Positions 1 to 64,000 of a DNA stretch of 64,000 bases are shown here, piece after piece. The translations under genes and the position numbers were made by a program. The notes under the pieces were generated by a model. It searched no databases and was not told where the DNA came from. It saw nothing but the letters and a program-made list of their open reading frames with translations. The DNA comes from Capsulimonadaceae bacterium (GTDB taxonomy: Bacteria; Armatimonadota; Armatimonadia; Armatimonadales; Capsulimonadaceae): positions 124,001 through 188,000 of the forward strand of contig JARLGU010000053.1 of NCBI GenBank assembly GCA_031292625.1, written 5' to 3'. Numbering within the stretch: the stretch's first letter is position 1; each line of letters begins with the position of its first letter.

Positions 1-914
1 GGCTCGTAGGATACCACGACGATTGAGCCGCCGCCCCCGGCCCCCGCTAGCTTTGCGCCGATTGCGCCATTGCCAAGGGCGGCCGCGATGAGCGTCTCGT
101 TAGTCTCCGAGCTGCAGCCAAGATCGCGTACGATCTCATGGTTTTGGTTCATTAGCGTGCCAACGACTTCCCATTGGCCGGCTAAGATGGCCTTCTTGGC
201 GAGGCGAGCTAGGCGAGCGATGCGCGCGTGCCCGTCGACGACCGTCTTTTCGCCTTCCAGCCAACGGGCGCGGAGGGGCGAGTGGACATCGCCGGAGTGA
301 TGCTTGTCGCCCGTGTGCGCAACGACGATCGGGAGCGCGCTTTCGAGAAACGGTTCGAGGGGCTCGACCGTCGCGAACGGCGCTCCCGGATCCTGCGCGG
401 CATCACTGCTCTTGTCGCGGAAATCCATGTAGTTGAGGCCTCCGAAGACGCACATATAGTGGTCCTGAAAGCCGCAAACGATCTCAAGGACATCGTACTC
501 GATCTTTCGGATCAGTTCCGCGGTTTCATAGAGGTTAAGACGAAGGCCAATGTGGCTAAGCACGGCGCCAACGACCGTCGCGATCATTGCCGTCGATCCG
601 GCCAGGCCGGCGCACATCGGGATATCGGTCGTGACATCGAGGGAAAACGGCCGGGCGTTCGCGGGATCGACGTCGAGCGCACTCAAAACGCCTCGAACAA
701 TGTCCAGGTGGTCGCCGCGCAGGACCAGATCCCCCTGCGTTTCGAGTCTTTGGCGAACTCCGGAAACCTGGATGAGCACGCCCGGCCCTCCCCAAGCCGC
801 GTCAAGCACGCAAAAGGCGTGCTCGCGCGTGGAGCAAGAGACCACGGAGCCCCCATACATATCCGTCGGATTGCCGACGAGACCGCAGCGCCCCGGCGCC
901 GATACCTTAATCAA
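1..914 (-). CDS. GHMP-family sugar kinase (heptose-7-phosphate kinase/glucuronokinase-like), 3' end outside window
   Basis: ATP-dependent sugar kinase of the GHMP superfamily; 304 residues are visible and the stop lies beyond base 1. The N-terminus reads VSAPGRCGLVGNPTDMYGG, motif 1 of sugar kinases that begin with a P-G-R signature. PMCAGLAGSTA (residues 99-109) is the glycine/serine ATP-binding motif 2, and KLAGAGGGGS near the visible end is motif 3. I chose the TTG start at 912-914 because GGAGGA sits 6 bases upstream and the codon overlaps the stop of the preceding phosphatase gene (TTGA), implying translational coupling. Pairing with a GmhB-like phosphatase suggests D-glycero-D-manno-heptose 7-phosphate kinase (HddA-like), although the N-terminal wording also resembles glucuronokinases. 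The family is secure; the substrate is inferred. Confidence 0.85.
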   Translation of the reverse strand, partial: MIKVSAPGRCGLVGNPTDMYGGSVVSCSTREHAFCVLDAAWGGPGVLIQVSGVRQRLETQGDLVLRGDHLDIVRGVLSALDVDPANARPFSLDVTTDIPMCAGLAGSTAMIATVVGAVLSHIGLRLNLYETAELIRKIEYDVLEIVCGFQDHYMCVFGGLNYMDFRDKSSDAAQDPGAPFATVEPLEPFLESALPIVVAHTGDKHHSGDVHSPLRARWLEGEKTVVDGHARIARLARLAKKAILAGQWEVVGTLMNQNHEIVRDLGCSSETNETLIAAALGNGAIGAKLAGAGGGGSIVVVSYE

Positions 915-1471
915 GGATGTTCCTCCAAGACCCAATCCACCAGGTCATTCATGTCGCGGAACACAAAATCCGGAAGCACGGCAAACCGTGACGCGTCGTA
1001 GTATCGGTTCGCTCCGGTTAGTACGAGCGCCTTCGACCCGACGCCGGCAGCGGCGGCCGCCTCAATATCCGTCCCCGAATCGCCCACGAAGACCGTCAGA
1101 GCGGCGTCCATTCCGTGCCGCGCCAACGAATCGAGAATCATTCCAGGACGCGGCTTACGACAAGCGCATCCGTCATGGCGAGAGTGAACGCAATAGTTGA
1201 TCTCGTCGAGATGCGCCCCCGCTTCGTCGTATAGGCGGCGCTCGAGCTCTTTCGTGACGATGTCCAGAGCCGCGCGCGTCATAATGCCCCGTGCGATGCC
1301 CTGCTGGTTCGAGATAACAATGGTCAGAATACCCGAATTATTAAGCCGTCTGATCGCCTGCGCGACGCCGGGCAACACGACCAACTGTTGCGTGTTTTCA
1401 ACGTAGCGTCCTGGAAGGTGGGTGTTCAACACCCCATCGCGATCCAAAAACACAGCCTGGATTGAACTCAT
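911..1471 (-). CDS. gmhB: D-glycero-D-manno-heptose 1,7-bisphosphate phosphatase-like HAD enzyme
   Basis: HAD-superfamily histidinol-phosphatase/GmhB family, 186 residues. The nucleophile motif is FLDRDGVLN with Asp10 and Asp12. The family's zinc loop is present as Cys94, His96, Cys102 and Cys104 (YCVHSRHDGCACRKP), shorter than in E. coli GmhB. VGDSGTD (129-135) is the magnesium-binding motif. Members remove the C1 or C7 phosphate of heptose bisphosphate, or the phosphate of histidinol phosphate. No his genes are nearby and the next gene is a GHMP sugar kinase, so a nucleotide-heptose pathway is the better reading. AAGAGAG precedes the ATG by 5 bases. It lies 81 bp downstream of glmM and overlaps the kinase start by 3-4 bases. 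Confidence 0.85.
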   Translation of the reverse strand: MSSIQAVFLDRDGVLNTHLPGRYVENTQQLVVLPGVAQAIRRLNNSGILTIVISNQQGIARGIMTRAALDIVTKELERRLYDEAGAHLDEINYCVHSRHDGCACRKPRPGMILDSLARHGMDAALTVFVGDSGTDIEAAAAAGVGSKALVLTGANRYYDASRFAVLPDFVFRDMNDLVDWVLEEHP

Positions 1472-1552
1472 TGGACTCTCTTATGCGACTTTCGCTTCAG
1501 CAGGAATTCGCCCGCAAGAAAGAAAAGGGAAGCGGTCCCCAAACGCTCGGCG

Positions 1553-2899
1553 CTACACGCCCCACTTCTCTCGCGCGACGCCCGCGACTCGCTCCGCCAA
1601 TGAGCGCACCTGATCGGGATCCGGCGCTTCCACCATGACGCGAAGCAGTTTCTCCGTACCCGAAGCGCGCACGTTGATGCGTCCTTCGCCTTCGAGAAGC
1701 TTTTCCGCCTCCGCAACCACCCTTTGAAAATCGACGTCCTTCTCCCACGCCTGCCTGTCCGTGACGCGGATATTGACAAGTAGCTGCGGATACTCCGTCA
1801 TGAACGACGCCAGGCTAGAGAGCTTCTTGCCGGTCCGGCGCATGACCTTTAGGATCTGCAACGCCGTAACGATTCCGTCGCCGGTCGTCGTCAAATTGCC
1901 GAAGATAAGGTGACCCGACTTTTCGCCGCCGATTACGTAGCCGTCTCTGCGCATTCGCTCGCTGACATACCGGTCGCCGACATTTGTTCGCACAAGCGCA
2001 ATTCCTTTGCGCCTGAGCGCAACTTCGAGCCCCATGTTGCTCATTACCGTCGCAACAACCGCTCCGCCTGCAAGCTCGCCTCGCTCCGCCATGTCCATGC
2101 CGACGATCCCCATCACGCGGTCGCCATCGACATTGCAGCCATTCTCGTCGCTCAAGATGAGCCGGTCGGCGTCGCCGTCCAATGCAATGCCGACATCGGC
2201 GCCTTCCAGGCGGACACACTCCTGCATCGCCTCCGGGTGCAGAGCGCCGCAATTGTGATTGATGTTGATCCCGTTGGGAATGCAATTCATGGAAACGACT
2301 GTCGCGCCCAGATCGGCGAAAATACGCGGTGCGAGCTCCGATGCCGCCCCGTTCGCGCCATCGATGACGACTTTCAGTCCCTCAAGCGAGACTGGCCGGA
2401 TCGTTTCCTCTACGTGCCGGGCGTAATAGTCGGTCAACGACGGCTCGCGCCGGATCTGGCCGACACCGGCTCCCGCTGGACGAGGAAGGTCGAAGGCCTT
2501 CTTGACCAATTCCTCCAACTCGTCCTCAATCGCATCTTCGAGCTTAAATCCGTCCGGGCCAAAGAACTTAATGCCGTTGTCCTGAAAGGGATTGTGCGAC
2601 GCCGAAATCACGACGCCCGCATCGGCTCCGATCTCACGCGTGATACACGCGACCGCCGGCGTCGGCAACAACCCGGGCGCGAGCACTCGCACGCCCGTCG
2701 CGCTCAGGCCCGACGCCAGAGCGCTTTCAAGCATCGGGCCCGACAAGCGTGAATCGCCGCCGACGACGAATACCGGGTGCTCTTTCCCCCGGCCAAAGTA
2801 ACTTCCCGCCGCCAAACCAAGGCGCATTGCAAGCATCGGCGTTAATTCCGTGTTTGCAACGCCCCTCACGCCGTCCGTACCAAACAAACGATGGCTCAT
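1553..2899 (-). CDS. glmM: phosphoglucosamine mutase GlmM
   Basis: Interconverts glucosamine 6-phosphate and glucosamine 1-phosphate on the way to UDP-GlcNAc. The 448-residue length is standard. The N-terminus RLFGTDGVRGVAN is diagnostic. The phosphoserine loop is ISASHNP with catalytic Ser101, the magnesium loop is ALDGDADRL (around 242), the sugar-binding loop is GGEKSGHL, and the C-terminal phosphate-binding loop is RASGTEKLLRVMVEA. The gene is the third in cdaA-cdaR-glmM, the order known from Firmicutes, where GlmM interacts with and inhibits CdaA. Whether that regulation exists here is inference. GGAAGGGA lies about 14 bases before the ATG, slightly far for a ribosome site. Confidence 0.97.
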   Translation of the reverse strand: MSHRLFGTDGVRGVANTELTPMLAMRLGLAAGSYFGRGKEHPVFVVGGDSRLSGPMLESALASGLSATGVRVLAPGLLPTPAVACITREIGADAGVVISASHNPFQDNGIKFFGPDGFKLEDAIEDELEELVKKAFDLPRPAGAGVGQIRREPSLTDYYARHVEETIRPVSLEGLKVVIDGANGAASELAPRIFADLGATVVSMNCIPNGININHNCGALHPEAMQECVRLEGADVGIALDGDADRLILSDENGCNVDGDRVMGIVGMDMAERGELAGGAVVATVMSNMGLEVALRRKGIALVRTNVGDRYVSERMRRDGYVIGGEKSGHLIFGNLTTTGDGIVTALQILKVMRRTGKKLSSLASFMTEYPQLLVNIRVTDRQAWEKDVDFQRVVAEAEKLLEGEGRINVRASGTEKLLRVMVEAPDPDQVRSLAERVAGVAREKWGV

Positions 2900-3064
2900 A
2901 CGTTAACTGCTATCCCTTCCGTTGTCTCTTTGCGCCGCGCGCACAATCCGCCCTGACCGTTACCGGAGGCTTACCATGCACGCCTGCGATCTAAAATCCT
3001 CGTACAAACAAGGCGTCCCACGCTGGCGTGAAAAGATCGCCCGCTACATTGTGGCCCCTCGTCT

Positions 3065-4105
3065 TTAATGCTGTGCGCCGCCGCTCTTGGCCGTGGGGCG
3101 CGGCAAAGGCGTTGGCGTCGCGGACACCGGCGCGGGAGGCGGCGGCGGCGTTTGACTGACTGGCACAATCTGGACGGTGACGGTGACCTTTCTCGATGTC
3201 GTCGCAGTCAGACCCTGCGGCGCTTCGAGCGTCGCTGTCCGCCGCAAATCGCTCCCCGCTCCCGTCACGTCGATCGGCGACGTCATAACGACGTTGGTTT
3301 TGGCCAAAATATCCGCCGGACCGCTCAATATCGCGAAGGACGGATCCACGACAGCGCCGCTGACAGCAGCAGACGACGCCGGCCGGCCGATGATCGCAGG
3401 CGAGATGGGAACCGTTTTTACCGAGGCGACGCGTACGATCGAAACCGTGACGCGCGCCTCGGCAGGCATCGCGGTCACGCCCGCGATCCGCCGTCCATCG
3501 CCATCGCGCGCTTCGATCTCAACGACGCGGTCAATCGGCGACGTGTCCGCCCAATGTCCCTCGTCTAGCCTCTCGTCAAGATCCACGACCACGTCCTTGA
3601 TCGCGTCCAACACGGATTGTGGCGCAACCAGCTTAACGGTCGCGGGCGATGCAAGCGGGGTCCCGTATGCGTACCCCGTGGCCGCAGCATGCGTAAATAT
3701 CACGTGAACAGGCCGCCGCTCGCTTTCGAGCTTATCGAGCGTGACGACGGCAACCGAAGGCTGTTCCCCGACGATGGCGATCCTGTCGCGATACTCGGGA
3801 ACCACGTTCACGGTCACCGGCAAGTTCCGATTCACGCCTGCGTGTGCGACAGACGCATCGACGGTCGCGCTAATATCTGTCGCTCGAAGCCCGTCGAGCG
3901 CGCCGGCCGAACCCGACAGCTGAAGCGTCACGGTCGGTGTCGCGTCCTTCTTGGACAGCCCTTCCGGCACGTGAATGACCGTCACCGGATAGTCCTTCGT
4001 CATCTGCGGGTTGAGCTGCCCGCTGACATAGAAATAAAGTCCGATCGCGATGATGACGGAGAAGATCTTATACGGCCAGTTGTCCAGGAGTCGTGTAAAC
4101 ATCAT
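3065..4105 (-). CDS. cdaR: YbbR-domain protein, CdaA regulator CdaR
   Basis: Membrane-anchored extracytoplasmic protein of 346 residues. One transmembrane helix near the N-terminus (about residues 12-30, KIFSVIIAIGLYFYVSG) is followed by several beta-rich YbbR-like repeats containing the usual short hydrophobic strands. The tail is rich in proline and threonine from about residue 318. In Firmicutes CdaR binds and modulates the membrane cyclase CdaA. Here the gene lies between cdaA (100 bp upstream) and glmM, which supports the same role. Sequence similarity among YbbR proteins is low, so the assignment leans on topology and gene order. Confidence 0.88.
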   Translation of the reverse strand: MMFTRLLDNWPYKIFSVIIAIGLYFYVSGQLNPQMTKDYPVTVIHVPEGLSKKDATPTVTLQLSGSAGALDGLRATDISATVDASVAHAGVNRNLPVTVNVVPEYRDRIAIVGEQPSVAVVTLDKLESERRPVHVIFTHAAATGYAYGTPLASPATVKLVAPQSVLDAIKDVVVDLDERLDEGHWADTSPIDRVVEIEARDGDGRRIAGVTAMPAEARVTVSIVRVASVKTVPISPAIIGRPASSAAVSGAVVDPSFAILSGPADILAKTNVVMTSPIDVTGAGSDLRRTATLEAPQGLTATTSRKVTVTVQIVPVSQTPPPPPAPVSATPTPLPRPTAKSGGAQH

Positions 4106-4204
4106 TCAGTCAGGGTTTCCCTGAAGCCTTCTAGCGGTTCGATGAGTCTGAGTTTAACCTGCGCGGCTCTCGCGTCCAAAGATCAATCCGCCGGTCCAAG
4201 CCCA

Positions 4205-5158
4205 TTAGTTCGCGGCTGCGGCATCGGAGCCCGTCTGCTTCGATTGCGCCGCGCTTTGGGACGCCGGTTCGCTGGTCACGCGGCCACCCGCGGCAAACAT
4301 GCGCCGGCGCAACGAGGGTCGCTCCTTGCCGCGCAGAATTCCGGTCAGGCGGTTTTCCAATGACTCGTCCCGCAGGCCGCGCACGAGATTTCCCTCGAAG
4401 GCCAACGAAATGATTCCCGTTTCTTCGGAAACCACCACGACGGCAGCGTCGCTCTGCTCCGAGATACCCAGGGCCGCTTTGTGGCGCGTGTGGATCGTCG
4501 TGCCGATATGAGGGCTCACGGACAGCGGCAGCGTGCACCCGGCGGCCGCGATCCGGTTGCCCCGAATGATCACCGCGCCGTCATGCAGCGGACTGCCCGG
4601 ATAGAAAATCGTCCCGAGAAGCTCCGTCGTGACGTTGGCGTTCATTTCCGTGCCCGTCTCGATGATATCGGCAAGCCCGGCCTCCCGCTCGATCACGATC
4701 AGCGCTCCCGTTTTGCGGTTGGACAGCAGCGTCGCCGCCCGAACGATCTCGCCTACTAGATCCGTGACGTCCTCTCGCGCAAGTCCCACAAAACCGCGTC
4801 CCCAAAAGCCAAGGCGGCCAACCTCTTCGAGCGCATGGCGCAACTCAGGCAGGAACAGAATCACAATCGCGACCGGGCCCAACGAGATCATCTGGTTCAA
4901 GATCCAGTGGAGCGTCACGAGCTTCAAGACGAGGCTCAGGTTCAGGATGACGACGAAAACGACCAGGCCGATTACGACCTGCCAGGCCCGTGTCCCCTTC
5001 GCGAGCATCATCAGGTGATAAATGAGGTACGAGACGACAAGAATATCCGCCGTCACCTGCGGCCAGGTGCCGATCGGTACCGTCTTAAAATATGCCCAAA
5101 TCTGATGCCACGGATAATTCAACGACTGTCGCCTGACTCCACGAGACGCGCTAATCAC
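4205..5158 (-). CDS. cdaA: membrane diadenylate cyclase CdaA (c-di-AMP synthase)
   Basis: Makes c-di-AMP from two ATP. Three predicted transmembrane helices (about 36-53, 60-80, 88-104) precede a cytoplasmic DAC domain. The catalytic DGA motif is at 193-195 in SPLHDGAVII. The second motif, normally RHR in GTRHRAA(L/V)GISE, reads TRHKAALGISE at 224-234, so the third residue is Lys instead of Arg. VVSEETGIIS follows as expected. The listed start is GTG at 5156-5158 without a good ribosome site. TTG at 5120-5122, preceded by AGG, is an alternative that would remove 12 residues. A sigma70-type promoter lies about 32 bp upstream. First gene of cdaA-cdaR-glmM-gmhB-kinase. Confidence 0.93.
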   Translation of the reverse strand: MISASRGVRRQSLNYPWHQIWAYFKTVPIGTWPQVTADILVVSYLIYHLMMLAKGTRAWQVVIGLVVFVVILNLSLVLKLVTLHWILNQMISLGPVAIVILFLPELRHALEEVGRLGFWGRGFVGLAREDVTDLVGEIVRAATLLSNRKTGALIVIEREAGLADIIETGTEMNANVTTELLGTIFYPGSPLHDGAVIIRGNRIAAAGCTLPLSVSPHIGTTIHTRHKAALGISEQSDAAVVVVSEETGIISLAFEGNLVRGLRDESLENRLTGILRGKERPSLRRRMFAAGGRVTSEPASQSAAQSKQTGSDAAAAN

Positions 5159-5189
5159 GCCGATGCCGCGCGCAACGTGTCCAGAGCAC

Positions 5190-5219
5190 AGTATATCACA
5201 CGCAGCCTCCGCGATTCAA
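5190..5219 (-). promoter_or_regulatory. sigma70-type promoter of the cdaA operon
   Basis: Read on the minus strand, TTGAAT (5214-5219) and TATACT (5190-5195) are separated by 18 bp. The inferred transcription start is near 5183, giving a leader of about 25 bases before the GTG of cdaA. Confidence 0.6.
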
Positions 5220-5342
5220 CGAACAGCCCGCCTATCTGAAAGATCCAAGGCTCCGGGCGTACGGGGCGGCGCTCAATTGTCAAAGCGGCGCTATCTCCGC
5301 CGTCACGCAGGACTCCCGCTGCCCCGCGGCAAACTAGCGGGC

Positions 5343-6497
5343 ATGAGCACCGCCGACAACGCACACTTTCGCACTCCCGTCATCAGCGTCACGGACCTCT
5401 ACCACCCATTCCAGGATCCCGGCGACAATATCGACCTGATCGCGGCCTACGCGCTGCCCGAAGTCGATCTCAAAGCCGTCGTCCTCGATTGCACGCAAAC
5501 ATTTCGCGACCCCGTCTCCCAGCCTTCCGATACGGCTCTATCGGTGGACCGCAACGGTCCGCGAGACCCTGGGATTATCCCGGTGTGCCAGCTCAACGCC
5601 ATCTTTGACCGCAACGTCCCCTATGGCGCAGCGCCGTACCGCGCCATGCGGACGCCGGAGGACCGCTTTGACGACGCGCCGCGCTTCCAGCAACGCGGGA
5701 TCGAGCTCATCATCGAGACGCTCGAGCAAACCGATGAGCCGGTGCACATCATGTCGTTCGGTTCGGCCCGCGCTATCGCCGGCGCGTATAACCGGCGTCC
5801 CGATCTGTTCGACGGCGGCAAGGCGATCATCGAGTTATCCGCCGGCGCATCGTCGCCTGACTTCCGCGAATGGAACACCGGGCTCGATCCTCACGCGATT
5901 GTCCGTCTGCTGCGTTCGCCGCTCTGCGTCAACATTTACCCCTGCGCCACGGCTTCGGGGCCTTTCGATGCGGGAACCGGCAATACGTTCTATCGCCTGC
6001 CGAGCCTCAGCTTTATCGAGGAAATGGAGCCCAGGCTGCGCCGCTACCTTCGCTATGCGCTCGGCCGGGTGACGCGCAACGATTTTCTGAGGGCGATGGA
6101 AGTCGACTGGGAATGCGAGGAAGCTGCCGCGCACATGGCACGCGAGCACAGCGTCTGGGAGACGCAACTCTGGATGCACGTATCAAACCGCGCACTCGTC
6201 CGGCGGGCCGGTGAACGCTGGGCGATCGCTCCACGAACCAGCATATCGGCTTCGGACGAAGTTTTAGAGCAAAGCCTGATCCCCTGCCGCGTCAATGTTT
6301 TCGACGACGGACGATACCAACTCCATCCGCTCGCCGCAACGGTCCAGGTCGCTGAAGAAGGCGGGAGCCTTGTTGTCCCGCAGGCCAAGCCGGGGGTAAC
6401 ATCTGCTAAGCGCTGCTATTATCGTCCGCATCCCGCGCTGCAGGAAGCGGCGTTCGCGGAGGCGCTTCCAGATCTTTACAAGAGCTTCGCGCCATAG
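5343..6497 (+). CDS. nucleoside hydrolase-like protein (inosine-uridine hydrolase fold)
   Basis: 384 residues from the ATG at 5343. The N-terminus VISVTDLYHPFQDPGDNIDL occupies the place of the calcium-binding DTDxxxDD motif of nucleoside hydrolases, but with an insertion and changed spacing. Further on, HIMSFGSARAIAGAYNRRPD resembles the family's segment on neighbouring-nucleoside sets, and EWNTGLDPHAIVRLLRSPL matches the region EFN..DPEAA..V in family members. Members cleave the N-glycosidic bond of nucleosides. With the altered metal motif the substrate, or even catalysis, is uncertain. A longer frame opens at 5163 but overlaps the cdaA promoter, and its first 60 residues are low in family character. 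The gene's stop overlaps the next start by one base (TAGTG). Confidence 0.7.
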   Translation: MSTADNAHFRTPVISVTDLYHPFQDPGDNIDLIAAYALPEVDLKAVVLDCTQTFRDPVSQPSDTALSVDRNGPRDPGIIPVCQLNAIFDRNVPYGAAPYRAMRTPEDRFDDAPRFQQRGIELIIETLEQTDEPVHIMSFGSARAIAGAYNRRPDLFDGGKAIIELSAGASSPDFREWNTGLDPHAIVRLLRSPLCVNIYPCATASGPFDAGTGNTFYRLPSLSFIEEMEPRLRRYLRYALGRVTRNDFLRAMEVDWECEEAAAHMAREHSVWETQLWMHVSNRALVRRAGERWAIAPRTSISASDEVLEQSLIPCRVNVFDDGRYQLHPLAATVQVAEEGGSLVVPQAKPGVTSAKRCYYRPHPALQEAAFAEALPDLYKSFAP

Positions 6498-7318
6498 TGG
6501 AAGGGGATGGGATCATTTCGACAATCGTTACAACGGGCCTCGCGAAGAACGAGGCCGCGTCGGCTCGCGCTACCGAGATTGCAACCGAGCTTGGCGCACC
6601 TTTCGTTCCACGCGACGGCACGGGGATCCTCCGGCTGCTCAGACGCCACGAGGCAGACGTCGCGCTCATCGTTCAGGCGGGAAGGCTCCTGCTGAGCGAC
6701 GGGACCGTCGAATACAGCTATCATCCCAACATGCTGCTCGTTCGCGGGTTGAATATCCTTCGCAACTGGCGAGACCTGTTCTTCGATGCCGCGGAGATGT
6801 CCGAAGGCGAGTCCGTGCTCGACTGCACATTGGGGTTCGGATGCGAAGCCAGCCTCGCGGCGCTCGCGGTGGGGGAAACCGGACGCGTCGTTGGGCTCGA
6901 ATCGAACCCGGCGCTGGCAGTCGTGACGCGCGAGGGCTTGCGCGAGTTCCATCTCGATACGAAGCCGCTGGCGGCCGCGATGCGCCGGGTCGCCGTCGTT
7001 CACGCCGACTACCAAACATACCTACCGGGGCTTGCGCCAGGCGCATTCGACCTGATCGCTTTCGACCCGTTTTTCGATGAACGTCTCGAGGGCTCCGAGC
7101 ACACGGTCGGACCGTTAGCGCGATTTGGCGACCAGCGGCCGCTAGATCCGGCGTCCGTTCTGCTGGCGCGGCAGATCGCAACGCGCCGCGTCGTCGTCAA
7201 GCATCCGAGTCACGTCGAGTTGCCAGCCGAGCTTGTTGCGGTGCGAACGAAAGAGATGTCGGCGCGCAAAGGGCAGACGGCCTACTCCGTCTTTGATGTC
7301 CCTTCGCGCGAACCGTAA
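6497..7318 (+). CDS. YpiP/RsmJ-like SAM-dependent methyltransferase
   Basis: 273 residues. The first 85 residues (IVTTGLAKNEAASARATEIA, PFVPRDG, YSYHPNMLLVR) form the N-terminal domain typical of B. subtilis YpiP-like proteins. The class I methyltransferase fold follows, with the SAM loop VLDCTLGFGCEASLAA (about 107-122), an acidic residue in GRVVGLESN, and the motif IV-like FDPFF. RsmJ homologues methylate 16S rRNA; the target of the YpiP branch is unknown. It starts at a GTG one base into the stop codon of the upstream gene, so the two are very likely cotranscribed and translationally coupled. Confidence 0.75.
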   Translation: MEGDGIISTIVTTGLAKNEAASARATEIATELGAPFVPRDGTGILRLLRRHEADVALIVQAGRLLLSDGTVEYSYHPNMLLVRGLNILRNWRDLFFDAAEMSEGESVLDCTLGFGCEASLAALAVGETGRVVGLESNPALAVVTREGLREFHLDTKPLAAAMRRVAVVHADYQTYLPGLAPGAFDLIAFDPFFDERLEGSEHTVGPLARFGDQRPLDPASVLLARQIATRRVVVKHPSHVELPAELVAVRTKEMSARKGQTAYSVFDVPSREP

Positions 7319-7321
7319 CCG

Positions 7322-8155
7322 CTAATTTCCCGATGGTTGCGCATGTGTCCCCGGAGGCGGCAGAGACGATGGCGGCGGACCGGACGACGGCATCAAAGTA
7401 TCTACCGGCGCAGGGAGCCGCCCGCCCGCCCATGGCAGATTCTCCTGCAAGGTCTTGAGGCCAGGATACGCGGGCGTCATCGGAGTCGCGGACTGCCCCG
7501 ACAAGCCAATGAACCAGTACACCGTATTCGCGCCGTTCTTGCGAAGGAGAAATGTCGGGGTCGATTGTGCGCCGAGATACGTCACGAGGGATTCTTGATC
7601 GTGCAGCCGGATCTGAAGCGCCTTGTCCTCGCAATCGGTCTTGAACCTGTTGGGATCCAGCCCCGCGTTGTGCGCGTCTTCCACGAGGCACTGGTCCGCC
7701 TTCGCGGTCTCCGTGTCTTCGAGCCCCTTCTGCTGCTCATAAATCTGATCGTACATAGCCCAGAACTTACCCTGCCTCTCGGCGGCAAGGGCTGCCGTCG
7801 CGGCGCGACGGGCGTTCTTATGCATGGCAAGCGGCCAGTTCAAAAACGCGAGATGAACGTGTCCCTTCGATCCGTTGACGAGCGCCTCGACGGAACCGTG
7901 GATCTTGCCGCACTGAGGACACTGAAAGTCGCCGATCTCGACCATCGTCCATTCGGCCTTCGGATCGCCCAACACGGGTTTACACGCGGTTGCGACGATC
8001 TTATCCCAACTATCGAGTAGAACCTTCTGCCCCATCTTGTTGACGATTGGCTTCGGCGGAGGCGGAGGAGGCGGTTCGGGGCGCGTAAGATAAAACCAAG
8101 CGCCGGAAAGCGCGATAATGGCGACGATCATCCAAATGCGAGTGCTGTTAGTCAT
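7322..8155 (-). CDS. DsbA/thioredoxin-fold thiol oxidoreductase, membrane anchored
   Basis: 277 residues. An uncleaved-looking N-terminal helix (about 7-23) is followed by a run of eight prolines (27-35 region) and a DsbA-like domain. The active site is FQCPQCGKIHG with Cys79 and Cys82. The cis-proline loop reads STPTFLL near 210, and the helical insert between them is of DsbA type. The C-terminus is another proline/serine-rich low-complexity tail. It probably oxidises thiols of exported proteins. The gene lies 5 bp downstream of a VKOR gene, the standard quinone-coupled reoxidant of DsbA-like proteins, so the two form a disulfide-forming pathway outside the cytoplasm. Confidence 0.9.
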   Translation of the reverse strand: MTNSTRIWMIVAIIALSGAWFYLTRPEPPPPPPPKPIVNKMGQKVLLDSWDKIVATACKPVLGDPKAEWTMVEIGDFQCPQCGKIHGSVEALVNGSKGHVHLAFLNWPLAMHKNARRAATAALAAERQGKFWAMYDQIYEQQKGLEDTETAKADQCLVEDAHNAGLDPNRFKTDCEDKALQIRLHDQESLVTYLGAQSTPTFLLRKNGANTVYWFIGLSGQSATPMTPAYPGLKTLQENLPWAGGRLPAPVDTLMPSSGPPPSSLPPPGTHAQPSGN

Positions 8156-8160
8156 ATTGT

Positions 8161-8682
8161 TTATATCGACGGATCGATGTCCCCCGGAGGCGCGGACACA
8201 CTGAGCTTCCTTGCCGAGGCGAACAGCTCATAGGCGGAGAGCGCAAACAGGAGCGTCATGATGCAGGCGGAGATCCGGCAGTAGATGCAGAATGCGTGGA
8301 TTGTGTAATGGGCGAGCCACTGTAAATACCACGAATAACAAACGCCGAATAGAGCGAGCGCGAAGAACAGCCAACGCGATGCCGCTGCGAGACGTTCGTT
8401 TGCCGCCGTTCCCTTGACAATAGCGAGAAAAGCGAAGACGACGTAGGCGGCGATGCCGACCTGGCTCAGATCTAAAGACGGATGGACATGCAGCGAGCCG
8501 ATCCAAAAGTTAAAATCCACGTAGCCGTAAGGTCCCATCGTAACCGTCGTGCAGTCAGTCGATCCGTTGATGCACGGGACATCCCCGGAGCGAGTCTTCT
8601 CCACATACACGAATCCTGCGTCGCAAAAACCGGCAAACGCAAGCAGGCCTTGAATGAGAGACGTGGCGGGTCGGTAGGTCAT
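8161..8682 (-). CDS. vitamin K epoxide reductase (VKOR) family protein, DsbB-equivalent
   Basis: 173 residues with four to five membrane helices. The loop cysteine pair is Cys37 and Cys44 (VPCINGSTDC), and the redox CXXC is Cys132-Ile-Tyr-Cys135 (HAFCIYCRI) at the start of a helix, exactly the VKOR arrangement. A conserved-type Ser/Tyr-rich helix lies between them. Bacterial VKOR passes electrons from DsbA-like partners to quinone. The partner is encoded immediately downstream. The start at ATG 8680-8682 has no strong ribosome site. Confidence 0.92.
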   Translation of the reverse strand: MTYRPATSLIQGLLAFAGFCDAGFVYVEKTRSGDVPCINGSTDCTTVTMGPYGYVDFNFWIGSLHVHPSLDLSQVGIAAYVVFAFLAIVKGTAANERLAAASRWLFFALALFGVCYSWYLQWLAHYTIHAFCIYCRISACIMTLLFALSAYELFASARKLSVSAPPGDIDPSI

Positions 8683-9232
8683 CTGTAGATCAATACCGCA
8701 ATCAAGCGGGAGTCCGTTCCCTTTAGATTATTTCTGAACGATCTCCGCATTGATTGTACCCGCATGGCGCGAGGTGAAGGAGCGTGCAAGCTCATTCGCT
8801 CGCGCAACCTGAATTCATTTACGACGGAGCTGTCCGGTCTCAAATACGCCGCGCAGATTGGCGATCCGCGTTACGCTCCCTGCCGCCGTCACGATCGTCG
8901 CCCCGTAAAGGTAAGCAATTTTCTACAATGTCCATAGTTTCCTCCAACAAGAAGCCCCGTAGCACGAACCTGGCGATATCGCTGCGGGGCTTCCTATCGG
9001 CGCTCGCTTTTACGCTGCGCCGAAATCTGATTGAGCCGCCAGGTTCATAAGGGCGCGTACGATCTAGCGCTCTACATGTGAACTCATACAGCGGGCAACA
9101 CGGTACCTTGCTTGCCAAGAGTCGGCGGAGGTGTTCGTGTTCACAACATCGGCAGCGCCAAGTAGCGAAAATTGAAACTTGTACTCCAAACCAGGCGGTG
9201 CGCATCTGCGAAGACTTTCGCTCCGGCACGGG
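8683..9232. other. gene-poor region between VKOR and a pseudogene
   Basis: About 550 bp without a convincing gene. Short open frames on both strands have no recognisable protein features. The main structure is a strong inverted repeat at 8951-8993. The part next to 9232 may contain further remains of the decayed lyase gene that ends there. Confidence 0.5.
8951..8993. terminator. 13-bp inverted repeat, possible terminator or structured RNA
   Basis: GAAGCCCCG(T)AGC pairs with GCT(G)CGGGGCTTC (one G-T pair) around a 17-base loop. On the minus strand it is followed by TTGTT, on the plus strand by no T-run, so intrinsic termination is possible but weak. Confidence 0.4.
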
Positions 9233-9601
9233 TTAACCCAAGATTAAGTCGGAGATAGTCATGGATCGAAGCGCGCAGAGCCAACGGGGATCGCGTTCGA
9301 TTCGGTAGAGCGCCGCGAGGATCATGATGCGAGATTCGGCCTTGCGACTTTTGTCCAGCAGTCGCGGGCCGATCAGCTTGTATTCGACCGGCGGCTCGGA
9401 CAGGATCTTTTCGCCGTCCGCCTTCAAGTGCGCGAAGGCGATTTGCGCATCGGGATCGCTCTTTAGGCGTTCAATCGTGCGCGATGCATCGGCTGCGGTA
9501 ACGAGCAGGCGCGGGTGTTAGGGGCGCAAGGAGGCGATTTGCGCGGATGATGGCGCGGCCGTGAGCAGTGCGGCCAAGGCGGCGATGAATGGGCGTGTCA
9601 T
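9233..9601 (-). pseudogene. broken heparinase II/III or alginate-lyase-like gene
   Basis: Starting at ATG 9599-9601 the frame encodes a signal peptide (MTRPFIAALAALLTAAPSSA), then an in-frame TAA (minus strand, plus bases 9518-9520), then HPRLLVTAADASRTIERLKS and onward. The text after the stop (GPRLLDKSRKAESRIMILAA, then LYRIERDPRWL) is the characteristic N-terminal helical region of heparinase II/III and related polysaccharide lyases. The frame then ends at 9233 after about 120 codons, whereas intact members exceed 550 residues. The nonsense codon and the truncation together make it a relic. It lies directly downstream of the rpsU terminator. Family assignment is from remembered sequence character, not a search. 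Confidence 0.7.
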
Positions 9602-9644
9602 GCGCAATGGTTCGCCGTTGACCTGTCGCTGAGCTGCACGCTGC

Positions 9645-9680
9645 AAAGCAAAAGGCCCCGCCGGATAATCCGGGGGGCCT
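9645..9680 (-). terminator. rho-independent terminator of rpsU
   Basis: On the minus strand AGGCCCCCCGGA and CCGGCGGGGCCT form a GC-rich stem around TTAT and are followed by TTTTGCTTT. It sits 11 bp past the rpsU stop. Confidence 0.85.
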
Positions 9681-9691
9681 CGAATAATCGA

Positions 9692-9889
9692 CTATTCGTT
9701 GGAGGAACTGTTTTTGAGCTTCTGCTTTCGCTTGGCCGCGGCGATCTGCTTTCGCTTGCGGTCGCTCGGCTTCTGGTACTCATAGTGCTCACGCGCCTCG
9801 CGTAGAACGCCGGTCTGCTGGATCTGCTTTTTGAATCGCTTCAGCGCCTGATCCAGAGTCTCATTCGGCTTCACTTGAACCTGCGTCAA
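9692..9889 (-). CDS. rpsU: small ribosomal subunit protein bS21
   Basis: 65 residues, the normal length for bS21. The family core is visible as KPNETLDQALKRFKKQIQQ, followed by GVLREAREHYEYQKPSDRKR and a lysine-rich tail. bS21 binds near the 3' end of 16S rRNA and aids initiation. The start is TTG at 9887-9889, an unusual codon, preceded by a GGGGGGAAGAAG Shine-Dalgarno region; a GTG six codons in is the alternative. It is transcribed alone, with its own promoter and terminator. Confidence 0.95.
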   Translation of the reverse strand: MTQVQVKPNETLDQALKRFKKQIQQTGVLREAREHYEYQKPSDRKRKQIAAAKRKQKLKNSSSNE

Positions 9890-9942
9890 ACTTCTTCCCC
9901 CCTTAACCCACGCAATGGGTCTAAAGATGAATTGCGGGTTTC

Positions 9943-9971
9943 ATTATACTACCGCAATAGTGAACTATCAA
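9943..9971 (-). promoter_or_regulatory. rpsU promoter
   Basis: On the minus strand TTGATA (9966-9971), a 17-bp spacer, then a perfect TATAAT (9943-9948). The DNA upstream (about 9990-10025) is very A/T rich and could act as an UP element. The leader is about 47 bases. Confidence 0.85.
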
Positions 9972-10063
9972 ATTGCTGGAATCGATGGGGTCGTTAATTT
10001 TTCAATTATCGACAATTATTTTCCGGGAACTAAGTTTCCAATGGACTATTTTGCAATTCAGAC

Positions 10064-10900
10064 TTATCTCGTCCACACGCGAATCCAATCGATGTCCATC
10101 GTGAATTTTTCGACGCCATCCGGGACCTTCGATCCAAGAACGCCATCCTTGAACAGGTCGAAAATGAGCATCCGATCCTGGTCGGTCGAGTCGAATGCAC
10201 GGCAGCTTGCAATGGGTTTCGCATCAAAATACCACGTGATGAGCTTTGGCGTTACCAGACATCCATAGGTATGGAAATCCTTCGTGATATCTTCGGGGGC
10301 ATCGTTGATGTTGTTCTGGTTAATTTCGTCTTTCATCCCGCCGAGCCCGCTCGTGTTGCGGTGTAGAGTGTTCACGACCTTCAATGGCTGTTGACCGTCC
10401 GTTTCGATGAAGTCGATTTCAGATGTCAGGGTTGCGGGTTTGTCCGGCGCGATCGGAACCTGAAGAGACGGGTTTCGCGAGAACGTCCAGAACGCGCCGT
10501 TTCCGGCGATGGGCATCTTGATCCGCGCTTCGAAATAGCCATAGCGGAAAAATGCGCCGCCTTTCGAGTCGCGCCAGTTGGTCGCGAGCGTCACCATGTG
10601 GAAGTTCTTTGAGCGCAGGCAATTGAGATGCAACTGCGAGTTGGAACACGTTACCTCCGTGCCGATTTCTGGAAGCGGGCGAGGCTCCCACCAAAGTCCT
10701 GGGCACCACTTGTGACCTGTTTCGCCGATGTCGAGCTTATCGAATTCGTCGTCAAAGGCAAGATGATACCCCTGCCCTGCGATTGGCGCGGGGGCTTTGG
10801 GAGCCGCGATAGAGGCGGTCGCGGATGTCGCGATCGCGACTGCAGTCACTAAAGAAGCCGTTATGATCGCACGCCGGAAACTACGATGCAAATTCTTCAT
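10064..10900 (-). CDS. secreted glycoside hydrolase family 16 (beta-glucanase/laminarinase-like)
   Basis: 278 residues with an N-terminal signal peptide (basic residues, then a hydrophobic stretch at about 11-31, then AAPKAP). GH16 enzymes cut beta-1,3 or beta-1,3-1,4 glucans, or galactans, with retention. The catalytic signature ExDxxE is SEIDFIETDG with Glu161 as nucleophile, Asp163, and Glu166 as acid/base. GAFFRYGYFEARIKMP and GAFWTF are typical substrate-cleft segments, and the C-terminus ending in DIDWIRVW is standard for the family. ATG 10898-10900 is chosen because AAAGGAAGG lies upstream; the frame is open much further but that part is not coding in character. It lies 22 bp after the prepilin-like gene, as last gene of the lacI operon. 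Confidence 0.93.
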   Translation of the reverse strand: MKNLHRSFRRAIITASLVTAVAIATSATASIAAPKAPAPIAGQGYHLAFDDEFDKLDIGETGHKWCPGLWWEPRPLPEIGTEVTCSNSQLHLNCLRSKNFHMVTLATNWRDSKGGAFFRYGYFEARIKMPIAGNGAFWTFSRNPSLQVPIAPDKPATLTSEIDFIETDGQQPLKVVNTLHRNTSGLGGMKDEINQNNINDAPEDITKDFHTYGCLVTPKLITWYFDAKPIASCRAFDSTDQDRMLIFDLFKDGVLGSKVPDGVEKFTMDIDWIRVWTR

Positions 10901-10922
10901 ATACCTTCCTTTACGTTTCGAT

Positions 10923-11753
10923 TTACTGGATGCTGAACGTTGCTGCCAGGGATGTGTCGCCGCACGAGGTGTTCGCCGCTTTGCCGTTGATGCTTGATGA
11001 GGCGCAGTCACCCGAATACGGATTGTTGACCCCGCCTGAGACCATATTCGGCTTAAACCATTTCGCGTGGCAGTCCGCGAGAAGGTAATTCGCACCGGCG
11101 TTGTGGAGGCCGTCCTGTGCGGCGAATGCGTTGCGGTTCTTATCCGTACCGACATACCGTGTCCACCCCGTGACATATAAGACACCGGCGGATGTGGTAG
11201 ACGCGGAGGATGTGTTTGATCCCGCCAGGCCATCGATACCGTCGCCTGTTGGCGAGCCCTTGATACCATATTGCAGCAATGAAAAGGCGTCCGAATTGAC
11301 CGTATAAATGTCCCATGAATTCGTGCCGGGGCTGTTGACGATTTCGAAGAACATCACGGTCTTGGATGGCATGACAAACTGCGAGATCGGCGTCGCCTTC
11401 GGAGAGTTTTGGGTCTTCGACATGAAATCGTTGTTCATGCCGTACGAGCATACATCCGTTGGCACAACATCATCGGGACACAAAAACGCCTGCTTGCTTT
11501 TCACGTAAGGGTAGATCATTCCCGACCAACCCGTACCATAGCCATAGCTGTCGTTGCCGACGGGCGGAGTTTCGTCGAAGTCCTGCTCGTACTGCGTGAG
11601 CGCTAAGCCAAGCTGCTTGAGGTTGCTCAGGCATGCTGTCCCCCGCGCCTTCTCGCGCGCCGTGGCGAATACAGGGAACAAAATCGCTGCTAATATTGTA
11701 ATAATAGCTATAACGACGAGTAGTTCGATTAAAGTGAATGCCGATCGTTTCAT
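10923..11753 (-). CDS. prepilin-like protein with type IV pilin N-terminus (DUF1559-type)
   Basis: 276 residues. The class III leader is short, MKRSA, followed by [20 protein letters not shown], the hydrophobic pilin helix that prepilin peptidase would process (here after Ala rather than Gly). Next come the conserved segment [19 protein letters not shown] and a beta-rich C-terminal region with [19 protein letters not shown], the counterpart of the H-x9-DG motif typical of this paralogous family in Planctomycetes and Armatimonadota (DGH is DCH here). I start at 11753 because GAGAGG lies 6 bases upstream. An ATG at 11769-11771 that overlaps the lacI stop (ATGA) is the alternative. These surface or secretion pseudopilins often sit beside regulators and carbohydrate genes. 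Confidence 0.88.
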
Positions 11754-11767
11754 GAGATTCCTCTCTT

Positions 11768-12865
11768 TCATGTTGTTGCCGCGCGGACCGCTGGCGGCGG
11801 AGCCGTTGTCTGTCGGACGATAAGGCTCGTCGAGGTTTTAATCAATTCAGGTGGCATTTCGGGATTTTCCAATCGTTCGAGCAGCCGTTCCGCTGCCACG
11901 ACGCCCATCCGGTACGGATCTTGCGAGACCGATGTGAGGCCGCTGTAGCGGGCTAAGAAACTGTCGGAATAGCCGACGAGCGATACTTCGGTTGGTACTT
12001 CCGGCAAAGAGGCATCTTTCGATTTGAGATAGTCTTCGAGCACAAGGTCATTGAATCCGATAAATGCCGTTGGCGGATCGGGCGACCTTAGCGCCTCGAT
12101 CATGGCCAATATAACCCCGCTCGAATCCGATTGTCGCTCATACACGGGAAATGTGATGCGGCGTCCACACTCTAATCCAAGGCGCTTGCAATGCTCAACA
12201 AATGCTCGTGTACGTACGGGCAGGATGTCGTCCGGCGAATCGTCGGCGATATAGCAGATCTTGCGGTGTCCTAGCGATGCGAGGTGCTCGACCGCGCTAC
12301 GCATGCCATCATCATCGTCGCTCACAACGGCATCGATGCTCCCCGCGAAAACCGGACTGTCGATCACGATAGCCGGCACGCGCGCGGCAGCAAGGTTTTC
12401 AATCCACGCGGGCGCGATACTGTGCGTGGTGGCGTTCACGAAGCAGGCGATTGCATCCACGCGCTGTTGCAGGAGCTGATCGATAATCCGGCCTTCGGCA
12501 TCAGCCCCCGGCGCGGCGTTCATGATGAGCAAGTGGTAATCATGCATAAGAAGCGTTTCGCGAATACCGTAGGCGATTTTGGCGTGAAAATCCGAGTCGA
12601 GATACGGCAGCGTCAGGCCGACCGTCTGACTTCTGCCATATGCCAGGCTGCGGGCGAGTTTGTTCGGACGATATCCGAGTTCCGCTACGGCATCGAGTAC
12701 GCGCTTGACTGTCGCCTGTGCCACCTTGCCTCGGCGGTGCGGGCTGAGTACGAACGACACTGTGGTTTGCGAAACTCCCGCGCGTCGTGCAACGTCGAAT
12801 GCGCTGGGTATCTTCTTTGCGTTACCTTGTGTTTCTTGGGTGATAATGTCATTATCAATGGGCAT
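11768..12865 (-). CDS. LacI-family transcriptional regulator, probably autoregulated
   Basis: 365 residues. The N-terminal helix-turn-helix is [21 protein letters not shown] (about 19-39), the hinge helix is [14 protein letters not shown], and the periplasmic-binding-like effector domain runs from [16 protein letters not shown] to SLIVRQTT. Family members bind a sugar and leave their operator, or bind it with corepressor. The start ATG 12863-12865 begins 7 bases after the -10 box, so the mRNA is probably leaderless; upstream ATGs at 12872-12877 fall inside the -10 box. Two operator-like palindromes overlap its promoter and start codon. It heads lacI, prepilin-like gene, GH16; the ligand is likely a glucan oligosaccharide, which is inference. 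Confidence 0.93.
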
Positions 12866-12869
12866 TGAT
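12854..12869. promoter_or_regulatory. operator O1 of the lacI operon
   Basis: ATCAATG-GG-CATTGAT, a perfect 7-2-7 dyad. It covers the inferred transcription start and the lacI start codon. Together with one flanking base it is an exact inverted copy of O2. Confidence 0.8.
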
Positions 12870-12872
12870 TGC

Positions 12873-12901
12873 ATCATATCACACGATAATTGATATGTCA
12901 A
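12873..12901 (-). promoter_or_regulatory. lacI promoter
   Basis: On the minus strand a consensus TTGACA (12896-12901), a 17-bp spacer and TATGAT (12873-12878). Only 7 bases separate the -10 box from the ATG, so the transcript should begin at or next to the start codon. Confidence 0.88.
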
Positions 12902-12913
12902 TGCCCATTGATA
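12898..12913. promoter_or_regulatory. operator O2 of the lacI operon
   Basis: TCAATG-CC-CATTGA (12898-12911), a 6-2-6 dyad; the 16 bases 12898-12913 are the exact reverse complement of 12853-12868. It overlaps the -35 box. The dyad centres of O1 and O2 are 43 bp apart, about four helical turns. Confidence 0.8.
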
Positions 12914-13195
12914 AACAAAATCGTTCGATTGTGACTGTTCCGCGAAAATGTCCTCATTAAGTGTTCTGCGATTATGTCCACCGTACTGCCAACGCACGTC
13001 CAAAATGCCAATGCATCGACAGAGGGTTGCCCCGGGATTATGTGGGGAGCTCCGGCAAGCTTTGTAAAGGTGCAAGTGGGCGCTGTAAAATTCAGGCAGT
13101 TTTCTTCCAAATGCCTCCCAAGACATCGTTCCCAGGTACACTTCCGTCAGTTCCAGCGGCGAGTTGGAGCTGAAGTTGACGGTTAGACGGAGCAT

Positions 13196-14794
13196 ATGGC
13201 GGAAGACAACGGAAAGCAGACGGATCAGACGACTGGCGGCGACGTGCTGCCGGACGTCGCTCGGCACCGGTGGTGGATCCTCGTCGGTCTCGTTCTGGCG
13301 GCGGCGTTGGAGATCCTGGATACGACCGTCGTGAATGTCGCTCTGCCGCAGATGGCCGGCAACCTGAGCGCATCCACCGATGAAATCGCGTGGGTCAGCA
13401 CGGGCTATATTCTGTCGAACATTGTGGTCCTGCCAATGACCGCGTTTCTTTCGTCGCACTTTGGGCGCAAGAAATACCTCATCGCCTCGCTCATCATTTT
13501 CAACGTCGCGCGGTTTATGTGCGGCCTCTCACATTCCTTGGGGGAGATCGTTTTTTGGCGCCTCGTCCAGGGCGCGGGCGGCGCGGCATTGATCTCCACG
13601 GCGCAGTCGACCATCGTCGAGATATTCCCGCGAAACCAAACGGCCATGGTGCAGGCGATCTTCAGCCTCGGCCTGGTCGTTACTCCCACGCTCGGGCCAG
13701 CGCTAGGCGGCTATATCACCGACAATTATTCGTGGCAGACCATCTTCTTTATCCACATTCCAATCGGTCTAGCCTGCCTGCTTTTGGTCGGCATGTACCT
13801 GCAGGATTCTGTTCACCAAACCCGCGCTGCAACAATCGACGTCGCCGGGATATTGCTGCTTGCCAGTGGAATGGGCTCTCTGCAATATGTTCTTGAAGAG
13901 GGGGAGCGCTACGGCTGGTTTGAAGATGTCTGGATCAGCCGCCTGACCGTCATTGCGGTCGTCTCGCTCGTGGCCTTCGTGATTTGGGAACTCTCGCGCC
14001 GCAACACGCATCCCGTCCTGGATCTGCGCGTGCTCAAGGATCGCGGGCTCGCGGCGGCGGTGATCATTGCCGGCGCGCTCGGTTTCGGGCTTTACGGAGG
14101 CGTCTTTATCTATCCGCTCTTTGCTCAAACCGTCCTCGGCTTCACGCCGACGGCGACGGGCATTCTGCTGATTCCAGGCGGGCTTGCGACGGCGCTCGGC
14201 TCCCTGATCTGCGGACGGGTGCTGGCAAAAGGCGCGGACCCTCGCCATTTGATCACGATCGGCATGGTGATCTACATCGTATCGATGTGGATGCTTGGGC
14301 ACCTGACGCCGCAAAGCGGCGAAATGGACGCGCAGGCGGGATTGCTGGTTCGGGGCCTGGGGTTGGGCTTTATGTTCGTGCCAATGTCGGTCGCCGCGTT
14401 CGCAGGGCTCAAGGGCGCGGCAATCGCGCAAGGATCAGCCCTCTTCAACCTGATGCGTCAGATGGGCGGATCGTTCGGCATCGCGATCCTTACGACCTAC
14501 GTGGTCGACCAGACACACTACCACCGATCGAACCTGGTCGGAGCGCTCTATTCCGGGCGCATTGAATACCTGCAGCGGATCACGGGGCTTACCGCCCACA
14601 TGATGCGAGGCGGCTATACGCTGCCAATGGCGCGCTCCGCGGCGTTCGGCACGATGAACCGGCTAATCCAGGCGCAGTCGGCGACGATGGCCTATAACGA
14701 CGGCTTCCTGCTATTGGGCATCATATTCGTCGTCGCTTTGCCGGTCATATTTCTCCTCCGGCGCCCCCAGCGCGCCCCCGTTCCGGCCAGATAG
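13196..14794 (+). CDS. MFS drug exporter, DHA2 (EmrB/QacA) family
   Basis: 532 residues, about 14 transmembrane helices. The family signature LEILDTTVVNVALPQMAGNL in the first helix and the motif A loop SSHFGRKKYL are clear; GGYITDNYSWQTIFFIHIPI is the conserved helix 5 to 6 motif C region. Such proteins use the proton gradient to expel drugs, detergents or metabolites. It is a paralogue of the TetR-controlled exporter at 20367-21953. CGGAG lies 5 bases before the ATG. There is no adaptor (EmrA) or outer-membrane factor nearby. Roughly 280 bp upstream, to the lacI operators, show no other gene. Confidence 0.93.
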   Translation: MAEDNGKQTDQTTGGDVLPDVARHRWWILVGLVLAAALEILDTTVVNVALPQMAGNLSASTDEIAWVSTGYILSNIVVLPMTAFLSSHFGRKKYLIASLIIFNVARFMCGLSHSLGEIVFWRLVQGAGGAALISTAQSTIVEIFPRNQTAMVQAIFSLGLVVTPTLGPALGGYITDNYSWQTIFFIHIPIGLACLLLVGMYLQDSVHQTRAATIDVAGILLLASGMGSLQYVLEEGERYGWFEDVWISRLTVIAVVSLVAFVIWELSRRNTHPVLDLRVLKDRGLAAAVIIAGALGFGLYGGVFIYPLFAQTVLGFTPTATGILLIPGGLATALGSLICGRVLAKGADPRHLITIGMVIYIVSMWMLGHLTPQSGEMDAQAGLLVRGLGLGFMFVPMSVAAFAGLKGAAIAQGSALFNLMRQMGGSFGIAILTTYVVDQTHYHRSNLVGALYSGRIEYLQRITGLTAHMMRGGYTLPMARSAAFGTMNRLIQAQSATMAYNDGFLLLGIIFVVALPVIFLLRRPQRAPVPAR

Positions 14795-14899
14795 CGCGAA
14801 CGGATCGTGGCTCGCCCCCCAAAAGCGCCCCGCTGCGCAACATACTTGGCTATAATAAGAGTATGCCCGGTATATAGGACGTCGAAGGAATCCAAGCGA

Positions 14900-15841
14900 A
14901 TGAAGACAAGATTTGCTTCATGCATTCACGCATGCGTCGTAGCCATAATTCTCGCGCTTGTCGTACTTTTGGCGGGATGCTCATCCCAGAAGCAAGCTCA
15001 AGAACCGCTCAAGTTAGGCGTAATCCCATTCGAGGCCGCCGGCGTGATCCAGAAGGGCTTCACTCCCCTCGCGACATTCATCGGTCAAAAATCAGGACGC
15101 CCCTCCGGTCAGGTCTTCGTGACGCCCGATTATGCCGGAGTGCTTCAGGCCCTTCAGTCGGACCAGATCGATGCCGCCTACCTGAGCCCGCTGGCCTATG
15201 TCCTGGCGGTCGAGCAATTCAGGAACACACCAGAGCATCTTGTTCCGCTCGGAATTCCCTACATGTTTGGCAGCCTGACGTATCGCGGAATTGTTTTCGT
15301 AAGGACCGATTCGGGGATCAAGACGATTAAGGATCTAAAGGGCAAGAGTTTCGCGTTCGCGGACCGCACTTCGGCTTCAGGCTATTTGTATCCGGCCGGA
15401 CTGATGAAAGAGGCTGGACTAGATCCCGACAAGGACATCAAGCCGGTCAACATTGGCGGATCGGCGAGCGTAATGGCGGTTTATAACGGTCAGGCCGATG
15501 GCGGCGCGATCTATGAGGACGGCATCAAAATCGCGTTCAAGGATCCGGTCACAAGGAAAATTGACCAGACAAGGGCCAGCCAAATGCGTGTCATTGCGAC
15601 AACAGATCCTATCCCCAACGGCATGCTTGTCGCCCGCGCAAACCTGGATCCGAAAACGCTAGCCCTGCTGAAAAAGGCGATTGACGCGCTTAACACCGAT
15701 CCAAATGGAAAAGCCGCACTGGCCAAGATCCCCGATGGGGCTTGGGGCAATATCTCGCCTCCCGACGACTCCATGTTCAATTCCGTCCGCAAGAAGGCGA
15801 AGATCCTGGGGCTAACGCTAAGTTCGCTCTCAAAAAAATGA
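14900..15841 (+). CDS. phnD: phosphonate/phosphite-type ABC transporter substrate-binding lipoprotein
   Basis: 313 residues. The lipobox LLAGC places the lipidated cysteine near residue 32. The binding-protein fold (LKLGVIPFEAAGVIQKGF, then DYAGVLQALQSDQIDAAYLS, SLTYRGIVFVRTDSGIKTI and KGKSFAFADRTSASGYLYP) matches PhnD/PtxB periplasmic phosphorus-oxyanion binding proteins; the S-x-SGYL(F/Y)P loop contacts the ligand's phosphonate in the family. The stop overlaps the start of phnC (ATGA). A TATAAT at 14851-14856 is a candidate -10 with no clear -35. No C-P lyase or phosphonatase gene is in the window, so the ligand could be phosphonate, phosphite or hypophosphite. Confidence 0.88.
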   Translation: MKTRFASCIHACVVAIILALVVLLAGCSSQKQAQEPLKLGVIPFEAAGVIQKGFTPLATFIGQKSGRPSGQVFVTPDYAGVLQALQSDQIDAAYLSPLAYVLAVEQFRNTPEHLVPLGIPYMFGSLTYRGIVFVRTDSGIKTIKDLKGKSFAFADRTSASGYLYPAGLMKEAGLDPDKDIKPVNIGGSASVMAVYNGQADGGAIYEDGIKIAFKDPVTRKIDQTRASQMRVIATTDPIPNGMLVARANLDPKTLALLKKAIDALNTDPNGKAALAKIPDGAWGNISPPDDSMFNSVRKKAKILGLTLSSLSKK

Positions 15842-16611
15842 CTGAAGTCATTGCGATCGAAAACTTGACGCACTCCTACCAGGCGAAGACGCCGGTGCTC
15901 GACGGCGTCACCCTGAGCGTCGCCCGCGGCGAAATCGTCGCGGTGATCGGTCTCTCCGGCGCAGGCAAGAGCACGCTGCTGCGATGCGTCAATGGCCTGG
16001 TCAAGCCGACGGGAGGGACATGCCGCGTCTTCGACACGGATGTGGCGGCGCTCTCCGAAAGCGGCAAGCGCCTTCTGCGGCGAAGGATCGGGATGATCTT
16101 TCAGGAGTTCAACCTCGTCGACCGGTCGAGCGTCTTGACGAATGTCCTGATTGGCCGCCTCGCCTATGTCCCCACGCTCGCGTCGTGCTTTCACAGGTTT
16201 CCCGCGCAGGATGTCGCCCTCGCGAGCGCGTGTCTGGCGCAAGTGGGACTCGCGGGTTACGAAAAGCGCTGGGCGCGCGCTCTCTCCGGCGGGCAGAAGC
16301 AGAGGGTGGCGATCGCGCGGGCGATGGCGCAAGAGGCGCAGCTTATTCTCGCGGACGAGGCCACGGCAAACCTCGACGCGCGCACCAAGACCAAGATCAT
16401 GGAGATCATACAGGACGTTGCCCGGCAGCGCCAGGCCGCCGTCCTCCTCTCCATGCACGACATCGAGCTAGCGCGAACGTACTGCACGCGCATCGTCGGC
16501 CTACGGCAAGGCCGTATCACATTCGACTCGCCCGCCTCGGAAGTCAGCGAGGCCGATGTCGATGAAGTTCTACGGCGCAACTCCGCCGGCGAGCAAGATG
16601 ATGAGACCTGA
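15838..16611 (+). CDS. phnC: phosphonate-type ABC transporter ATP-binding protein
   Basis: 257 residues. Walker A is GLSGAGKST (38-46), the Q-loop lies in GMIFQEFNLV, the signature is LSGGQKQRVAIARAMAQ, Walker B is LILADEATANLD and the switch His is in SMHD. PhnC proteins usually have DEPVASLD at Walker B; here it is DEATANLD. It couples ATP hydrolysis to import by the PhnE membrane subunit. It starts inside the phnD stop (ATGA), and its 3' end overlaps phnE by about 14 bases. Confidence 0.92.
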   Translation: MTEVIAIENLTHSYQAKTPVLDGVTLSVARGEIVAVIGLSGAGKSTLLRCVNGLVKPTGGTCRVFDTDVAALSESGKRLLRRRIGMIFQEFNLVDRSSVLTNVLIGRLAYVPTLASCFHRFPAQDVALASACLAQVGLAGYEKRWARALSGGQKQRVAIARAMAQEAQLILADEATANLDARTKTKIMEIIQDVARQRQAAVLLSMHDIELARTYCTRIVGLRQGRITFDSPASEVSEADVDEVLRRNSAGEQDDET

Positions 16612-17446
16612 CAACATGCCGCGGACGGAACCGGTAACCGGCAATATGCAGGAGCGCATGCAATCGGTGCGACAGAACGCCGGCGCCTGGTTCTCTACGG
16701 TTCTAACCGGCGCGATCGCCGTGTGGGCGTTCCATGGCCTGCAGTTCAACTTTTCGCATCTTTCGACCGGCATCGCGCGGCAATCGTCTCAGCTCGTTCA
16801 CCTTTTCCCGCTCAATCGCGGCGATTGGTTCTACGATCTTGCTCTGATGCGGACCCTTTGGGATCCGCTGCAGGCGACCATGCAGATGGCGATAGTCGGC
16901 ACGGTCGTGGGGGCGCTGCTTGCCTTCCCGGTATCCTTTGCCGCCGCGCGCACCGGCTATTTCCCGAGGCCAATCAGCAATCTCGTTAAGACGCTGCTCA
17001 ACGTCGCCCGCGCGGTGCCGACGCTCGTCTATGCGCTTGTCGCGGTATCGCTCGTCGGGCTTGGATCTCCGGCGGGGGCTTCGGCAATCGCATTCGTGAC
17101 GTTCATTTCACTGGGCAAGCTCTACGCCGAGGGGCTGGAATCGGTCGCGCCAGGGCCAATCGAAGCGGTTCGCGCCGCTGGCGGGAATTCGGTTCAGGTC
17201 TTCATCTTCGCCATGCTTCCCCAGGTTCTGCCGCTTTACCTGTCCACAATGCTCTATTCGCTTGAATACAACATCAAGGACTCGTTCATCGTCGGCATTG
17301 TCGGCGCAGGCGGACTGGGCTTCTCGTTGCAAAACGCAATCAACCTCTACAAGTGGCAGGATGCCGGCGTCATTATCTTCTTCCTTGTCGTCCTCGTTAA
17401 CCTCGTCGACTACATTTCATACCGCGTCCGCAAATCCTTTTCCTAA
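16598..17446 (+). CDS. phnE: phosphonate-type ABC transporter permease
   Basis: About 282 residues, six predicted membrane helices. The segment LWDPLQATMQMAIVGTVVGA opens the binding-protein-dependent transport domain. The EAA loop that docks onto the ATPase reads EGLESVAPGPIEAVRAAGGN, and the sequence ends in the family-typical region IVGAGGLGFSLQNAINLYKW. Several in-frame ATGs lie at 16556, 16598, 16601 and 16616; I use 16598 because it keeps a short overlap with phnC. The three-gene order D-C-E is typical of phosphonate or phosphite importers. Confidence 0.92.
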   Translation: MMRPDNMPRTEPVTGNMQERMQSVRQNAGAWFSTVLTGAIAVWAFHGLQFNFSHLSTGIARQSSQLVHLFPLNRGDWFYDLALMRTLWDPLQATMQMAIVGTVVGALLAFPVSFAAARTGYFPRPISNLVKTLLNVARAVPTLVYALVAVSLVGLGSPAGASAIAFVTFISLGKLYAEGLESVAPGPIEAVRAAGGNSVQVFIFAMLPQVLPLYLSTMLYSLEYNIKDSFIVGIVGAGGLGFSLQNAINLYKWQDAGVIIFFLVVLVNLVDYISYRVRKSFS

Positions 17447-17564
17447 ATTCGCGTACAAACACCGACCCTTTGAGGTTCAGCACAAGCATAACGTGGGAAT
17501 ATACGAACTGCGAGACAAGCAACAGTGGAGTGGAGGTCGTTGCAATCGCACGGGAGTGTATAAC

Positions 17565-18446
17565 GTGTTTTGCCCACGATGCCGCAAGCACTGGATCGTC
17601 GATAGAAAGAACCGGAGATCGTCGACGCAGCCGCCAGAGGCCTGCCCAGAATGCGGCGTCCCGCTTGCGACAGACAAGACCGAGGCCGAGTTCCCAGCAG
17701 CCGATCTGCTTGCGTATTCGAGCCATCCCCCCCTCACCGTGCGTCAAGTCCTGAAGGAAACGTCCGACGCGCCGTACAATGTCGTGTCCGGTCCTGACGC
17801 CGATGAGAAGCCAGCCGACGATATCCGGCGATTCTCGATCTCCAACATGGTTTTCGCGGCAACGTGGCGTCTATTCTACGTCGATCGGGCACGCGCCGGC
17901 GCGATCATCGGACTTGCGATCATGACGGTAACCTCCGCGTTGCTGATCGATCATATGCAAACATCGCTGCCGCCGCCGCCGCCAACCCGGGCTCAAATCG
18001 CATCCGTGCTGCAGGGTTCTCTTGGAAGCTGGCGAGGCGCTGGCGGTCTGTATGCACGAATGCAGTCAAACGGCGCGCATGGGGTGGCAACCGCGACCTA
18101 CCAGAACGGCTCGTCGCGAGCGGAGATGTGGGTGCAATGGACGAACACCGGTAAGAATGCGGTCCAGGAACTGTGGAATCCTTACTGCCGCGAAACCCCA
18201 GGCGTTTTGAGCCCGGCAGGATCGCAACCGATTGGGGACGCGCGGGTGATGATTGGAAAGCGCGAATGCCGTGTTCTAAATGCAAGCGAAAGCGCGGCTG
18301 GAAAAGTGCGAGTCATTCCGACGGCGTTGATTCCGACGGATCAGTTATGTTCGGTGACGTGGCTTGACGGACGTTTCCTCGTTACGGCGGCGGGCAGACC
18401 GGCCGATGCGCTGTCACTCGCTCAAGCGGCGATTCGGGAGGAATAG
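17565..18446 (+). CDS. zinc-ribbon membrane protein of unknown function
   Basis: 293 residues from GTG 17565, which has GGGAG 8 bases upstream. The N-terminus carries a treble-clef-like zinc ribbon, FCPRC (Cys3, Cys6) and ACPECG about 25 residues later. A cytoplasmic linker follows and then one transmembrane helix at about 115-132 (AGAIIGLAIMTVTSALLI), a run of prolines, and an extracytoplasmic domain of about 155 residues with several cysteines (YCRETPG, KRECRVLN, QLCSVTW). I do not recognise the outer domain. It follows phnE by 118 bp on the same strand, so a link to that transporter is possible but unproven. Confidence 0.7.
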   Translation: MFCPRCRKHWIVDRKNRRSSTQPPEACPECGVPLATDKTEAEFPAADLLAYSSHPPLTVRQVLKETSDAPYNVVSGPDADEKPADDIRRFSISNMVFAATWRLFYVDRARAGAIIGLAIMTVTSALLIDHMQTSLPPPPPTRAQIASVLQGSLGSWRGAGGLYARMQSNGAHGVATATYQNGSSRAEMWVQWTNTGKNAVQELWNPYCRETPGVLSPAGSQPIGDARVMIGKRECRVLNASESAAGKVRVIPTALIPTDQLCSVTWLDGRFLVTAAGRPADALSLAQAAIREE

Positions 18447-18574
18447 CGCCGGCGGGGCGATCGGAAATTCACGCGAGTGAGGTTAGAGTGAGTGCGGATC
18501 AGAACAATGGGAACCAAAGAGGCGGGGCCGGTATAATGGAAGCAAGTTCAACCTCAAGTGAAGGGGAGATCCCC

Positions 18575-18916
18575 GTGATCAAACTCAGCGCTAGCGAGCT
18601 TGCGGACCACATTTCCCGGTTGCCAGGGTGGAAACAGGACGACGACGCAATCGTAAAAAGCTTCAGCTTTCCGGACTTCGCCCGCGCAATGGAGTTCGTC
18701 AACCAGGTCGCCGAAAATGCGGAATCGGTGCAGCACCACCCCGATATCGACATTCGTTACTGCACGGTTACGCTACGCCTAACAACGCACCACGCGGGTG
18801 GATTAACGGCGCTGGACATCGAGTTCGCGGCATCGGCGGACGATCTCGCGGACCTGGCTCAACTCGCGATTTCGGGCCAGCCTGGTTCCGTCGTGGAGAT
18901 CGACGAAACCGCCTAG
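18575..18916 (+). CDS. phhB: 4a-hydroxytetrahydrobiopterin dehydratase (PCD/DCoH)
   Basis: 113 residues from GTG 18575, preceded by AGGGGAG at good spacing; a longer frame opens at 18488 but adds an uncharacteristic 29 residues. The hallmark is QHHPDIDIRYCTVTLRLTTH with the catalytic histidines, followed by GGLTALDIEFA, and RLPGWK near the N-terminus. PCD dehydrates the carbinolamine pterin made by aromatic amino acid hydroxylases. None is encoded here, and bacteria lacking them often keep PCD-like proteins for molybdopterin or other pterin use. It ends convergently over the TrkA-like gene by 4 bases. Confidence 0.92.
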   Translation: MIKLSASELADHISRLPGWKQDDDAIVKSFSFPDFARAMEFVNQVAENAESVQHHPDIDIRYCTVTLRLTTHHAGGLTALDIEFAASADDLADLAQLAISGQPGSVVEIDETA

Positions 18917-19575
18917 CCCGCCTCCGTAAACACCGATCGCAGACTCGACTCGTCCTGCGTCGAGACCAATGCGATAACGCTGTCCCCCGGCATGAAACGT
19001 GTATCACCCTGCGGAAGCAGCGCGTTCTCATCGCGAATGATCGAGATGATCAGCGCGCGGTCCGGCAGACCGATGTCCTTGACCGGCCGGCCCAGCACCG
19101 GGGAGTTCTCCGAGATATTGATGGTTACGATCTCGATGTTTCCCTTGCGCAACGCCCCGATGGGAATGATCTGGCCAGGCTCGATCTGCTGGTCGATCAT
19201 GTTGTAAATGAGCGCCGTGCTTGAGACGGATGTGTCGATGCCCAGTTTACTGAACAAATCCTCATTAATCGGGTTGTTCACTCGAGCGATCGTGCGCGGC
19301 ACCGAGAATTGGCGCTTTGCCATCTGGCAAACGACAAGATTGTCCTCGTCGTCGCCGGTTACCGCGACAATCGTGTCCGCTCGCCCAAATCCCGCCTCGG
19401 ACATCACGCGGATCTCGCATCCATCGCCCTGCATTACGACGTCGCCGAGTTCCTCGACAAGCATGGCGGCGCGGCGCCGATCCTTCTCCATGAGCAGCAC
19501 TTCGTGCCCCTCGTTCATCAGACGCTTTGAAAGGTAGTAGCCTACCTTGCCAGCACCTACGACGATAACATACAT
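18913..19575 (-). CDS. TrkA-like RCK protein with N- and C-domains (CeoC-like)
   Basis: 220 residues from ATG 19573-19575. The Rossmann NAD-binding motif is VIVVGAGKVGYYLSKRL with the acidic residue in LLMEKD, and the RCK_N core continues with AVTGDDEDNLVVCQMAKR. From about residue 135 there is an RCK_C domain (NIEIVTINISENSPVLGRPV, then PGDSVIALVS). These are cytoplasmic subunits gating Trk/Ktr potassium uptake. It lies 105 bp downstream of a second TrkA-like gene; such tandem pairs are known in Actinobacteria (CeoB/CeoC). No TrkH/KtrB membrane partner is in this window. Confidence 0.9.
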   Translation of the reverse strand: MYVIVVGAGKVGYYLSKRLMNEGHEVLLMEKDRRRAAMLVEELGDVVMQGDGCEIRVMSEAGFGRADTIVAVTGDDEDNLVVCQMAKRQFSVPRTIARVNNPINEDLFSKLGIDTSVSSTALIYNMIDQQIEPGQIIPIGALRKGNIEIVTINISENSPVLGRPVKDIGLPDRALIISIIRDENALLPQGDTRFMPGDSVIALVSTQDESSLRSVFTEAG

Positions 19576-19680
19576 AGTAAAAGTCCAATCTGTGAGCGCT
19601 CGTCCCGATCGCGCAAGATAGGCTGGACGGTATCCGGTCCATGCCTCTCTCGAAAGCGGCGGCGCTATTCGCATCAGGGG

Positions 19681-20154
19681 CTAACGTACGCTAATCTGTT
19701 CCCTGTATTCTCGATCCATGTCCTGCAAGATCGCCTCGACGGGCTTCATCCGGGGGTCGCCATCGATGCTGCTGCGCATGAGGCTCGTCGCGAGCGTCGT
19801 CGTGCAGAATGTTTCGATGCCAAGTTCACGGTAAGCCTCCGCGCGGATCGGATCGTAAATGCGGGCAATCACCTTCGTGACGTCAAAAACTCTTCGCGCG
19901 ATTTGAGCGGCCATGATATTCGTGTTGTCGCCCTGAGTGACGGCGACAAAGACATCCGCGGTTTCGATGCCAGCGCGGCGCAGGACATCCTGATCCATTC
20001 CGGTGCCGACGATCCGCTGAGCCTTAGGTTTGGGACCGAGTCTGCGAAACGCGTCGCCCGTCAGGTCGATAATCGTTACCGAGTGCCCTTCCTGACTGAG
20101 CTGTCGCGCCAGAGTCGAGCCGACTCTTCCGCAGCCGAGTATTAGTACATTCAT
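19681..20154 (-). CDS. TrkA-like RCK N-domain protein (CeoB-like)
   Basis: 157 residues from ATG 20152-20154. It contains a single RCK_N domain with the dinucleotide-binding motif VLILGCGRVGSTLARQL, the acidic strand end TIIDLTGD, and AVTQGDNTNIMAAQIARR. The region after about residue 125 is short and holds no RCK_C domain. It is probably a regulatory subunit of potassium transport acting with the adjacent two-domain protein. A consensus-like promoter lies just upstream, so this gene heads the pair. Confidence 0.88.
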   Translation of the reverse strand: MNVLILGCGRVGSTLARQLSQEGHSVTIIDLTGDAFRRLGPKPKAQRIVGTGMDQDVLRRAGIETADVFVAVTQGDNTNIMAAQIARRVFDVTKVIARIYDPIRAEAYRELGIETFCTTTLATSLMRSSIDGDPRMKPVEAILQDMDREYREQISVR

Positions 20155-20176
20155 TCCAGTGCCCTTTCGCCACGTT

Positions 20177-20205
20177 AGGATACTTGAAACGATATCCTTT
20201 GTCAA
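20177..20205 (-). promoter_or_regulatory. promoter of the TrkA-like gene pair
   Basis: On the minus strand a consensus TTGACA (20200-20205), a 17-bp spacer and TATCCT (20177-20182), 22 bases before the start codon. AGGATA/TATCCT also forms a short inverted repeat within it. Confidence 0.7.
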
Positions 20206-20366
20206 CGTACGTAATAGCAAGAATGCACGATTTGGAAAAGTAGTCGCGGAAGATAGGGAAAGCGCAAGACGTTGCCGACGGAGATTGGGCGCCAGGAAAG
20301 CGCTAATGCCGCTCGTCGAGCGAGATTGCAGCGCTGAACCATGCCACCTGCCTGGACGGTCCGCTG

Positions 20367-21953
20367 CTAGTGCGCGGCAATGTCGACGCTTCCAGTCATC
20401 GGGGCTCGCCGAAGCGCCGCTATCAAGGGTAGCATCCCGATAGAAAGAAGCGCCGTGACTAAAAACAGATCATTGAATGATAGGACAGCCGATTCACGAT
20501 GAATTAGCCCCAGGAGATTGGCGATCGCTGCCTCGCGCGCCGCCGTCGCACTCAGTCCATGCGTCTCCATCATCGTGCGAGCGTGGACGAGCCACGGTCC
20601 CCGCGCGACGTTCGCGATGTCCACCCGCGCGCACAAAGCATCGTTGTGGAACGATTCTCTCCGGGCGTAAAGCGTCGACAGCACCGCAATCCCAACGCTG
20701 CCTCCGAGTTGGCGAGTGAGATTGATAATTCCCGACCCCGCCCCCATCTGCGCTGGCTTTAGTTGAGACAGACTGGCAATCGTAAGCGGAATAAACAGGA
20801 ACCCGAGCGAAAAGCTCCGAAGATAGAGCCCAGGCAAAACCTCCTCCAGGGCCGTCACGGAGGTAAAGCAGGTCAGCAGGAGCGTTCCGGTCCCCAACAG
20901 GAACGTGCCGAGTACGAGAAATCGCCAAGCGCCGTACCGGGCAGTGAGCGGACCGGCGAGCATGAACGAAAAGGTCGATGCGAGTGCCGGCGCAAGCTGA
21001 ATAATGCCCGCCTGGTAGGCCGTATAGCCTCGCACCGTTTGCAAAAACACGGGCAGCAGAAAGGCGACCCCGTAAAGGCTGAAGCCAAGGAGCGCGCCGA
21101 ATGCGGCTCCCGAAGCCAAAGAGGGCAGACGGAACAGGCGAACGTCGAGGATTGGATGCTCCGTGCGCAGTTCGCGGATCACGAAGCCCACTAGGCTGAC
21201 CACCGTAACCGCCGCCAACCAGCAAATCATCCGCGACGACCACCAGTCTTCCTCTTGGCCTCGCTCAAGAACGGTCTGTAGGCTCCCCATTCCGGCAATC
21301 AGCAGCACGATGCCTGGGATATCAATCGGAGCATCGGCCGCGTTATGATCGTAATCCGCGTCTGGAACGTACATCACGGTCAGAATGGCGCTCACGAGGC
21401 CGAAGGGGACGTTGACCCAGAAAATCGCCGGCCACGAGTAGTTGTCGGTCAGATAGCCCCCCAACGTCGGCCCAAGCAACGGCCCCATCATCACGCCCAT
21501 CCCGAAAATCGCGGTCGCCATGCCGCGTTGACGCTCGGGGAACGCCTGCAACAAGATGACCTGTCCCGTTGCCAGCAACCCTCCGCCGCCCAGCCCCTGC
21601 ACGACGCGCCAGAAAATAAGCGCGGACAGCGACGTGGAAGCCGCGCAAAGGATGGACGCGAGCGTAAAGAGGATAATGGATGCCGCGAAATAGCGCTTCC
21701 TGCCGAAGCGATCCGATAGCCAGCCGGTCATCGGCAAAACGATAACGTTCGAGACGATATAACCGGTGGTGACCCAACCGATTTCGGAAAGGGTCGCGCC
21801 CAGGTTGCCCATCATCTGCGGAACCGCGACGCTGGTGATGGTCGTGTCCAGCACCTCGAGCATCGCGCCGGTCATGGCCGCGGCCACGATCCACCACCGC
21901 AACCGGGCAGCGCGACGCGCATCCATATCATTCGCCGGTGACAGATTGGCCAT
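20367..21953 (-). CDS. MFS drug exporter, DHA2 family, TetR-controlled
   Basis: 528 residues with about 14 membrane helices. The signature LEVLDTTITSVAVPQMMGNL and the motif A loop SDRFGRKRYF are clear, as is GGYLTDNYSWPAIFWVNVPF. It is paralogous to the exporter at 13196. GGAGG lies 7 bases before the ATG. A TetR gene is 100 bp upstream on the same strand, and a palindrome ATGAC-N5-GTCAT lies across the exporter's own -10 box, so induction by a toxic compound is the likely regulation. Confidence 0.93.
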   Translation of the reverse strand: MANLSPANDMDARRAARLRWWIVAAAMTGAMLEVLDTTITSVAVPQMMGNLGATLSEIGWVTTGYIVSNVIVLPMTGWLSDRFGRKRYFAASIILFTLASILCAASTSLSALIFWRVVQGLGGGGLLATGQVILLQAFPERQRGMATAIFGMGVMMGPLLGPTLGGYLTDNYSWPAIFWVNVPFGLVSAILTVMYVPDADYDHNAADAPIDIPGIVLLIAGMGSLQTVLERGQEEDWWSSRMICWLAAVTVVSLVGFVIRELRTEHPILDVRLFRLPSLASGAAFGALLGFSLYGVAFLLPVFLQTVRGYTAYQAGIIQLAPALASTFSFMLAGPLTARYGAWRFLVLGTFLLGTGTLLLTCFTSVTALEEVLPGLYLRSFSLGFLFIPLTIASLSQLKPAQMGAGSGIINLTRQLGGSVGIAVLSTLYARRESFHNDALCARVDIANVARGPWLVHARTMMETHGLSATAAREAAIANLLGLIHRESAVLSFNDLFLVTALLSIGMLPLIAALRRAPMTGSVDIAAH

Positions 21954-21995
21954 CGAAAGCCTCCAACTAGCTCATCAATAACGAGCTACCACTTT

Positions 21996-22014
21996 ATGAC
22001 GTCTTGTCATTATA
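21996..22014 (-). promoter_or_regulatory. exporter promoter -10 with TetR operator
   Basis: ATGAC-GTCTT-GTCAT (21996-22010) overlaps the minus-strand TATAAT (22009-22014). The same ATGAC-N5-GTCAT arrangement lies just 3' of the tetR -10 box, which identifies it as the likely TetR binding site. Confidence 0.78.
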
Positions 22015-22053
22015 ATAAGCGCCAAACAGCCCGAGCAGAGCTGTTCAAGACGC

Positions 22054-22698
22054 CTAAGCCTGCGTGACAGGCCGCTGCGCAAGAACTCCGTTTGCGATCA
22101 GCGCATGCAGCATCTCGCGAGCATCCGACCGGCTCGAAAACAGCGGGTCGCCTTCCTTGCAGATATCGAGCGCCATGGTGAACCCCATTGAGAGGCCCAT
22201 CTGAAGAACGGCGGCATCTCTAACCGGCATCGGACGGAACATATCTTCATCGATCCCCTGCTGAATATTACGGGCAATGCCATCGACAATACAACGCGTC
22301 TTCTCGTGCAGGCGATCGGACAATTCCTTGGGAATCGCCTCTTCGATTCCGAGTTTGTCGAGGATCAAAACGCCATAATACTCCGGGTGGTCGTCGTGAA
22401 ACTTCAGAAACGCATCATGGGCGCGCAAAAGGTTGGTGAGTGGGTCAACGTTGGGGTCATGGCTCTCTTCGATGAGGTTGAGCAGAAGGTCAAGTCCTTC
22501 GTCGAGCACGGTCGCGTAAATGGCTTCTTTGTTCTCGAAGTACAAATAGACTGTCCCGCGCGCGAGCTCGGTCATTTTCGCGATGTCGTCGATCGTGGTA
22601 TCGCGAAATCCCTGCTGTATAAAAAGAACCCGCGCCGCTTCGATAATATCGCGCCGCCGCCGTTCCTTCTCTCTTTGCCGCCGTTCCTCTGTACCCAT
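22054..22698 (-). CDS. TetR-family repressor
   Basis: 214 residues. The N-terminal helix-turn-helix reads TTIDDIAKMTELARGTVYLY followed by FENKEAIYATVLDEG, the most conserved part of the family; the rest is the helical ligand-binding and dimer domain. GAGG lies 7 bases before the ATG. It is transcribed toward the DHA2 exporter, and both genes carry the same palindrome at their promoters, so autoregulation with exporter control is likely. Confidence 0.94.
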   Translation of the reverse strand: MGTEERRQREKERRRRDIIEAARVLFIQQGFRDTTIDDIAKMTELARGTVYLYFENKEAIYATVLDEGLDLLLNLIEESHDPNVDPLTNLLRAHDAFLKFHDDHPEYYGVLILDKLGIEEAIPKELSDRLHEKTRCIVDGIARNIQQGIDEDMFRPMPVRDAAVLQMGLSMGFTMALDICKEGDPLFSSRSDAREMLHALIANGVLAQRPVTQA

Positions 22699-22714
22699 GA
22701 CGAGACCTCACTGA

Positions 22715-22729
22715 ATGACGCTATGTCAT
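22715..22729. promoter_or_regulatory. TetR operator at the tetR promoter
   Basis: ATGAC-GCTAT-GTCAT, directly downstream of the tetR -10 box and so covering the transcription start. Same half-sites and 5-bp gap as the site at 21996-22010. Confidence 0.78.
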
Positions 22730-22758
22730 AGTTTATCGCAAGCGGACCCAATTGTCAA
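22730..22758 (-). promoter_or_regulatory. tetR promoter
   Basis: On the minus strand a consensus TTGACA (22753-22758), a 17-bp spacer and TAAACT (22730-22735). Confidence 0.75.
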
Positions 22759-22801
22759 GAGAAGCCGCCGTGCCGTGAATATTTTCCTTCCAAGCGCGGG
22801 G

Positions 22802-23491
22802 TCAGATCTCCCAGCGGAAATCCACGACATTGGGCACCGCAGCAATGGATTCGCCCAGGGTCTCCTTCGACGCGTCGTGCGGAAGGCGGATAGTGACGCG
22901 AATATCGCGCATCGGATCGGACCCCGTGCCGCCATCGAAGCTTGCGCCGACAAGCTTGGCGCCGACCGATGCGAGGTGGGCAAAGACCTCGGCCGTGACG
23001 GTATCCGCGGACACGGCCGCGCTGCCGACGACGGCGTGAAACCGGTGGATCCGCATTCGGTGCAGGACGGCATCCTCGAAGATAGGCGCTACAGAGAGGG
23101 TGAGCAAAACAATCAATGTGGCCGCGCAAGCATACCAGATCGTCGGCCGCCCGAAGCCCGCGGCGATGCCGAGCCCAGCCGTCGTCCAAAGGCTCGCAGC
23201 CGTCGTCAACCCGTGTACCGTCTGTCCTCTGTCCGAGCGTAGAATGGTTCCCGCACCCAAGAAGCCGACTCCGGTCACGACGTTTGCGGCGACACGTCCG
23301 GAGACCGATTGGAACGATGCATCCACCATCGCGGCCAGACATGCGCCCACGCAAACCAGGATATGGGTCCGAAACCCGGCTGGCCTCCCGCTGTACTCGC
23401 GCTCGAAACCGATTGCGCCGCCCATGAGCACCGCGGCAATAAGGCGGGAGAGCCATTCGCCGTTTTGACTGAGGAGATGAACGATATCCAT
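22802..23491 (-). CDS. MgtC/SapB-family membrane protein
   Basis: 229 residues from ATG 23489-23491; a frame open to 23545 adds 18 residues without membrane character. The hallmark MgtC segment is AIGFEREYSGRPAGFRTHIL, followed by further helices with RVAANVVTGVGFLGAGTI and GLTTAASLWTTAGLGIAAGF. A C-terminal soluble domain of about 80 residues resembles an ACT-like fold. MgtC proteins aid growth at low magnesium or in stress, in part by modulating the F-type ATPase. It lies 141 bp downstream of proS on the same strand. No magnesium-responsive leader was recognised. Confidence 0.9.
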   Translation of the reverse strand: MDIVHLLSQNGEWLSRLIAAVLMGGAIGFEREYSGRPAGFRTHILVCVGACLAAMVDASFQSVSGRVAANVVTGVGFLGAGTILRSDRGQTVHGLTTAASLWTTAGLGIAAGFGRPTIWYACAATLIVLLTLSVAPIFEDAVLHRMRIHRFHAVVGSAAVSADTVTAEVFAHLASVGAKLVGASFDGGTGSDPMRDIRVTIRLPHDASKETLGESIAAVPNVVDFRWEI

Positions 23492-23632
23492 TGGTTCGTG
23501 CCATTCCCGCTGCCGCGGATCAAGCCAGCCGCGTACGCGTTCCACCGCCCCGACCCGCTCCGCGAACGGCCGGTCGAGCCGAAGCGCGCACGCCGATTAC
23601 AGGACCGCGCAGCCATGGAGCGGATCCCGCTC

Positions 23633-25075
23633 CTAATACGCCCGCGCGAACACCACCTGCTGCCCCGTTTCCTGCCCGGTCAAGATACACTTGCCGCTCT
23701 TTTCGGGCTGATCGAACGGGATCACGCGGATCGTCGCCTTGAGGTCGTCCTGGATCTTCTGCTCGTCCTCCCGGCTGCCAGCCCAGTAAGCGCGCGCGAA
23801 GCCGGTCTCAACCGCTTCCTTGAGCTCGCCCATGCTGGACACTTCGACCGTGTGATCGTTGCGAAACGCAAGCGCTCGCGTGAACAAGCTGGTCTGTATG
23901 TCTGCAAGCAGCGCCTCGATACGCTCGGTCAGGCCCTCTTGCGGCACGAACTCCTTGCCGGCCTTGCCGGGAACATCGCGCCGCGCGAGCGCGACGGACC
24001 CCTTCTCGACATCGCGCGGACCAACCTCGACGCGAACCGGAATGCCTTTGAGCTCCCACTCGTTGTACTTGAAGCCAGGCGAAAGGTTGTCGCGATCATC
24101 AACACGGAAGCGGATTCGCCCCTTCCAATCCGCCGTAATCTTATCGACCGCTTCGAGCACGCGGACACGCTCATCCGGGGTCTTGTAGATCGGAACGACG
24201 ACCACCTGTTTCGGCGCAAGCCTCGGCGGCAACACCAAACCTTCGTCGTCGCTGTGGGCCATGATCAGCGCGCCGATCAAACGCGTGCTAACTCCCCAAC
24301 TCGTGGTCCACGCCACCTGGGATGTATTATTTTGATCCGTAAACTTGATGTCGAACGCTCTGGCGAAGTTCTGCCCGAGATTGTGCGAAGTTCCCGCCTG
24401 CAACGCCCGGCCGTCCTGCATCATCGCTTCGATAGCGTACGTTCGAAGCGCCCCGGCGAACTTTTCCTTTTCGGTCTTTCGTCCGCGCAGGACCGGAACG
24501 GCCATCTCCTTTTCGAGAAAATCGACATAGACGTCGTTCAGGATCTTGAGCGTTTCCTCTTCTGCCTCAGCCTCGGTAGCATGAACCGTATGGCCTTCCT
24601 GCCAGAGGAACTCGGATGTCCGCAAAAACGGCCGGGTGCGCATCTCCCAGCGCATGACGTTCGCCCACTGGTTGATCAGCAGCGGCAGATCGCGCCAGCT
24701 ATGCACCCACTGCGCGTAAAAGTGGCCGATGATCGTCTCCGACGTCGGCCGGATCACATACGGCTCGGCTAGATCGACGCCGCCAACGCGAGTCACTTCG
24801 GCAACCTCGGGAGCGAATCCCTCGACGTGCTCCGCTTCCTTGGTTAAGAAGCTCTTAGGGATAAGCAACGGGAAGTAGGCATTCTCGTGTCCGGTTTCCT
24901 TGATGCGCTCATCGAGGCCGCGTTGAATAGCCTCCCAGATCGCGTAACCGGTCGGTTTGAATACGATGCAACCGCGGACCACTTCGGCGTAATCGGCAAG
25001 ATCGGCGTTGCGAACGATGTCGAGGTACCACTGACTGTAGTCCTTGGCACGGAGCGTAATAATATCTTTAGGCAT
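23633..25075 (-). CDS. proS: prolyl-tRNA synthetase, archaeal/eukaryal-like type (ProS type 3)
   Basis: Charges tRNA-Pro. 480 residues, lacking the YbaK-like editing insertion of the E. coli type. Class II motif 2 is MRTRPFLRTSEFLWQEGHT and motif 3 lies in MAHSDDEGLVLPPRLAP; GTSHNLGQNFARAF is the proline-binding segment. The anticodon domain follows, and the chain ends in the family's FARAY, with a C-terminal Tyr that in Thermus ProRS reaches the active site. Most zinc-site cysteines of this type are missing: only KCILTGQ remains near the end. The -10 box TATAAT lies 7 bases before the ATG, suggesting a leaderless mRNA. Confidence 0.97.
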   Translation of the reverse strand: MPKDIITLRAKDYSQWYLDIVRNADLADYAEVVRGCIVFKPTGYAIWEAIQRGLDERIKETGHENAYFPLLIPKSFLTKEAEHVEGFAPEVAEVTRVGGVDLAEPYVIRPTSETIIGHFYAQWVHSWRDLPLLINQWANVMRWEMRTRPFLRTSEFLWQEGHTVHATEAEAEEETLKILNDVYVDFLEKEMAVPVLRGRKTEKEKFAGALRTYAIEAMMQDGRALQAGTSHNLGQNFARAFDIKFTDQNNTSQVAWTTSWGVSTRLIGALIMAHSDDEGLVLPPRLAPKQVVVVPIYKTPDERVRVLEAVDKITADWKGRIRFRVDDRDNLSPGFKYNEWELKGIPVRVEVGPRDVEKGSVALARRDVPGKAGKEFVPQEGLTERIEALLADIQTSLFTRALAFRNDHTVEVSSMGELKEAVETGFARAYWAGSREDEQKIQDDLKATIRVIPFDQPEKSGKCILTGQETGQQVVFARAY

Positions 25076-25082
25076 GTTTGCG

Positions 25083-25088
25083 ATTATA
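25083..25088 (-). promoter_or_regulatory. -10 box of proS, 7 bases from the start codon
   Basis: A perfect TATAAT on the minus strand with 7 bases between it and the ATG at 25073-25075. No convincing -35 is seen. There is no room for a Shine-Dalgarno if this promoter is used. Confidence 0.65.
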
Positions 25089-25170
25089 CCGGTTTGCCGC
25101 CGTCGAACGGAAGCACCGCGCTCGCCAAGACCATGAGGAGAGCGAACAGCAAGAGCGCTCGCCTCGCCAC
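25084..25170 (-). CDS. possible 28-residue single-helix membrane peptide
   Basis: GTG 25168-25170 follows the stop of the PH-domain gene by 7 bases and has TAAGG about 5 bases upstream. The product begins with VARR and continues with ALLLFALLMVLASAVLPF, one hydrophobic helix. The stop falls within the proS -10 box. I recognise no family; it may be chance. Confidence 0.25.
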   Translation of the reverse strand: MARRALLLFALLMVLASAVLPFDGGKPV

Positions 25171-25177
25171 GTGCGCC

Positions 25178-25747
25178 TTACCGGCCAGCGCCAAGCGCCC
25201 GCAACTGCTCCGCGACCGCATCGGCGTCGCGCACCCACGAAAACCCGGCCGCGCGAACCAGTTCACGGCCGCTCGCAAGCGTCTGCCCGGAATGCGCGAA
25301 GACGACATCGCCGACGCCGTCCCTTAGTGCGCGCACCTCAACATCGCGGACATCGGAAGCCGCGTACTCTTCAAATCCGCCATCGCCCGGACCACGCAGG
25401 ATCAGAACCCGCCGGTCGGTGATCGCGTAAAACGTCCTGCGAGCTCGCACCGCGGCAGTGACCGGCCAGAAGACGAGCACCAGAGCAAGAACCGCGATGG
25501 GCAGGCCGAAAAAGATGAAGCTCGCCGCCTCGACGGGAGGGACCTTCGAGACCGAGTGGAAGGCGGGAGCGATCACCAAGAGCCACGATACGACGACCGC
25601 GCCGGCACATGCGCCGGCTATTGCAAACGGAGCGGCGATCCGCATCGAGCGGCGCTCATCCGGCGAGCCGGTCCACGAAAGCGTCTCGCCATCCTGAAGG
25701 CGCGCGCGCAAGACCGAATGTAGATCGGGAGGGGATTTGCTAGTCAC
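25178..25747 (-). CDS. membrane protein with bacterial PH-like domain
   Basis: 189 residues. Two transmembrane helices (about 37-61 and 75-96) are followed by a soluble region starting RRTFYAITDRRVLILRG, the usual signature of bacterial PH-like (bPH2, DUF304-type) domains, and continuing with EYAASDVRDVEVRALRDGVG. A short helical tail follows. Function unknown; such proteins are thought to act in membranes or signalling. The listed start is GTG at 25745-25747. It is transcribed toward proS with about 100 bp between them. Confidence 0.7.
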   Translation of the reverse strand: MTSKSPPDLHSVLRARLQDGETLSWTGSPDERRSMRIAAPFAIAGACAGAVVVSWLLVIAPAFHSVSKVPPVEAASFIFFGLPIAVLALVLVFWPVTAAVRARRTFYAITDRRVLILRGPGDGGFEEYAASDVRDVEVRALRDGVGDVVFAHSGQTLASGRELVRAAGFSWVRDADAVAEQLRALGAGR

Positions 25748-25772
25748 TCCCCCATGTTCGACTTACCTGGGT

Positions 25773-25800
25773 CCCGTTCCTTCGTTGCAGAAGGAATGGG
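25773..25800. repeat. 11-bp inverted repeat between divergent genes
   Basis: CCCGTTCCTTC pairs with GAAGGAATGGG (one G-T pair) around GTTGCA. No T-run on either side. It lies 26 bp upstream of the PH-domain gene and 156 bp upstream of the large membrane protein gene, so it could be a regulatory site of either. Confidence 0.4.
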
Positions 25801-25955
25801 CGCGCATTTCGATTCTCTGGCAAACAAGCGCTAAGGCCTGCATCTCTGGCATTAATGCGCCCATGGGCAATATGATGCAGGAATATGAATGAGATGTCGT
25901 GTATCTAAGACATACCGAATAATAAGGATCTGCCAAACGAGCAGAATATTGATTG

Positions 25956-28184
25956 ATGATACGCGAATCAGCCCATGCAATCGCCTCTTATGAACCTAAG
26001 CAAGCCCCCTCCGCCGGGAAGCCTCGAAATAGCGACGATGCGGAAGCTCTAGGCGCTGCGCTTATCGTAAGCGCGGTTGCCGTAGTGTCTGTCTTCCTTG
26101 GCACGATCATTTTTCCGAGTTCAGGTCCGGTCAGTCAGCGCGTCGAGTTTCCTCGATTCGAGTGCATCGCGGCCATATGTCTGGTCGGCTGGGTCGGCGG
26201 CGTCGCCTGGCTCCGGCGCCATGGTATGCCTTCCGGACTTCAGGGTGCGCTTCTGCTTGGGGGCGCGGCTTGCATTTGCCTTTGCGCAAGCGTCTGGTAT
26301 ATCGTGCAATCGCGAGTGCCGGCATTCGTGGCGATTTTCGGGATCCTCGGCGCATACATTGCGTTACGGACGTCGCACCGCATCCCAATCAGGAAGGGAC
26401 GCCGGGACGTGACCTGCGTCGCATCGCTCGCGATCGCGGCCTGGTGCGCGTCTACGGCCATAACTGCCGCGACATGGCGGCAGCTCTGGTGGATCGGTCC
26501 CAGCCATATTGATGGATGCTTACCGCTCATCGCCGTAATCACGGCGATTTGCGCCCTTTTCGTCGAGCTTTATCTTTTGCCGCCCGCCAAACGTGTGCAC
26601 CGATGCGGCTGGCGCATTTGCGGCGCCGCATTGATGCTAATCTGCGCGTTTCTGGCCGCATTCTGCCCTAATTGGCTCGGAAACTACACGGTGCTTGCGC
26701 ATTACGCCGTTTACGTCGAGCCTGCGATCATGATTAGGCATGGCCATTGGCTTCTCTGGGACATCACGGCTCAGTACGGCTATTTGACGACATGCCTCAT
26801 TGCGGCGATGCCGTTTCGATCCGCATGGTATGGCTTCTACATCCTTAACGCGACGCTAATGGTCGTCGCCTCATTGCTTTTCTATTATATTGTCGTTTCA
26901 GCAAGCAACCATCGCTGGCACGTGTTCACTGCGGTAATCGTTGCCTTCGTTCCATTTTTCATTGTTCCGGGAGCGCTTAATGACGGCTTTCCACCGTCGT
27001 GCTTTCCGTCAACGACCGCATTTCGATTTCTCTGGTGTTACGCGGCCATCGCGCTGCTCGTTTGGGAACACGGTCGCCCCAGCACGCTACAGATCACGCG
27101 CGGGGTACTGGCTGCTGGAACGGTCATGTGGGCGATATGCATCCTTTGGTCGGCGGAGACGGGAGTTTATGCGACCGCCCTATGGGGACCAGCCTATCTG
27201 TTCTTGACGCACCGTTGCCACGTACAGACTCAATCGCGAACGGGCCTTCTTGGATGGTTCAAAGCCTGTCTCATTCCACCCGCTCTCTTGCTCGTCTTTG
27301 CCGCCGTAATCGAGTGCCTCTACAGACTTCGGTTGGGCCACGGTCCCGACTGGACTCTTCTCGCGGCGTACGCAATGGCCTTTAAACAAGGCTTCGGTTG
27401 GCTGCCGCCGGACACATCGGGACCGCTTTGGCTGCTCCTAATCGCCTTTGTCATACCGGCTATATTGGCATGCTGGTTTGCTTGGCGACGTGGTCCGGCA
27501 CATCGCTCTCTCCCGTTGCTTTCGGCATGCGCCGGTATGGTTCTTGCAACGTCGACGTATTATGTTGGACGCAGCGCGGACAGCAACGTCAACAACCTGG
27601 ATCCCATCATGGTAATGTCTCTTTGCGCCTGCTGGCTTGTTCTTTCCACCGAGCGGCTAAATTTTTGCCTTAAAGGTCTGTTGGTTGCGATGATATTCCC
27701 GATGATCGTGATGCCGCTCTATCTGATCACGCGGCAATGCATTGCGCCAGGGACTCTGACACAACGCTTTTCGCCCCCAGTTGCGATGAACAGCTTTCAT
27801 TTGGGCAATAGAAACGGGGTTGAGGTAAACGCATTGCTGCATGCGGGATATCACAGGGGCGACGCAGTTCTCGACGCTGGTCTCTCGCCCATGCAGGTGC
27901 TTACGGCGGGGACCGACGAGGGCATCGCCGACGCGCCTCGACTTCTTCCTATAGGCCCGCTGGAGGTGTCGATCCCGCTGGGTGCGGATCGAGCGCTACG
28001 CGTTGCGGACCGCTACAGGGTTACAGGCCCAAAGTCAGGATGGGTTCTTGCTCCCGACAACGACGACTCCAGTCCAACTGATCTCAAAATCGCGATCGCT
28101 CACTATATTCGCGACAACTACTCCATCGACAAATTGGCGCCCGACTACTACGGTTTTTCCGTTCTTCACTGCGTGAGAAAATAG
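25956..28184 (+). CDS. large polytopic membrane protein of unknown function (GT-C-like)
   Basis: 742 residues with roughly 14 to 16 predicted transmembrane helices from residue 33 to about 605, then a soluble C-terminal region of about 130 residues. A longish extracytoplasmic loop reads AVYVEPAIMIRHGHWLLWDI followed by TAQYGYLTT. The arrangement (first loop with charged residues, many helices, soluble tail) recalls GT-C type membrane glycosyltransferases or oligosaccharyl-processing proteins, but I see no decisive motif. ATG 25956 follows a TTG one codon earlier; neither has a good ribosome site. It stands alone on its strand. Confidence 0.65.
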   Translation: MIRESAHAIASYEPKQAPSAGKPRNSDDAEALGAALIVSAVAVVSVFLGTIIFPSSGPVSQRVEFPRFECIAAICLVGWVGGVAWLRRHGMPSGLQGALLLGGAACICLCASVWYIVQSRVPAFVAIFGILGAYIALRTSHRIPIRKGRRDVTCVASLAIAAWCASTAITAATWRQLWWIGPSHIDGCLPLIAVITAICALFVELYLLPPAKRVHRCGWRICGAALMLICAFLAAFCPNWLGNYTVLAHYAVYVEPAIMIRHGHWLLWDITAQYGYLTTCLIAAMPFRSAWYGFYILNATLMVVASLLFYYIVVSASNHRWHVFTAVIVAFVPFFIVPGALNDGFPPSCFPSTTAFRFLWCYAAIALLVWEHGRPSTLQITRGVLAAGTVMWAICILWSAETGVYATALWGPAYLFLTHRCHVQTQSRTGLLGWFKACLIPPALLLVFAAVIECLYRLRLGHGPDWTLLAAYAMAFKQGFGWLPPDTSGPLWLLLIAFVIPAILACWFAWRRGPAHRSLPLLSACAGMVLATSTYYVGRSADSNVNNLDPIMVMSLCACWLVLSTERLNFCLKGLLVAMIFPMIVMPLYLITRQCIAPGTLTQRFSPPVAMNSFHLGNRNGVEVNALLHAGYHRGDAVLDAGLSPMQVLTAGTDEGIADAPRLLPIGPLEVSIPLGADRALRVADRYRVTGPKSGWVLAPDNDDSSPTDLKIAIAHYIRDNYSIDKLAPDYYGFSVLHCVRK

Positions 28185-28324
28185 TCGGCGGTTACCGATC
28201 AGCCGGTGAACGAAAGCAGACTCGATCCCTCGACGACGACTTGAGCACCTGCAACTCCAGACCGGCGCGACCGCGTTTTCCGGGGTAATTCGCGACAGCA
28301 TCAGAGCGGATGGGATCGACGGAC

Positions 28325-28594
28325 CTACGAGGATGGCCAATTGCCCATCGTAGCCTCCGCGCTGGCAAGCATTCGCAAGCGCGATGCCGCGTGGTACGCC
28401 GTCTTCGGGCGAGGCACGACCTGATGGACCGCCGGCGGGTTGTCGAGATCGACGTCCGCCGGAATGTCGCCCTCCTGAACGTGGCCGACCACGGAGGGAA
28501 ACAGGATCGATGCAAGAACGCCGACTAACGCAACAATCGCCAGAACGGTCGTTAACGTATGGCGCGGCGATCCCGCTTGGTCTCGAGGTGTCAT
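28325..28594 (-). CDS. small membrane-anchored, pilin-helix-like protein
   Basis: 89 residues from ATG 28592-28594, which has a strong AAAAAGGAG ribosome site 7 bases upstream. After TPRDQAGSPRH comes LTTVLAIVALVGVLASILF, a helix resembling the hydrophobic stretch of type IV prepilins ([17 protein letters not shown]) but without the G/A-F-T-L-I-E cleavage motif. The remaining 50 residues are soluble. An upstream in-frame ATG at 28696, preceded by AAAGGTGA, would add 34 residues. Possibly a degenerate relative of the prepilin-like family; no family identified. Confidence 0.5.
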   Translation of the reverse strand: MTPRDQAGSPRHTLTTVLAIVALVGVLASILFPSVVGHVQEGDIPADVDLDNPPAVHQVVPRPKTAYHAASRLRMLASAEATMGNWPSS

Positions 28595-29055
28595 GATGGT
28601 CTCCTTTTTCGCTAACCGCGAACCGCAAGTACCCGCCCCAACGCGGACCGTGCGGGCGACCGTGCCCAACTGACGCTCTACTGCACTCGTCTTCATCGTC
28701 AGTTCACCTTTCGACAACGATTGGCTCGATAGAATTGTCGGATTAATTGGTCTTTTCAGATCGCATGAACGACCTAATGTTCCACCCTCGAAAGGGGTTC
28801 CAAACATCCTAATTGACGACTCGTGCCTTCCTTATCTTCGGCAATATTACTGGCATTGTGCACCCTGCGCAAGGAGCGATATTACATTTGATCCGTGAAT
28901 TATCTCTCAGTTCGTAGAAACACGCGAAGCTCGATTGACGTTCCCACACTGACCGAGATCCGCCGGGAATGATTGCCGGTTGCACGCTGTTCTAGATTGT
29001 GAGGCGGCAATTGAAAGCGCCTTCTAATTAGAGTCATACGCATTTACGACCAGCA
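28595..29055. other. intergenic region without convincing gene
   Basis: About 460 bp. It holds the strong ribosome site of the small minus-strand gene at its left end and the FNR promoter just beyond its right end. Open frames in it lack family character. A small hairpin CCTCGAAAGGGG is near 28788. Confidence 0.4.
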
Positions 29056-29084
29056 TTGACGTAAGAATCGTTACCGTTCATAAT
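29056..29084 (+). promoter_or_regulatory. promoter of the ferredoxin-NADP reductase gene
   Basis: TTGACG (29056-29061), a 17-bp spacer, CATAAT (29079-29084). It leaves a leader of about 70 bases to the GTG at 29161. Confidence 0.6.
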
Positions 29085-29160
29085 AGCGTCAATCGTCGAT
29101 GCGAAATCGTCCTAGCGCCTCAACGCTGTGAGCGCGGACCGAGATGGGAAGAACCGATTC

Positions 29161-30159
29161 GTGAACAATATTGAGATCAATCCTGAAGAAATCTACGACG
29201 TCACAATCATTGGCGCCGGACCTGTCGGACAGTACGCCGCCTATTACGCCGGCCTGCGGCAGATGCGCACCAAGGTCATCGACAGCCTACCGGAACTTGG
29301 CGGACAGCTCACCGCGCTCTATCCGGAAAAGTACATCTACGACGTTGCAGGCTTTCCCAAAGTCTATGCCCGCGATTTAGTCGCCAGCCTGACCGAACAG
29401 ATGATGCAGTACAATCCGGTCGTCCTGCTCGACATCAAGATTCTGACACTGGATATACAAGGCGATGTGGCGATCCTGACAACCGATCAGGGCGAGCGCC
29501 ATTTCACGCGGTCCGTGGTGATCACCGCGGGAGTCGGCGCGTTTGCTCCGCGAAAGCCAAGCATCGAAGGCATCGAGCGGTTCGAGGGCAAAGGGATTCA
29601 CTACGCCGTCCGCAATAAGAGCGCGCTCGCCGGACGTCGATTAATGATCGCGGGCGGAGGCGACTCGGCCTTCGACTGGGCGCTCAACCTCGCCGATACC
29701 GCGGCGGGCATTACGCTGGTTCACCGCTCGGACCGCTTCCGCGCTCACGAGGACAGCGTGATCAAGGTGCTCGAAGGCGGCTTCTGCGACGTCCGGACGT
29801 TCCACGAAATCACGGCGATCCACGGGAACGGCGCCCTAAAGGCGGTGACAACCGTGGACAACAGGACCAAGGAAGAGGTCACGCACGACGTCGACGATCT
29901 GCTGATTACGATGGGATTTATCAGCGATCTCGGCCCGATCAAGAACTGGGGCCTGGATATCCAGGGAAACTCCATCGTCGTCAACTCGAAAATGGAGACA
30001 AACATTCCGCGAGTGTATGGAGCAGGCGATGTCATCACGTACCCCGGCAAGCTTAAGCTGATCTCAACGGGGTTCGGCGACGCGGCGACCGCGGTCAATC
30101 ACGCCAAGTCGATTATCGATCCATCCGCCAAGGTCTTTCCCGGACACTCGTCCGGGTAG
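29161..30159 (+). CDS. type 2 ferredoxin-NADP(+) reductase (TrxR-like, YumC family)
   Basis: 332 residues from GTG 29161, which has GGGAAG about 10 bases upstream; a GTG at 29128 would add 11 residues. The FAD-binding motif is VTIIGAGPVGQYAAYYAGLR, and LPELGGQLTALYPEKYIYDV is characteristic of this FNR type. The NADPH site is RLMIAGGGDSAFDWALNLA, and the second FAD contact is IPRVYGAGDVITYPGKL. It lacks the CxxC of thioredoxin reductases, which separates it from TrxB. It moves electrons between NADPH and ferredoxin or flavodoxin. Monocistronic in appearance. Confidence 0.92.
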   Translation: MNNIEINPEEIYDVTIIGAGPVGQYAAYYAGLRQMRTKVIDSLPELGGQLTALYPEKYIYDVAGFPKVYARDLVASLTEQMMQYNPVVLLDIKILTLDIQGDVAILTTDQGERHFTRSVVITAGVGAFAPRKPSIEGIERFEGKGIHYAVRNKSALAGRRLMIAGGGDSAFDWALNLADTAAGITLVHRSDRFRAHEDSVIKVLEGGFCDVRTFHEITAIHGNGALKAVTTVDNRTKEEVTHDVDDLLITMGFISDLGPIKNWGLDIQGNSIVVNSKMETNIPRVYGAGDVITYPGKLKLISTGFGDAATAVNHAKSIIDPSAKVFPGHSSG

Positions 30160-30184
30160 AGCCCCCAGTGGAAACAACGCGACC

Positions 30185-30214
30185 AGCCCGGCGGTGAACC
30201 ATCCAAACCGGGCT
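30185..30214. terminator. hairpin between convergent FNR and patatin genes
   Basis: AGCCCGG (30185-30191) pairs with CCGGGCT (30208-30214); TTTGCGT follows on the plus strand. It lies 25 bp after the FNR stop and 20 bp before the end of the opposite gene. Confidence 0.5.
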
Positions 30215-30234
30215 TTGCGTGGCGCTTTCCGCGA

Positions 30235-32538
30235 TCAGAACAGAGTGCCGATTGCAATTGACAGGCCGTGATTGCCGTCCTCGCCAAACGCATAGCTGGC
30301 GAGGATCGGACCGACAGGCGACGTAAGCAGCGTCCCGATGCCGATGTCGCTCTTCTGGATACCCTCTGCGCCGCGATCGAAGATTCCCCCGCGCTCGTAC
30401 CACAGACCCAGCAGCACGCGCGAGTTGAGCGGCGGCGGCACCTCCATCAAGCGGTAAAGCACGCCCGCAGTCCCAACGACGTACTCGTTGCCCTGGTACC
30501 GGTTCTGACCGTACGCTCCCAGTCTCATCGGACCGCCAAGCGTAAATTTCTCCGGCAAAGGCACCTGAGATCCGAAGCTCGTGCCGCACGAGCCGAAACC
30601 AAACAAACCGTAGCGCGGTCCGACCGGCACGATCCGGACGGCGCGCATCTCGGCCTCTGTAAACGCCTTGGATGCGCCGGGCGCGGACGCATAATCCGTC
30701 GCGCTGGCGGTTATTCGCGCGCCCCTATTGGCGCCTATCAGATCGTCGAGACCATCGTAATCGTAGCGCGCCCGGTAGGCGACGACATCGCCGCGGTAAT
30801 TGCCAATCGTCGTTTCTCCCGAAGTCACGCTCTCGTCGAGATGGGTAACGCTTGCGCCAAGTCGCAGTTGGCTCTTGAGACTCGGCGTGTAGCCCGCATC
30901 AACTCCAACGCCATCGGTATATTTCTTGGCGCTAACGAGATGATTGGTCCCGGCATAGAGATTCTGATCGTCGCCGTGAGCGGTCACGCTAGGGGCGATG
31001 AAAAGGCGCGTACCGGCCATCGGCCGGTAATATTCCGACGAAACTCCCGTCCGGGAGCCGACTTCAACGTCGGTCCGCGTTTCATCGCCGCCAGCGCCCA
31101 TATTCGTGACGCGCGTGCCGAGCGTCGTCAGAATATGGTTGGATTCCGAACCATCGATTTTCGGGGCGACATTGACGATCGCGGACGTATAGGGTCGCGG
31201 CAACACCCGAACCAACAATCCCTGCTGGCCGTTTTCCTCGGCGCGCTCATAGCTTGCGCTCAAATAGCGGCCTTCGCCGGTGATCGTCGTGAGACGCCGT
31301 TCAAGCTGAGCGGTGTCCAGCGGCTTTCCGGCGAGCGATGCCAAATTGCGCCTTAGCGCCGCCGCCTCGCTTCCGCTCACTCCCGCGACGTCCACGAACT
31401 GCGGCGTCAGAGCCGCATCCGGACGGCGGCTCGCCCGTTTGCTCAGATAGGCCCGCCACTCGTCGTCGCTCACCGCCAGGCGAGCGAGAATCGCCTGCTT
31501 CTCCTGCGCCGCATCGTAACCTCTCTTGTAAAACTCGGGCATCTTACTAAAATCAAAAGAACTGAGAGCCTTAAGCGACGGCGAAATCACGATATCTGCT
31601 TGCAACAAGCTCTGGCGCTCGTTGTTTAAGACAGCGATGGTTGCGCTTTGTCCGAGCAGATTGACCATCGACTGCAAGGCTTCCTTGTCCTGCAACTGCG
31701 GAGTAAGATCGACAGCGATCACAATGTCCGCCCCCATCCGCCGCACAACATCCGCCGGGAGATTGTCCACTAGACCGCCGTCGGACAACACGCGCCCGTT
31801 GCGGGTGACCGGCGTGAAATAACCCTGAATCGCCATCGTGGCGCGCAGCGCGGTTTCAAGCGAACCGCTGTCAAGAGTTGCCGCCTCGCCCGTCGCCATA
31901 TCCGTAGCGACACAGCGGAACGGCGTAGGAAGATCGTCAAAGCGCTCCAGGCTCGGGTACGGAATGCAAATCCGGCTGAGCAGCAACCCGATCGGCTGTC
32001 CGGGATTCATTCCGCTTGGAAGAACCGGACCGCCGCGCCAACCAAACTCCCAGCCATTGGGATAGTCGTGCAAATCCTCGCGCCGCCGGTACGTGCGAAG
32101 CGCATACGGAGGCGTCGCGCTAAGCTCCTGCGACCAGTCTACGCCGGCCAGCGTGCCGCGAATCTCTTCGGCCGGCATCCCCGCCGCGTACGCCCCCGCG
32201 ATCAAGCCGCCCATGCTCGTGCCCGCTATGTAGTCGATCGGAATGCGGTGATCGTGGAGCCACTGGAGAACGCCGACGTGACAGAAACCAAGAGCCGAAC
32301 CGCCGGCAAGCGCGAGACCGATCTTGGGACGTCCCTGCGGGACGGATCCGGGATCTGCCCAGCAAAGCGCGGAGAACGCAAAAAACGTCAGCGCGAGCAA
32401 TGCTGTCGCAAGCGTCGCAAAACGCCGCGGCGAGCGAAGACTGTGCGTCCGTTCGGGACGAAACTGCGATGTAAACATATCCATCGAATTGTCGGCAAGG
32501 AAGCGGAGGATCCGTCTAAACTTTACGGTAATTTGCAT
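30235..32538 (-). CDS. patatin-like phospholipase with POTRA and outer-membrane barrel (type Vd-like)
   Basis: 767 residues. A signal sequence (about 40-61, ALLALTFFAFSALCWADP) precedes the patatin domain: oxyanion loop LALAGGSALGFCHVGVL, nucleophile GTSMGG with Ser108 and the dyad Asp253 in LSDGGLVDNLP. From about residue 375 a POTRA-like unit follows (VSGSEAAALRRNLASLAGKP), then a beta-rich C-terminal half of some 300 residues ending in IAIGTLF, with terminal Phe as in outer-membrane barrels. Related proteins (PlpD, FplA) are self-secreted lipases of the type Vd class. The start is uncertain: ATG 32538 overlaps the upstream gene, and ATG 32484 is the alternative. It implies an outer membrane. 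Confidence 0.9.
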   Translation of the reverse strand: MQITVKFRRILRFLADNSMDMFTSQFRPERTHSLRSPRRFATLATALLALTFFAFSALCWADPGSVPQGRPKIGLALAGGSALGFCHVGVLQWLHDHRIPIDYIAGTSMGGLIAGAYAAGMPAEEIRGTLAGVDWSQELSATPPYALRTYRRREDLHDYPNGWEFGWRGGPVLPSGMNPGQPIGLLLSRICIPYPSLERFDDLPTPFRCVATDMATGEAATLDSGSLETALRATMAIQGYFTPVTRNGRVLSDGGLVDNLPADVVRRMGADIVIAVDLTPQLQDKEALQSMVNLLGQSATIAVLNNERQSLLQADIVISPSLKALSSFDFSKMPEFYKRGYDAAQEKQAILARLAVSDDEWRAYLSKRASRRPDAALTPQFVDVAGVSGSEAAALRRNLASLAGKPLDTAQLERRLTTITGEGRYLSASYERAEENGQQGLLVRVLPRPYTSAIVNVAPKIDGSESNHILTTLGTRVTNMGAGGDETRTDVEVGSRTGVSSEYYRPMAGTRLFIAPSVTAHGDDQNLYAGTNHLVSAKKYTDGVGVDAGYTPSLKSQLRLGASVTHLDESVTSGETTIGNYRGDVVAYRARYDYDGLDDLIGANRGARITASATDYASAPGASKAFTEAEMRAVRIVPVGPRYGLFGFGSCGTSFGSQVPLPEKFTLGGPMRLGAYGQNRYQGNEYVVGTAGVLYRLMEVPPPLNSRVLLGLWYERGGIFDRGAEGIQKSDIGIGTLLTSPVGPILASYAFGEDGNHGLSIAIGTLF

Positions 32539-32873
32539 GAAGGATCGTTGCCTTGCTCCGGCCAGAGTGCGGCAAGCGCTTCGCGAAGTGCATCGCGAAC
32601 CTCCAGATAGTCGCGCAGAGCGTTTGCAATGCGAATGCTGTCGACCCCGCAGAGCGCAATCAAGTCGTCTTTGCTTCGCTCATAGCGCTCGAGCAACGCG
32701 CAATAATCCAGATCGTCCAGATCACTTGGGTATCGCTCCACCATGCAACTGTCGAGCACCTCAAGCGTTCGTCCGGCTTCCTGCGATATGTTTGCACCGT
32801 TCACCCAACCATCCTCAAGTTCTCTGCCAAATAGATGCCAGGAAATATATCCGCCCGGCGGCAGCACTTCCAC
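32523..32873 (-). CDS. conserved-looking hypothetical protein
   Basis: 116 residues, mostly helical and acidic (YPSDLDDLDYCALLERYERS, DALREALAALW), no signal or membrane helix. No family recognised. The GTG start lies inside the loop of a perfect 12-bp hairpin, and there is no clear Shine-Dalgarno. The 3' end overlaps the patatin gene start by 16 bases, suggesting cotranscription. Confidence 0.55.
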   Translation of the reverse strand: MEVLPPGGYISWHLFGRELEDGWVNGANISQEAGRTLEVLDSCMVERYPSDLDDLDYCALLERYERSKDDLIALCGVDSIRIANALRDYLEVRDALREALAALWPEQGNDPSCKLP

Positions 32874-32885
32874 GCCGCCGGGCGG
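32851..32885. repeat. perfect 12-bp GC-rich inverted repeat over a start codon
   Basis: CCGCCCGGCGGC (32851-32862) and GCCGCCGGGCGG (32874-32885) around an 11-base loop. In the minus-strand mRNA the loop begins with the GTG of the 116-residue gene. No T-run follows on either strand. Confidence 0.6.
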
Positions 32886-33260
32886 TCCTCAAGGCGTCTG
32901 TCTTCCCTTCCAGACGAACGACAACCGAGCACGCGGCGGCGTCTCGATAATTAGTCGCCTAACCTTTTGGAAGCCGGCTCCGGTAACCTGGCGTCGGCGT
33001 ACGATCATTTTACCACAATTATAAGGCGGCTAAGCATATTTAGTACGGCGGCTAAGTCTTTTTTGGGAGAGCGCCGCGACGACCTGAATTGCAAAATCCA
33101 CGGAGATCAAAAAGCGCGTCAACGATTCAAGGAGGAATTATCTAAGTACTTCACTAAACTGTTTTCACGCACAATCGCGTGCCGCGATTTCGATCCGTTC
33201 CGGCGCCGGATGCCGTCGCGGCCGGCCCCGGACGACCTATTCAGAGAGGAAATACACATT
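32886..33260. other. divergent intergenic region upstream of fucI
   Basis: 375 bp without a gene. It holds a direct repeat GGCGGCTAAG at 33025-33034 and 33047-33056 and A/T-rich stretches around 33010-33065, but no promoter I can call with confidence. Confidence 0.4.
33025..33056 (+). promoter_or_regulatory. 10-bp direct repeat upstream of fucI, possible regulator site
   Basis: GGCGGCTAAG occurs twice, 22 bp from start to start, which is two helical turns, in an otherwise A/T-rich stretch about 200 bp before fucI. The phasing suggests a site for a regulator binding on one face. Confidence 0.45.
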
Positions 33261-35069
33261 ATGCCTAACGTTGCCCCAGCGGGCGCGCCGGTCAACCGGC
33301 TGCGAGGCTCGCTCCCTAAAATTGGCATTCGCCCGACAATCGACGGCCGTCTCGGAGGCGTCCGCGAATCGCTCGAAGCTCCGACCATGGCCCTGGCTCG
33401 CAAGGTCGCCGAACTGATCACCGCGAATGTCCGCCACGCTTCCGGTCACAAAGTTGAGGTCGTCATTGCCGACACGACGATCGGCGGCGTTTCGGAAGCC
33501 GCCCAATGCGCGGAGAAATTCGCCAAAGAAGGCGTAGGCGTTTCCCTGACCGTCACCAAGTGCTGGTGCTACGGTTCGGAGACGATCGATATGGATCCCT
33601 TCACGCCTAAGGCGATCTTCGGCTTTAACGGCACCGAGCGCCCTGGCGCCGTCTACCTGGCCGCAGCCCTAGCCGGCCACAACCAGAAGGGCCTCCCGGC
33701 GTTCGGCATTTACGGTCACGATGTTCAGGCGCTCGACGACGAAACGATCCCGGACGATGTCCAGGAGAAGATCCTGCGCTTCGCGCGCGCCGGTCTGGCC
33801 GCTGCAACATTGCGAAATGCGTCCTATCTGCAGATGGGCGGCACGTCAATGGGCATTGCCGGCTCGATCGTCAATCCGGACTTTTTCCAGGATTACCTGG
33901 GCATGCGCAACGAATCGATTGATTTGAGCGAGTTTGCACGGCGCATCGAGAAGAAGATCTACGACCCCGAGGAATTTGAGCGCGCGCTGAAATGGGTTCG
34001 GGAAAACTGCCCCGAAGGCAAGGACTGGAACGAGCCGTCGAAGCAACGCACTCGAACACAGAAGGATGGCGACTGGCAGACTAGCATCAAAATGACGCTC
34101 ATCGCCCGCGACCTGATGATCGGCAACCCGCGCTTGAAAGAGCTCGGATTCGGCGAAGAAGCGGAAGGCCACAACGCTCTCGTAGCCGGTTTCCAGGGTC
34201 AGAGGCAGTGGACGGACTACTCAAACAACGGCGACTTCCTCGAGGCCACGCTTAATACAAGCTGGGATTGGAACGGCATCCGCCAACCCTTCGTCGTCGC
34301 GACCGAGAACGACGCGCTGAACGGCGTTTCGATGCTCTTCGGGCACGTACTGACCGGAGGCGCACAGCTCTTTGCCGATGTCCGCACTTATTGGAGTCCT
34401 GCGGCAATCAAGGAGGCCACCGGATACACGCCGACAGGCGCAGCGGCAAACGGCTTCCTCCACCTGATTAACTCCGGCTCCGCCGCACTCGATTGGGCGG
34501 GTGAAGAGAGCGTCGACGGCAAGCCGGTCGTCAAGCCCTGGTGGGATATCACGACGAAAGAGGCCGAGGCGAGCCTTGCGGCCACCAAGTGGTGCGCATC
34601 GGATCTGGGCTACTTCCCTGGCGGCGGATGGTCGGCGGACTTCGCCTCTCGCGGAGGAATCCCCTGCACGATGCTCAGGCTAAACCTCGTCAAGGGGCTT
34701 GGTCCCGTTCTTCAGATTGCCGAAGGCTTTACCGTCGAGTTGCCGGAGAAAGTCCACAACATCCTCGATGAGCGAACGAATCCGACATGGCCGACAACCT
34801 GGTTCGTCCCCAACCTCACTGGCAAGGGTCCGTTCACCGATGTCTATTCGGTGATGGCGGCATGGGGCGCAAATCACGGCGCAATCGCGCCAGGGCACGT
34901 AGGCGCAGACCTGATCTCGCTCGCGTCCATTCTGCGCATCCCCGTCGATATGCACAACGTATCCGAAGGGGATATCTTCCGCCCGTCTGCTTGGTCTCGC
35001 TTTGGCGCGCTCGATCCGCAGGGCGCCGATTACCGCGCCTGCGCGGCTTACGGACCGCTTTACGGGTAA
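33261..35069 (+). CDS. fucI: L-fucose isomerase
   Basis: Converts L-fucose to L-fuculose (also D-arabinose to D-ribulose). 602 residues, close to the 591 of E. coli FucI. Manganese and catalytic residues are recognisable at the expected offsets: Glu in [12 protein letters not shown] (about 349), Asp in [15 protein letters not shown] (about 373), and His in [19 protein letters not shown] (about 538). The N-terminus [20 protein letters not shown] is also typical. ATG 33261 follows GAGAGGAAA; the frame is open to 32967 but that part is not protein-like. No fuculokinase, aldolase or permease is adjacent. A strong hairpin follows the stop. Confidence 0.97.
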
Positions 35070-35073
35070 ACAC

Positions 35074-35111
35074 GGTTCCCGCGGCGAGCCAATGCGCTCG
35101 CCGCGGGAACC
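35074..35111 (+). terminator. strong hairpin after fucI
   Basis: A perfect 16-bp stem, GGTTCCCGCGGCGAGC with its complement, around CAATGC, beginning 4 bases after the fucI stop. It lacks a T-run (TCATGTT follows), so it may act as a terminator by stability or protect the 3' end. It also lies between convergent genes. Confidence 0.7.
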
Positions 35112-35167
35112 TCATGTTCGACGCCTCGTAAGCGATCACGGGCGAGCGAGCGCCGTTCGTCCATTGC

Positions 35168-36382
35168 CTAATCCTTCTCTCCTACCCTGCTCATCCCCGG
35201 CTTTTCCGCGACGCTCCGCATCCTTGGCCGTGCGCGATGCCGTTTTACGGCGCGTCGACGCGCCGCACGATGGCGGACGATGAGCATTATGGCAATGTCG
35301 TCGCGCTGGCCGCCACCCGTAAACGCGTCGATCCCCAGGTTGAGCCGTTCCGCCAATTCGCGCGCCTTGAGGCAGGGCACGCTTTCGCTAAGCAGGCGAG
35401 CTGTCCCGTCCTCGCCCAGAAAGTCGCCTCGCTCGTTGCGAGCTTCCGTTACTCCGTCCGTCATCATCATCAAACACTCCCCTGGATCAAGCCTATCGTT
35501 ATACGTCGCATAGGCCTCCACGGGAATAACGCCCAGCAGGAGCCCTTCGCCCCTCAACATTCGCGTTGCTCCACGCTGATCGACGATGAGCGGAGCTTCA
35601 TGTCCAGCTGTCGCGTAGGCAATTGCGCCCGACGCGGGTTCAATGACCCCGACAAATGCCGTCGCGGTGTGGTTCGTATGGATGTCCTGCAGCACCATCG
35701 AATTCGTTCGCGCCAGGATATCGCCTGGCGAAAAGCCAAGCAACGCATAAGCGCGGATTGCATAGCGAATCAGTGCAATCGATGTTGCGGCCTCTTTTCC
35801 CTTACCAGCGATATCCCCGATAGTCACGACATATTTTGCGCCGTCCTCGATCGGGAATATGTCGTAAAAATCGCCGCCGACATCCTCGTCCTTAACGGAT
35901 GGACGATAACGGCAGGCAATTGAAAACCCTGGCACAAGGGGGATTCTTTGTGGCAGCATCATTGCCTGAAAGGCTCGCACGACGGTCTCTTGTTGGCCAG
36001 AGCGTACGCGCATTTTTAGAAGCTGGTGGCAAAGAGTGACAATCACGGCGCCGCAACCGAGATACAATGCCGTCCGAATGAGGAGAATCGACGGCGCGGC
36101 GGGGTTGCCAAAGAAGCGGAGGGAACAAAGCGGGGCGATCACCTCGGCGAAGAACCCGCAGGCGACCAAAACGACAACGGCCGGACGGCTCCCCCACAGA
36201 AGACCGGCAATCGCCACCCCAAGAAGCGAGGCAAGCGCCCAGGGAAAGGTGACGCCAGCGACCCAGCGGCCGCCAACGTACACGACGCTGATAATGATCG
36301 CCGTCAGAACCGCGCTGTACGCGTACCCCGCAAGATTAGGGCGCAGTTCAGAGACAGTCTGTAGATTCTTTCGATCTGTCAC
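35168..36382 (-). CDS. membrane-bound PP2C-type (RsbU/SpoIIE-like) serine phosphatase
   Basis: 404 residues. Four hydrophobic helices in the first 120 residues (SAVLTAIIISVVYVG, ASLLGVAIAGLLWG, AVVVLVACGFFAEVI, TALYLGCGAVIVTLCH) form a membrane sensor, followed by a short linker and the SpoIIE domain. Metal-binding motifs are VGGDFYDIF, IGDIAGKGKEAA, MMMTDGVTEAR and QRDDIAIMLI. Such enzymes dephosphorylate anti-anti-sigma factors in partner-switching systems; no partner is in the window. GGAGGGGGC precedes the GTG start at 36382. The C-terminal 30 residues are very basic. Confidence 0.92.
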   Translation of the reverse strand: MTDRKNLQTVSELRPNLAGYAYSAVLTAIIISVVYVGGRWVAGVTFPWALASLLGVAIAGLLWGSRPAVVVLVACGFFAEVIAPLCSLRFFGNPAAPSILLIRTALYLGCGAVIVTLCHQLLKMRVRSGQQETVVRAFQAMMLPQRIPLVPGFSIACRYRPSVKDEDVGGDFYDIFPIEDGAKYVVTIGDIAGKGKEAATSIALIRYAIRAYALLGFSPGDILARTNSMVLQDIHTNHTATAFVGVIEPASGAIAYATAGHEAPLIVDQRGATRMLRGEGLLLGVIPVEAYATYNDRLDPGECLMMMTDGVTEARNERGDFLGEDGTARLLSESVPCLKARELAERLNLGIDAFTGGGQRDDIAIMLIVRHRAARRRAVKRHRARPRMRSVAEKPGMSRVGEKD

Positions 36383-36477
36383 GCGACGCCCCCTCCGATA
36401 GATCAGTGATTACCTAACGAATCGAAGAGCGCGACGGGTTCCCAGTTCCGGAATCCTCTGGAGCCCGCCGAAGCCGG

Positions 36478-37506
36478 TCAGGCTGCCGCAAGCATTTCGC
36501 GGACCGCCTCCCAACCAAGTTGAGCGTAAAATCGGTGCCCGCCATCGCCGACGAGAAGACGAAGATGGTCTGATGCACCTGCGGATCTGTAGACCCGTTG
36601 GACAGCCTCGTATGCGGCCCGAACGCCATCGATCGGAAAGATCGGGTCCTCCCGGCCGGCCACAATAATCAGCCGGCGCGGCGCAATCAATCCGGTAAGG
36701 TCCGAGGTATCGGCAATGCGAAGAATACCGGGAATGAAATTGTCCGTGCAGTGGTAGATGCGGCAGATGCTGTCGAGATAGGTGCAAAAGGAGCACGAGG
36801 GCATCGCCAGAAAAATGCGCGGTTCGACGCACGCGGCGTAGAACGTAGTTGTCCCGCCGCCCGAGTTGCCCATGCAGCCGATGCGGTCGGCCCGCACCTC
36901 GGGAAGCGTTTCCAGATAATCGACTGCGCGAGAGACATCCCAGGCCCGTTCGGACGAAATCGTATGCCCTAGCAGCAAAGCATGCATCGCGGCGTCCTCG
37001 CAACCGGCCGACGAGCGTTGCTGCTGCAACTGCTCGCGACGCTCTCCGAAGGATCGCTGCTCGAGAGCCAATGCCACGTAACCTTCGCGCACCGCCTGAA
37101 TTGCGAAGTCGCGATCGCCGTCCAGCAGGCTTTCGTCCCCTGGGTAAACTGCCTTGCCCAGCGAAATATGCATTCCGGTGCTATGCCCCTGCAAACAGAT
37201 AAAGGCGGGCGCCGGCTTCGTGACGTTCTTGGGGATCAGCAGTTGGCAGACCGCATCGGAACCCGGCTCGCTCTCGAATACGAGCTTGCGTCGAGTGTAC
37301 TCCGGTGTTTCCTCGGTTTCGAGGAACTCAACGTCGAGCGGTCCACGCGGTTTGTTTGGGTTCCAGCCGTAGGCGGCCTGAAAAGCGCTCGAAAGTCCCG
37401 AGCGCCACTCGCTCGAAAATTGACCGGGAAACGCGAACTGACGCGAAGTCTCGCGGTAGCGGGCTTCATGAAACTGTGATGGAGAGTAGTGTCGATTGCT
37501 AGACAT
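36478..37506 (-). CDS. alpha/beta-hydrolase, acetyl-xylan-esterase/Abhydrolase_7-like
   Basis: 342 residues, no signal peptide. The nucleophile elbow is IGCMGNSGGGTTTFYAA with the Ser in GNSGG, the acid is probably Asp in AGREDPIFPIDGVR and the histidine in GDGGHRFYAQLGW. LIPKNVTKPAPAFICLQGHS with an HG oxyanion region is in the usual place. Similar proteins deacetylate or hydrolyse esters of sugars. Start ATG 37504-37506 is chosen because TATAAT lies 6 bases upstream, implying a leaderless message; the frame is open to 37737 without protein character there. Lies 95 bp upstream of the RsbU-like gene on the same strand. Confidence 0.88.
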   Translation of the reverse strand: MSSNRHYSPSQFHEARYRETSRQFAFPGQFSSEWRSGLSSAFQAAYGWNPNKPRGPLDVEFLETEETPEYTRRKLVFESEPGSDAVCQLLIPKNVTKPAPAFICLQGHSTGMHISLGKAVYPGDESLLDGDRDFAIQAVREGYVALALEQRSFGERREQLQQQRSSAGCEDAAMHALLLGHTISSERAWDVSRAVDYLETLPEVRADRIGCMGNSGGGTTTFYAACVEPRIFLAMPSCSFCTYLDSICRIYHCTDNFIPGILRIADTSDLTGLIAPRRLIIVAGREDPIFPIDGVRAAYEAVQRVYRSAGASDHLRLLVGDGGHRFYAQLGWEAVREMLAAA

Positions 37507-37512
37507 GCAATT

Positions 37513-37518
37513 ATTATA
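37513..37518 (-). promoter_or_regulatory. -10 box of the hydrolase gene, 6 bases from the start codon
   Basis: A perfect TATAAT on the minus strand with 6 bases to the ATG. The -35 region is poor (GTGTTG at 17 bp). Confidence 0.6.
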
Positions 37519-38100
37519 CCTCGGGCATACCGTTGCAACACGAGCAAATCGACCGAGACGCGTCCCCACGAGCAAGGCGGAAAGGCTCTCGACCGGACGG
37601 CGTTGGGCCGGACGGAAAGTGCGGTCCGTCCGCGGCCGTCGAAAATCTATCGCGATACTCGCAATGGTGCGATTGCACATATTGCGGTCTCTTAGTATAT
37701 TCCATGTTGACAGGCGTCGGACGTAGCAAACAAGCATTTAACAGATGGATTAAGCAAGCGAACGTGTCTATCGCACTTGCAAATTCTGCTCTGTCGACCG
37801 GCAGCGAGCGTTCCGCCGCAAGGATTACGACCCAATCGTGCGGGAACGCCCAAGCGTCCGTTGGCCCGCCATTCGAGCTGACTTAATGAGATAGGATTTT
37901 CCGCTGCTCGTCGCAAACATCCTGTGGAGCGACAGCATAGTATCAACGATGATTATTCGCCCGCATCGGTCTGCGCCAACGCGCCCGGCGAGCATGAATG
38001 AGTGTTTTTTTGAGAGCGCGACTATGCGCTTCCGTAACCCGATTGGCCGGCAGGTGTCGACTACCGGGCAGCTTTCCGCAACAATCAGAGAACGCCGAAG
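37519..38100. other. gene-free region of about 580 bp
   Basis: Short frames exist on both strands, none with ribosome site, compositional or family support. I see no tRNA, repeat or terminator. It separates the hydrolase promoter from a small unknown gene. Confidence 0.5.
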
Positions 38101-38571
38101 ATGCAAATAGATTTGGAACGCCTCAGCCGCACGGAGATGGAGCTTCGCAATCGTGTTGAGCGCTCTCCTACAAATGCCGACGCAAGACGAGATCTAGCCT
38201 GGTGTCTGATCCTGCTTGCAATGTATCATGCAGGATTAGAACAGAGTGAGGCTGGCGCGGTCTCTCGCGGTGACGGATCGGATACGAGTGGAGCGGAATG
38301 TTGCGAGGACGAAATTCAGTCCATAAAGGGCAGGTCTGAAAGCCGTTCCGCAGACCAATTCCTATGCGAGCACCTCTGGCATGCGCAGGTGCTCGATATG
38401 TTGCCGGCGTCACGCCAGGTCATGCGGGAATTGCCGAGCGACATTGGACTTGCCCACGTTATTGGAGGGGCGGACATGGCGTCGAAGGTCAGTTCGAAAT
38501 ACGAAGCCGCCTTGCGCAGGCTGATTTCGGACCTTGAGGATCCTAACCATGACGCGCTCGGCGGCAAGTAA
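38101..38571 (+). CDS. hypothetical protein
   Basis: 156 residues, soluble, predicted mostly helical, rich in Glu, Arg and Ser. The first 40 residues (SRTEMELRNRVERSPTNADA, then RRDLAWCLILLAMYH) resemble a tetratricopeptide-type helical pair, but no full repeat is seen. No good ribosome site lies before the ATG. It converges on the sigma-factor gene with a 20-bp gap. Function unknown. Confidence 0.5.
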   Translation: MQIDLERLSRTEMELRNRVERSPTNADARRDLAWCLILLAMYHAGLEQSEAGAVSRGDGSDTSGAECCEDEIQSIKGRSESRSADQFLCEHLWHAQVLDMLPASRQVMRELPSDIGLAHVIGGADMASKVSSKYEAALRRLISDLEDPNHDALGGK

Positions 38572-38591
38572 GCTGCGAACAGATCAGCAAA

Positions 38592-39248
38592 CTAATCCAC
38601 GCTGACCTGCTGCGCGATGAACCAACGCCGCATGCCGTTGAGAGCATGCCGCAAAAGCGACCTGGCCGTGGAGACCTGAACATTCAGCCGGGTCGCAATC
38701 TCCTCGAACGAGCAGTCGTGATAGTAGCGCCACAGCACAACGTTCTGTTGCCGCTCCGAGAGCTGTCCGAGCGCTTTCGGCATGATGTCGCGAACCGAGT
38801 CGAGAGCCATTGAGTGATCCCATTCGCTGGTCGGATCCGTTCTGAGATCCCGATGAACCTCGTCGAGCCCTGCCTCAAACGGTAGTTCTCGCGAAGGCGA
38901 CCGTCGGTAAGCCCGAACGAACGTATACACGGAGGCGCTGAGCTGCCGCACAAGATACGGCCGCAACGGGACGCCGCGGTGAGGATCGTATGCGTCCAGC
39001 AGAGCGCAGAAGCGGCAATAGATTTCGCCAACAAGCTCTTCACGCAGATTGGGACAGGTCCCGTACTGGAGAATCAGCCTGCGCACGAGTGGGGCGAACT
39101 GCGAATACAGCCACTCGCGATCAATCGACGCCACATCGTCCGCCTGAGCCGCGCTCGCAGCACGGCTTGCCGTTGCGTCCGGCCCGTCGTGTGTTGCGTC
39201 AGGTATTGAGAAGCCAATGCGATCCTGCGATTCGTAAAGTGCCGTCAT
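38592..39248 (-). CDS. ECF-like sigma-70 family sigma factor
   Basis: 218 residues from ATG 39246-39248, which has GGAGAG 6 bases upstream. Region 2 is visible in LREELVGEIYCRFCALLDAY and RPYLVRQLSASVYTFVRAYR; region 4 in LGQLSERQQNVVLWRYYHDC followed by SFEEIATRLNVQVSTARSLL. It lacks regions 1.1 and 3, as in ECF sigma factors. No anti-sigma factor is adjacent on the same strand; the convergent 156-residue protein is not obviously one. It is transcribed away from the exopolysaccharide locus, which could be a target. Confidence 0.88.
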   Translation of the reverse strand: MTALYESQDRIGFSIPDATHDGPDATASRAASAAQADDVASIDREWLYSQFAPLVRRLILQYGTCPNLREELVGEIYCRFCALLDAYDPHRGVPLRPYLVRQLSASVYTFVRAYRRSPSRELPFEAGLDEVHRDLRTDPTSEWDHSMALDSVRDIMPKALGQLSERQQNVVLWRYYHDCSFEEIATRLNVQVSTARSLLRHALNGMRRWFIAQQVSVD

Positions 39249-39295
39249 GTTTCTCTCCATACAATTGTTGACCGGATGCATCCCAATAGATTGGA

Positions 39296-39323
39296 ATACT
39301 AAAAATAAATCTTTAGCAGTCAA
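39296..39323 (-). promoter_or_regulatory. promoter of the sigma factor gene
   Basis: On the minus strand TTGACT (39318-39323), a 16-bp A/T-rich spacer and TAGTAT (39296-39301), giving a leader of about 41 bases. Confidence 0.65.
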
Positions 39324-39928
39324 GCGGTTAAGCTTGGTTGCTTATTCAATCGATAAACCGGTCAATCTACAAGTCCGAGATCGATTTGAGATCTCGCGAA
39401 ATAGAAATAAGAGCAGCTGTTAAGCGCAAGAAACTCTTAATCTCGCCCGGACTGCATCGTATGGGGGCGCCATCGACATATACAATCATTCCAGAACAAC
39501 GGCAATCGCGACCATTATACTTCGTGCCGTTTCAAGCCCAAGTAATCTTAATATAAAATTAACACCGACGACTGAGTGTTTGGTTCCCTCGTTTTAACCG
39601 TCCATTGCCTGCATCGTCATCAAACCGAACACCGTGTACTTATAGAGCAAGACTCATGCCAACCATCCGCATTATGGCGGATTATGCTGGCGAATCGCAT
39701 TCGAGCCATCGGCACTCGCCGGTTGACCGGCCCAAGGCCGGCAGTCCGCCGAGCGGCTTTAAACTTGCACGACAGCGTAGCTTGCAGCACATAGCCATAG
39801 GAATACGGCGTAACGCGAACGATCCGTGCGCCGCCCGTGGACGGTCCGCAGTGTGCGATCACCGGACGGTCTTCGCCGATTCGAGGCGCGCCAGCGCGAA
39901 TTGAACGGCTGATACGAGGAGTCATTAT
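39324..39928. other. long region between sigma factor and exopolysaccharide locus
   Basis: About 600 bp without a convincing gene. TATAAA at about 39552 with TTTCAA 16 bp upstream is a weak plus-strand promoter candidate. The length suggests a long leader or several control sites for the locus that begins at 39929. Confidence 0.45.
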
Positions 39929-42103
39929 TTGGAACCGGAATTGGAAGAAGCGGGCGCCGGCCTATCGCTCACCGAGTACTGGAATATCCTGCGCCGTCGC
40001 AGGATGATCATTGTGCAAACCGCAATTCTCATTGGGCTGACTGGAACGATCGTCACATTTTTAACTCGTTCCGTTTACAGCGCGTCGGCTCGATTGTTGG
40101 TTGAACCGCCGGCGGTCGGCGTGAATAATATCGACCCATCAAACCCTCTCTCCAGTATATTGACGCTTACGCCCGTCCAGGATATTGCGACGCAGGTCGC
40201 AATTCTCCAGTCGAAGCCACTCCTGGACAAGGTTCAAAAGGATGCCGGCAAATCCAAGCTGATTGTCGCGCAGGAAGCATCGACCAACGTCATTCAGGTG
40301 AGCGCCGAGGCCAATACGCCTGAGACAGCGATCAAGGCCGCAAATTCCTTGCTCGAAAACTATCTCGACGACAACGTCGACAGTGGTCTCAATGAGATCC
40401 GCAGCGCGCTGAAGTTTGCCCAAGATCAAGAAAGCGCCGCCCATAAGAAACTCATGGTGTCCGAAGGCCAGATCCAGGCGTTCAAAGAAAAGAACCACTT
40501 ATCGGACGTGAGTTCAAACATCGACGCGCTCCAAAAGAGAGTCGGCGATCTGGCGGAACAAGCGGAGCTTAAGCAGGCGAGCCTGGTCTCGACCCGCGCT
40601 CAAATCGCCGCCGCCCGAAAGCTGCTCGCCAACGAACCGCCCGCGAGCGTTGTCTCGATCAACTCGACCAATCCGACTTTGCAGGTGCTTCAGGATCAAA
40701 TCGCGCAACTCCAAGCGGATCGCGCCGCAATGACGCAAAAAGGCGGGTTTACGACCACGGCGCCGCAGGTCGTCGCGGTCGACGCGCGGATCTCGGAGCT
40801 TAGAAAGCAGCTAGCGGCCCAGCCTCCGATGCGCGCCACTCTAACAGGCGCGGCGAATGTGGTGCACGATCAGTTGCACGGAAGCCTGGCAGGGCTGATC
40901 GCCCAAGAAGCTTCAACCGTATCGGAGCTGCGAGCGCTTCGTGCCGCGCTCGTGCAAGCCAAAGCGCAAAGCGTCTCAATCCCCGCGTGGCAAGTCACCT
41001 ATTCAAATCTCATACGCGACCACGATGCAGCGCAAACCGAAGACAAGATGTTCTCCGACAATGTCGATCATCTGTCGCTCCGCGCGCAGGCTTACCACGC
41101 GACCGCGCATATTCTCGAACGCGCGCAAGATGCCGAACTTGTCCGGCCCAAAAAGGCGCAGAGCATCATTTTCAGCTGCTTCATTGGATTATTCCTTGGC
41201 ATCTGCTTGGCGCTCTTGCAGGAAATGCTCGACGACCGGATCAACTCGATGGAGGAGACTGGGCGCGCCTTGAGACTGCCGACGCTTGGCGCAATTCCTA
41301 CTATCGCGGAAGGTTCCCCTCACCTTTTACTGGAGATGGCCGGCTCCGAGCCGGCCGCGGAGAGCTACCGTTCCGTCCGAACGAACATTCACTTCGCGTC
41401 GGTGGATACGGCGCTAGAGACGCTCTTAATCACATCCCCCAACCCAGGAGAAGGCAAGTCGACGACCGCAACGAATATCGCGCTCGCGATGGCGCTTGAT
41501 GGCAAGCGCGTCATCCTTGTCGATGCCGACCTGAGGCGTTCTACTCTGCACAAGGTCATGGGAATGCTCGCTGTGCCAGGGCTGACCGACGTACTGCTTG
41601 GCCACTCGTCCCTGGAGGAGTCGCTCCAAGAGTGTGAGCTCGCATCGAACCTTCATTTGCTGCCTGCCGGGTCAGTCCCGCCGAACCCATCGGAAATGCT
41701 GAACTCCCGCTCGTTCGCAAACCTGATGCAGCGTCTGACCGGCAAAGCGGACGTCGTTGTATTCGACAGTCCCCCCGTCCTGGTCGGTGCGGATGCCTCC
41801 ATTCTGGCGTCGCTCGTGGATGGCGTAGTATTGGTTGTGGAGGCGGGCGGAACCAAGAAGCAGGCCGCTAAACAGGCGGTTGCGATGCTCCGCCAGGCAC
41901 GCGCAAGATTGATTGGCATGGCGTTTAACAAGGCGTCAAGTTCGCCCGGCTATTACTACTACAATCACTACTCCTACTACTCGCCAGGGAGCTACGGTGC
42001 GATCAGCGACACAAATAGCCGGCGCTCGCGACGCACGCAACTGCCGGACACTGCGGATACTACTAAAATGCTGGTCGGACCGGCTGAGGGCGATGACGAA
42101 TGA
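39929..42103 (+). CDS. wzc: exopolysaccharide Wzz-type chain-length protein fused to BY-kinase (Wzc/GumC-like)
   Basis: 724 residues. A Wzz domain with first membrane helix (about 29-50), a long periplasmic coiled coil (about 100-390), and a second helix near residue 412-430 are followed by the cytoplasmic tyrosine kinase. Walker A is NPGEGKSTTATNIAL (about 505), Walker A' ILVDADLRRS (about 530) and Walker B VVVFDSPPVLVG (about 609). The tail bears a tyrosine cluster YYYYNHYSYYSPGSY, the autophosphorylation site type. It controls polymer length and export through cycles of phosphorylation. The TTG start has GAGGAG 8 bases upstream. The stop overlaps the next start (ATGA). Confidence 0.94.
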   Translation: MEPELEEAGAGLSLTEYWNILRRRRMIIVQTAILIGLTGTIVTFLTRSVYSASARLLVEPPAVGVNNIDPSNPLSSILTLTPVQDIATQVAILQSKPLLDKVQKDAGKSKLIVAQEASTNVIQVSAEANTPETAIKAANSLLENYLDDNVDSGLNEIRSALKFAQDQESAAHKKLMVSEGQIQAFKEKNHLSDVSSNIDALQKRVGDLAEQAELKQASLVSTRAQIAAARKLLANEPPASVVSINSTNPTLQVLQDQIAQLQADRAAMTQKGGFTTTAPQVVAVDARISELRKQLAAQPPMRATLTGAANVVHDQLHGSLAGLIAQEASTVSELRALRAALVQAKAQSVSIPAWQVTYSNLIRDHDAAQTEDKMFSDNVDHLSLRAQAYHATAHILERAQDAELVRPKKAQSIIFSCFIGLFLGICLALLQEMLDDRINSMEETGRALRLPTLGAIPTIAEGSPHLLLEMAGSEPAAESYRSVRTNIHFASVDTALETLLITSPNPGEGKSTTATNIALAMALDGKRVILVDADLRRSTLHKVMGMLAVPGLTDVLLGHSSLEESLQECELASNLHLLPAGSVPPNPSEMLNSRSFANLMQRLTGKADVVVFDSPPVLVGADASILASLVDGVVLVVEAGGTKKQAAKQAVAMLRQARARLIGMAFNKASSSPGYYYYNHYSYYSPGSYGAISDTNSRRSRRTQLPDTADTTKMLVGPAEGDDE

Positions 42104-43335
42104 ACAGGATGCAAGGCATGAGGATCTCCTTCTCTCTCCCGCTGTGCGCTCTATTGCTCGCCGCGGCGCCGGCCCTTCAGCCGATCAGCGCATGGGCGGG
42201 AGCAGTCTCCCTGGCATCGCCTAACGTCGTGATGCCAATAGTCGCGGAACAGCCGGCAACGTACGTTATTCATGACGGCGACTCAATTGATTTCTCGGTT
42301 CTCGGGCACGACGAGCTAAAAGCGACGGTGACGGTCCTTCCGGATGGGACGGCTTCGTTTCCCGGGGCCGGGGTCGTTCAGACGGCTGGCCTTAGCGCAT
42401 CGGACCTCACATCGTTGCTCGAAAAGAAGGTCGGCACAACGATCAACGGGCCGACGGTTACGGTTATCGTGCACCCGGTAATCGATTTCGCGAAGGCCAG
42501 TGTGATCGGCGCAGTGAAAACGCCCGGACAGTATGCCATCTCCAGCGACATGCGCTTAATCGACGTCGTCGCTTCGGCCGGCGGGCTTGCGCAAGGTCCT
42601 GAACTAACGAGCATTCTCGTTGTCCACCCCGGCGGAACATCCAGCCAACGCATCGAAGGCGCGACTCTGATGAGCAACAGCGACCCGTCGCAGAACATCC
42701 CCATCAAACCTGGCGACGTGATCATCGTCCAAGCGCAGGACGAGCGATGGCTCGTAATCCAGATGGCGGGCGAGGTCGCGCATCCCGGCGCCTACTCCGT
42801 TCCCAAGGAAGGCGTCCTTCTCCCCGCGGCCCTTGCAATGGCCGGCGGAGTTCTACCCACGGGTTCGATGAAGAACGCGCAAATCCTGCACAACGGTCAA
42901 GTGCGCACCGTCGACATCGATCGGATCCGGCAGAACCTTAACGATGATGCGGCGAAGGAGCGCCTGATGCCTGGGGACGTTCTTCAGGTGCCTGCAAATG
43001 AGAATCGGGTCGCAATTCTTGGCGAAGTCCACAACCCGGCGGCTTACTCGCTGTCCGAAAAGGGCGATACGACCGTTTCACAGGCGATACTCCTGGCAGG
43101 CGGAACAACAGATACGGCGGATACGGGTAAAGTAAACCTGATCCGGCAAGACAACACCGGCAAGCTCGTGAGCATATCGGTGAGCATGGACGATATTATG
43201 TCTGGCAAGACAAGGGACTATAAGCTGGCGCGCGGCGACGTCGTCTATGTTCCGGCAAAGCATAAATCGGATTTCAACTTAGTTAACTGGGTTGGCTTAG
43301 GGGGCATTGTTTCCCTGATTACACTGCTTAAGTAG
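42100..43335 (+). CDS. wza: Wza-like polysaccharide export protein with SLBB domains
   Basis: 411 residues. A signal peptide (SFSLPLCALLLAAAPALQ) is followed by the Poly_export domain starting YVIHDGDSIDFSVLGHDELK and several SLBB-like units (SVIGAVKTPGQYAISSDMRL, QMAGEVAHPGAYSVPKEGVL, ILGEVHNPAAYSLSEKG). It ends in a hydrophobic stretch, NWVGLGGIVSLITLL, instead of the amphipathic helix of E. coli Wza, and lacks an obvious lipobox cysteine. It forms the outer periplasmic conduit for the polymer. Translationally coupled to the kinase by ATGA. Confidence 0.92.
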   Translation: MNRMQGMRISFSLPLCALLLAAAPALQPISAWAGAVSLASPNVVMPIVAEQPATYVIHDGDSIDFSVLGHDELKATVTVLPDGTASFPGAGVVQTAGLSASDLTSLLEKKVGTTINGPTVTVIVHPVIDFAKASVIGAVKTPGQYAISSDMRLIDVVASAGGLAQGPELTSILVVHPGGTSSQRIEGATLMSNSDPSQNIPIKPGDVIIVQAQDERWLVIQMAGEVAHPGAYSVPKEGVLLPAALAMAGGVLPTGSMKNAQILHNGQVRTVDIDRIRQNLNDDAAKERLMPGDVLQVPANENRVAILGEVHNPAAYSLSEKGDTTVSQAILLAGGTTDTADTGKVNLIRQDNTGKLVSISVSMDDIMSGKTRDYKLARGDVVYVPAKHKSDFNLVNWVGLGGIVSLITLLK

Positions 43336-43381
43336 TGATGAGCAAGTCGACGAAAAATGTTTATTGAGAGGCGATTGCCGT

Positions 43382-44290
43382 ATGATCGCCCCTCATTGGT
43401 TTAAATTACAAACTATGAACCTAGCTGTATCGCACGACGAACCATCTTCCGCGCTCGACGCCGCATCCTTGCGGACAACGGTCATCCGACCAACATCGGG
43501 TTGGGCCGCGCTCAACCTGCCAGAAGTCTGGCAGTATCGGGACCTTTTGCTCACGCTCGCCATGCGCGACGTGAAACTTCGATACCGGCAGACCGCACTT
43601 GGCGTCATCTGGGTTATTCTTCAGCCGCTTATCGCCGCCGCGATCTTTTCGTTTGTGAGTAAGATTGGCCACTTTTCAACGGACGGCGTCTCCCCGTTCA
43701 TGTTCACGTATGCCGGCATGCTCGGATGGAACGCGTTCGCGAGCACGCTCACGAAATCGAGCATGTGCTTGGTCGGCAATTCACAACTCGTTTCAAAGAT
43801 CTACTTTCCGAGGCTAGTCCTCCCTCTTTCGACCGTCTTCTCGACGCTTATCGATTTTGGCGTTGGACTATCGGTAATGATCGTGCTCATGCCGCTCAAC
43901 CACGCGTCTCCATCGCTACTGGCGCTTGTGACGCTCCCGTTCTGGTTGTTGATGCTCGTTTTCCTCGCCATGGGGATCGGCCTATTTGCCGCGGCGCTGA
44001 CGGTGACGTATCGGGATATTCAATACATCCTGCCCGTCTTTACGCAGTTCTTTCTCTTCGCGAGTCCGGTCTTCTATTCCGCCACGTCCATCCACTCTCA
44101 TAATCTACAGTTCGCGTACTATCTCAATCCGATCTCCGGGCTTTTACAGGGATTTCGCTGGTCGTTGCTTGGCGCTGGAAGCGTAAGTCCGATTGCCGTC
44201 CTCTATTCCGTCGTTTTCGTCGCGGCCGCGTTCATTTTAGGCGTCGTGGGTTTCCGCAACATGGAAAGGGGTTTTGCCGATGTCATCTAG
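43382..44290 (+). CDS. wzm: ABC-2 type polysaccharide export permease
   Basis: 302 residues from ATG 43382, with GAGAGG 10 bases upstream. Six membrane helices. The N-terminal amphipathic part LLLTLAMRDVKLRYRQTALG followed by VIWVILQPLIAAAIFSF is the hallmark of O-antigen/teichoic-type ABC-2 permeases, and IFYSATSIHSHN-type loop text occurs as SPVFYSATSI. It pairs with the downstream ATPase, which it overlaps by 11 bases, to move lipid-linked glycans across the inner membrane. Confidence 0.93.
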   Translation: MIAPHWFKLQTMNLAVSHDEPSSALDAASLRTTVIRPTSGWAALNLPEVWQYRDLLLTLAMRDVKLRYRQTALGVIWVILQPLIAAAIFSFVSKIGHFSTDGVSPFMFTYAGMLGWNAFASTLTKSSMCLVGNSQLVSKIYFPRLVLPLSTVFSTLIDFGVGLSVMIVLMPLNHASPSLLALVTLPFWLLMLVFLAMGIGLFAAALTVTYRDIQYILPVFTQFFLFASPVFYSATSIHSHNLQFAYYLNPISGLLQGFRWSLLGAGSVSPIAVLYSVVFVAAAFILGVVGFRNMERGFADVI

Positions 44291-45557
44291 CGACTATGCG
44301 ATTTCCGCTCGCGGTCTGGGCAAGGCCTACACGATCGCACATAACGCTGCAAAGCATACGACGGCCGCCGAAGCGATCGTTCATCGGATCAAGAATCCGT
44401 TTGAGACGGCGCAGCGAGAAACGTTCTGGGCGCTCAAAGATGTTTCGTTCGAGATCAAGCGCGGCGATGTCGTCGGCATCATTGGCAGAAACGGCGCTGG
44501 CAAGAGCACGCTCCTCAAGGTCTTGTCCCGGATCACGGAGCCGACGACGGGAGAGGCCGTGCTCAAAGGGCGCGTTGGCAGCCTTCTCGAAGTTGGAACG
44601 GGTTTCCATCCTGAATTGACCGGCCGGGAAAACATCTTTCTAAACGGCGCGATCCTCGGCATGACCCGCCGTGAGATCAACGCGCATTTCGACGCAATCG
44701 TCGATTTTGCGGGCGTCGAGAAATTTCTGGACACGCCGGTCAAGCGCTACTCGTCGGGCATGTACGTTCGCCTTGCATTCGCCGTCGCCGCCCACCTCAA
44801 TCCCGAAATATTGATCGTCGATGAAGTCCTGGCGGTCGGAGATGCCGAGTTCCAGAAGAAGTGCTTAGGCAAGATGAAGGACGTGGCCCAAGGCGGCCGG
44901 ACGGTTCTGTTCGTCAGCCACAACATGCAGGCGATGGCCATGCTGTGCAGCAGCGCGATGCTGATGCGCCGCGGCCAGATTGAATATCAAGGCGAAACGA
45001 CCGAGACAATCACGAAGTACCTGGCGACGTTCGGGGCAGACCGGGAAGTGGCGCAAGATATCGAGCGGCGCGGCGGCACGGGAGTTTATCGATTCACCGA
45101 GGTAACGCCCGCCAAGGATCTTTTCTCCTGCAACGAAAACAAGGAGTTCCGCTTTGCGCTTGAAAGACGCAAGCCGGGCGACTGCCCCTTCTGGCTCTCC
45201 GCGCACATCGTGGACCAGGCAGGAGTCGTCATCACGCAGTGCGATTCGCGCGTGATCAACCGGTGGCCGCCCGACGACGATGCGCAAGAGGGAACGTTTC
45301 AGATTTCAAGCCCGTGGCTCAAGCCCGGAACCTACCGTCTGGATCTCTATATCTGCGCGTACGGCTGGGGCGTTGTCGATGCCTACGAAGGAGCGTGCGG
45401 CTTCGAGATTTCGCCGGTTCTTCCTTATGCCCAAGCGGTTCCGGCGGAAGCGCTTGAACGAGGGCTGGTCCTCAGCAGCTTCGACTGGCAATCGGGCCCG
45501 CTCGCCGTGCGGGCATCTGACGAGCCTCCATATGACACCGTCCTACTCGGCGGCTAA
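44280..45557 (+). CDS. wzt: ABC transporter ATPase for polysaccharide export with C-terminal domain (Wzt-like)
   Basis: 425 residues from ATG 44280, which has AAAGGGG 8 bases upstream. Walker A is GIIGRNGAGKSTLL, the signature is the polysaccharide-type YSSGMYVRLAFAVAAHLNPE, Walker B is ILIVDEVLAVGD and the switch His is in FVSHNM. After about residue 255 a C-terminal beta-sandwich domain of 170 residues follows (RFALERRKPGDCPFWLSAHI, RLDLYICAYGWGVVDAYE), in the place of the Wzt carbohydrate-binding domain that recognises the end-modified O-polysaccharide. Its presence suggests that the exported glycan is terminated by a cap. Confidence 0.93.
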   Translation: MSSSDYAISARGLGKAYTIAHNAAKHTTAAEAIVHRIKNPFETAQRETFWALKDVSFEIKRGDVVGIIGRNGAGKSTLLKVLSRITEPTTGEAVLKGRVGSLLEVGTGFHPELTGRENIFLNGAILGMTRREINAHFDAIVDFAGVEKFLDTPVKRYSSGMYVRLAFAVAAHLNPEILIVDEVLAVGDAEFQKKCLGKMKDVAQGGRTVLFVSHNMQAMAMLCSSAMLMRRGQIEYQGETTETITKYLATFGADREVAQDIERRGGTGVYRFTEVTPAKDLFSCNENKEFRFALERRKPGDCPFWLSAHIVDQAGVVITQCDSRVINRWPPDDDAQEGTFQISSPWLKPGTYRLDLYICAYGWGVVDAYEGACGFEISPVLPYAQAVPAEALERGLVLSSFDWQSGPLAVRASDEPPYDTVLLGG

Positions 45558-46777
45558 TGCGTCGCGGTCTCCGATCGCCGCGACGTTTCCAGGAGATGCG
45601 TGCGAGTATGGAGACCCAATCGCCAAGCGCCCCTCTATCACGAACAGATGCGGAAGCGGCATCGACCGAAGGATCGCCGCGTAAACATCTGCGATTTCTA
45701 GATGGAGTCCGCGGCCTCGCGGCGCTTGGCGTCGTCTTCTGCCATATCGCTGGGTTCTCGACCGGCTACGCATGGCATGCCGGCGATCCTGAGTGGTTTC
45801 GTGCATTGACTGACCGGTTAATTGCGGGCGGACACCTGGCGGTCGACATATTTATAGTCCTGTCCGGCTATTGCCTGATGCGGCCGCTCGTCCGCACTGC
45901 CGGCGCGGAAATGCCGATCGATGGAATGCTGCGCTTCTTTAAGCGACGCGCGCTGCGCATATTGCCGGCCTACTACGCCTGGCTCCTCATCTTCGCGACT
46001 CTGATCCCCATTGTGCCCTCTTTACGCTCGACCGCCCGTGGCGTCGACGAAATATACGCCTCGACCGGCATGTTCAATGCGTTCGTCGCGCATCTCCTCT
46101 TGGCGCACAATTTGAACGTCGTCTGGGCGCGCCGCTTCGACAACCCGATGTGGAGCGTCGCGACCGAGTGGCAGATTTACTTCCTCTTTCCGGTCGTTCT
46201 TCTGCCCTTGTGGCGCAAGGCAGGACCGCTAGCGGCGATCGCCGCCGGCTACTTCATCGGCTATTGCCTAACTTGCCTGGGGCTGGAGCGTTCGTGCTTT
46301 TGGTTCGCGGCGCTCTTCGCGATGGGGATGACGGCGGCGGCAATCACGACCGGTCCCCAGTGGAGCGCGTTTCGCTCCGCTCCCCGATCCCCGGCGCTGG
46401 CGGGGATCACGATCATGCTTCTGATTATCGCGAGCGTGACGATCCATTGTCCGGATATCCACAAGGACATGATCGACGGAGCCCTTTCCGCTTCAATTCT
46501 TGTTTATTGTGGTGCGTTCACGACGGGGTTTCCCCATCGCCTGAGCGCCTTCTTTTCCGTCCGGCCGTTCGTCTTTCTCGGAACGTGTTCGTACAGTCTC
46601 TACCTGGTGCACTACCCCCTGCTCCAGATGCTTCACGGCCTCGCGGGCGGTCACTTGACCAACACGCGCGTCGCCGGGTTCTTCGCGCTCCTTGCACTCG
46701 GCCTCCCAGCGGCGCTCGCGCTCGCGTACGTCTCGTACCGGTTGATCGAGAAGCCGTTTCTGTCGATGCGGGAGTAG
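45557..46777 (+). CDS. acyltransferase 3 family membrane protein (OafA-like)
   Basis: 406 residues, ten or so membrane helices. The family start motif is HLRFLDGVRGLAALGVVFCHI with its conserved Arg and His, followed by HLAVDIFIVLSGYCL and RALRILPAYYAWLLI; GTCSYSLYLVHYPLLQ and YRLIEKPF close the domain. It adds acetyl or other acyl groups to surface glycans. ATG 45557 overlaps the stop of wzt by one base (TAATG); an alternative ATG at 45608 is near the conserved region and follows AGGAG at wide spacing. Confidence 0.92.
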   Translation: MRRGLRSPRRFQEMRASMETQSPSAPLSRTDAEAASTEGSPRKHLRFLDGVRGLAALGVVFCHIAGFSTGYAWHAGDPEWFRALTDRLIAGGHLAVDIFIVLSGYCLMRPLVRTAGAEMPIDGMLRFFKRRALRILPAYYAWLLIFATLIPIVPSLRSTARGVDEIYASTGMFNAFVAHLLLAHNLNVVWARRFDNPMWSVATEWQIYFLFPVVLLPLWRKAGPLAAIAAGYFIGYCLTCLGLERSCFWFAALFAMGMTAAAITTGPQWSAFRSAPRSPALAGITIMLLIIASVTIHCPDIHKDMIDGALSASILVYCGAFTTGFPHRLSAFFSVRPFVFLGTCSYSLYLVHYPLLQMLHGLAGGHLTNTRVAGFFALLALGLPAALALAYVSYRLIEKPFLSMRE

Positions 46778-46905
46778 GGGCTAGGGGAAGACAGACGCGC
46801 ACAGCTAGCAAGAAACCGCCAAGATATTGCACGATCCGTTGCGAGCACGCACCTAATTATAGTGCTGGGCGCGTTGGCAATCAGATGGGCCTCACCTCCG
46901 AGAAT

Positions 46906-46934
46906 TTGAGCATATACTCGAACGGCCGTATATT
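46906..46934 (+). promoter_or_regulatory. internal promoter before the flippase gene
   Basis: TTGAGC (46906-46911), a 17-bp spacer and TATATT (46929-46934), 24 bases before the ATG at 46959. It would start a second transcript of the exopolysaccharide locus. Confidence 0.6.
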
Positions 46935-46958
46935 GCTTCAGGATCCGTAATTCGCACT

Positions 46959-48482
46959 ATGAGTATGCAACAAGCGACGGCTGATCCGCCCGAGCCTTCG
47001 TCCACTAATTACAAGCAAACAGTCGTCGCAAATGCACTCGGAGGCGCCAAGGCTCTTACGCTCCGCACGGCCTTTTCAATTGTTCTCCGCATTGTCAGCT
47101 CGTTGTGCCTCGCGCGCTTGCTGTTTCCGCGAGATTACGGCGCGTTCGCCATTGCCGCATACGTAACCAGCATAGGCATGTATTTGTGCGACGCAGGCCT
47201 GGCGTCTGCTCTCGTTCGTCAACCCGGCAAACCGTCCGCCAATGAAATGGTTACCGTGTTCGTTTGCCAGCAAATCTTAACGGGAGTGGCGGTCTTCGGT
47301 ATCATCTGTGCGACCCCTTTGCTTGTTCACTACAGTCACTTCCCGGGCAGGTCGTTGTTGATGGTAGATTGCATGGCCCTCGGCCTCTTTCTCTCATCCT
47401 TGCGCAACGTACCGATGATGTCGCTCGAAAGGAACCTGAGCTTCGTCCAAATTGCCTGGTGCGAGCTTCTCGAAGGAGTTGTTCAGACGGCGAGCGCCAT
47501 CCTTTTCGCGTATCTTGGATGGGGACCTTGGGCGCTCGCCGGCTCAGGTCTCTGCCGCGGGCTGGTCGGCCTGTGCTGCGTATGGCGCATTGCGCCATGG
47601 CGTCCTTCTGGGAAGTTCGAGCTTTCAATCGTCCGCAGATTACTCAGGTTTGGACTGCCGTTTCAGTTGACGGCGATCATACCTGGCGTACTCAGCGGTT
47701 GGAGCACGATCTTAGTCAGTAAGCTCGTTAGCGTAGCGGCCGTCGGGATCGTAGGTTGGGCCACGAATATTGCATCCGTGCCGATGATGCTAAGCGGCGT
47801 CTTGAATCGAATCGCGTTTCCAGCATACTCGCGGATCCAAGACGAGCCAGCTGTACTGACACAATATGTCATCTCGTCGATTAGGCGCATTAACGCCGTC
47901 GTCGTCGTTGTTGCGTCCCTTGTCGTATTCACTGTCCCAGTGCTCATACCGCTCATTTTCCGGTCCCGTTGGGCCGCCGCGATTCCCCTTGTGCAGTGGC
48001 TGAGCATGGATGGAGTCCTAACGATAACGAATGGCCTTGTCGCATCTGCACAATGCGCACTGGGTTATCCCGGAGATAGACTTGGCATCACCATCCTTCT
48101 CGGGTCGCTCCGATGGGCAGTCGGCTACGCCGTCATTGCCACATTCGGAATATCGGGAGTCGGTCCCATGATGGTCGCAATGACTTGTTTCGAGACATTT
48201 GTGGCACTTGTGATCCTTCGACGCCGGGAACCCGCATGCGCGCCATTGCTTCCAGAATTAGCATCCGCGGTGGCGAGCGAAGGATTCGCAATATGCCTTG
48301 CGCTCGCCCTGTCTTGGATTATCTTTCCAGCAAGCATTCTAGGTCGAGCAATATGTGGTGTCCTTCTGTATGGCATCATACTCGCCGTCAGGGAGCAGAG
48401 GCACCATGGGGGAAGGCTACTGCCTGAATATCGCGCGCTGTTCATTATGATGTCCGGAGCACGCAAAAACACGACAAAATAG
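46959..48482 (+). CDS. polysaccharide flippase (Wzx/PST family)
   Basis: 507 residues with about 14 membrane helices. The N-terminal part (TLRTAFSIVLRIVSSLCLAR, then LLFPRDYGAFAIAAYVTSIG) is characteristic of oligosaccharide flippases, with the second half starting LLRFGLPFQLTAIIPGVLSG and IVGWATNIASVPMM. The family turns lipid-linked repeat units to the periplasmic side. Its presence beside an ABC-2 exporter means two export routes are encoded. It has its own promoter. The ribosome site is weak (AGGA about 15 bases away). Confidence 0.9.
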   Translation: MSMQQATADPPEPSSTNYKQTVVANALGGAKALTLRTAFSIVLRIVSSLCLARLLFPRDYGAFAIAAYVTSIGMYLCDAGLASALVRQPGKPSANEMVTVFVCQQILTGVAVFGIICATPLLVHYSHFPGRSLLMVDCMALGLFLSSLRNVPMMSLERNLSFVQIAWCELLEGVVQTASAILFAYLGWGPWALAGSGLCRGLVGLCCVWRIAPWRPSGKFELSIVRRLLRFGLPFQLTAIIPGVLSGWSTILVSKLVSVAAVGIVGWATNIASVPMMLSGVLNRIAFPAYSRIQDEPAVLTQYVISSIRRINAVVVVVASLVVFTVPVLIPLIFRSRWAAAIPLVQWLSMDGVLTITNGLVASAQCALGYPGDRLGITILLGSLRWAVGYAVIATFGISGVGPMMVAMTCFETFVALVILRRREPACAPLLPELASAVASEGFAICLALALSWIIFPASILGRAICGVLLYGIILAVREQRHHGGRLLPEYRALFIMMSGARKNTTK

Positions 48483-48536
48483 CCAAAGGTCTGGGTCGAA
48501 TCGCGTCGCAATCGATCTAGTCGGGAGATCGACGCA

Positions 48537-49376
48537 GTGGCGTCCGGTAGCACCAATGCAATTCCAATGAAAACGTTCCTTATTTGCACCGTAGCGAACA
48601 AAGAAACAGAATTCGCATCTATGAAGCGTAGCTTTATAGATGCAGGTTTTGACGAAGCCTCGTGCAATTATCGTCTCTACTCGAACTTCGACAAAAACCA
48701 TCATGATTGCTACGAAGCCATCAACGACGCATTGGACGATGCGACTGAACGCTATGTTATATTCGCGCACCAGGATGTTAGGATCAGAAGAGAACATGGC
48801 GCACAGCATTTGCTTGGCCTGCTCGCCAGCCTTGAAAAGCGCGACGCACAATGGGCTGTAGCCGGAAATGCCGGCATTGGATTAGATTACGAGAGCGTTC
48901 GCAGAATTACGGACCCGCATGGCATAGACCAACAAGTCGGAACGCTTCCGAGTCAGGTCATGAGCTTAGACGAGAACATTCTTATCGTTAGGACGTTGAG
49001 TGGAATTAGATGTTCGAAGCAACTCAGTGGTTTTCATCTATACGCAACAGATCTATGCCTCAACGCATCGGTTAAGGGGCTCTCAGCATATGTGATTGAT
49101 TTTCACCTCGTTCATCTTAGCGGCGGCACGATATCACAGGAATTCGTGACCAGCAGACTGCAGTTCCAGCAGAGGTGGTCTCAAGTATATATCTTTCGCT
49201 ATGTAAGAACCCCGAGTACCATGCTCTTTCTAAGCCGAGTACCGCTCCTGCGACTAATCTTTGGATCAGGGCGCGTCACACAATGGATTTTCAAGCATGC
49301 ATGGGCGTACAGATCGCTGCCTTCGCATGGCTGGCGTTTTCTTCAAAAACTTGATCGAAATGAATATTCACGCTAA
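48537..49376 (+). CDS. StrF-like glycosyltransferase-fold protein (Glyco_tranf_2_5 type)
   Basis: 279 residues from GTG 48537, with GGGAG about 9 bases upstream; ATG 48567 is the alternative. The catalytic-like motif YVIFAHQDVRIR corresponds to the family's HQDV, replacing the usual DxD of GT2 enzymes. AGNAGIGLDYESVR and GFHLYATDLCLNA follow, and FHLVHLSGGT holds a conserved His-x-x-His-like segment. The C-terminus (YIFRYVRTPSTMLFLSRVPL) is basic. Probably transfers a sugar during repeat-unit assembly; the donor is unknown. Confidence 0.75.
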   Translation: MASGSTNAIPMKTFLICTVANKETEFASMKRSFIDAGFDEASCNYRLYSNFDKNHHDCYEAINDALDDATERYVIFAHQDVRIRREHGAQHLLGLLASLEKRDAQWAVAGNAGIGLDYESVRRITDPHGIDQQVGTLPSQVMSLDENILIVRTLSGIRCSKQLSGFHLYATDLCLNASVKGLSAYVIDFHLVHLSGGTISQEFVTSRLQFQQRWSQVYIFRYVRTPSTMLFLSRVPLLRLIFGSGRVTQWIFKHAWAYRSLPSHGWRFLQKLDRNEYSR

Positions 49377-49400
49377 GGCTAATTTCAAGATCAAAATTCT

Positions 49401-50360
49401 ATGCCAAGAGACCTGACAATCTCTCTGATCAATCACAGCAACCCGGACATGCTGCGCGACTGCCTGCGCTCGCTCTATAAGAGCGCTCATGAGGTGACGT
49501 TCGACGTATGGGTCATCGACAATGCTACGGATGGATGTCTGGTTAGCGAGCTTCGCGAAGAGTTTCCAGAGATGCGCTGGTTTTTCAATAAGCAGCGCAT
49601 GGGCTTTTCCACCAACCACAATCAAGTCCTGGCAATATCGACGAGCCGGTACACGTGTATCCTTAACGACGACACGATTATCCACGATGGCGCTTTCGAT
49701 GCGCTTGTCAGGTATATGGATGCGAATCCTCGCGTTGGCATGGTTGGACCGAGAGTCTTGAACCCAGACGGGTCGCAGCAAAATTGCGCATTTCGTTTCT
49801 TGAGTCTATGGACGGAGCTGATAAGCATTACACTGATGCCAAGATTTATGTGCCATATAAAACATCAGGGTTGTCATCCCGCGCAGAACGGGCTTTCGCC
49901 AGCCCTGGTTGACTGGGTTCTTGGAGCGTGTATCGTAGTCCGCGACAAGGCATTACGAGAGATCGGACTTCTTGACGACGTTCTGTCTCCGATCGCTAAC
50001 ACGGAAGAGGTGGATTGGTGCTATCGTGCACGTGAGGCTGGATGGGACGTCGGGTATTGCCCGTCCGCCGTCATCACCCATATTGGCGGCCAATCAATGA
50101 AGTCCCCGGAAGCCAGCGTCGATAAGATGCGAGTAGAAATGCATCGCACGCGTTTGGCATTTTTCCGCAAGCATTACGGAGCGCCAACCGCGGTGGTTTT
50201 GAGTCTGCTATATCGAGCCATGCTTCCGTGGAACATGATAATGCTTTCTCAATCAATGCGGCGCGGACGCATTTCGAGATCTGAATACGACAATGCCAGT
50301 CGAACGCTTATCGAAATTGCACGCCTCCGTGTCCCAACCATGCCACTCCAGGACAAGTAA
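49401..50360 (+). CDS. GT2 glycosyltransferase (rhamnosyltransferase-like)
   Basis: 319 residues. The GT-A core opens with ISLINHSNPDMLRDCLRSLY, the nucleotide-binding acidic part is WVIDNATDGC, and the DxD is ILNDDTIIHDGAFD. WVLGACIVVRDKALREIGLL followed by EEVDWCYRAREAGWDVGYCP and HIGGQS match WbbL/rhamnosyltransferase-like proteins. The remaining C-terminus has two hydrophobic patches and may sit at the membrane. It follows the StrF-like gene with a 24-bp gap. Confidence 0.9.
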   Translation: MPRDLTISLINHSNPDMLRDCLRSLYKSAHEVTFDVWVIDNATDGCLVSELREEFPEMRWFFNKQRMGFSTNHNQVLAISTSRYTCILNDDTIIHDGAFDALVRYMDANPRVGMVGPRVLNPDGSQQNCAFRFLSLWTELISITLMPRFMCHIKHQGCHPAQNGLSPALVDWVLGACIVVRDKALREIGLLDDVLSPIANTEEVDWCYRAREAGWDVGYCPSAVITHIGGQSMKSPEASVDKMRVEMHRTRLAFFRKHYGAPTAVVLSLLYRAMLPWNMIMLSQSMRRGRISRSEYDNASRTLIEIARLRVPTMPLQDK

Positions 50361-50464
50361 TCGCTACAGGAGATCTTGCGGTTCGCTGAAAATACTTCTT
50401 GGTTCGGAGCGTTCGGACAGGGCAACGAATGGATGCGCCGCACTCGAATTCTCCGGAGGTCACT

Positions 50465-51400
50465 ATGACGAACATTTCCCAATCTGAACAATCCGTGACG
50501 GTAGAGGCCCAATATACAGTTTCGGTCGTTATATTGACCTTCAACGAGGCACACCGCATTAGGCCTTGTTTGGAAAGCGTCAAATGGGCGGACGAGGTCA
50601 TTGTCGTCGATAGCTATAGCACGGACGACACCGCGGCCATTGCGAGAGAATACACGTCCAACGTATATTTGAGCGACCTCCTAGGACCTTCAAATCCTGG
50701 GGGGTACTCGGATCAACGCAACTTCGGATTATCCAAAGCAACGGGAGACTGGGTCTTCTTTCTCGACGCGGATGAACGGGTTACCCCCGAACTCGCGCGA
50801 GAGATCGATCAGCGAATACGAAAGACCGATGAAGGACACGCGGCCTATAGGATGCGCATCCTTAACCACTATTTCGGAGTCCCGACTCCTTACACCCATG
50901 GCGAAGGATGGGCAACACGGATCGTCAGGAGAGGCTATGGACGGTATGATAGCCGTCTGGTTCACGAAGGGTTGCTGGTAGACGGCACGGTGGGCGCACT
51001 TAGCGAAAGGTACCTTCACTTTTCAAAGGATACCGTCGCACAGTACGTAGATTCGATGAACCGCTACACGAACCTCGAGGCGGATGTTCTGGAACGCGAC
51101 GGCGTCAGATTCACGGGCACGCCGTGGCGTTCGATGCTGCACGCGTTCGCATATCGTTATATTATGCTGAAGGCATATAAGGAAGGGACGTTTGGCCTCG
51201 TAATGTGCCTTCTGCTTACAATCTATCCATTTCTCGTATGGTCAAAGCATTGGGAGCATGCCAAGGACGCTGGCGAAGTGCCAAACGTTACTGGTCCCTC
51301 GCCATTCGTGGCCATGATTTGCGGAGCAACCGGTAGCATCTGGCGAGCTAGTGGGTGGTTGAAGATGATACTTCGCAAAGGAAATAGGAATGTCCGATAG
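50465..51400 (+). CDS. GT2 glycosyltransferase (WaaE/KdtX-like)
   Basis: 311 residues from ATG 50465, which follows CGGAGG at ideal spacing; the frame opens further at 50399. Core segments are VSVVILTFNEAHRIRPCLES, VIVVDSYSTDDTAAIA, SDQRNFGLSKATGDWVFFLD with the acidic DADE motif, and LVHEGLLVDG. This layout (DADE plus VHE) is that of WaaE-type beta-1,4-glucosyltransferases. The C-terminus has a likely membrane-associated helix. Its 3' end overlaps the next gene by 11 bases. A close paralogue is at 57307. Confidence 0.9.
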   Translation: MTNISQSEQSVTVEAQYTVSVVILTFNEAHRIRPCLESVKWADEVIVVDSYSTDDTAAIAREYTSNVYLSDLLGPSNPGGYSDQRNFGLSKATGDWVFFLDADERVTPELAREIDQRIRKTDEGHAAYRMRILNHYFGVPTPYTHGEGWATRIVRRGYGRYDSRLVHEGLLVDGTVGALSERYLHFSKDTVAQYVDSMNRYTNLEADVLERDGVRFTGTPWRSMLHAFAYRYIMLKAYKEGTFGLVMCLLLTIYPFLVWSKHWEHAKDAGEVPNVTGPSPFVAMICGATGSIWRASGWLKMILRKGNRNVR

Positions 51401-52382
51401 GCCCGAATCCGAAAAGGCGCCGCGAATTACGATCGGCATCATGACACATAACTATGGACGGTTCATTAAGGACGCCATTGATAGCGTGTTAAGGCAATCG
51501 GTCGCCAATTGGGAGCTTATCATTTCCGACGACGCTTCCACTGACGGCACGGCCGAGATCGTTAAGCCCTACCTTACCGATACTCGCATTCGGTATGTGA
51601 GACACGACGATAATCTCGGTCAAGCTGGGAATTGGGGATTTCTACTGTTGTCTGGCACAGCCCCGGTTGTCGCCGTGCTTCACGCCGATGACTGGTGGCA
51701 GGACAACACGGCGGAAGAGCTCCTCGCTGCATTCGACAGCGAGCCTGCCGTTGATCTGGTTTGTGGTGAATGGTGGCGATACTACGTCGCAACCGGCAAA
51801 TGCGTCGTTCCCAGCCGCAAGATCGCTCATTCGCTATCAGGCGAATTGGAATTATTGAGGCAAGCCGCTGAATTCACGTGCCTCGTATCGGCATCCGCAG
51901 TTCGAAGAACGCTCGTCGAGCGTGCCGGGCTCCCAGACAAGAGCCTCAGCCACACCGTCGACTACCACTACTTCTTGACGCTTTGCGCCCACGCAAGAAA
52001 GGTTGCTTCGATCAGCCACCCATTGACGATGTATCGGGTGCATGATAGTAGCGTTACGGCGAACGGATACAAGAGCGGCAGGTGGATCGATGAGGAGGAA
52101 GTGTTCGCCGACATTTGTGATCCTTTGTTTGCAAAAACACCCGGAACAATCAAGGGGACAGCTATCCTGCGCGCGCAAATGGCGCGCTGCGTGTTCTCTA
52201 TTGGCGTCTCCACCGGAGTCGGAGGGGATGTAGTGCTCGGACGCGCCATCATGGACCGCGCAATTCGCGTCGATCCCGGGATCAAGCGCAACCCGCGATT
52301 CGCGATTGACCGTTTACTCTGTTCAAGCGCCAGACTGCCAAATGCGCTTTTTCGCCTAATGCATCGAAAGCGCAGATCATAA
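51390..52382 (+). CDS. GT2 glycosyltransferase
   Basis: 330 residues. The core is ITIGIMTHNYGRFIKDAIDS, LIISDDASTDGTAEI, RYVRHDDNLGQAGNWGFLLL and the DxD in VLHADDWWQDNT. The C-terminal 200 residues hold TVDYHYFLTLCAHA and HPLTMYRVHDSSVTANG, typical of the family's acceptor region. It overlaps its upstream neighbour, so translation is coupled. The substrate is unknown. Confidence 0.9.
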   Translation: MSDRPESEKAPRITIGIMTHNYGRFIKDAIDSVLRQSVANWELIISDDASTDGTAEIVKPYLTDTRIRYVRHDDNLGQAGNWGFLLLSGTAPVVAVLHADDWWQDNTAEELLAAFDSEPAVDLVCGEWWRYYVATGKCVVPSRKIAHSLSGELELLRQAAEFTCLVSASAVRRTLVERAGLPDKSLSHTVDYHYFLTLCAHARKVASISHPLTMYRVHDSSVTANGYKSGRWIDEEEVFADICDPLFAKTPGTIKGTAILRAQMARCVFSIGVSTGVGGDVVLGRAIMDRAIRVDPGIKRNPRFAIDRLLCSSARLPNALFRLMHRKRRS

Positions 52383-52404
52383 CACCGGATCGAAGGTAAT
52401 CTTG

Positions 52405-53016
52405 ATGATGGTTTCACTTATCCAGCGGATCGCATCTCGCCTCCGAGGCAGCGCCTTTTTCTTCTCTTCGCTGCGCACGATCTGGTGGACGTTGCTCGGG
52501 GCGCGTATAGGATCGGGCACGATAATTCCACGATTGCAGATGACGTGGCCCCATCAGGTAAGAATCGGAGCCCACTGTATCATCGAGCCCGACATACTCT
52601 TTAAGCACGATGGCGTCTGGTGTCCGGGGAGCTCGATAATCGTTGGGGAGAGAGTATTCATCGGCCGTTCGTCAGAATTCAATATCCGTGAAGGAATTCG
52701 CATCGGCGACGACTGTCTTATCGCCTCCGGCTGTAAGTTTGTCGATCACGACCATAGCATCCAAACCGATAATGGACCGATGAACAAACTTCCCTGCCCC
52801 GGATCCCCCATCGTAATCGATGAGGACGTGTGGCTTGGCGTCAACGTAGTGGTACTTAAGGGGGTTCACATTGGCAAAGGCGCCGTCGTCGCAGCGGGCG
52901 CGGTCGTGACCAAGTCAATCCCTCCGTACGAGATATGGGCAGGGGTTCCTGCCAGGAAGAAGGGCAGCCGCTTTGATCGAAGCAAAGTACCGGTTGAGCA
53001 GCCGGATGCAACTTGA
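52405..53016 (+). CDS. left-handed beta-helix acetyltransferase (WcaF/LbH family)
   Basis: 203 residues from ATG 52405, with AAGG 8 bases upstream. Hexapeptide repeats dominate (IIVGERVFIGRSSEFNIREG, IRIGDDCLIASGC, VWLGVNVVVLKGVHIGKGAV), with the catalytic histidines probably in KFVDHDHSIQ, and the closing segment VVTKSIPPYEIWAGVPARKK. Such enzymes O-acetylate sugars of surface polysaccharides, using acetyl-CoA in the cytoplasm. Last gene of the block that begins at 46959. Confidence 0.92.
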   Translation: MMVSLIQRIASRLRGSAFFFSSLRTIWWTLLGARIGSGTIIPRLQMTWPHQVRIGAHCIIEPDILFKHDGVWCPGSSIIVGERVFIGRSSEFNIREGIRIGDDCLIASGCKFVDHDHSIQTDNGPMNKLPCPGSPIVIDEDVWLGVNVVVLKGVHIGKGAVVAAGAVVTKSIPPYEIWAGVPARKKGSRFDRSKVPVEQPDAT

Positions 53017-53148
53017 CCAAACAACCGACGATACAGGGCGTTGCAGGAACAATACTTTTACTGCAGTACTCTTACTCGTTGTCGACAGGCTAAGCACAGG
53101 GATGCACTTAACGAATTGCCTCACGCGCACAGATTCCTCGAGTACCTT

Positions 53149-54117
53149 TCAAAGCCAGGGTTCGTGCTTTAGCGCTCTCACTGCGCAGGGGCCGAGCTTT
53201 CCCATGTGCGCTAGGACATACGTGACAAAGCCGCGGCACGTCATGCAATATGCAATGCCCTTCGCAAGAGCTTCGCGAGCCCCCTTGCTTTCACCGCGAC
53301 AGAGTTGATACATGCCTTTAGAAATAAGCGCATCGGCAAGCGCCCTTCGTACCGACGTCGCCAGCACGAACATGTCTGGGTCGCCAAGAATGCTTTCATA
53401 TCGAAAGATATGACCATCCGTCATATACTCGCCTCGAATTCGGCTCATGCCGCCAGCATGCAAACGATAGTTCATTAGACGCTCTGTTTCATAGTACGCA
53501 CCAGCTCCTGTTTTGGCGCACTGATAGTAAAGCCAGTAGTCTATCGCTCCGTTAGCCCGCTCGTCGATAAACGATGGCAATACCATACTGCGCCGAAAAA
53601 TGGTTGCTCCGACCGGGAAACTTAAGTTAATGAGACAGCATTCGCGCCAATCGGGGATTGTGCCGCACGCCAACTTGTCACGCCCGAAGTGCTTACTGGC
53701 TTCTTCTGTTTGAGCAACTGATCTAACGCCGCTTGCATCCATCACCCAATGATCGCACGTACTCAGGATCAGGCTACTATCCCGTACGAGTGGAGCAAGG
53801 AGTTGCTCAACGAACGTAGGCTCAAACGTATCGTCATCATGAAGTATGCAGAAAAATTCGCCGGTCGCCATCTCGATGCCTGTTCGCCAGTTGGCGGCGA
53901 TCCCGACGTTCACCGGTCGTCTAACGTAGCGTATCCGTGGATCAATAGCAAAGGCGCCAACAGTCGCAGCTGTTTCATCTGAACTGGCATCGTCAAGAAC
54001 CAGGATTTCCAAATTGCCGTACGTCTGATTTACTGCGCTTTTCAACGATTCTAAAAGCATACCGGCGCGATTATAGGTAGGCACGAGAATAGTAACACGA
54101 GGCGTAGGCTGAGACAA
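53149..54117 (-). CDS. GT2 glycosyltransferase in opposite orientation
   Basis: 322 residues. The core is VTILVPTYNRAGMLLESLKS, EILVLDDASSDETAA, RYVRRPVNVGIAANWRTGIE and DxD in CILHDDDTFEP. The C-terminus YRLHAGGMSRIRGEYMTDGH resembles the family member at 51390. The TTG start at 54115-54117 has AAGGAG 8 bases upstream. It is the only gene of this part of the locus on the minus strand, between two plus-strand blocks, which suggests insertion or inversion. Confidence 0.9.
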   Translation of the reverse strand: MSQPTPRVTILVPTYNRAGMLLESLKSAVNQTYGNLEILVLDDASSDETAATVGAFAIDPRIRYVRRPVNVGIAANWRTGIEMATGEFFCILHDDDTFEPTFVEQLLAPLVRDSSLILSTCDHWVMDASGVRSVAQTEEASKHFGRDKLACGTIPDWRECCLINLSFPVGATIFRRSMVLPSFIDERANGAIDYWLYYQCAKTGAGAYYETERLMNYRLHAGGMSRIRGEYMTDGHIFRYESILGDPDMFVLATSVRRALADALISKGMYQLCRGESKGAREALAKGIAYCMTCRGFVTYVLAHMGKLGPCAVRALKHEPWL

Positions 54118-54620
54118 ATGACGGCTCCTTGAAGAACGCGATCTATACTAAGCGTCTCTTTACAAAATGCTCGCAAGCCAAATGTCGTGCAGCAAAAACG
54201 AACCAACTATATCCTCGGCTGTTGCACACATTACAATGATTGTGGCATCTTATGGTCAGGATCGGGCCGCTGGAATGCATCAACGGGCTCCAGAGAGACG
54301 GTCCCCCGGCAGAAGTGTATTCTCAAGCATATCGATGTGAGTACCGAGCTTAGCCCTTGCCTGTGGTTTATTGCGGACAAAGTCCCCCTCCTGCGGCGTC
54401 GACATATTGACACTTGCCGCATCGACGCAATATTTCTAACTGCAATGTCCCGTCGAGCAGGAAGTTGGTATCCGTCCGAGGCGCTACGTTGCGCTACGAG
54501 ACAAAATCGTGGAACCACGATGCGCATTCGTTAGCAGTAGGGGACACAGGCTCTTAGAATCTGGTCGTTCCGCTGAAGCGCTTTCTCAGGCGACGATGCT
54601 TTGGTATAAAGCAGGCGAAA
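54118..54620. other. 500-bp gap between divergent glycosyltransferase genes
   Basis: Frames of about 100 codons exist on both strands but show no family character. TATAAA near 54606 may be a -10 for the gene at 54621. The length is unusual within this compact locus, in keeping with a rearrangement scar. Confidence 0.45.
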
Positions 54621-55793
54621 TTGAAAATCGATCTACTCTTTCCGAGCCTCCCGCCGCAGATAGACGGAATTGGCGACTATACCGCACATATCGCGCGAGA
54701 GATGTCAAAAACGGCGGATGTTCGCGTTCTGACCGGGAACAATACCAGGTATGACGAGATCGACGGTGTCGAGATCACGCCCGCGTTTACTCTCCGTCGC
54801 AGATCGAGCATCCTCGATTGCGTCGCTCCGATATGCGCGCGAAAGCCCGACTGGTTGATCCTGCAATACAATCCGTTCTCTTACGGCAAGTGGGGCCTCA
54901 ACCCTTATGTGCCTAAGCTCGTTTCAAGAGTCAAACGCCAATCTCCCACAACACGCGTTGCGGTCATGGTTCACGAGATGTTCCTTGTCTTCGCGTTCGA
55001 ACGCTGGCAAACGACCATCATGACAACGTGGCAAAGGCTGCAGTTCTGGCAATTGGGACGCCAGGCCGATATCATGTTTTTCTCGTCGATGAGCTATATC
55101 GACCTGGTAAGCAGTTGGTTCCCGAGTACGCCGCTAAGGCATTTACCGGTCGGCTGCAATATCGACGCGGTGGATCTTACGGCCGCAGAAGCACGCCGCC
55201 AGTTAGGAATCGCGGATGATGAGTTCGTGCTCGGCTTCTTCGGAGGAACCCGCATATTTCGTAACGTTGAACAGGTCATTGCGGCGGCCACGGCCCTAGC
55301 CGCAACAGGCGTCAAAACCGTCCTTCTTATGATTGGCGATGGAAGCGCCGAGCCGGTCAAGCCGGTTCCGGGCTTGAGGGTCGTTGCTGCGGCAAAATTG
55401 CCAGCCAGCGAGGTCTCGTTGCGGTTTCGCGCAATGCACGTCTACCTTGCGCCATACGCGGACGGAGCGTCGACGCGAAGGGGAACGTTCGTGGCCGGCC
55501 TCGCACACGGCTTGCCAATCGTGTCGACCATTGGAACCAATTCGGACAAGCTCATTAGCGATCAAAACGGAAGGTCCTGCTTATTGGTCGACGCGACCGA
55601 CGCCGTAGCATTCACAAACGCTGTCCTTCGGTTAGCAGCGCAACCGGACCAGCGCGCACAGTTGGCCAAATCGTGCGAATCATTCTTTTCAAACCAATTT
55701 ACGTGGCAAAAGATATGCGATGCAATGTTCGAGGCTCTGAAATCGGTCAGCGGACATCCGACAAGCGCCCAACGAACGCGCACATCGGTGTAA
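54621..55793 (+). CDS. GT4 glycosyltransferase
   Basis: 390 residues, GT-B fold. The N-terminal domain starts LLFPSLPPQIDGIGDYTAHI with the glycine-rich loop, and contains WLILQYNPFSYGKWGLNPYV. The C-terminal donor domain begins VLGFFGGTRIFRNVEQVIAA with the phosphate-binding FFGG-type loop, then LLMIGDG, and a motif AYADGASTRRGTFVAGLAHG, in which the usual E-x7-E is replaced. VSTIGTNSDKLI follows. TTG 54621 has AGG 6 bases upstream. It starts the second plus-strand block. Confidence 0.88.
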   Translation: MKIDLLFPSLPPQIDGIGDYTAHIAREMSKTADVRVLTGNNTRYDEIDGVEITPAFTLRRRSSILDCVAPICARKPDWLILQYNPFSYGKWGLNPYVPKLVSRVKRQSPTTRVAVMVHEMFLVFAFERWQTTIMTTWQRLQFWQLGRQADIMFFSSMSYIDLVSSWFPSTPLRHLPVGCNIDAVDLTAAEARRQLGIADDEFVLGFFGGTRIFRNVEQVIAAATALAATGVKTVLLMIGDGSAEPVKPVPGLRVVAAAKLPASEVSLRFRAMHVYLAPYADGASTRRGTFVAGLAHGLPIVSTIGTNSDKLISDQNGRSCLLVDATDAVAFTNAVLRLAAQPDQRAQLAKSCESFFSNQFTWQKICDAMFEALKSVSGHPTSAQRTRTSV

Positions 55794-55843
55794 TAGCTGT
55801 GTTGCGGCCATTTGCGTAAGGCGAGTTGGGCAATAGGAACTAA

Positions 55844-57310
55844 GTGAACGAAATGAAAGATGTAACATCCGGGGCAGTCGTAGATGCGTCGTCCGTCCTG
55901 TCGGCGATCGTGGCTCCGATTGCAGTATTGCTGATCGGAATAGGAGTGCTGTTTTATGGCATTTACAAGCCTGACGGCGCCTATGAACTGCTCATCTTTA
56001 TCGTTCAAGTCCTCCCTGCCTTTATTCTGGCCGGATCAAAATCGAAAAGGCTACTGCCGTATATTCTCACGATATGGGCCGTGGCGCCTGAGATTCGACG
56101 CGTTTACGACTGGTCGGTAGGTACATACCATCCCGTTACGATCTTGAGCCTAGCGCCGCTAGCTTGCACGGCGGCTCTCATTTATCCAGTCGTCGCCTCG
56201 CCAGGACTGAGCAACAAGATCAAACGCCCCATGACAATGGTATACGCCGCGCTGGCCTATGGCCTCATAATGGGTCTGTTCACTCACGGAGCGGCAGCGC
56301 TTTACGATGCAATAAACTACGGGATTCCTCCTCTCGTGGCTCTCTTCTTAATGCTTAAGGCTACAACGCCTGAAGAAACCGATCGGACAATCCGAACGTT
56401 TGGGCTGATTGCTTGCGGAGTCTCTGCATACGCCTGGATACAGTACATTACGTGTCCGGCGTGGGATGCTTTCTGGCTGGTGAACGTTGGGCGCGAAGCC
56501 GGATCAATGGGCAAGCCTCTACCGCTTGAGCTTCGACCATGGTCGACGCTCAATTCGCCAGGACCCTGCGCCGCATTCTTAAGTGCAGCACTCCTTCCCA
56601 TGATCGTCAACCGAAAATGGAGAGGCCTCACGAGCTGGGCTGGAGTCATGTTGATTTCGACCGCGTTGCTGATTACGGGAGTTCGATCGTCGTGGTTGAC
56701 GCTCGTTGCAATGCTCGTCGTTTATATTGGTCTTTCAAATACAAAGAGCAGAGTTTGGAGTGCCATCGGTGTGGCCGTCACGTTAGGCCTTCTCGTACTC
56801 GTTCTTCCATATATACCGGGGCATACATCAGTAGCGAACCGCATTGGAACGTTCAGCAACATCTCGCAGGACGGTTCTTATCAAGCGCGCGCTGGCCTCA
56901 TTTCGTCCGCATCATGGCATATTTTCGATAAGCCGGCAGGTGCGGGAATGGGCGCGGGTTCTCGGGCAGGGGAGCTTTCCGAAGGTGGCGATGACCTTGC
57001 AGGGATCAGCGATAATGGCTATCTCGTTTTGGTTATCGTCTTTGGAATTCCAGGCGCCGCACTTGTACTTTACGGTCTGTTCGGCATTCTACAAGGGGCG
57101 TGGCGCACTCAACTTTGGCTCAGGGACAAGTACAGCGCACTCTGCCTTGCAGGAATTGGCGGCTTGTTAGTCGACCTAAGCTCTGGCAATCAATTATTGG
57201 GAGTCGTAGCTACGACATTCTGGCTATTGATAGGTGTTGGTTATGTGGGCAAAAGCAGTGCAATGACGCAGATATCCGCCACTGAAAATACGGACAATTC
57301 AAATTCATGA
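55844..57310 (+). CDS. O-antigen polymerase/ligase-like membrane protein (Wzy/WaaL superfamily)
   Basis: 488 residues with about 12 membrane helices. The largest periplasmic loop falls late in the protein and contains WSTLNSPGPCAAFLSAALLP, TGVRSSWLTLVAMLVVYIGL and HIFDKPAGAGMGAGSRAGEL; the R-x-x-W(L/A) segment and the GxGxG loop are characteristic of Wzy_C/WaaL proteins. It polymerises or ligates undecaprenyl-linked units. GTG 55844 has AGGA 5 bases upstream. Its stop overlaps the next start (ATGA). Confidence 0.88.
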   Translation: MNEMKDVTSGAVVDASSVLSAIVAPIAVLLIGIGVLFYGIYKPDGAYELLIFIVQVLPAFILAGSKSKRLLPYILTIWAVAPEIRRVYDWSVGTYHPVTILSLAPLACTAALIYPVVASPGLSNKIKRPMTMVYAALAYGLIMGLFTHGAAALYDAINYGIPPLVALFLMLKATTPEETDRTIRTFGLIACGVSAYAWIQYITCPAWDAFWLVNVGREAGSMGKPLPLELRPWSTLNSPGPCAAFLSAALLPMIVNRKWRGLTSWAGVMLISTALLITGVRSSWLTLVAMLVVYIGLSNTKSRVWSAIGVAVTLGLLVLVLPYIPGHTSVANRIGTFSNISQDGSYQARAGLISSASWHIFDKPAGAGMGAGSRAGELSEGGDDLAGISDNGYLVLVIVFGIPGAALVLYGLFGILQGAWRTQLWLRDKYSALCLAGIGGLLVDLSSGNQLLGVVATTFWLLIGVGYVGKSSAMTQISATENTDNSNS

Positions 57311-58104
57311 ATACACCACCCGCGGTATCCGCACTTATCCTTGCGAAGAACGAAGCCGAGTTTATCGAGCGGTGCATCCGAAGCGTCCAGTGGGCCGGCG
57401 AGGTCGTGGTGTTGGATTCTGGCAGTACCGACGGCACCCAAGAGATTGCCAGGTCTCTCGGCGCTACGATCTACGAGCAGGAGTGGCTTGGCTGGTCTGC
57501 GCAGCACGATCGTGCAATGCAACTCGCGCAGAATGATTGGGTATTCGTTATTGACTGCGACGAGATCGTAACCCCCGAGTTAAGAAATTCCATCGAGCAG
57601 ACGATGGAAGGCCAACCCGATCCCAAGGACGGATTCGCCGTAGTGCGACAAGGTGATTTCCTTGGCGTCCTCTTGCCTAGCAAGTCACGCCCAGCAAAGA
57701 TCATGAAGATGGTGCGCCTCTTCAATCGGCAATACGGCAAGTGGGATGCCAAGCAGCTTGTTCATGAGGAAGTCATCGTAGCCGGCAGAACTCATCTGTT
57801 AGAGGGAAAGCTTATCCATTGGCGGGGATACATGATGGACGAGTACGTTAGCGCTTTCAACCGTTACGCGACGATTGAAGCCAAGGTTCTTGACGACCAG
57901 CACGTCCACGCGAACGGGGCATTGATCGTAACGCGCACACTCCTACGCTTCTTCTGGCAATACATTTGGCAACAAGAATGGAAGCTCGGCGTCCGCGGAC
58001 TTATCCACTCCTTAATGAAGGCGTACGCCGAATTTGTCCGATATGCCAAGCTCTGGGAGATGCAAAACGCCCCAAGATGTATTCATCCGCCAAGCGACAT
58101 CTAG
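57307..58104 (+). CDS. GT2 glycosyltransferase (WaaE/KdtX-like)
   Basis: 265 residues. The core segments are VSALILAKNEAEFIERCIRS, GEVVVLDSGSTDGTQEIARS, WSAQHDRAMQLAQNDWVFVI and the acidic DCDEIVTPEL, then QLVHEEVIVAG and LIHWRGYMMDEYVSAFNRYA. The length equals that of WaaE. It is a paralogue of the protein at 50465. Translationally coupled to the polymerase by ATGA. Confidence 0.92.
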   Translation: MNTPPAVSALILAKNEAEFIERCIRSVQWAGEVVVLDSGSTDGTQEIARSLGATIYEQEWLGWSAQHDRAMQLAQNDWVFVIDCDEIVTPELRNSIEQTMEGQPDPKDGFAVVRQGDFLGVLLPSKSRPAKIMKMVRLFNRQYGKWDAKQLVHEEVIVAGRTHLLEGKLIHWRGYMMDEYVSAFNRYATIEAKVLDDQHVHANGALIVTRTLLRFFWQYIWQQEWKLGVRGLIHSLMKAYAEFVRYAKLWEMQNAPRCIHPPSDI

Positions 58105-58370
58105 TGTGCGTCTCGTTCCGTGTCTCGATAGCGAGATGAGCAGCCGCGGCAGTGCGAAAGAACGCACGAGTGGCAGCCAAGCGGCCGTGGATGAAGAGCA
58201 CATCTAGGATCTTGGACGGATCGACAACGCTCTGCCATAATTGTCTTGCGCTCTACAAAACAACCACCAAGAGCCGGCATCCAGACTGCCCCGCGGTCAA
58301 TACCGACAATGTAATTTAGCGCTCGTAAACTTGGTCGATCACAATCACAACGTCAGCCGGAAACCATCAA

Positions 58371-59546
58371 ATGCGCGTTTTAGCAATTAGCCATTCTTGT
58401 GTTACAGCCGTCAATCAACAACAGTTTGTCGAACTGAACAATTTGGCGGATACCGAAGTTGAGCTTCTGATTCCATCAAACTGGAAAAACGACTATTCGC
58501 CCGCGCCAATCGCACCGACGCTTTTGCCCACCGTCGAATTTCCCGTTCACCGATCAAAGGTGGCAATCGCCGGAAACGTCTCTCTGCATTTCTACCCACT
58601 GTTGCCTGTTCAGCACCTGTCAAATAGAAAATTCGACATTATCCTTTCAACACAAGAACCTTGGAGTTTGAGTGGACTTCAGGCCATCGTTTTATCCCGG
58701 CTGATGAGGGCGCCCCTCGTATTTCAGACCAATCAGAACATCTACAAACAATACCCGCCGCCATTTTGCTGGATTGAGCAGCTTAGCTACAGAGTCGCCG
58801 CCATCGGTCTCGCATATTCAGAAGAGGCACGCCAGGTCATGATTCGCAAAGGGTTTTCATCGCCCTCGCGAGTCGTTCCATATGGCACGGATCTCGCGCT
58901 ATTCCGCAAGCAAGCATCCAGTGAACTTCGCGAGCAGCTCGGTGTCCAGCAAAGCATCGTTATCGGCTATATGGGAAGACTTGTGCCGGAAAAGGGCCTT
59001 GTCGATCTAGTTAATGCGGTCAGCATATTAATCGCCCGTTTGCCGATGAGTAACGTTAAGCTGCTGTTTGTGGGTTCAGGAGTTCAAGAGCGTGAGTTAC
59101 GAGAGCTTTCGCAAGCCGTCGGCATCGCCGATAGTGTCGTATTTGCCGGCGCCGTTCCGCATGATCAGGCAGGCAAATATATGAATTGCATCGATATTTT
59201 TGCGCTGCCATCGCGCACACGCTCCAACTGGAAAGAGCAATTTGGCCGCGTGATTATCGAATCAATGGCTTGTGGAATTCCAGTCGTTGGCTCGGACAGC
59301 GGCCAAATTCCGCACCTAATTCACGACACAGGGGGCGGAATAGTCTTCAAAGAAGGCGTCTCAGAGGATTTGGCGACCAGCCTAGAGAGTCTCGTGGTAG
59401 ATGCGGCGCTCCGAGACAAGCTGGGGAGGATCGGCATGAACGCGGTAACGGAACGCTACACGTACGCGGCCGTCGCGCATGCGCTTCGCGACGCGCTTGG
59501 GAGCGCTCTCGAGCTAGCAGGAAGCAGCGCAGCCCCTGCCCCGTGA
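58371..59546 (+). CDS. GT4 glycosyltransferase
   Basis: 391 residues, GT-B. N-terminal RVLAISHSCVTAVNQQQFVE, linking to a UDP- or GDP-sugar domain starting VIGYMGRLVPEKGLVDLVNA, LLFVGSGVQERELREL, VVFAGAVPHDQAGKYMNCID, and the E-x7-E motif of retaining enzymes in EQFGRVIIESMACGIPVVGS. The interval to the previous gene (265 bp) shows no gene and no clear promoter. Confidence 0.92.
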   Translation: MRVLAISHSCVTAVNQQQFVELNNLADTEVELLIPSNWKNDYSPAPIAPTLLPTVEFPVHRSKVAIAGNVSLHFYPLLPVQHLSNRKFDIILSTQEPWSLSGLQAIVLSRLMRAPLVFQTNQNIYKQYPPPFCWIEQLSYRVAAIGLAYSEEARQVMIRKGFSSPSRVVPYGTDLALFRKQASSELREQLGVQQSIVIGYMGRLVPEKGLVDLVNAVSILIARLPMSNVKLLFVGSGVQERELRELSQAVGIADSVVFAGAVPHDQAGKYMNCIDIFALPSRTRSNWKEQFGRVIIESMACGIPVVGSDSGQIPHLIHDTGGGIVFKEGVSEDLATSLESLVVDAALRDKLGRIGMNAVTERYTYAAVAHALRDALGSALELAGSSAAPAP

Positions 59547-59765
59547 CGCATAAGGCTCTCTCATCCTCCGACTACTGTCCGGTTGGAACACGGTAGCCTG
59601 CTTGCACATTGACTCGTTCGGCAAACGAGATGGCGGTCAAGAAACACACTTTCCATCTAACGGGTGAGCCAGATCAACAAAATCTCGCAGGGCGCTATTA
59701 AGAATAAGCGGGGATCGCTCATGAGGAGCTCTCCTAAGCAGCCGACCGAGTGAAGGAACCAATGA

Positions 59766-60764
59766 ATGTTCAGGGTATGGTTTAGTACGACAGGAAGTCT
59801 CAAGGACCGGGAAAATCCTCGAACCATAAATGAGTTGATGCAGCAATTCGATCAACTTTCGTACGATCGGTATAAGCTCGCGCCAAGTCCTGAGGCCGCC
59901 GACGCCATCATATTTTTTGAACCAAATAATCGACAAGTGCACGAATATCCAAATGACCTGCTAAGCAATGAGCTTATACGTCGATACCCCGAAAAGTGCT
60001 TTGCTCACGACTATTCGGATCTTGGCATCGTTTTTCTACCTGGCGCGTACGTTTGCACGCCACGGAGAGATTTTGACAGCAATCGAACGCGAGCGGGCGG
60101 TTACTATAATCGGATCGAAGTCTATAACTCCGTCGTCGAACAAGCCAGCCACAACTATAGAAACAGAGACAACATTCGTTACCTATTTTCTTTTCGTGGG
60201 GCGCTGTCGCATCCGGTACGCGCCGCGCTGCTTAAGCAAGACTACTCTTCAGTCAAGGCATCGGTTCGACGAATTGATCGATGGTTTAATCATTCTGACA
60301 AGGAGAAGAGTGATTATGTCCAGGAGATACTCGAAAGCAAATTCGTACTTGCCCCACGGGGGATTGGCACGGCATCAATCCGGCTGTTTGAAATAATGCA
60401 GTTCGGCCGCGTTCCAGTCATAATATCCGACGAATGGGTTCCGCCGTCTGGGCCGCCCTGGGAAGAGTTCTCGATTCGAGTAGCGCAGAGCGAAGTGAGT
60501 GACTTGCCCCGGATTGTGTCACAACGTGAGGACGAGTGGAAAGAGATGGGTGACCGGGCGCGCGAAGCGTGGGAACAATATTACTCGCCCAATATGGCGC
60601 CCTTTCGGCTGATCGAAGACATTGAGAATCTTATGTGTACCCGCCCCGCAAACCACGATGAGCGAAAGTACCAAAAGGAATGGTTAACTGCTCGGTTTCT
60701 GCTGCGTCAACATTGGTTTGACCGTGTCTATAGCAAAGTTTGGCGCAAGCTACATACGGCATGA
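59766..60764 (+). CDS. exostosin-like glycosyltransferase (GT47-type)
   Basis: 332 residues. Segments diagnostic of exostosin domains are YLFSFRGALSHPVRAALLKQ, then SKFVLAPRGIGTASIRLFEI followed by MQFGRVPVIISDEWVPPSGP and PWEEFSIRVAQSEVSDLPRI. GT47 enzymes in animals and plants make heparan and xyloglucan; bacterial members act in capsule and O-unit synthesis. The start at ATG 59766 has AAGGA 9 bases upstream. The gaps on either side (about 220 and 190 bp) hold no gene. Confidence 0.88.
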   Translation: MFRVWFSTTGSLKDRENPRTINELMQQFDQLSYDRYKLAPSPEAADAIIFFEPNNRQVHEYPNDLLSNELIRRYPEKCFAHDYSDLGIVFLPGAYVCTPRRDFDSNRTRAGGYYNRIEVYNSVVEQASHNYRNRDNIRYLFSFRGALSHPVRAALLKQDYSSVKASVRRIDRWFNHSDKEKSDYVQEILESKFVLAPRGIGTASIRLFEIMQFGRVPVIISDEWVPPSGPPWEEFSIRVAQSEVSDLPRIVSQREDEWKEMGDRAREAWEQYYSPNMAPFRLIEDIENLMCTRPANHDERKYQKEWLTARFLLRQHWFDRVYSKVWRKLHTA

Positions 60765-60951
60765 CTTGCAGGGATTCCATTAAACTACAATCAACGTCTT
60801 CCGCTATTATGTGCGTGCTGTGCCGGCAACAATCGATCATATTGCCCACGCTGTCGTTAGCGTCCGTGGCGCAGCCAATCGAACAGAGATGATCCGCTGG
60901 TTCGACGGACAGGAACACGACCCAATAATGCCCACGCCGCCTCGCACCGGC

Positions 60952-62427
60952 TTACCCGGCTCGTCCCGCCAAGAGAACCACGGCGGCGGCGGCGATGCCC
61001 AGGACGGCAGCGGCGACGTGCGTTGGAACGGATGAGCCTTCCGGCGCGACGTCATCCTGCTCGCAGCGCTGGGCGATCGTTTCGCCCAACCCTAACCATA
61101 GCCACGGCAACAGCGAGACGCCGGGGAACGTGTACGACGGCGCGCCGACCATGTCGACCATCGTCGCGGCAATGGTCGCAACGACTCCGATCAACAAGAC
61201 CTGCGTCTGCCCTCGCCGGCGCGACGCCAGCATTGTCAGGCGAATGATGCCAGCCGCCATTGCGGCAAAGTAAAGCAGCAACCCCGGGGCGCCGGTCTCT
61301 GATGCCCACTGCGCCCAAAAGTTATGCGCAAGATTGCTGTGACCGGTTCCTCGACGAACGACGACATCCGGAGCATCGCCCTCACCCGTAAACCGCTGCT
61401 GAATCACCGGAAACGCCCCCAAGCCCCACCCCGTCAGCGGCCGCTCCGCTGTCATCGCACAAGCTGCCTTCCAGCGGCGCAGGCGATCCGTCAGCGAGAC
61501 ATCGCCCACCAGATGCGCAAATGTTCCGGCTCGCTGCGAAAGAATTGGAGCCAATTGATCGCTGAATATGAGCCCCCCGAACGCGACCGAGAGGATGAGC
61601 AGCGGTCCGACTACAAGATATTTGTTGGCGCGACCAATCTTGGGAGGAGCGAATCGCAAGTTCAGCGCGAGCAATACCAGCGCGCCCGTCAATCCGCCAA
61701 GCCACGCGGAACGCGTTCGCGCAACAATCAACGCCGATCCGATAATGACGGCGATAACCTGCGAGGCAATCTGGAACGCCGACTTATCGCGATAAGAGAT
61801 CGCGACCGCCAGCGGGATCGGCAAGAGGAGCATCAGGTAAGAACCGAATTGCTCGTGATTGCCGAAGACGCTCGTCATTTCGTCGCCAGGATGACTACCC
61901 GACCCAAACAGGGTAAATCCGTAGAACGAGACGAGAGTGCCGACGCCGAGCACTCCGAAAAGAACCGGCCAGACATCATCCTCTCGTAGATACCGCGAAG
62001 CCGCGTAGTACACGCCGGCGCACAGAAGCATCCGTAACAGCTCGCCGATCGCGAACGGCTGCAGGATCCGGGCAGCGTCGCCGGCCGAGTGCGACGGCGG
62101 GTAGACGACCAAGAACACGCACCAGGCGATCAAGGCGCATAGCCATGGCAGCACCCCGCGCAGCGATTCGCGCCACGATGCCTTTTCTTGACTTTCCCGC
62201 GCCGCGAGAAACGCAAACAGCGCGATCACAAGCGCCTGCAAAAGATGCGCGCGCGCGGGACGCGGCAACCATGGCATCTCCGCAATGAGGGCGATGACCT
62301 GAACGACGATCAAGACAAGCGCGGCGACGTGGCGCTTCATCCACGGAAGGACCGTGGACGTTTGCGAACCATTTGGGGTAGACGTGCCGTGCCGATGGTA
62401 ATGTTTGTGTTCTGCTGTGGGGCTCAA
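60952..62427 (-). CDS. O-antigen ligase/polymerase-like membrane protein (WaaL/Wzy_C)
   Basis: 491 residues with about 12 membrane helices. The Wzy_C region is complete: SVFGNHEQFGSYLMLLLPIP, ARTRSAWLGGLTGALVLLAL, RLRRWKAACAMTAERPLTGW with GLGAF, and the H in GHSNLAHNFWAQWASETGAP. These features (N-x-x-A/S, R-x-A-W, H-N) match bacterial O-antigen ligases and PilO/Wzy proteins. TTG 62427 has GAGGTCTT just upstream; ATG 62340 is an alternative. It belongs to the second, minus-strand part of the locus, with the GT4 gene upstream. Confidence 0.92.
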   Translation of the reverse strand: MSPTAEHKHYHRHGTSTPNGSQTSTVLPWMKRHVAALVLIVVQVIALIAEMPWLPRPARAHLLQALVIALFAFLAARESQEKASWRESLRGVLPWLCALIAWCVFLVVYPPSHSAGDAARILQPFAIGELLRMLLCAGVYYAASRYLREDDVWPVLFGVLGVGTLVSFYGFTLFGSGSHPGDEMTSVFGNHEQFGSYLMLLLPIPLAVAISYRDKSAFQIASQVIAVIIGSALIVARTRSAWLGGLTGALVLLALNLRFAPPKIGRANKYLVVGPLLILSVAFGGLIFSDQLAPILSQRAGTFAHLVGDVSLTDRLRRWKAACAMTAERPLTGWGLGAFPVIQQRFTGEGDAPDVVVRRGTGHSNLAHNFWAQWASETGAPGLLLYFAAMAAGIIRLTMLASRRRGQTQVLLIGVVATIAATMVDMVGAPSYTFPGVSLLPWLWLGLGETIAQRCEQDDVAPEGSSVPTHVAAAVLGIAAAAVVLLAGRAG

Positions 62428-62472
62428 AAGACCTCGTTCGCCGCCCGCCAGTCGTCGGCGGCAGCACCTCGA

Positions 62473-63696
62473 CTAGAGTGTGGGACGATTCCGGCGACCG
62501 TACTGCGACGCCGGATCATTGCCGTGAAAACGAAACTCGTGTGATTCGTCGGCCAAACCGCCGCGCATATGGCTGCGATGGTCCTCGACCGCCCAGGCGA
62601 CGAAATTGCTCAGCTGCTCGCGGAACGAAGCTACGTCGAATCGCGCCGCATGCGCTTGCAAAACCTCGGGCAAAACGCTCAACGTTTGGATCTCCATCAG
62701 AGCGCTTGCCAATGAGTCGACGGTCTGTTCCGCAAAAAACAAGCCCGTCTGGCCATCTACGATTGTTTCAAGCGCTCCACCGCGGCCAAAGCCAACGACC
62801 GGGCGGCCACTCGCCATGCATTCAAGCGGCGTCATGCCAAAATCTTCCTCGCCGGGGAAAATCAGCGCCTTGCACCGCGCATACTCGTCCGCCACTTGCG
62901 CATCGGGCAGCCTGCCCAGAAAGGATACGGTTGGCCCAGCGAGCCGGCGAAGAGTATTCTCCTCTGGTCCTCCGCCGACAATGCGCAACGGAAGGCGAAG
63001 GCGGTTGCACGCCTCTATCGCGAGATCGATGCGCTTGTAGCCGACCAACCGGGACACGATCAAAAAATGTTGTCCCACTTCATCGGGCGGCGCAGGACGG
63101 TACAGGCGAGTCTCGATCGGCGGGTAGATGACTGCCGCAGGGTCGCGCCGGTAGTATTTGCGGATCCGCGAGGCGACATTGTTCGAGTTGGCGATGAAGT
63201 AGTCGACGCCAAGCGATGATGCGACGTCCCACGTCCGCAGCCGGCTCAGCACGTTGCGCATGAACGGCGCAAGCAGCCGGGTCATCGCACTGCGGCTCAA
63301 ATATTCGTGGTGACGCCAGACAAACCGCGCCGGGGTGTGGCAATAACAGATGTGGCAGGTTTCCGGCGGGGTAATCACGCCCTTGGCGAACCGGCTGGAG
63401 CTGCTCAGAACGACGTCGTAACCGCTAAAATCGAACTGCTCAAAAGCCACCGGATACGACGCAAAAGCGAATTTATGTAGCCGGCGATTTGAAAGCGGCG
63501 ATTTCTGCAAATACGAAGTGCGAACGTCTGCGTCGGCAAACGCCCGAAGGGTTGACCTTGGATCGTAAATTGCCGTGTAAATGGGCGCATCGCGATACAG
63601 ATCGTGCATCACGGCCACCACCTTCTCGGCTCCGCCCGCCTGCATGAGGTCATCGTGCACCACGGCAAGATTATAAGAACGATCCGTCATCACCAT
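62473..63696 (-). CDS. GT4 glycosyltransferase
   Basis: 407 residues. N-terminal LAVVHDDLMQAGGAEKVVAV holds the glycine-rich loop with the GGAEKV of mannosyltransferase-like enzymes; CYCHTPARFVWRHHEYLSRS is typical of that branch. The donor domain has LIVSRLVGYKRIDLAIEACN, LRIVGGGPEE, VSFLGRLPDAQVADEYARC and the E-x7-E region FPGEEDFGMTPLECMASGRP. Overlaps the gene before it by 7 bases. Confidence 0.93.
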   Translation of the reverse strand: MVMTDRSYNLAVVHDDLMQAGGAEKVVAVMHDLYRDAPIYTAIYDPRSTLRAFADADVRTSYLQKSPLSNRRLHKFAFASYPVAFEQFDFSGYDVVLSSSSRFAKGVITPPETCHICYCHTPARFVWRHHEYLSRSAMTRLLAPFMRNVLSRLRTWDVASSLGVDYFIANSNNVASRIRKYYRRDPAAVIYPPIETRLYRPAPPDEVGQHFLIVSRLVGYKRIDLAIEACNRLRLPLRIVGGGPEENTLRRLAGPTVSFLGRLPDAQVADEYARCKALIFPGEEDFGMTPLECMASGRPVVGFGRGGALETIVDGQTGLFFAEQTVDSLASALMEIQTLSVLPEVLQAHAARFDVASFREQLSNFVAWAVEDHRSHMRGGLADESHEFRFHGNDPASQYGRRNRPTL

Positions 63697-64000
63697 GTCG
63701 ACCGCGCATCTTCATTTCTGGTCCCGGAAACGTCCCCGGACTGAGCGGCTGTTTGAGAAACCCGCTTACGGCCTAGCCGTCCCCCGGCAATGCCGCGCCG
63801 CTCAATAATATGTTCATAGACGCTCTGCATACTCGCAACAGTGTGTTCGATCGTGAATCGTCCACGGACTCGAACCTGTCCGGCGCGTCCCATTTTTCGA
63901 GCGGCAACGGGGTCGCTTAGCAGCCGAATAATTGCCTGGGACATCGCCATTGCATCGCCCATCGGGACGAGGATGCCGCTCTCGTCATGAACAATGATCT
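63690..64000 (-). CDS. GT4 glycosyltransferase, C-terminal part only (5' end outside window)
   Basis: Only about 102 codons are visible. They encode IIVHDESGILVPMGDAMAMS followed by QAIIRLLSDPVAARKMGRAG, and RFTIEHTVASMQSVYEHIIE, the usual end of a GT4 donor domain (the helix after the E-x7-E region). The tail after about codon 66 is a poorly conserved basic extension. It overlaps the next GT4 gene by 7 bases, so both are cotranscribed. Confidence 0.85.
   Translation of the reverse strand, partial: IIVHDESGILVPMGDAMAMSQAIIRLLSDPVAARKMGRAGQVRVRGRFTIEHTVASMQSVYEHIIERRGIAGGRLGRKRVSQTAAQSGDVSGTRNEDARSTW

Follow-up and report, generated by a model that had tools for sequence, protein, structure and literature searches.

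The window analysed here (the whole 64,000-nucleotide stretch of a contig from a Capsulimonadaceae bacterium) contains on its minus strand a gene for a TetR-family repressor (tetR, 214 aa, positions 22054..22698) followed by a gene for a DHA2/EmrB-type MFS efflux transporter (528 aa, 20367..21953). The TetR protein matches Pfam TetR_N (PF00440) with 54.6 bits against a cut-off of 24 and has its helix-turn-helix (HTH) near residues 18-62, and no NCBIfam equivalog model reaches its cut-off with it. An AlphaFold model built from three sequences predicts nine helices in an all-helical TetR fold with a mean pLDDT of 85.1, and the best Foldseek match of this model is the TetR-family protein 3him_A (TM-score 0.75 by query length and 0.83); among solved structures, 1rkt is the nearest by sequence to the TetR profile (E 1e-18). 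The transporter scores 414.4 bits with TIGR00711 (cut-off 230.2) and 211 bits with MFS_1, and its DHA2/EmrB family would make a drug the expected substrate. No EmrA-type membrane-fusion partner of the kind that an EmrAB pump has was found among ORFs of 80 aa or longer between window positions 18000 and 27000, where six ORFs were also searched with hmmscan, and PADLOC gave no match. Two neighbouring TrkA-type genes come immediately after the exporter (18913-20220, one with TrkA_N and TrkA_C and the other with TrkA_N only; such genes are potassium-uptake regulators), and MgtC and ProRS genes lie upstream of tetR; the conserved unit is the tetR-exporter pair itself. A second DHA2/EmrB-type exporter, 41% identical to this one, is encoded several kb away on the opposite strand (13196-14794), and at E 1e-60 the genome has 10 such exporters, including the one studied.

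The tetR promoter has a -35 TTGACA (22753..22758, minus strand) and, after a 17-bp spacer, a -10 TAAACT (22730..22735), which abuts a putative operator that comes directly after it (operator 1, 22715..22729, plus-strand sequence ATGACGCTATGTCAT, minus-strand 15-mer ATGACATAGCGTCAT). At the exporter promoter a -10 TATAAT (22009..22014, minus strand) overlaps by two bases a second site (operator 2, 21996..22010, plus-strand sequence ATGACGTCTTGTCAT), which has equivalents in all three relatives described below; no -35 is recognisable there, the best candidate being TGCTCG. The first-pass annotation had reported a pair of ATGAC-N5-GTCAT palindromes at these positions, and both 15-mers are indeed exact matches. 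It had also described operator 2 as merely touching TATAAT, which the two-base overlap corrects, and had given the two operators one common position with respect to the -10; this is true roughly and not precisely, since the offset differs by 2 bp.

A predicted intrinsic terminator of tetR (22017..22055, minus strand, core stem 22022-22048) lies between the two genes, and its hairpin (-20.7 kcal/mol, z -4.55) was matched in stability by none of 200 shuffles. It covers the spacer, the -35 position and the region upstream of these at the exporter promoter, and its T-rich tail enters TATAAT; the exporter promoter may thus be without a -35 here because the hairpin occupies that place.

Could the two palindromes simply happen to match? 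When the two intergenic gaps were dinucleotide-shuffled, and any palindrome sequence with any equal gap from 0 to 12 was counted, 20,000 shuffled pairs yielded a single case of a 5-bp palindrome common to both members. The first-pass annotation had proposed a genome scan, and this finds the motif to be rare: there are five exact copies of ATGAC-N5-GTCAT in 5.77 Mb (65 contigs), of which two are those at tetR and the exporter, two lie on contig 47 and one lies elsewhere in the window. This last copy (53410-53424), which the first-pass annotation did not list, is within an ORF that we call glycosyltransferase-like from reading its translation, and it breaks the refinement of the motif given below. 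The five copies compare with about 3.6 expected, as computed from the base composition of the window, so the exact motif is genome-wide near its random level, which is the point in favour of chance; it is countered by the shuffles and by the presence of the core in all eight of the orthologous gaps (below), and a chance match is in our view barely credible. The conservation by itself already refutes coincidence at the two genes. With up to two mismatches allowed, the window shows no enrichment of the motif (18 sites, 23.2 expected); the signal lies in the exact co-located pair and its conservation. A genome scan allowing one mismatch found 78 sites, compared with 41 when the pattern was reversed, an excess to which we give no weight, since the reversed pattern differs in dinucleotide content.

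Orthologues of the TetR protein (53-56% identity) are present in three of the six other genomes of the family, two of the three being Capsulimonas sp. RYN_270 and Armatimonadetes bacterium bog_944; including the present genome, four of 291 genomes of the phylum carry one, and none further was found at E 1e-25. The HTH and recognition-helix region is nearly invariant across the four TetR proteins. In all four genomes an orthologous DHA2/EmrB-type exporter gene follows tetR in the same direction, and the exporters of the relatives are 52-55% identical to this one, compared with at most 42% for paralogous exporters matched over most of their length (one partial match reaches 48%). TGAC-N5-GTCA is present in every gap that precedes tetR or the exporter (8/8), so that the operator reported earlier as common to the two genes is kept at both of them at every orthologous locus. 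There are 10 sites in total, as two of the relatives (G002 and G003, both Capsulimonas-type) have two before the exporter, 51 and 52 bp apart, respectively; the sequence before tetR in the third relative (G001) includes an identical copy of the minus-strand 15-mer of operator 1. All 10 sites keep the TGAC and GTCA halves unchanged, and in each of them the first spacer base is a purine and the last a pyrimidine; the remaining spacer bases and the flanks vary. This gives the refined 13-bp motif TGAC-R-N3-Y-GTCA, expected 2e-4 to 8e-4 times per intergenic gap. These are not 10 independent events, because two of the genomes belong to one genus and the cores are identical within two pairs of sites (eight distinct core sequences among the 10); the four loci span three genera, and so represent three independent lineages.

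The position of the operator within the promoter varies among these loci. The core of the tetR operator starts one base past the -10 here (G000) and two bases past it in G001; in G002 and G003 the operator is instead in the spacer, between TTGACA and the best -10, and touches that -10, so the constant operator/-10 placement suggested by the first-pass annotation does not extend to them. What the four loci have in common is an operator inside the promoter, which is where a repressor acting by exclusion of RNA polymerase would be expected to bind.

Does the motif belong to this TetR, or might the palindromes be bound by a different regulator? Half-sites such as TGAC are common, and other intergenic sites do exist (the contig 47 pair, for example), both of which leave room for another protein. 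The motif nevertheless tracks the tetR orthologue: it is present at all four orthologous loci, and is missing at the four other TetR loci of this genome, at both loci of 36%-identical TetR paralogues in the relatives, at eight of eight paralogous exporter loci examined (a selection from a longer list of paralogues) and at 77 of 78 more distant TetR loci in named genomes, where the one exception fails the purine/pyrimidine rule. An alignment-based contig search gave 103 relatives, of which 80 were kept, including two of the orthologues already described; a single-protein query in the same kind of contig search found no relatives. We accordingly regard a different regulator as very unlikely, and keep this TetR as the probable ligand of the sites.

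In the seven genomes of the family WTGACRN3YGTCAW occurs 26 times, seven of them at tetR-exporter loci, and the surroundings of 15 of the other 19 sites were inspected, which is all but four sites of G003. Seven of these other sites are in the present genome: four are inside long ORFs, one falls within a hairpin close to the end of a gene, one coincides with a TTGACA that precedes a gene judged GntR-like from its translation, and one belongs to contig 47. There (L005), a pair of exact ATGAC-N5-GTCAT sites spaced by 75 bp (6313-6327 and 6388-6402) lies in the region where a 576-aa ORF starts, whose product has a signal-peptide-like N-terminus and matches no Pfam family. This pair was considered as a second target and is left unproven; only its upstream site fits the purine/pyrimidine rule, and the single relative of the ORF in the six other family genomes (G002, 30% identity) lies at a locus that, as fetched, has no site. 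Both Capsulimonas-type genomes have a TGAC-R-N3-Y-GTCA 60-70 bp before an ORF start (L028:746-758 and L029:1757-1769), the ORF after the latter encoding a GGDEF diguanylate cyclase; the core is kept in these two and the flanks and spacer differ, and an overlap with the stop codon of an HxlR-like gene weakens the case for them. A further site in G002 (L056:2724-2738, ATGACAATTTGTCAT) lies outside the tetR locus between two divergent ORFs and is a possible extra target. We do not claim a wider regulon from these sites.

Is the exporter transcribed from its own promoter? The two genes are codirectional and only 100 bp apart, the exporter promoter has no recognisable -35, and G001 has no stable hairpin between tetR and the exporter (z +1.2), so that read-through from tetR is possible in that genome; all of this would suit a single operon read from the tetR promoter, with operator 2 as a secondary or roadblock site. 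In the other two relatives a hairpin and a T-rich stretch follow tetR as they do here (-18.1 kcal/mol, z -3.2 in G003; -29.0 kcal/mol, z -2.9 in G002), and predicted terminators thus separate the two genes in three of the four genomes, which suggests that the exporter has its own promoter. The bases flanking the exporter sites also argue against a single operon: TAA directly precedes TGAC in five of the six (giving TAATGAC, an AAT-type -10 end fused to the operator) and TTA, which would complete the palindrome, stands to the right in two of all 10 sites, a bias more like that of a -10 element than of a longer palindrome. We judge the one-operon arrangement to be rather unlikely, and prefer separate promoters for the two genes.

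These observations are, with high probability, best explained by an autorepressed TetR-exporter module with operators at both promoters. A TetR dimer would bind TGAC-R-N3-Y-GTCA at two places, its own promoter, beside the -10, and the exporter promoter, overlapping the -10, and at both would keep RNA polymerase off the DNA. On entering the cell, a substrate of the exporter would fill the TetR pocket and cause the dimer to leave both sites, and the cell would then produce exporter and repressor together until it is rid of the compound. Judged from the genomic evidence, such a switch is well supported, ordinary and self-limiting.

What the inducer might be is hinted at by the Capsulimonas-type genomes, in which a glyoxalase/dioxygenase-superfamily gene and an MhqD-like esterase gene directly precede the tetR-exporter pair (G002 and G003), preceded in turn by a DoxX-family gene in G003, and an HxlR-like regulator gene is nearby. 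Genes of the glyoxalase, MhqD and DoxX types are linked to quinone detoxification in Bacillus. The best NCBIfam match of the esterase scanned, that of G003, is MhqD at 156.9 bits, which falls short of that model's cut-off (325). The quinone link is no more than an inducer hint, because stable predicted hairpins separate these units and neither G001 nor the present genome shows the association. It would fit a family-restricted TetR with an operator class of its own, TGAC-R-N3-Y-GTCA, that answers to quinone- or catechol-type compounds, a reading that we think improbable; as part of it, the paired exporter operators of G002 and G003, whose spacing is about five helical turns, could place TetR dimers on the same side of the helix.

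An autoregulated TetR with a neighbouring exporter is among the commonest arrangements in bacteria, so the present case does not change the general picture. What it supplies is an operator, supported by comparative genomics, for a TetR repressor of the Armatimonadota, and the 13-bp motif is a concrete handle for binding assays and regulon scans. The operator sequence was not found in print in open-licence PMC text, and among open-licence PMC articles on Capsulimonas or Armatimonad TetR proteins, efflux or repressors none concerned this tetR-exporter system by its title.

Among known systems, QacR/QacA and LfrR/LfrA likewise pair a local repressor with a DHA2/QacA-type exporter and rely on drug-induced release, and the QacR and LfrR operators differ from the site found here. 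The exporter also falls far below the cut-offs of the corresponding NCBIfam models (107.7 against 900 bits for QacA/B and 101.3 against 825 bits for LfrA). The solved structure 1rkt, YfiR of Bacillus subtilis, is that of a distant relative of this TetR, a likeness drawn by protein sequence alone. In DitR-mfsBC of Stenotrophomonas maltophilia a TetR-family repressor adjoins MFS transporter genes, and DitR boxes lie over the promoter, one of them between the -35 and the -10 (PMC9342713). That account also describes divergent genes, three likely binding sites and a response to diamide (PMC9342713), whereas tetR and the exporter are codirectional here; shared by the two systems, in a likeness of arrangement and not of compared box or protein sequences, are the TetR repressor, the MFS transporter and the boxes over the promoter.
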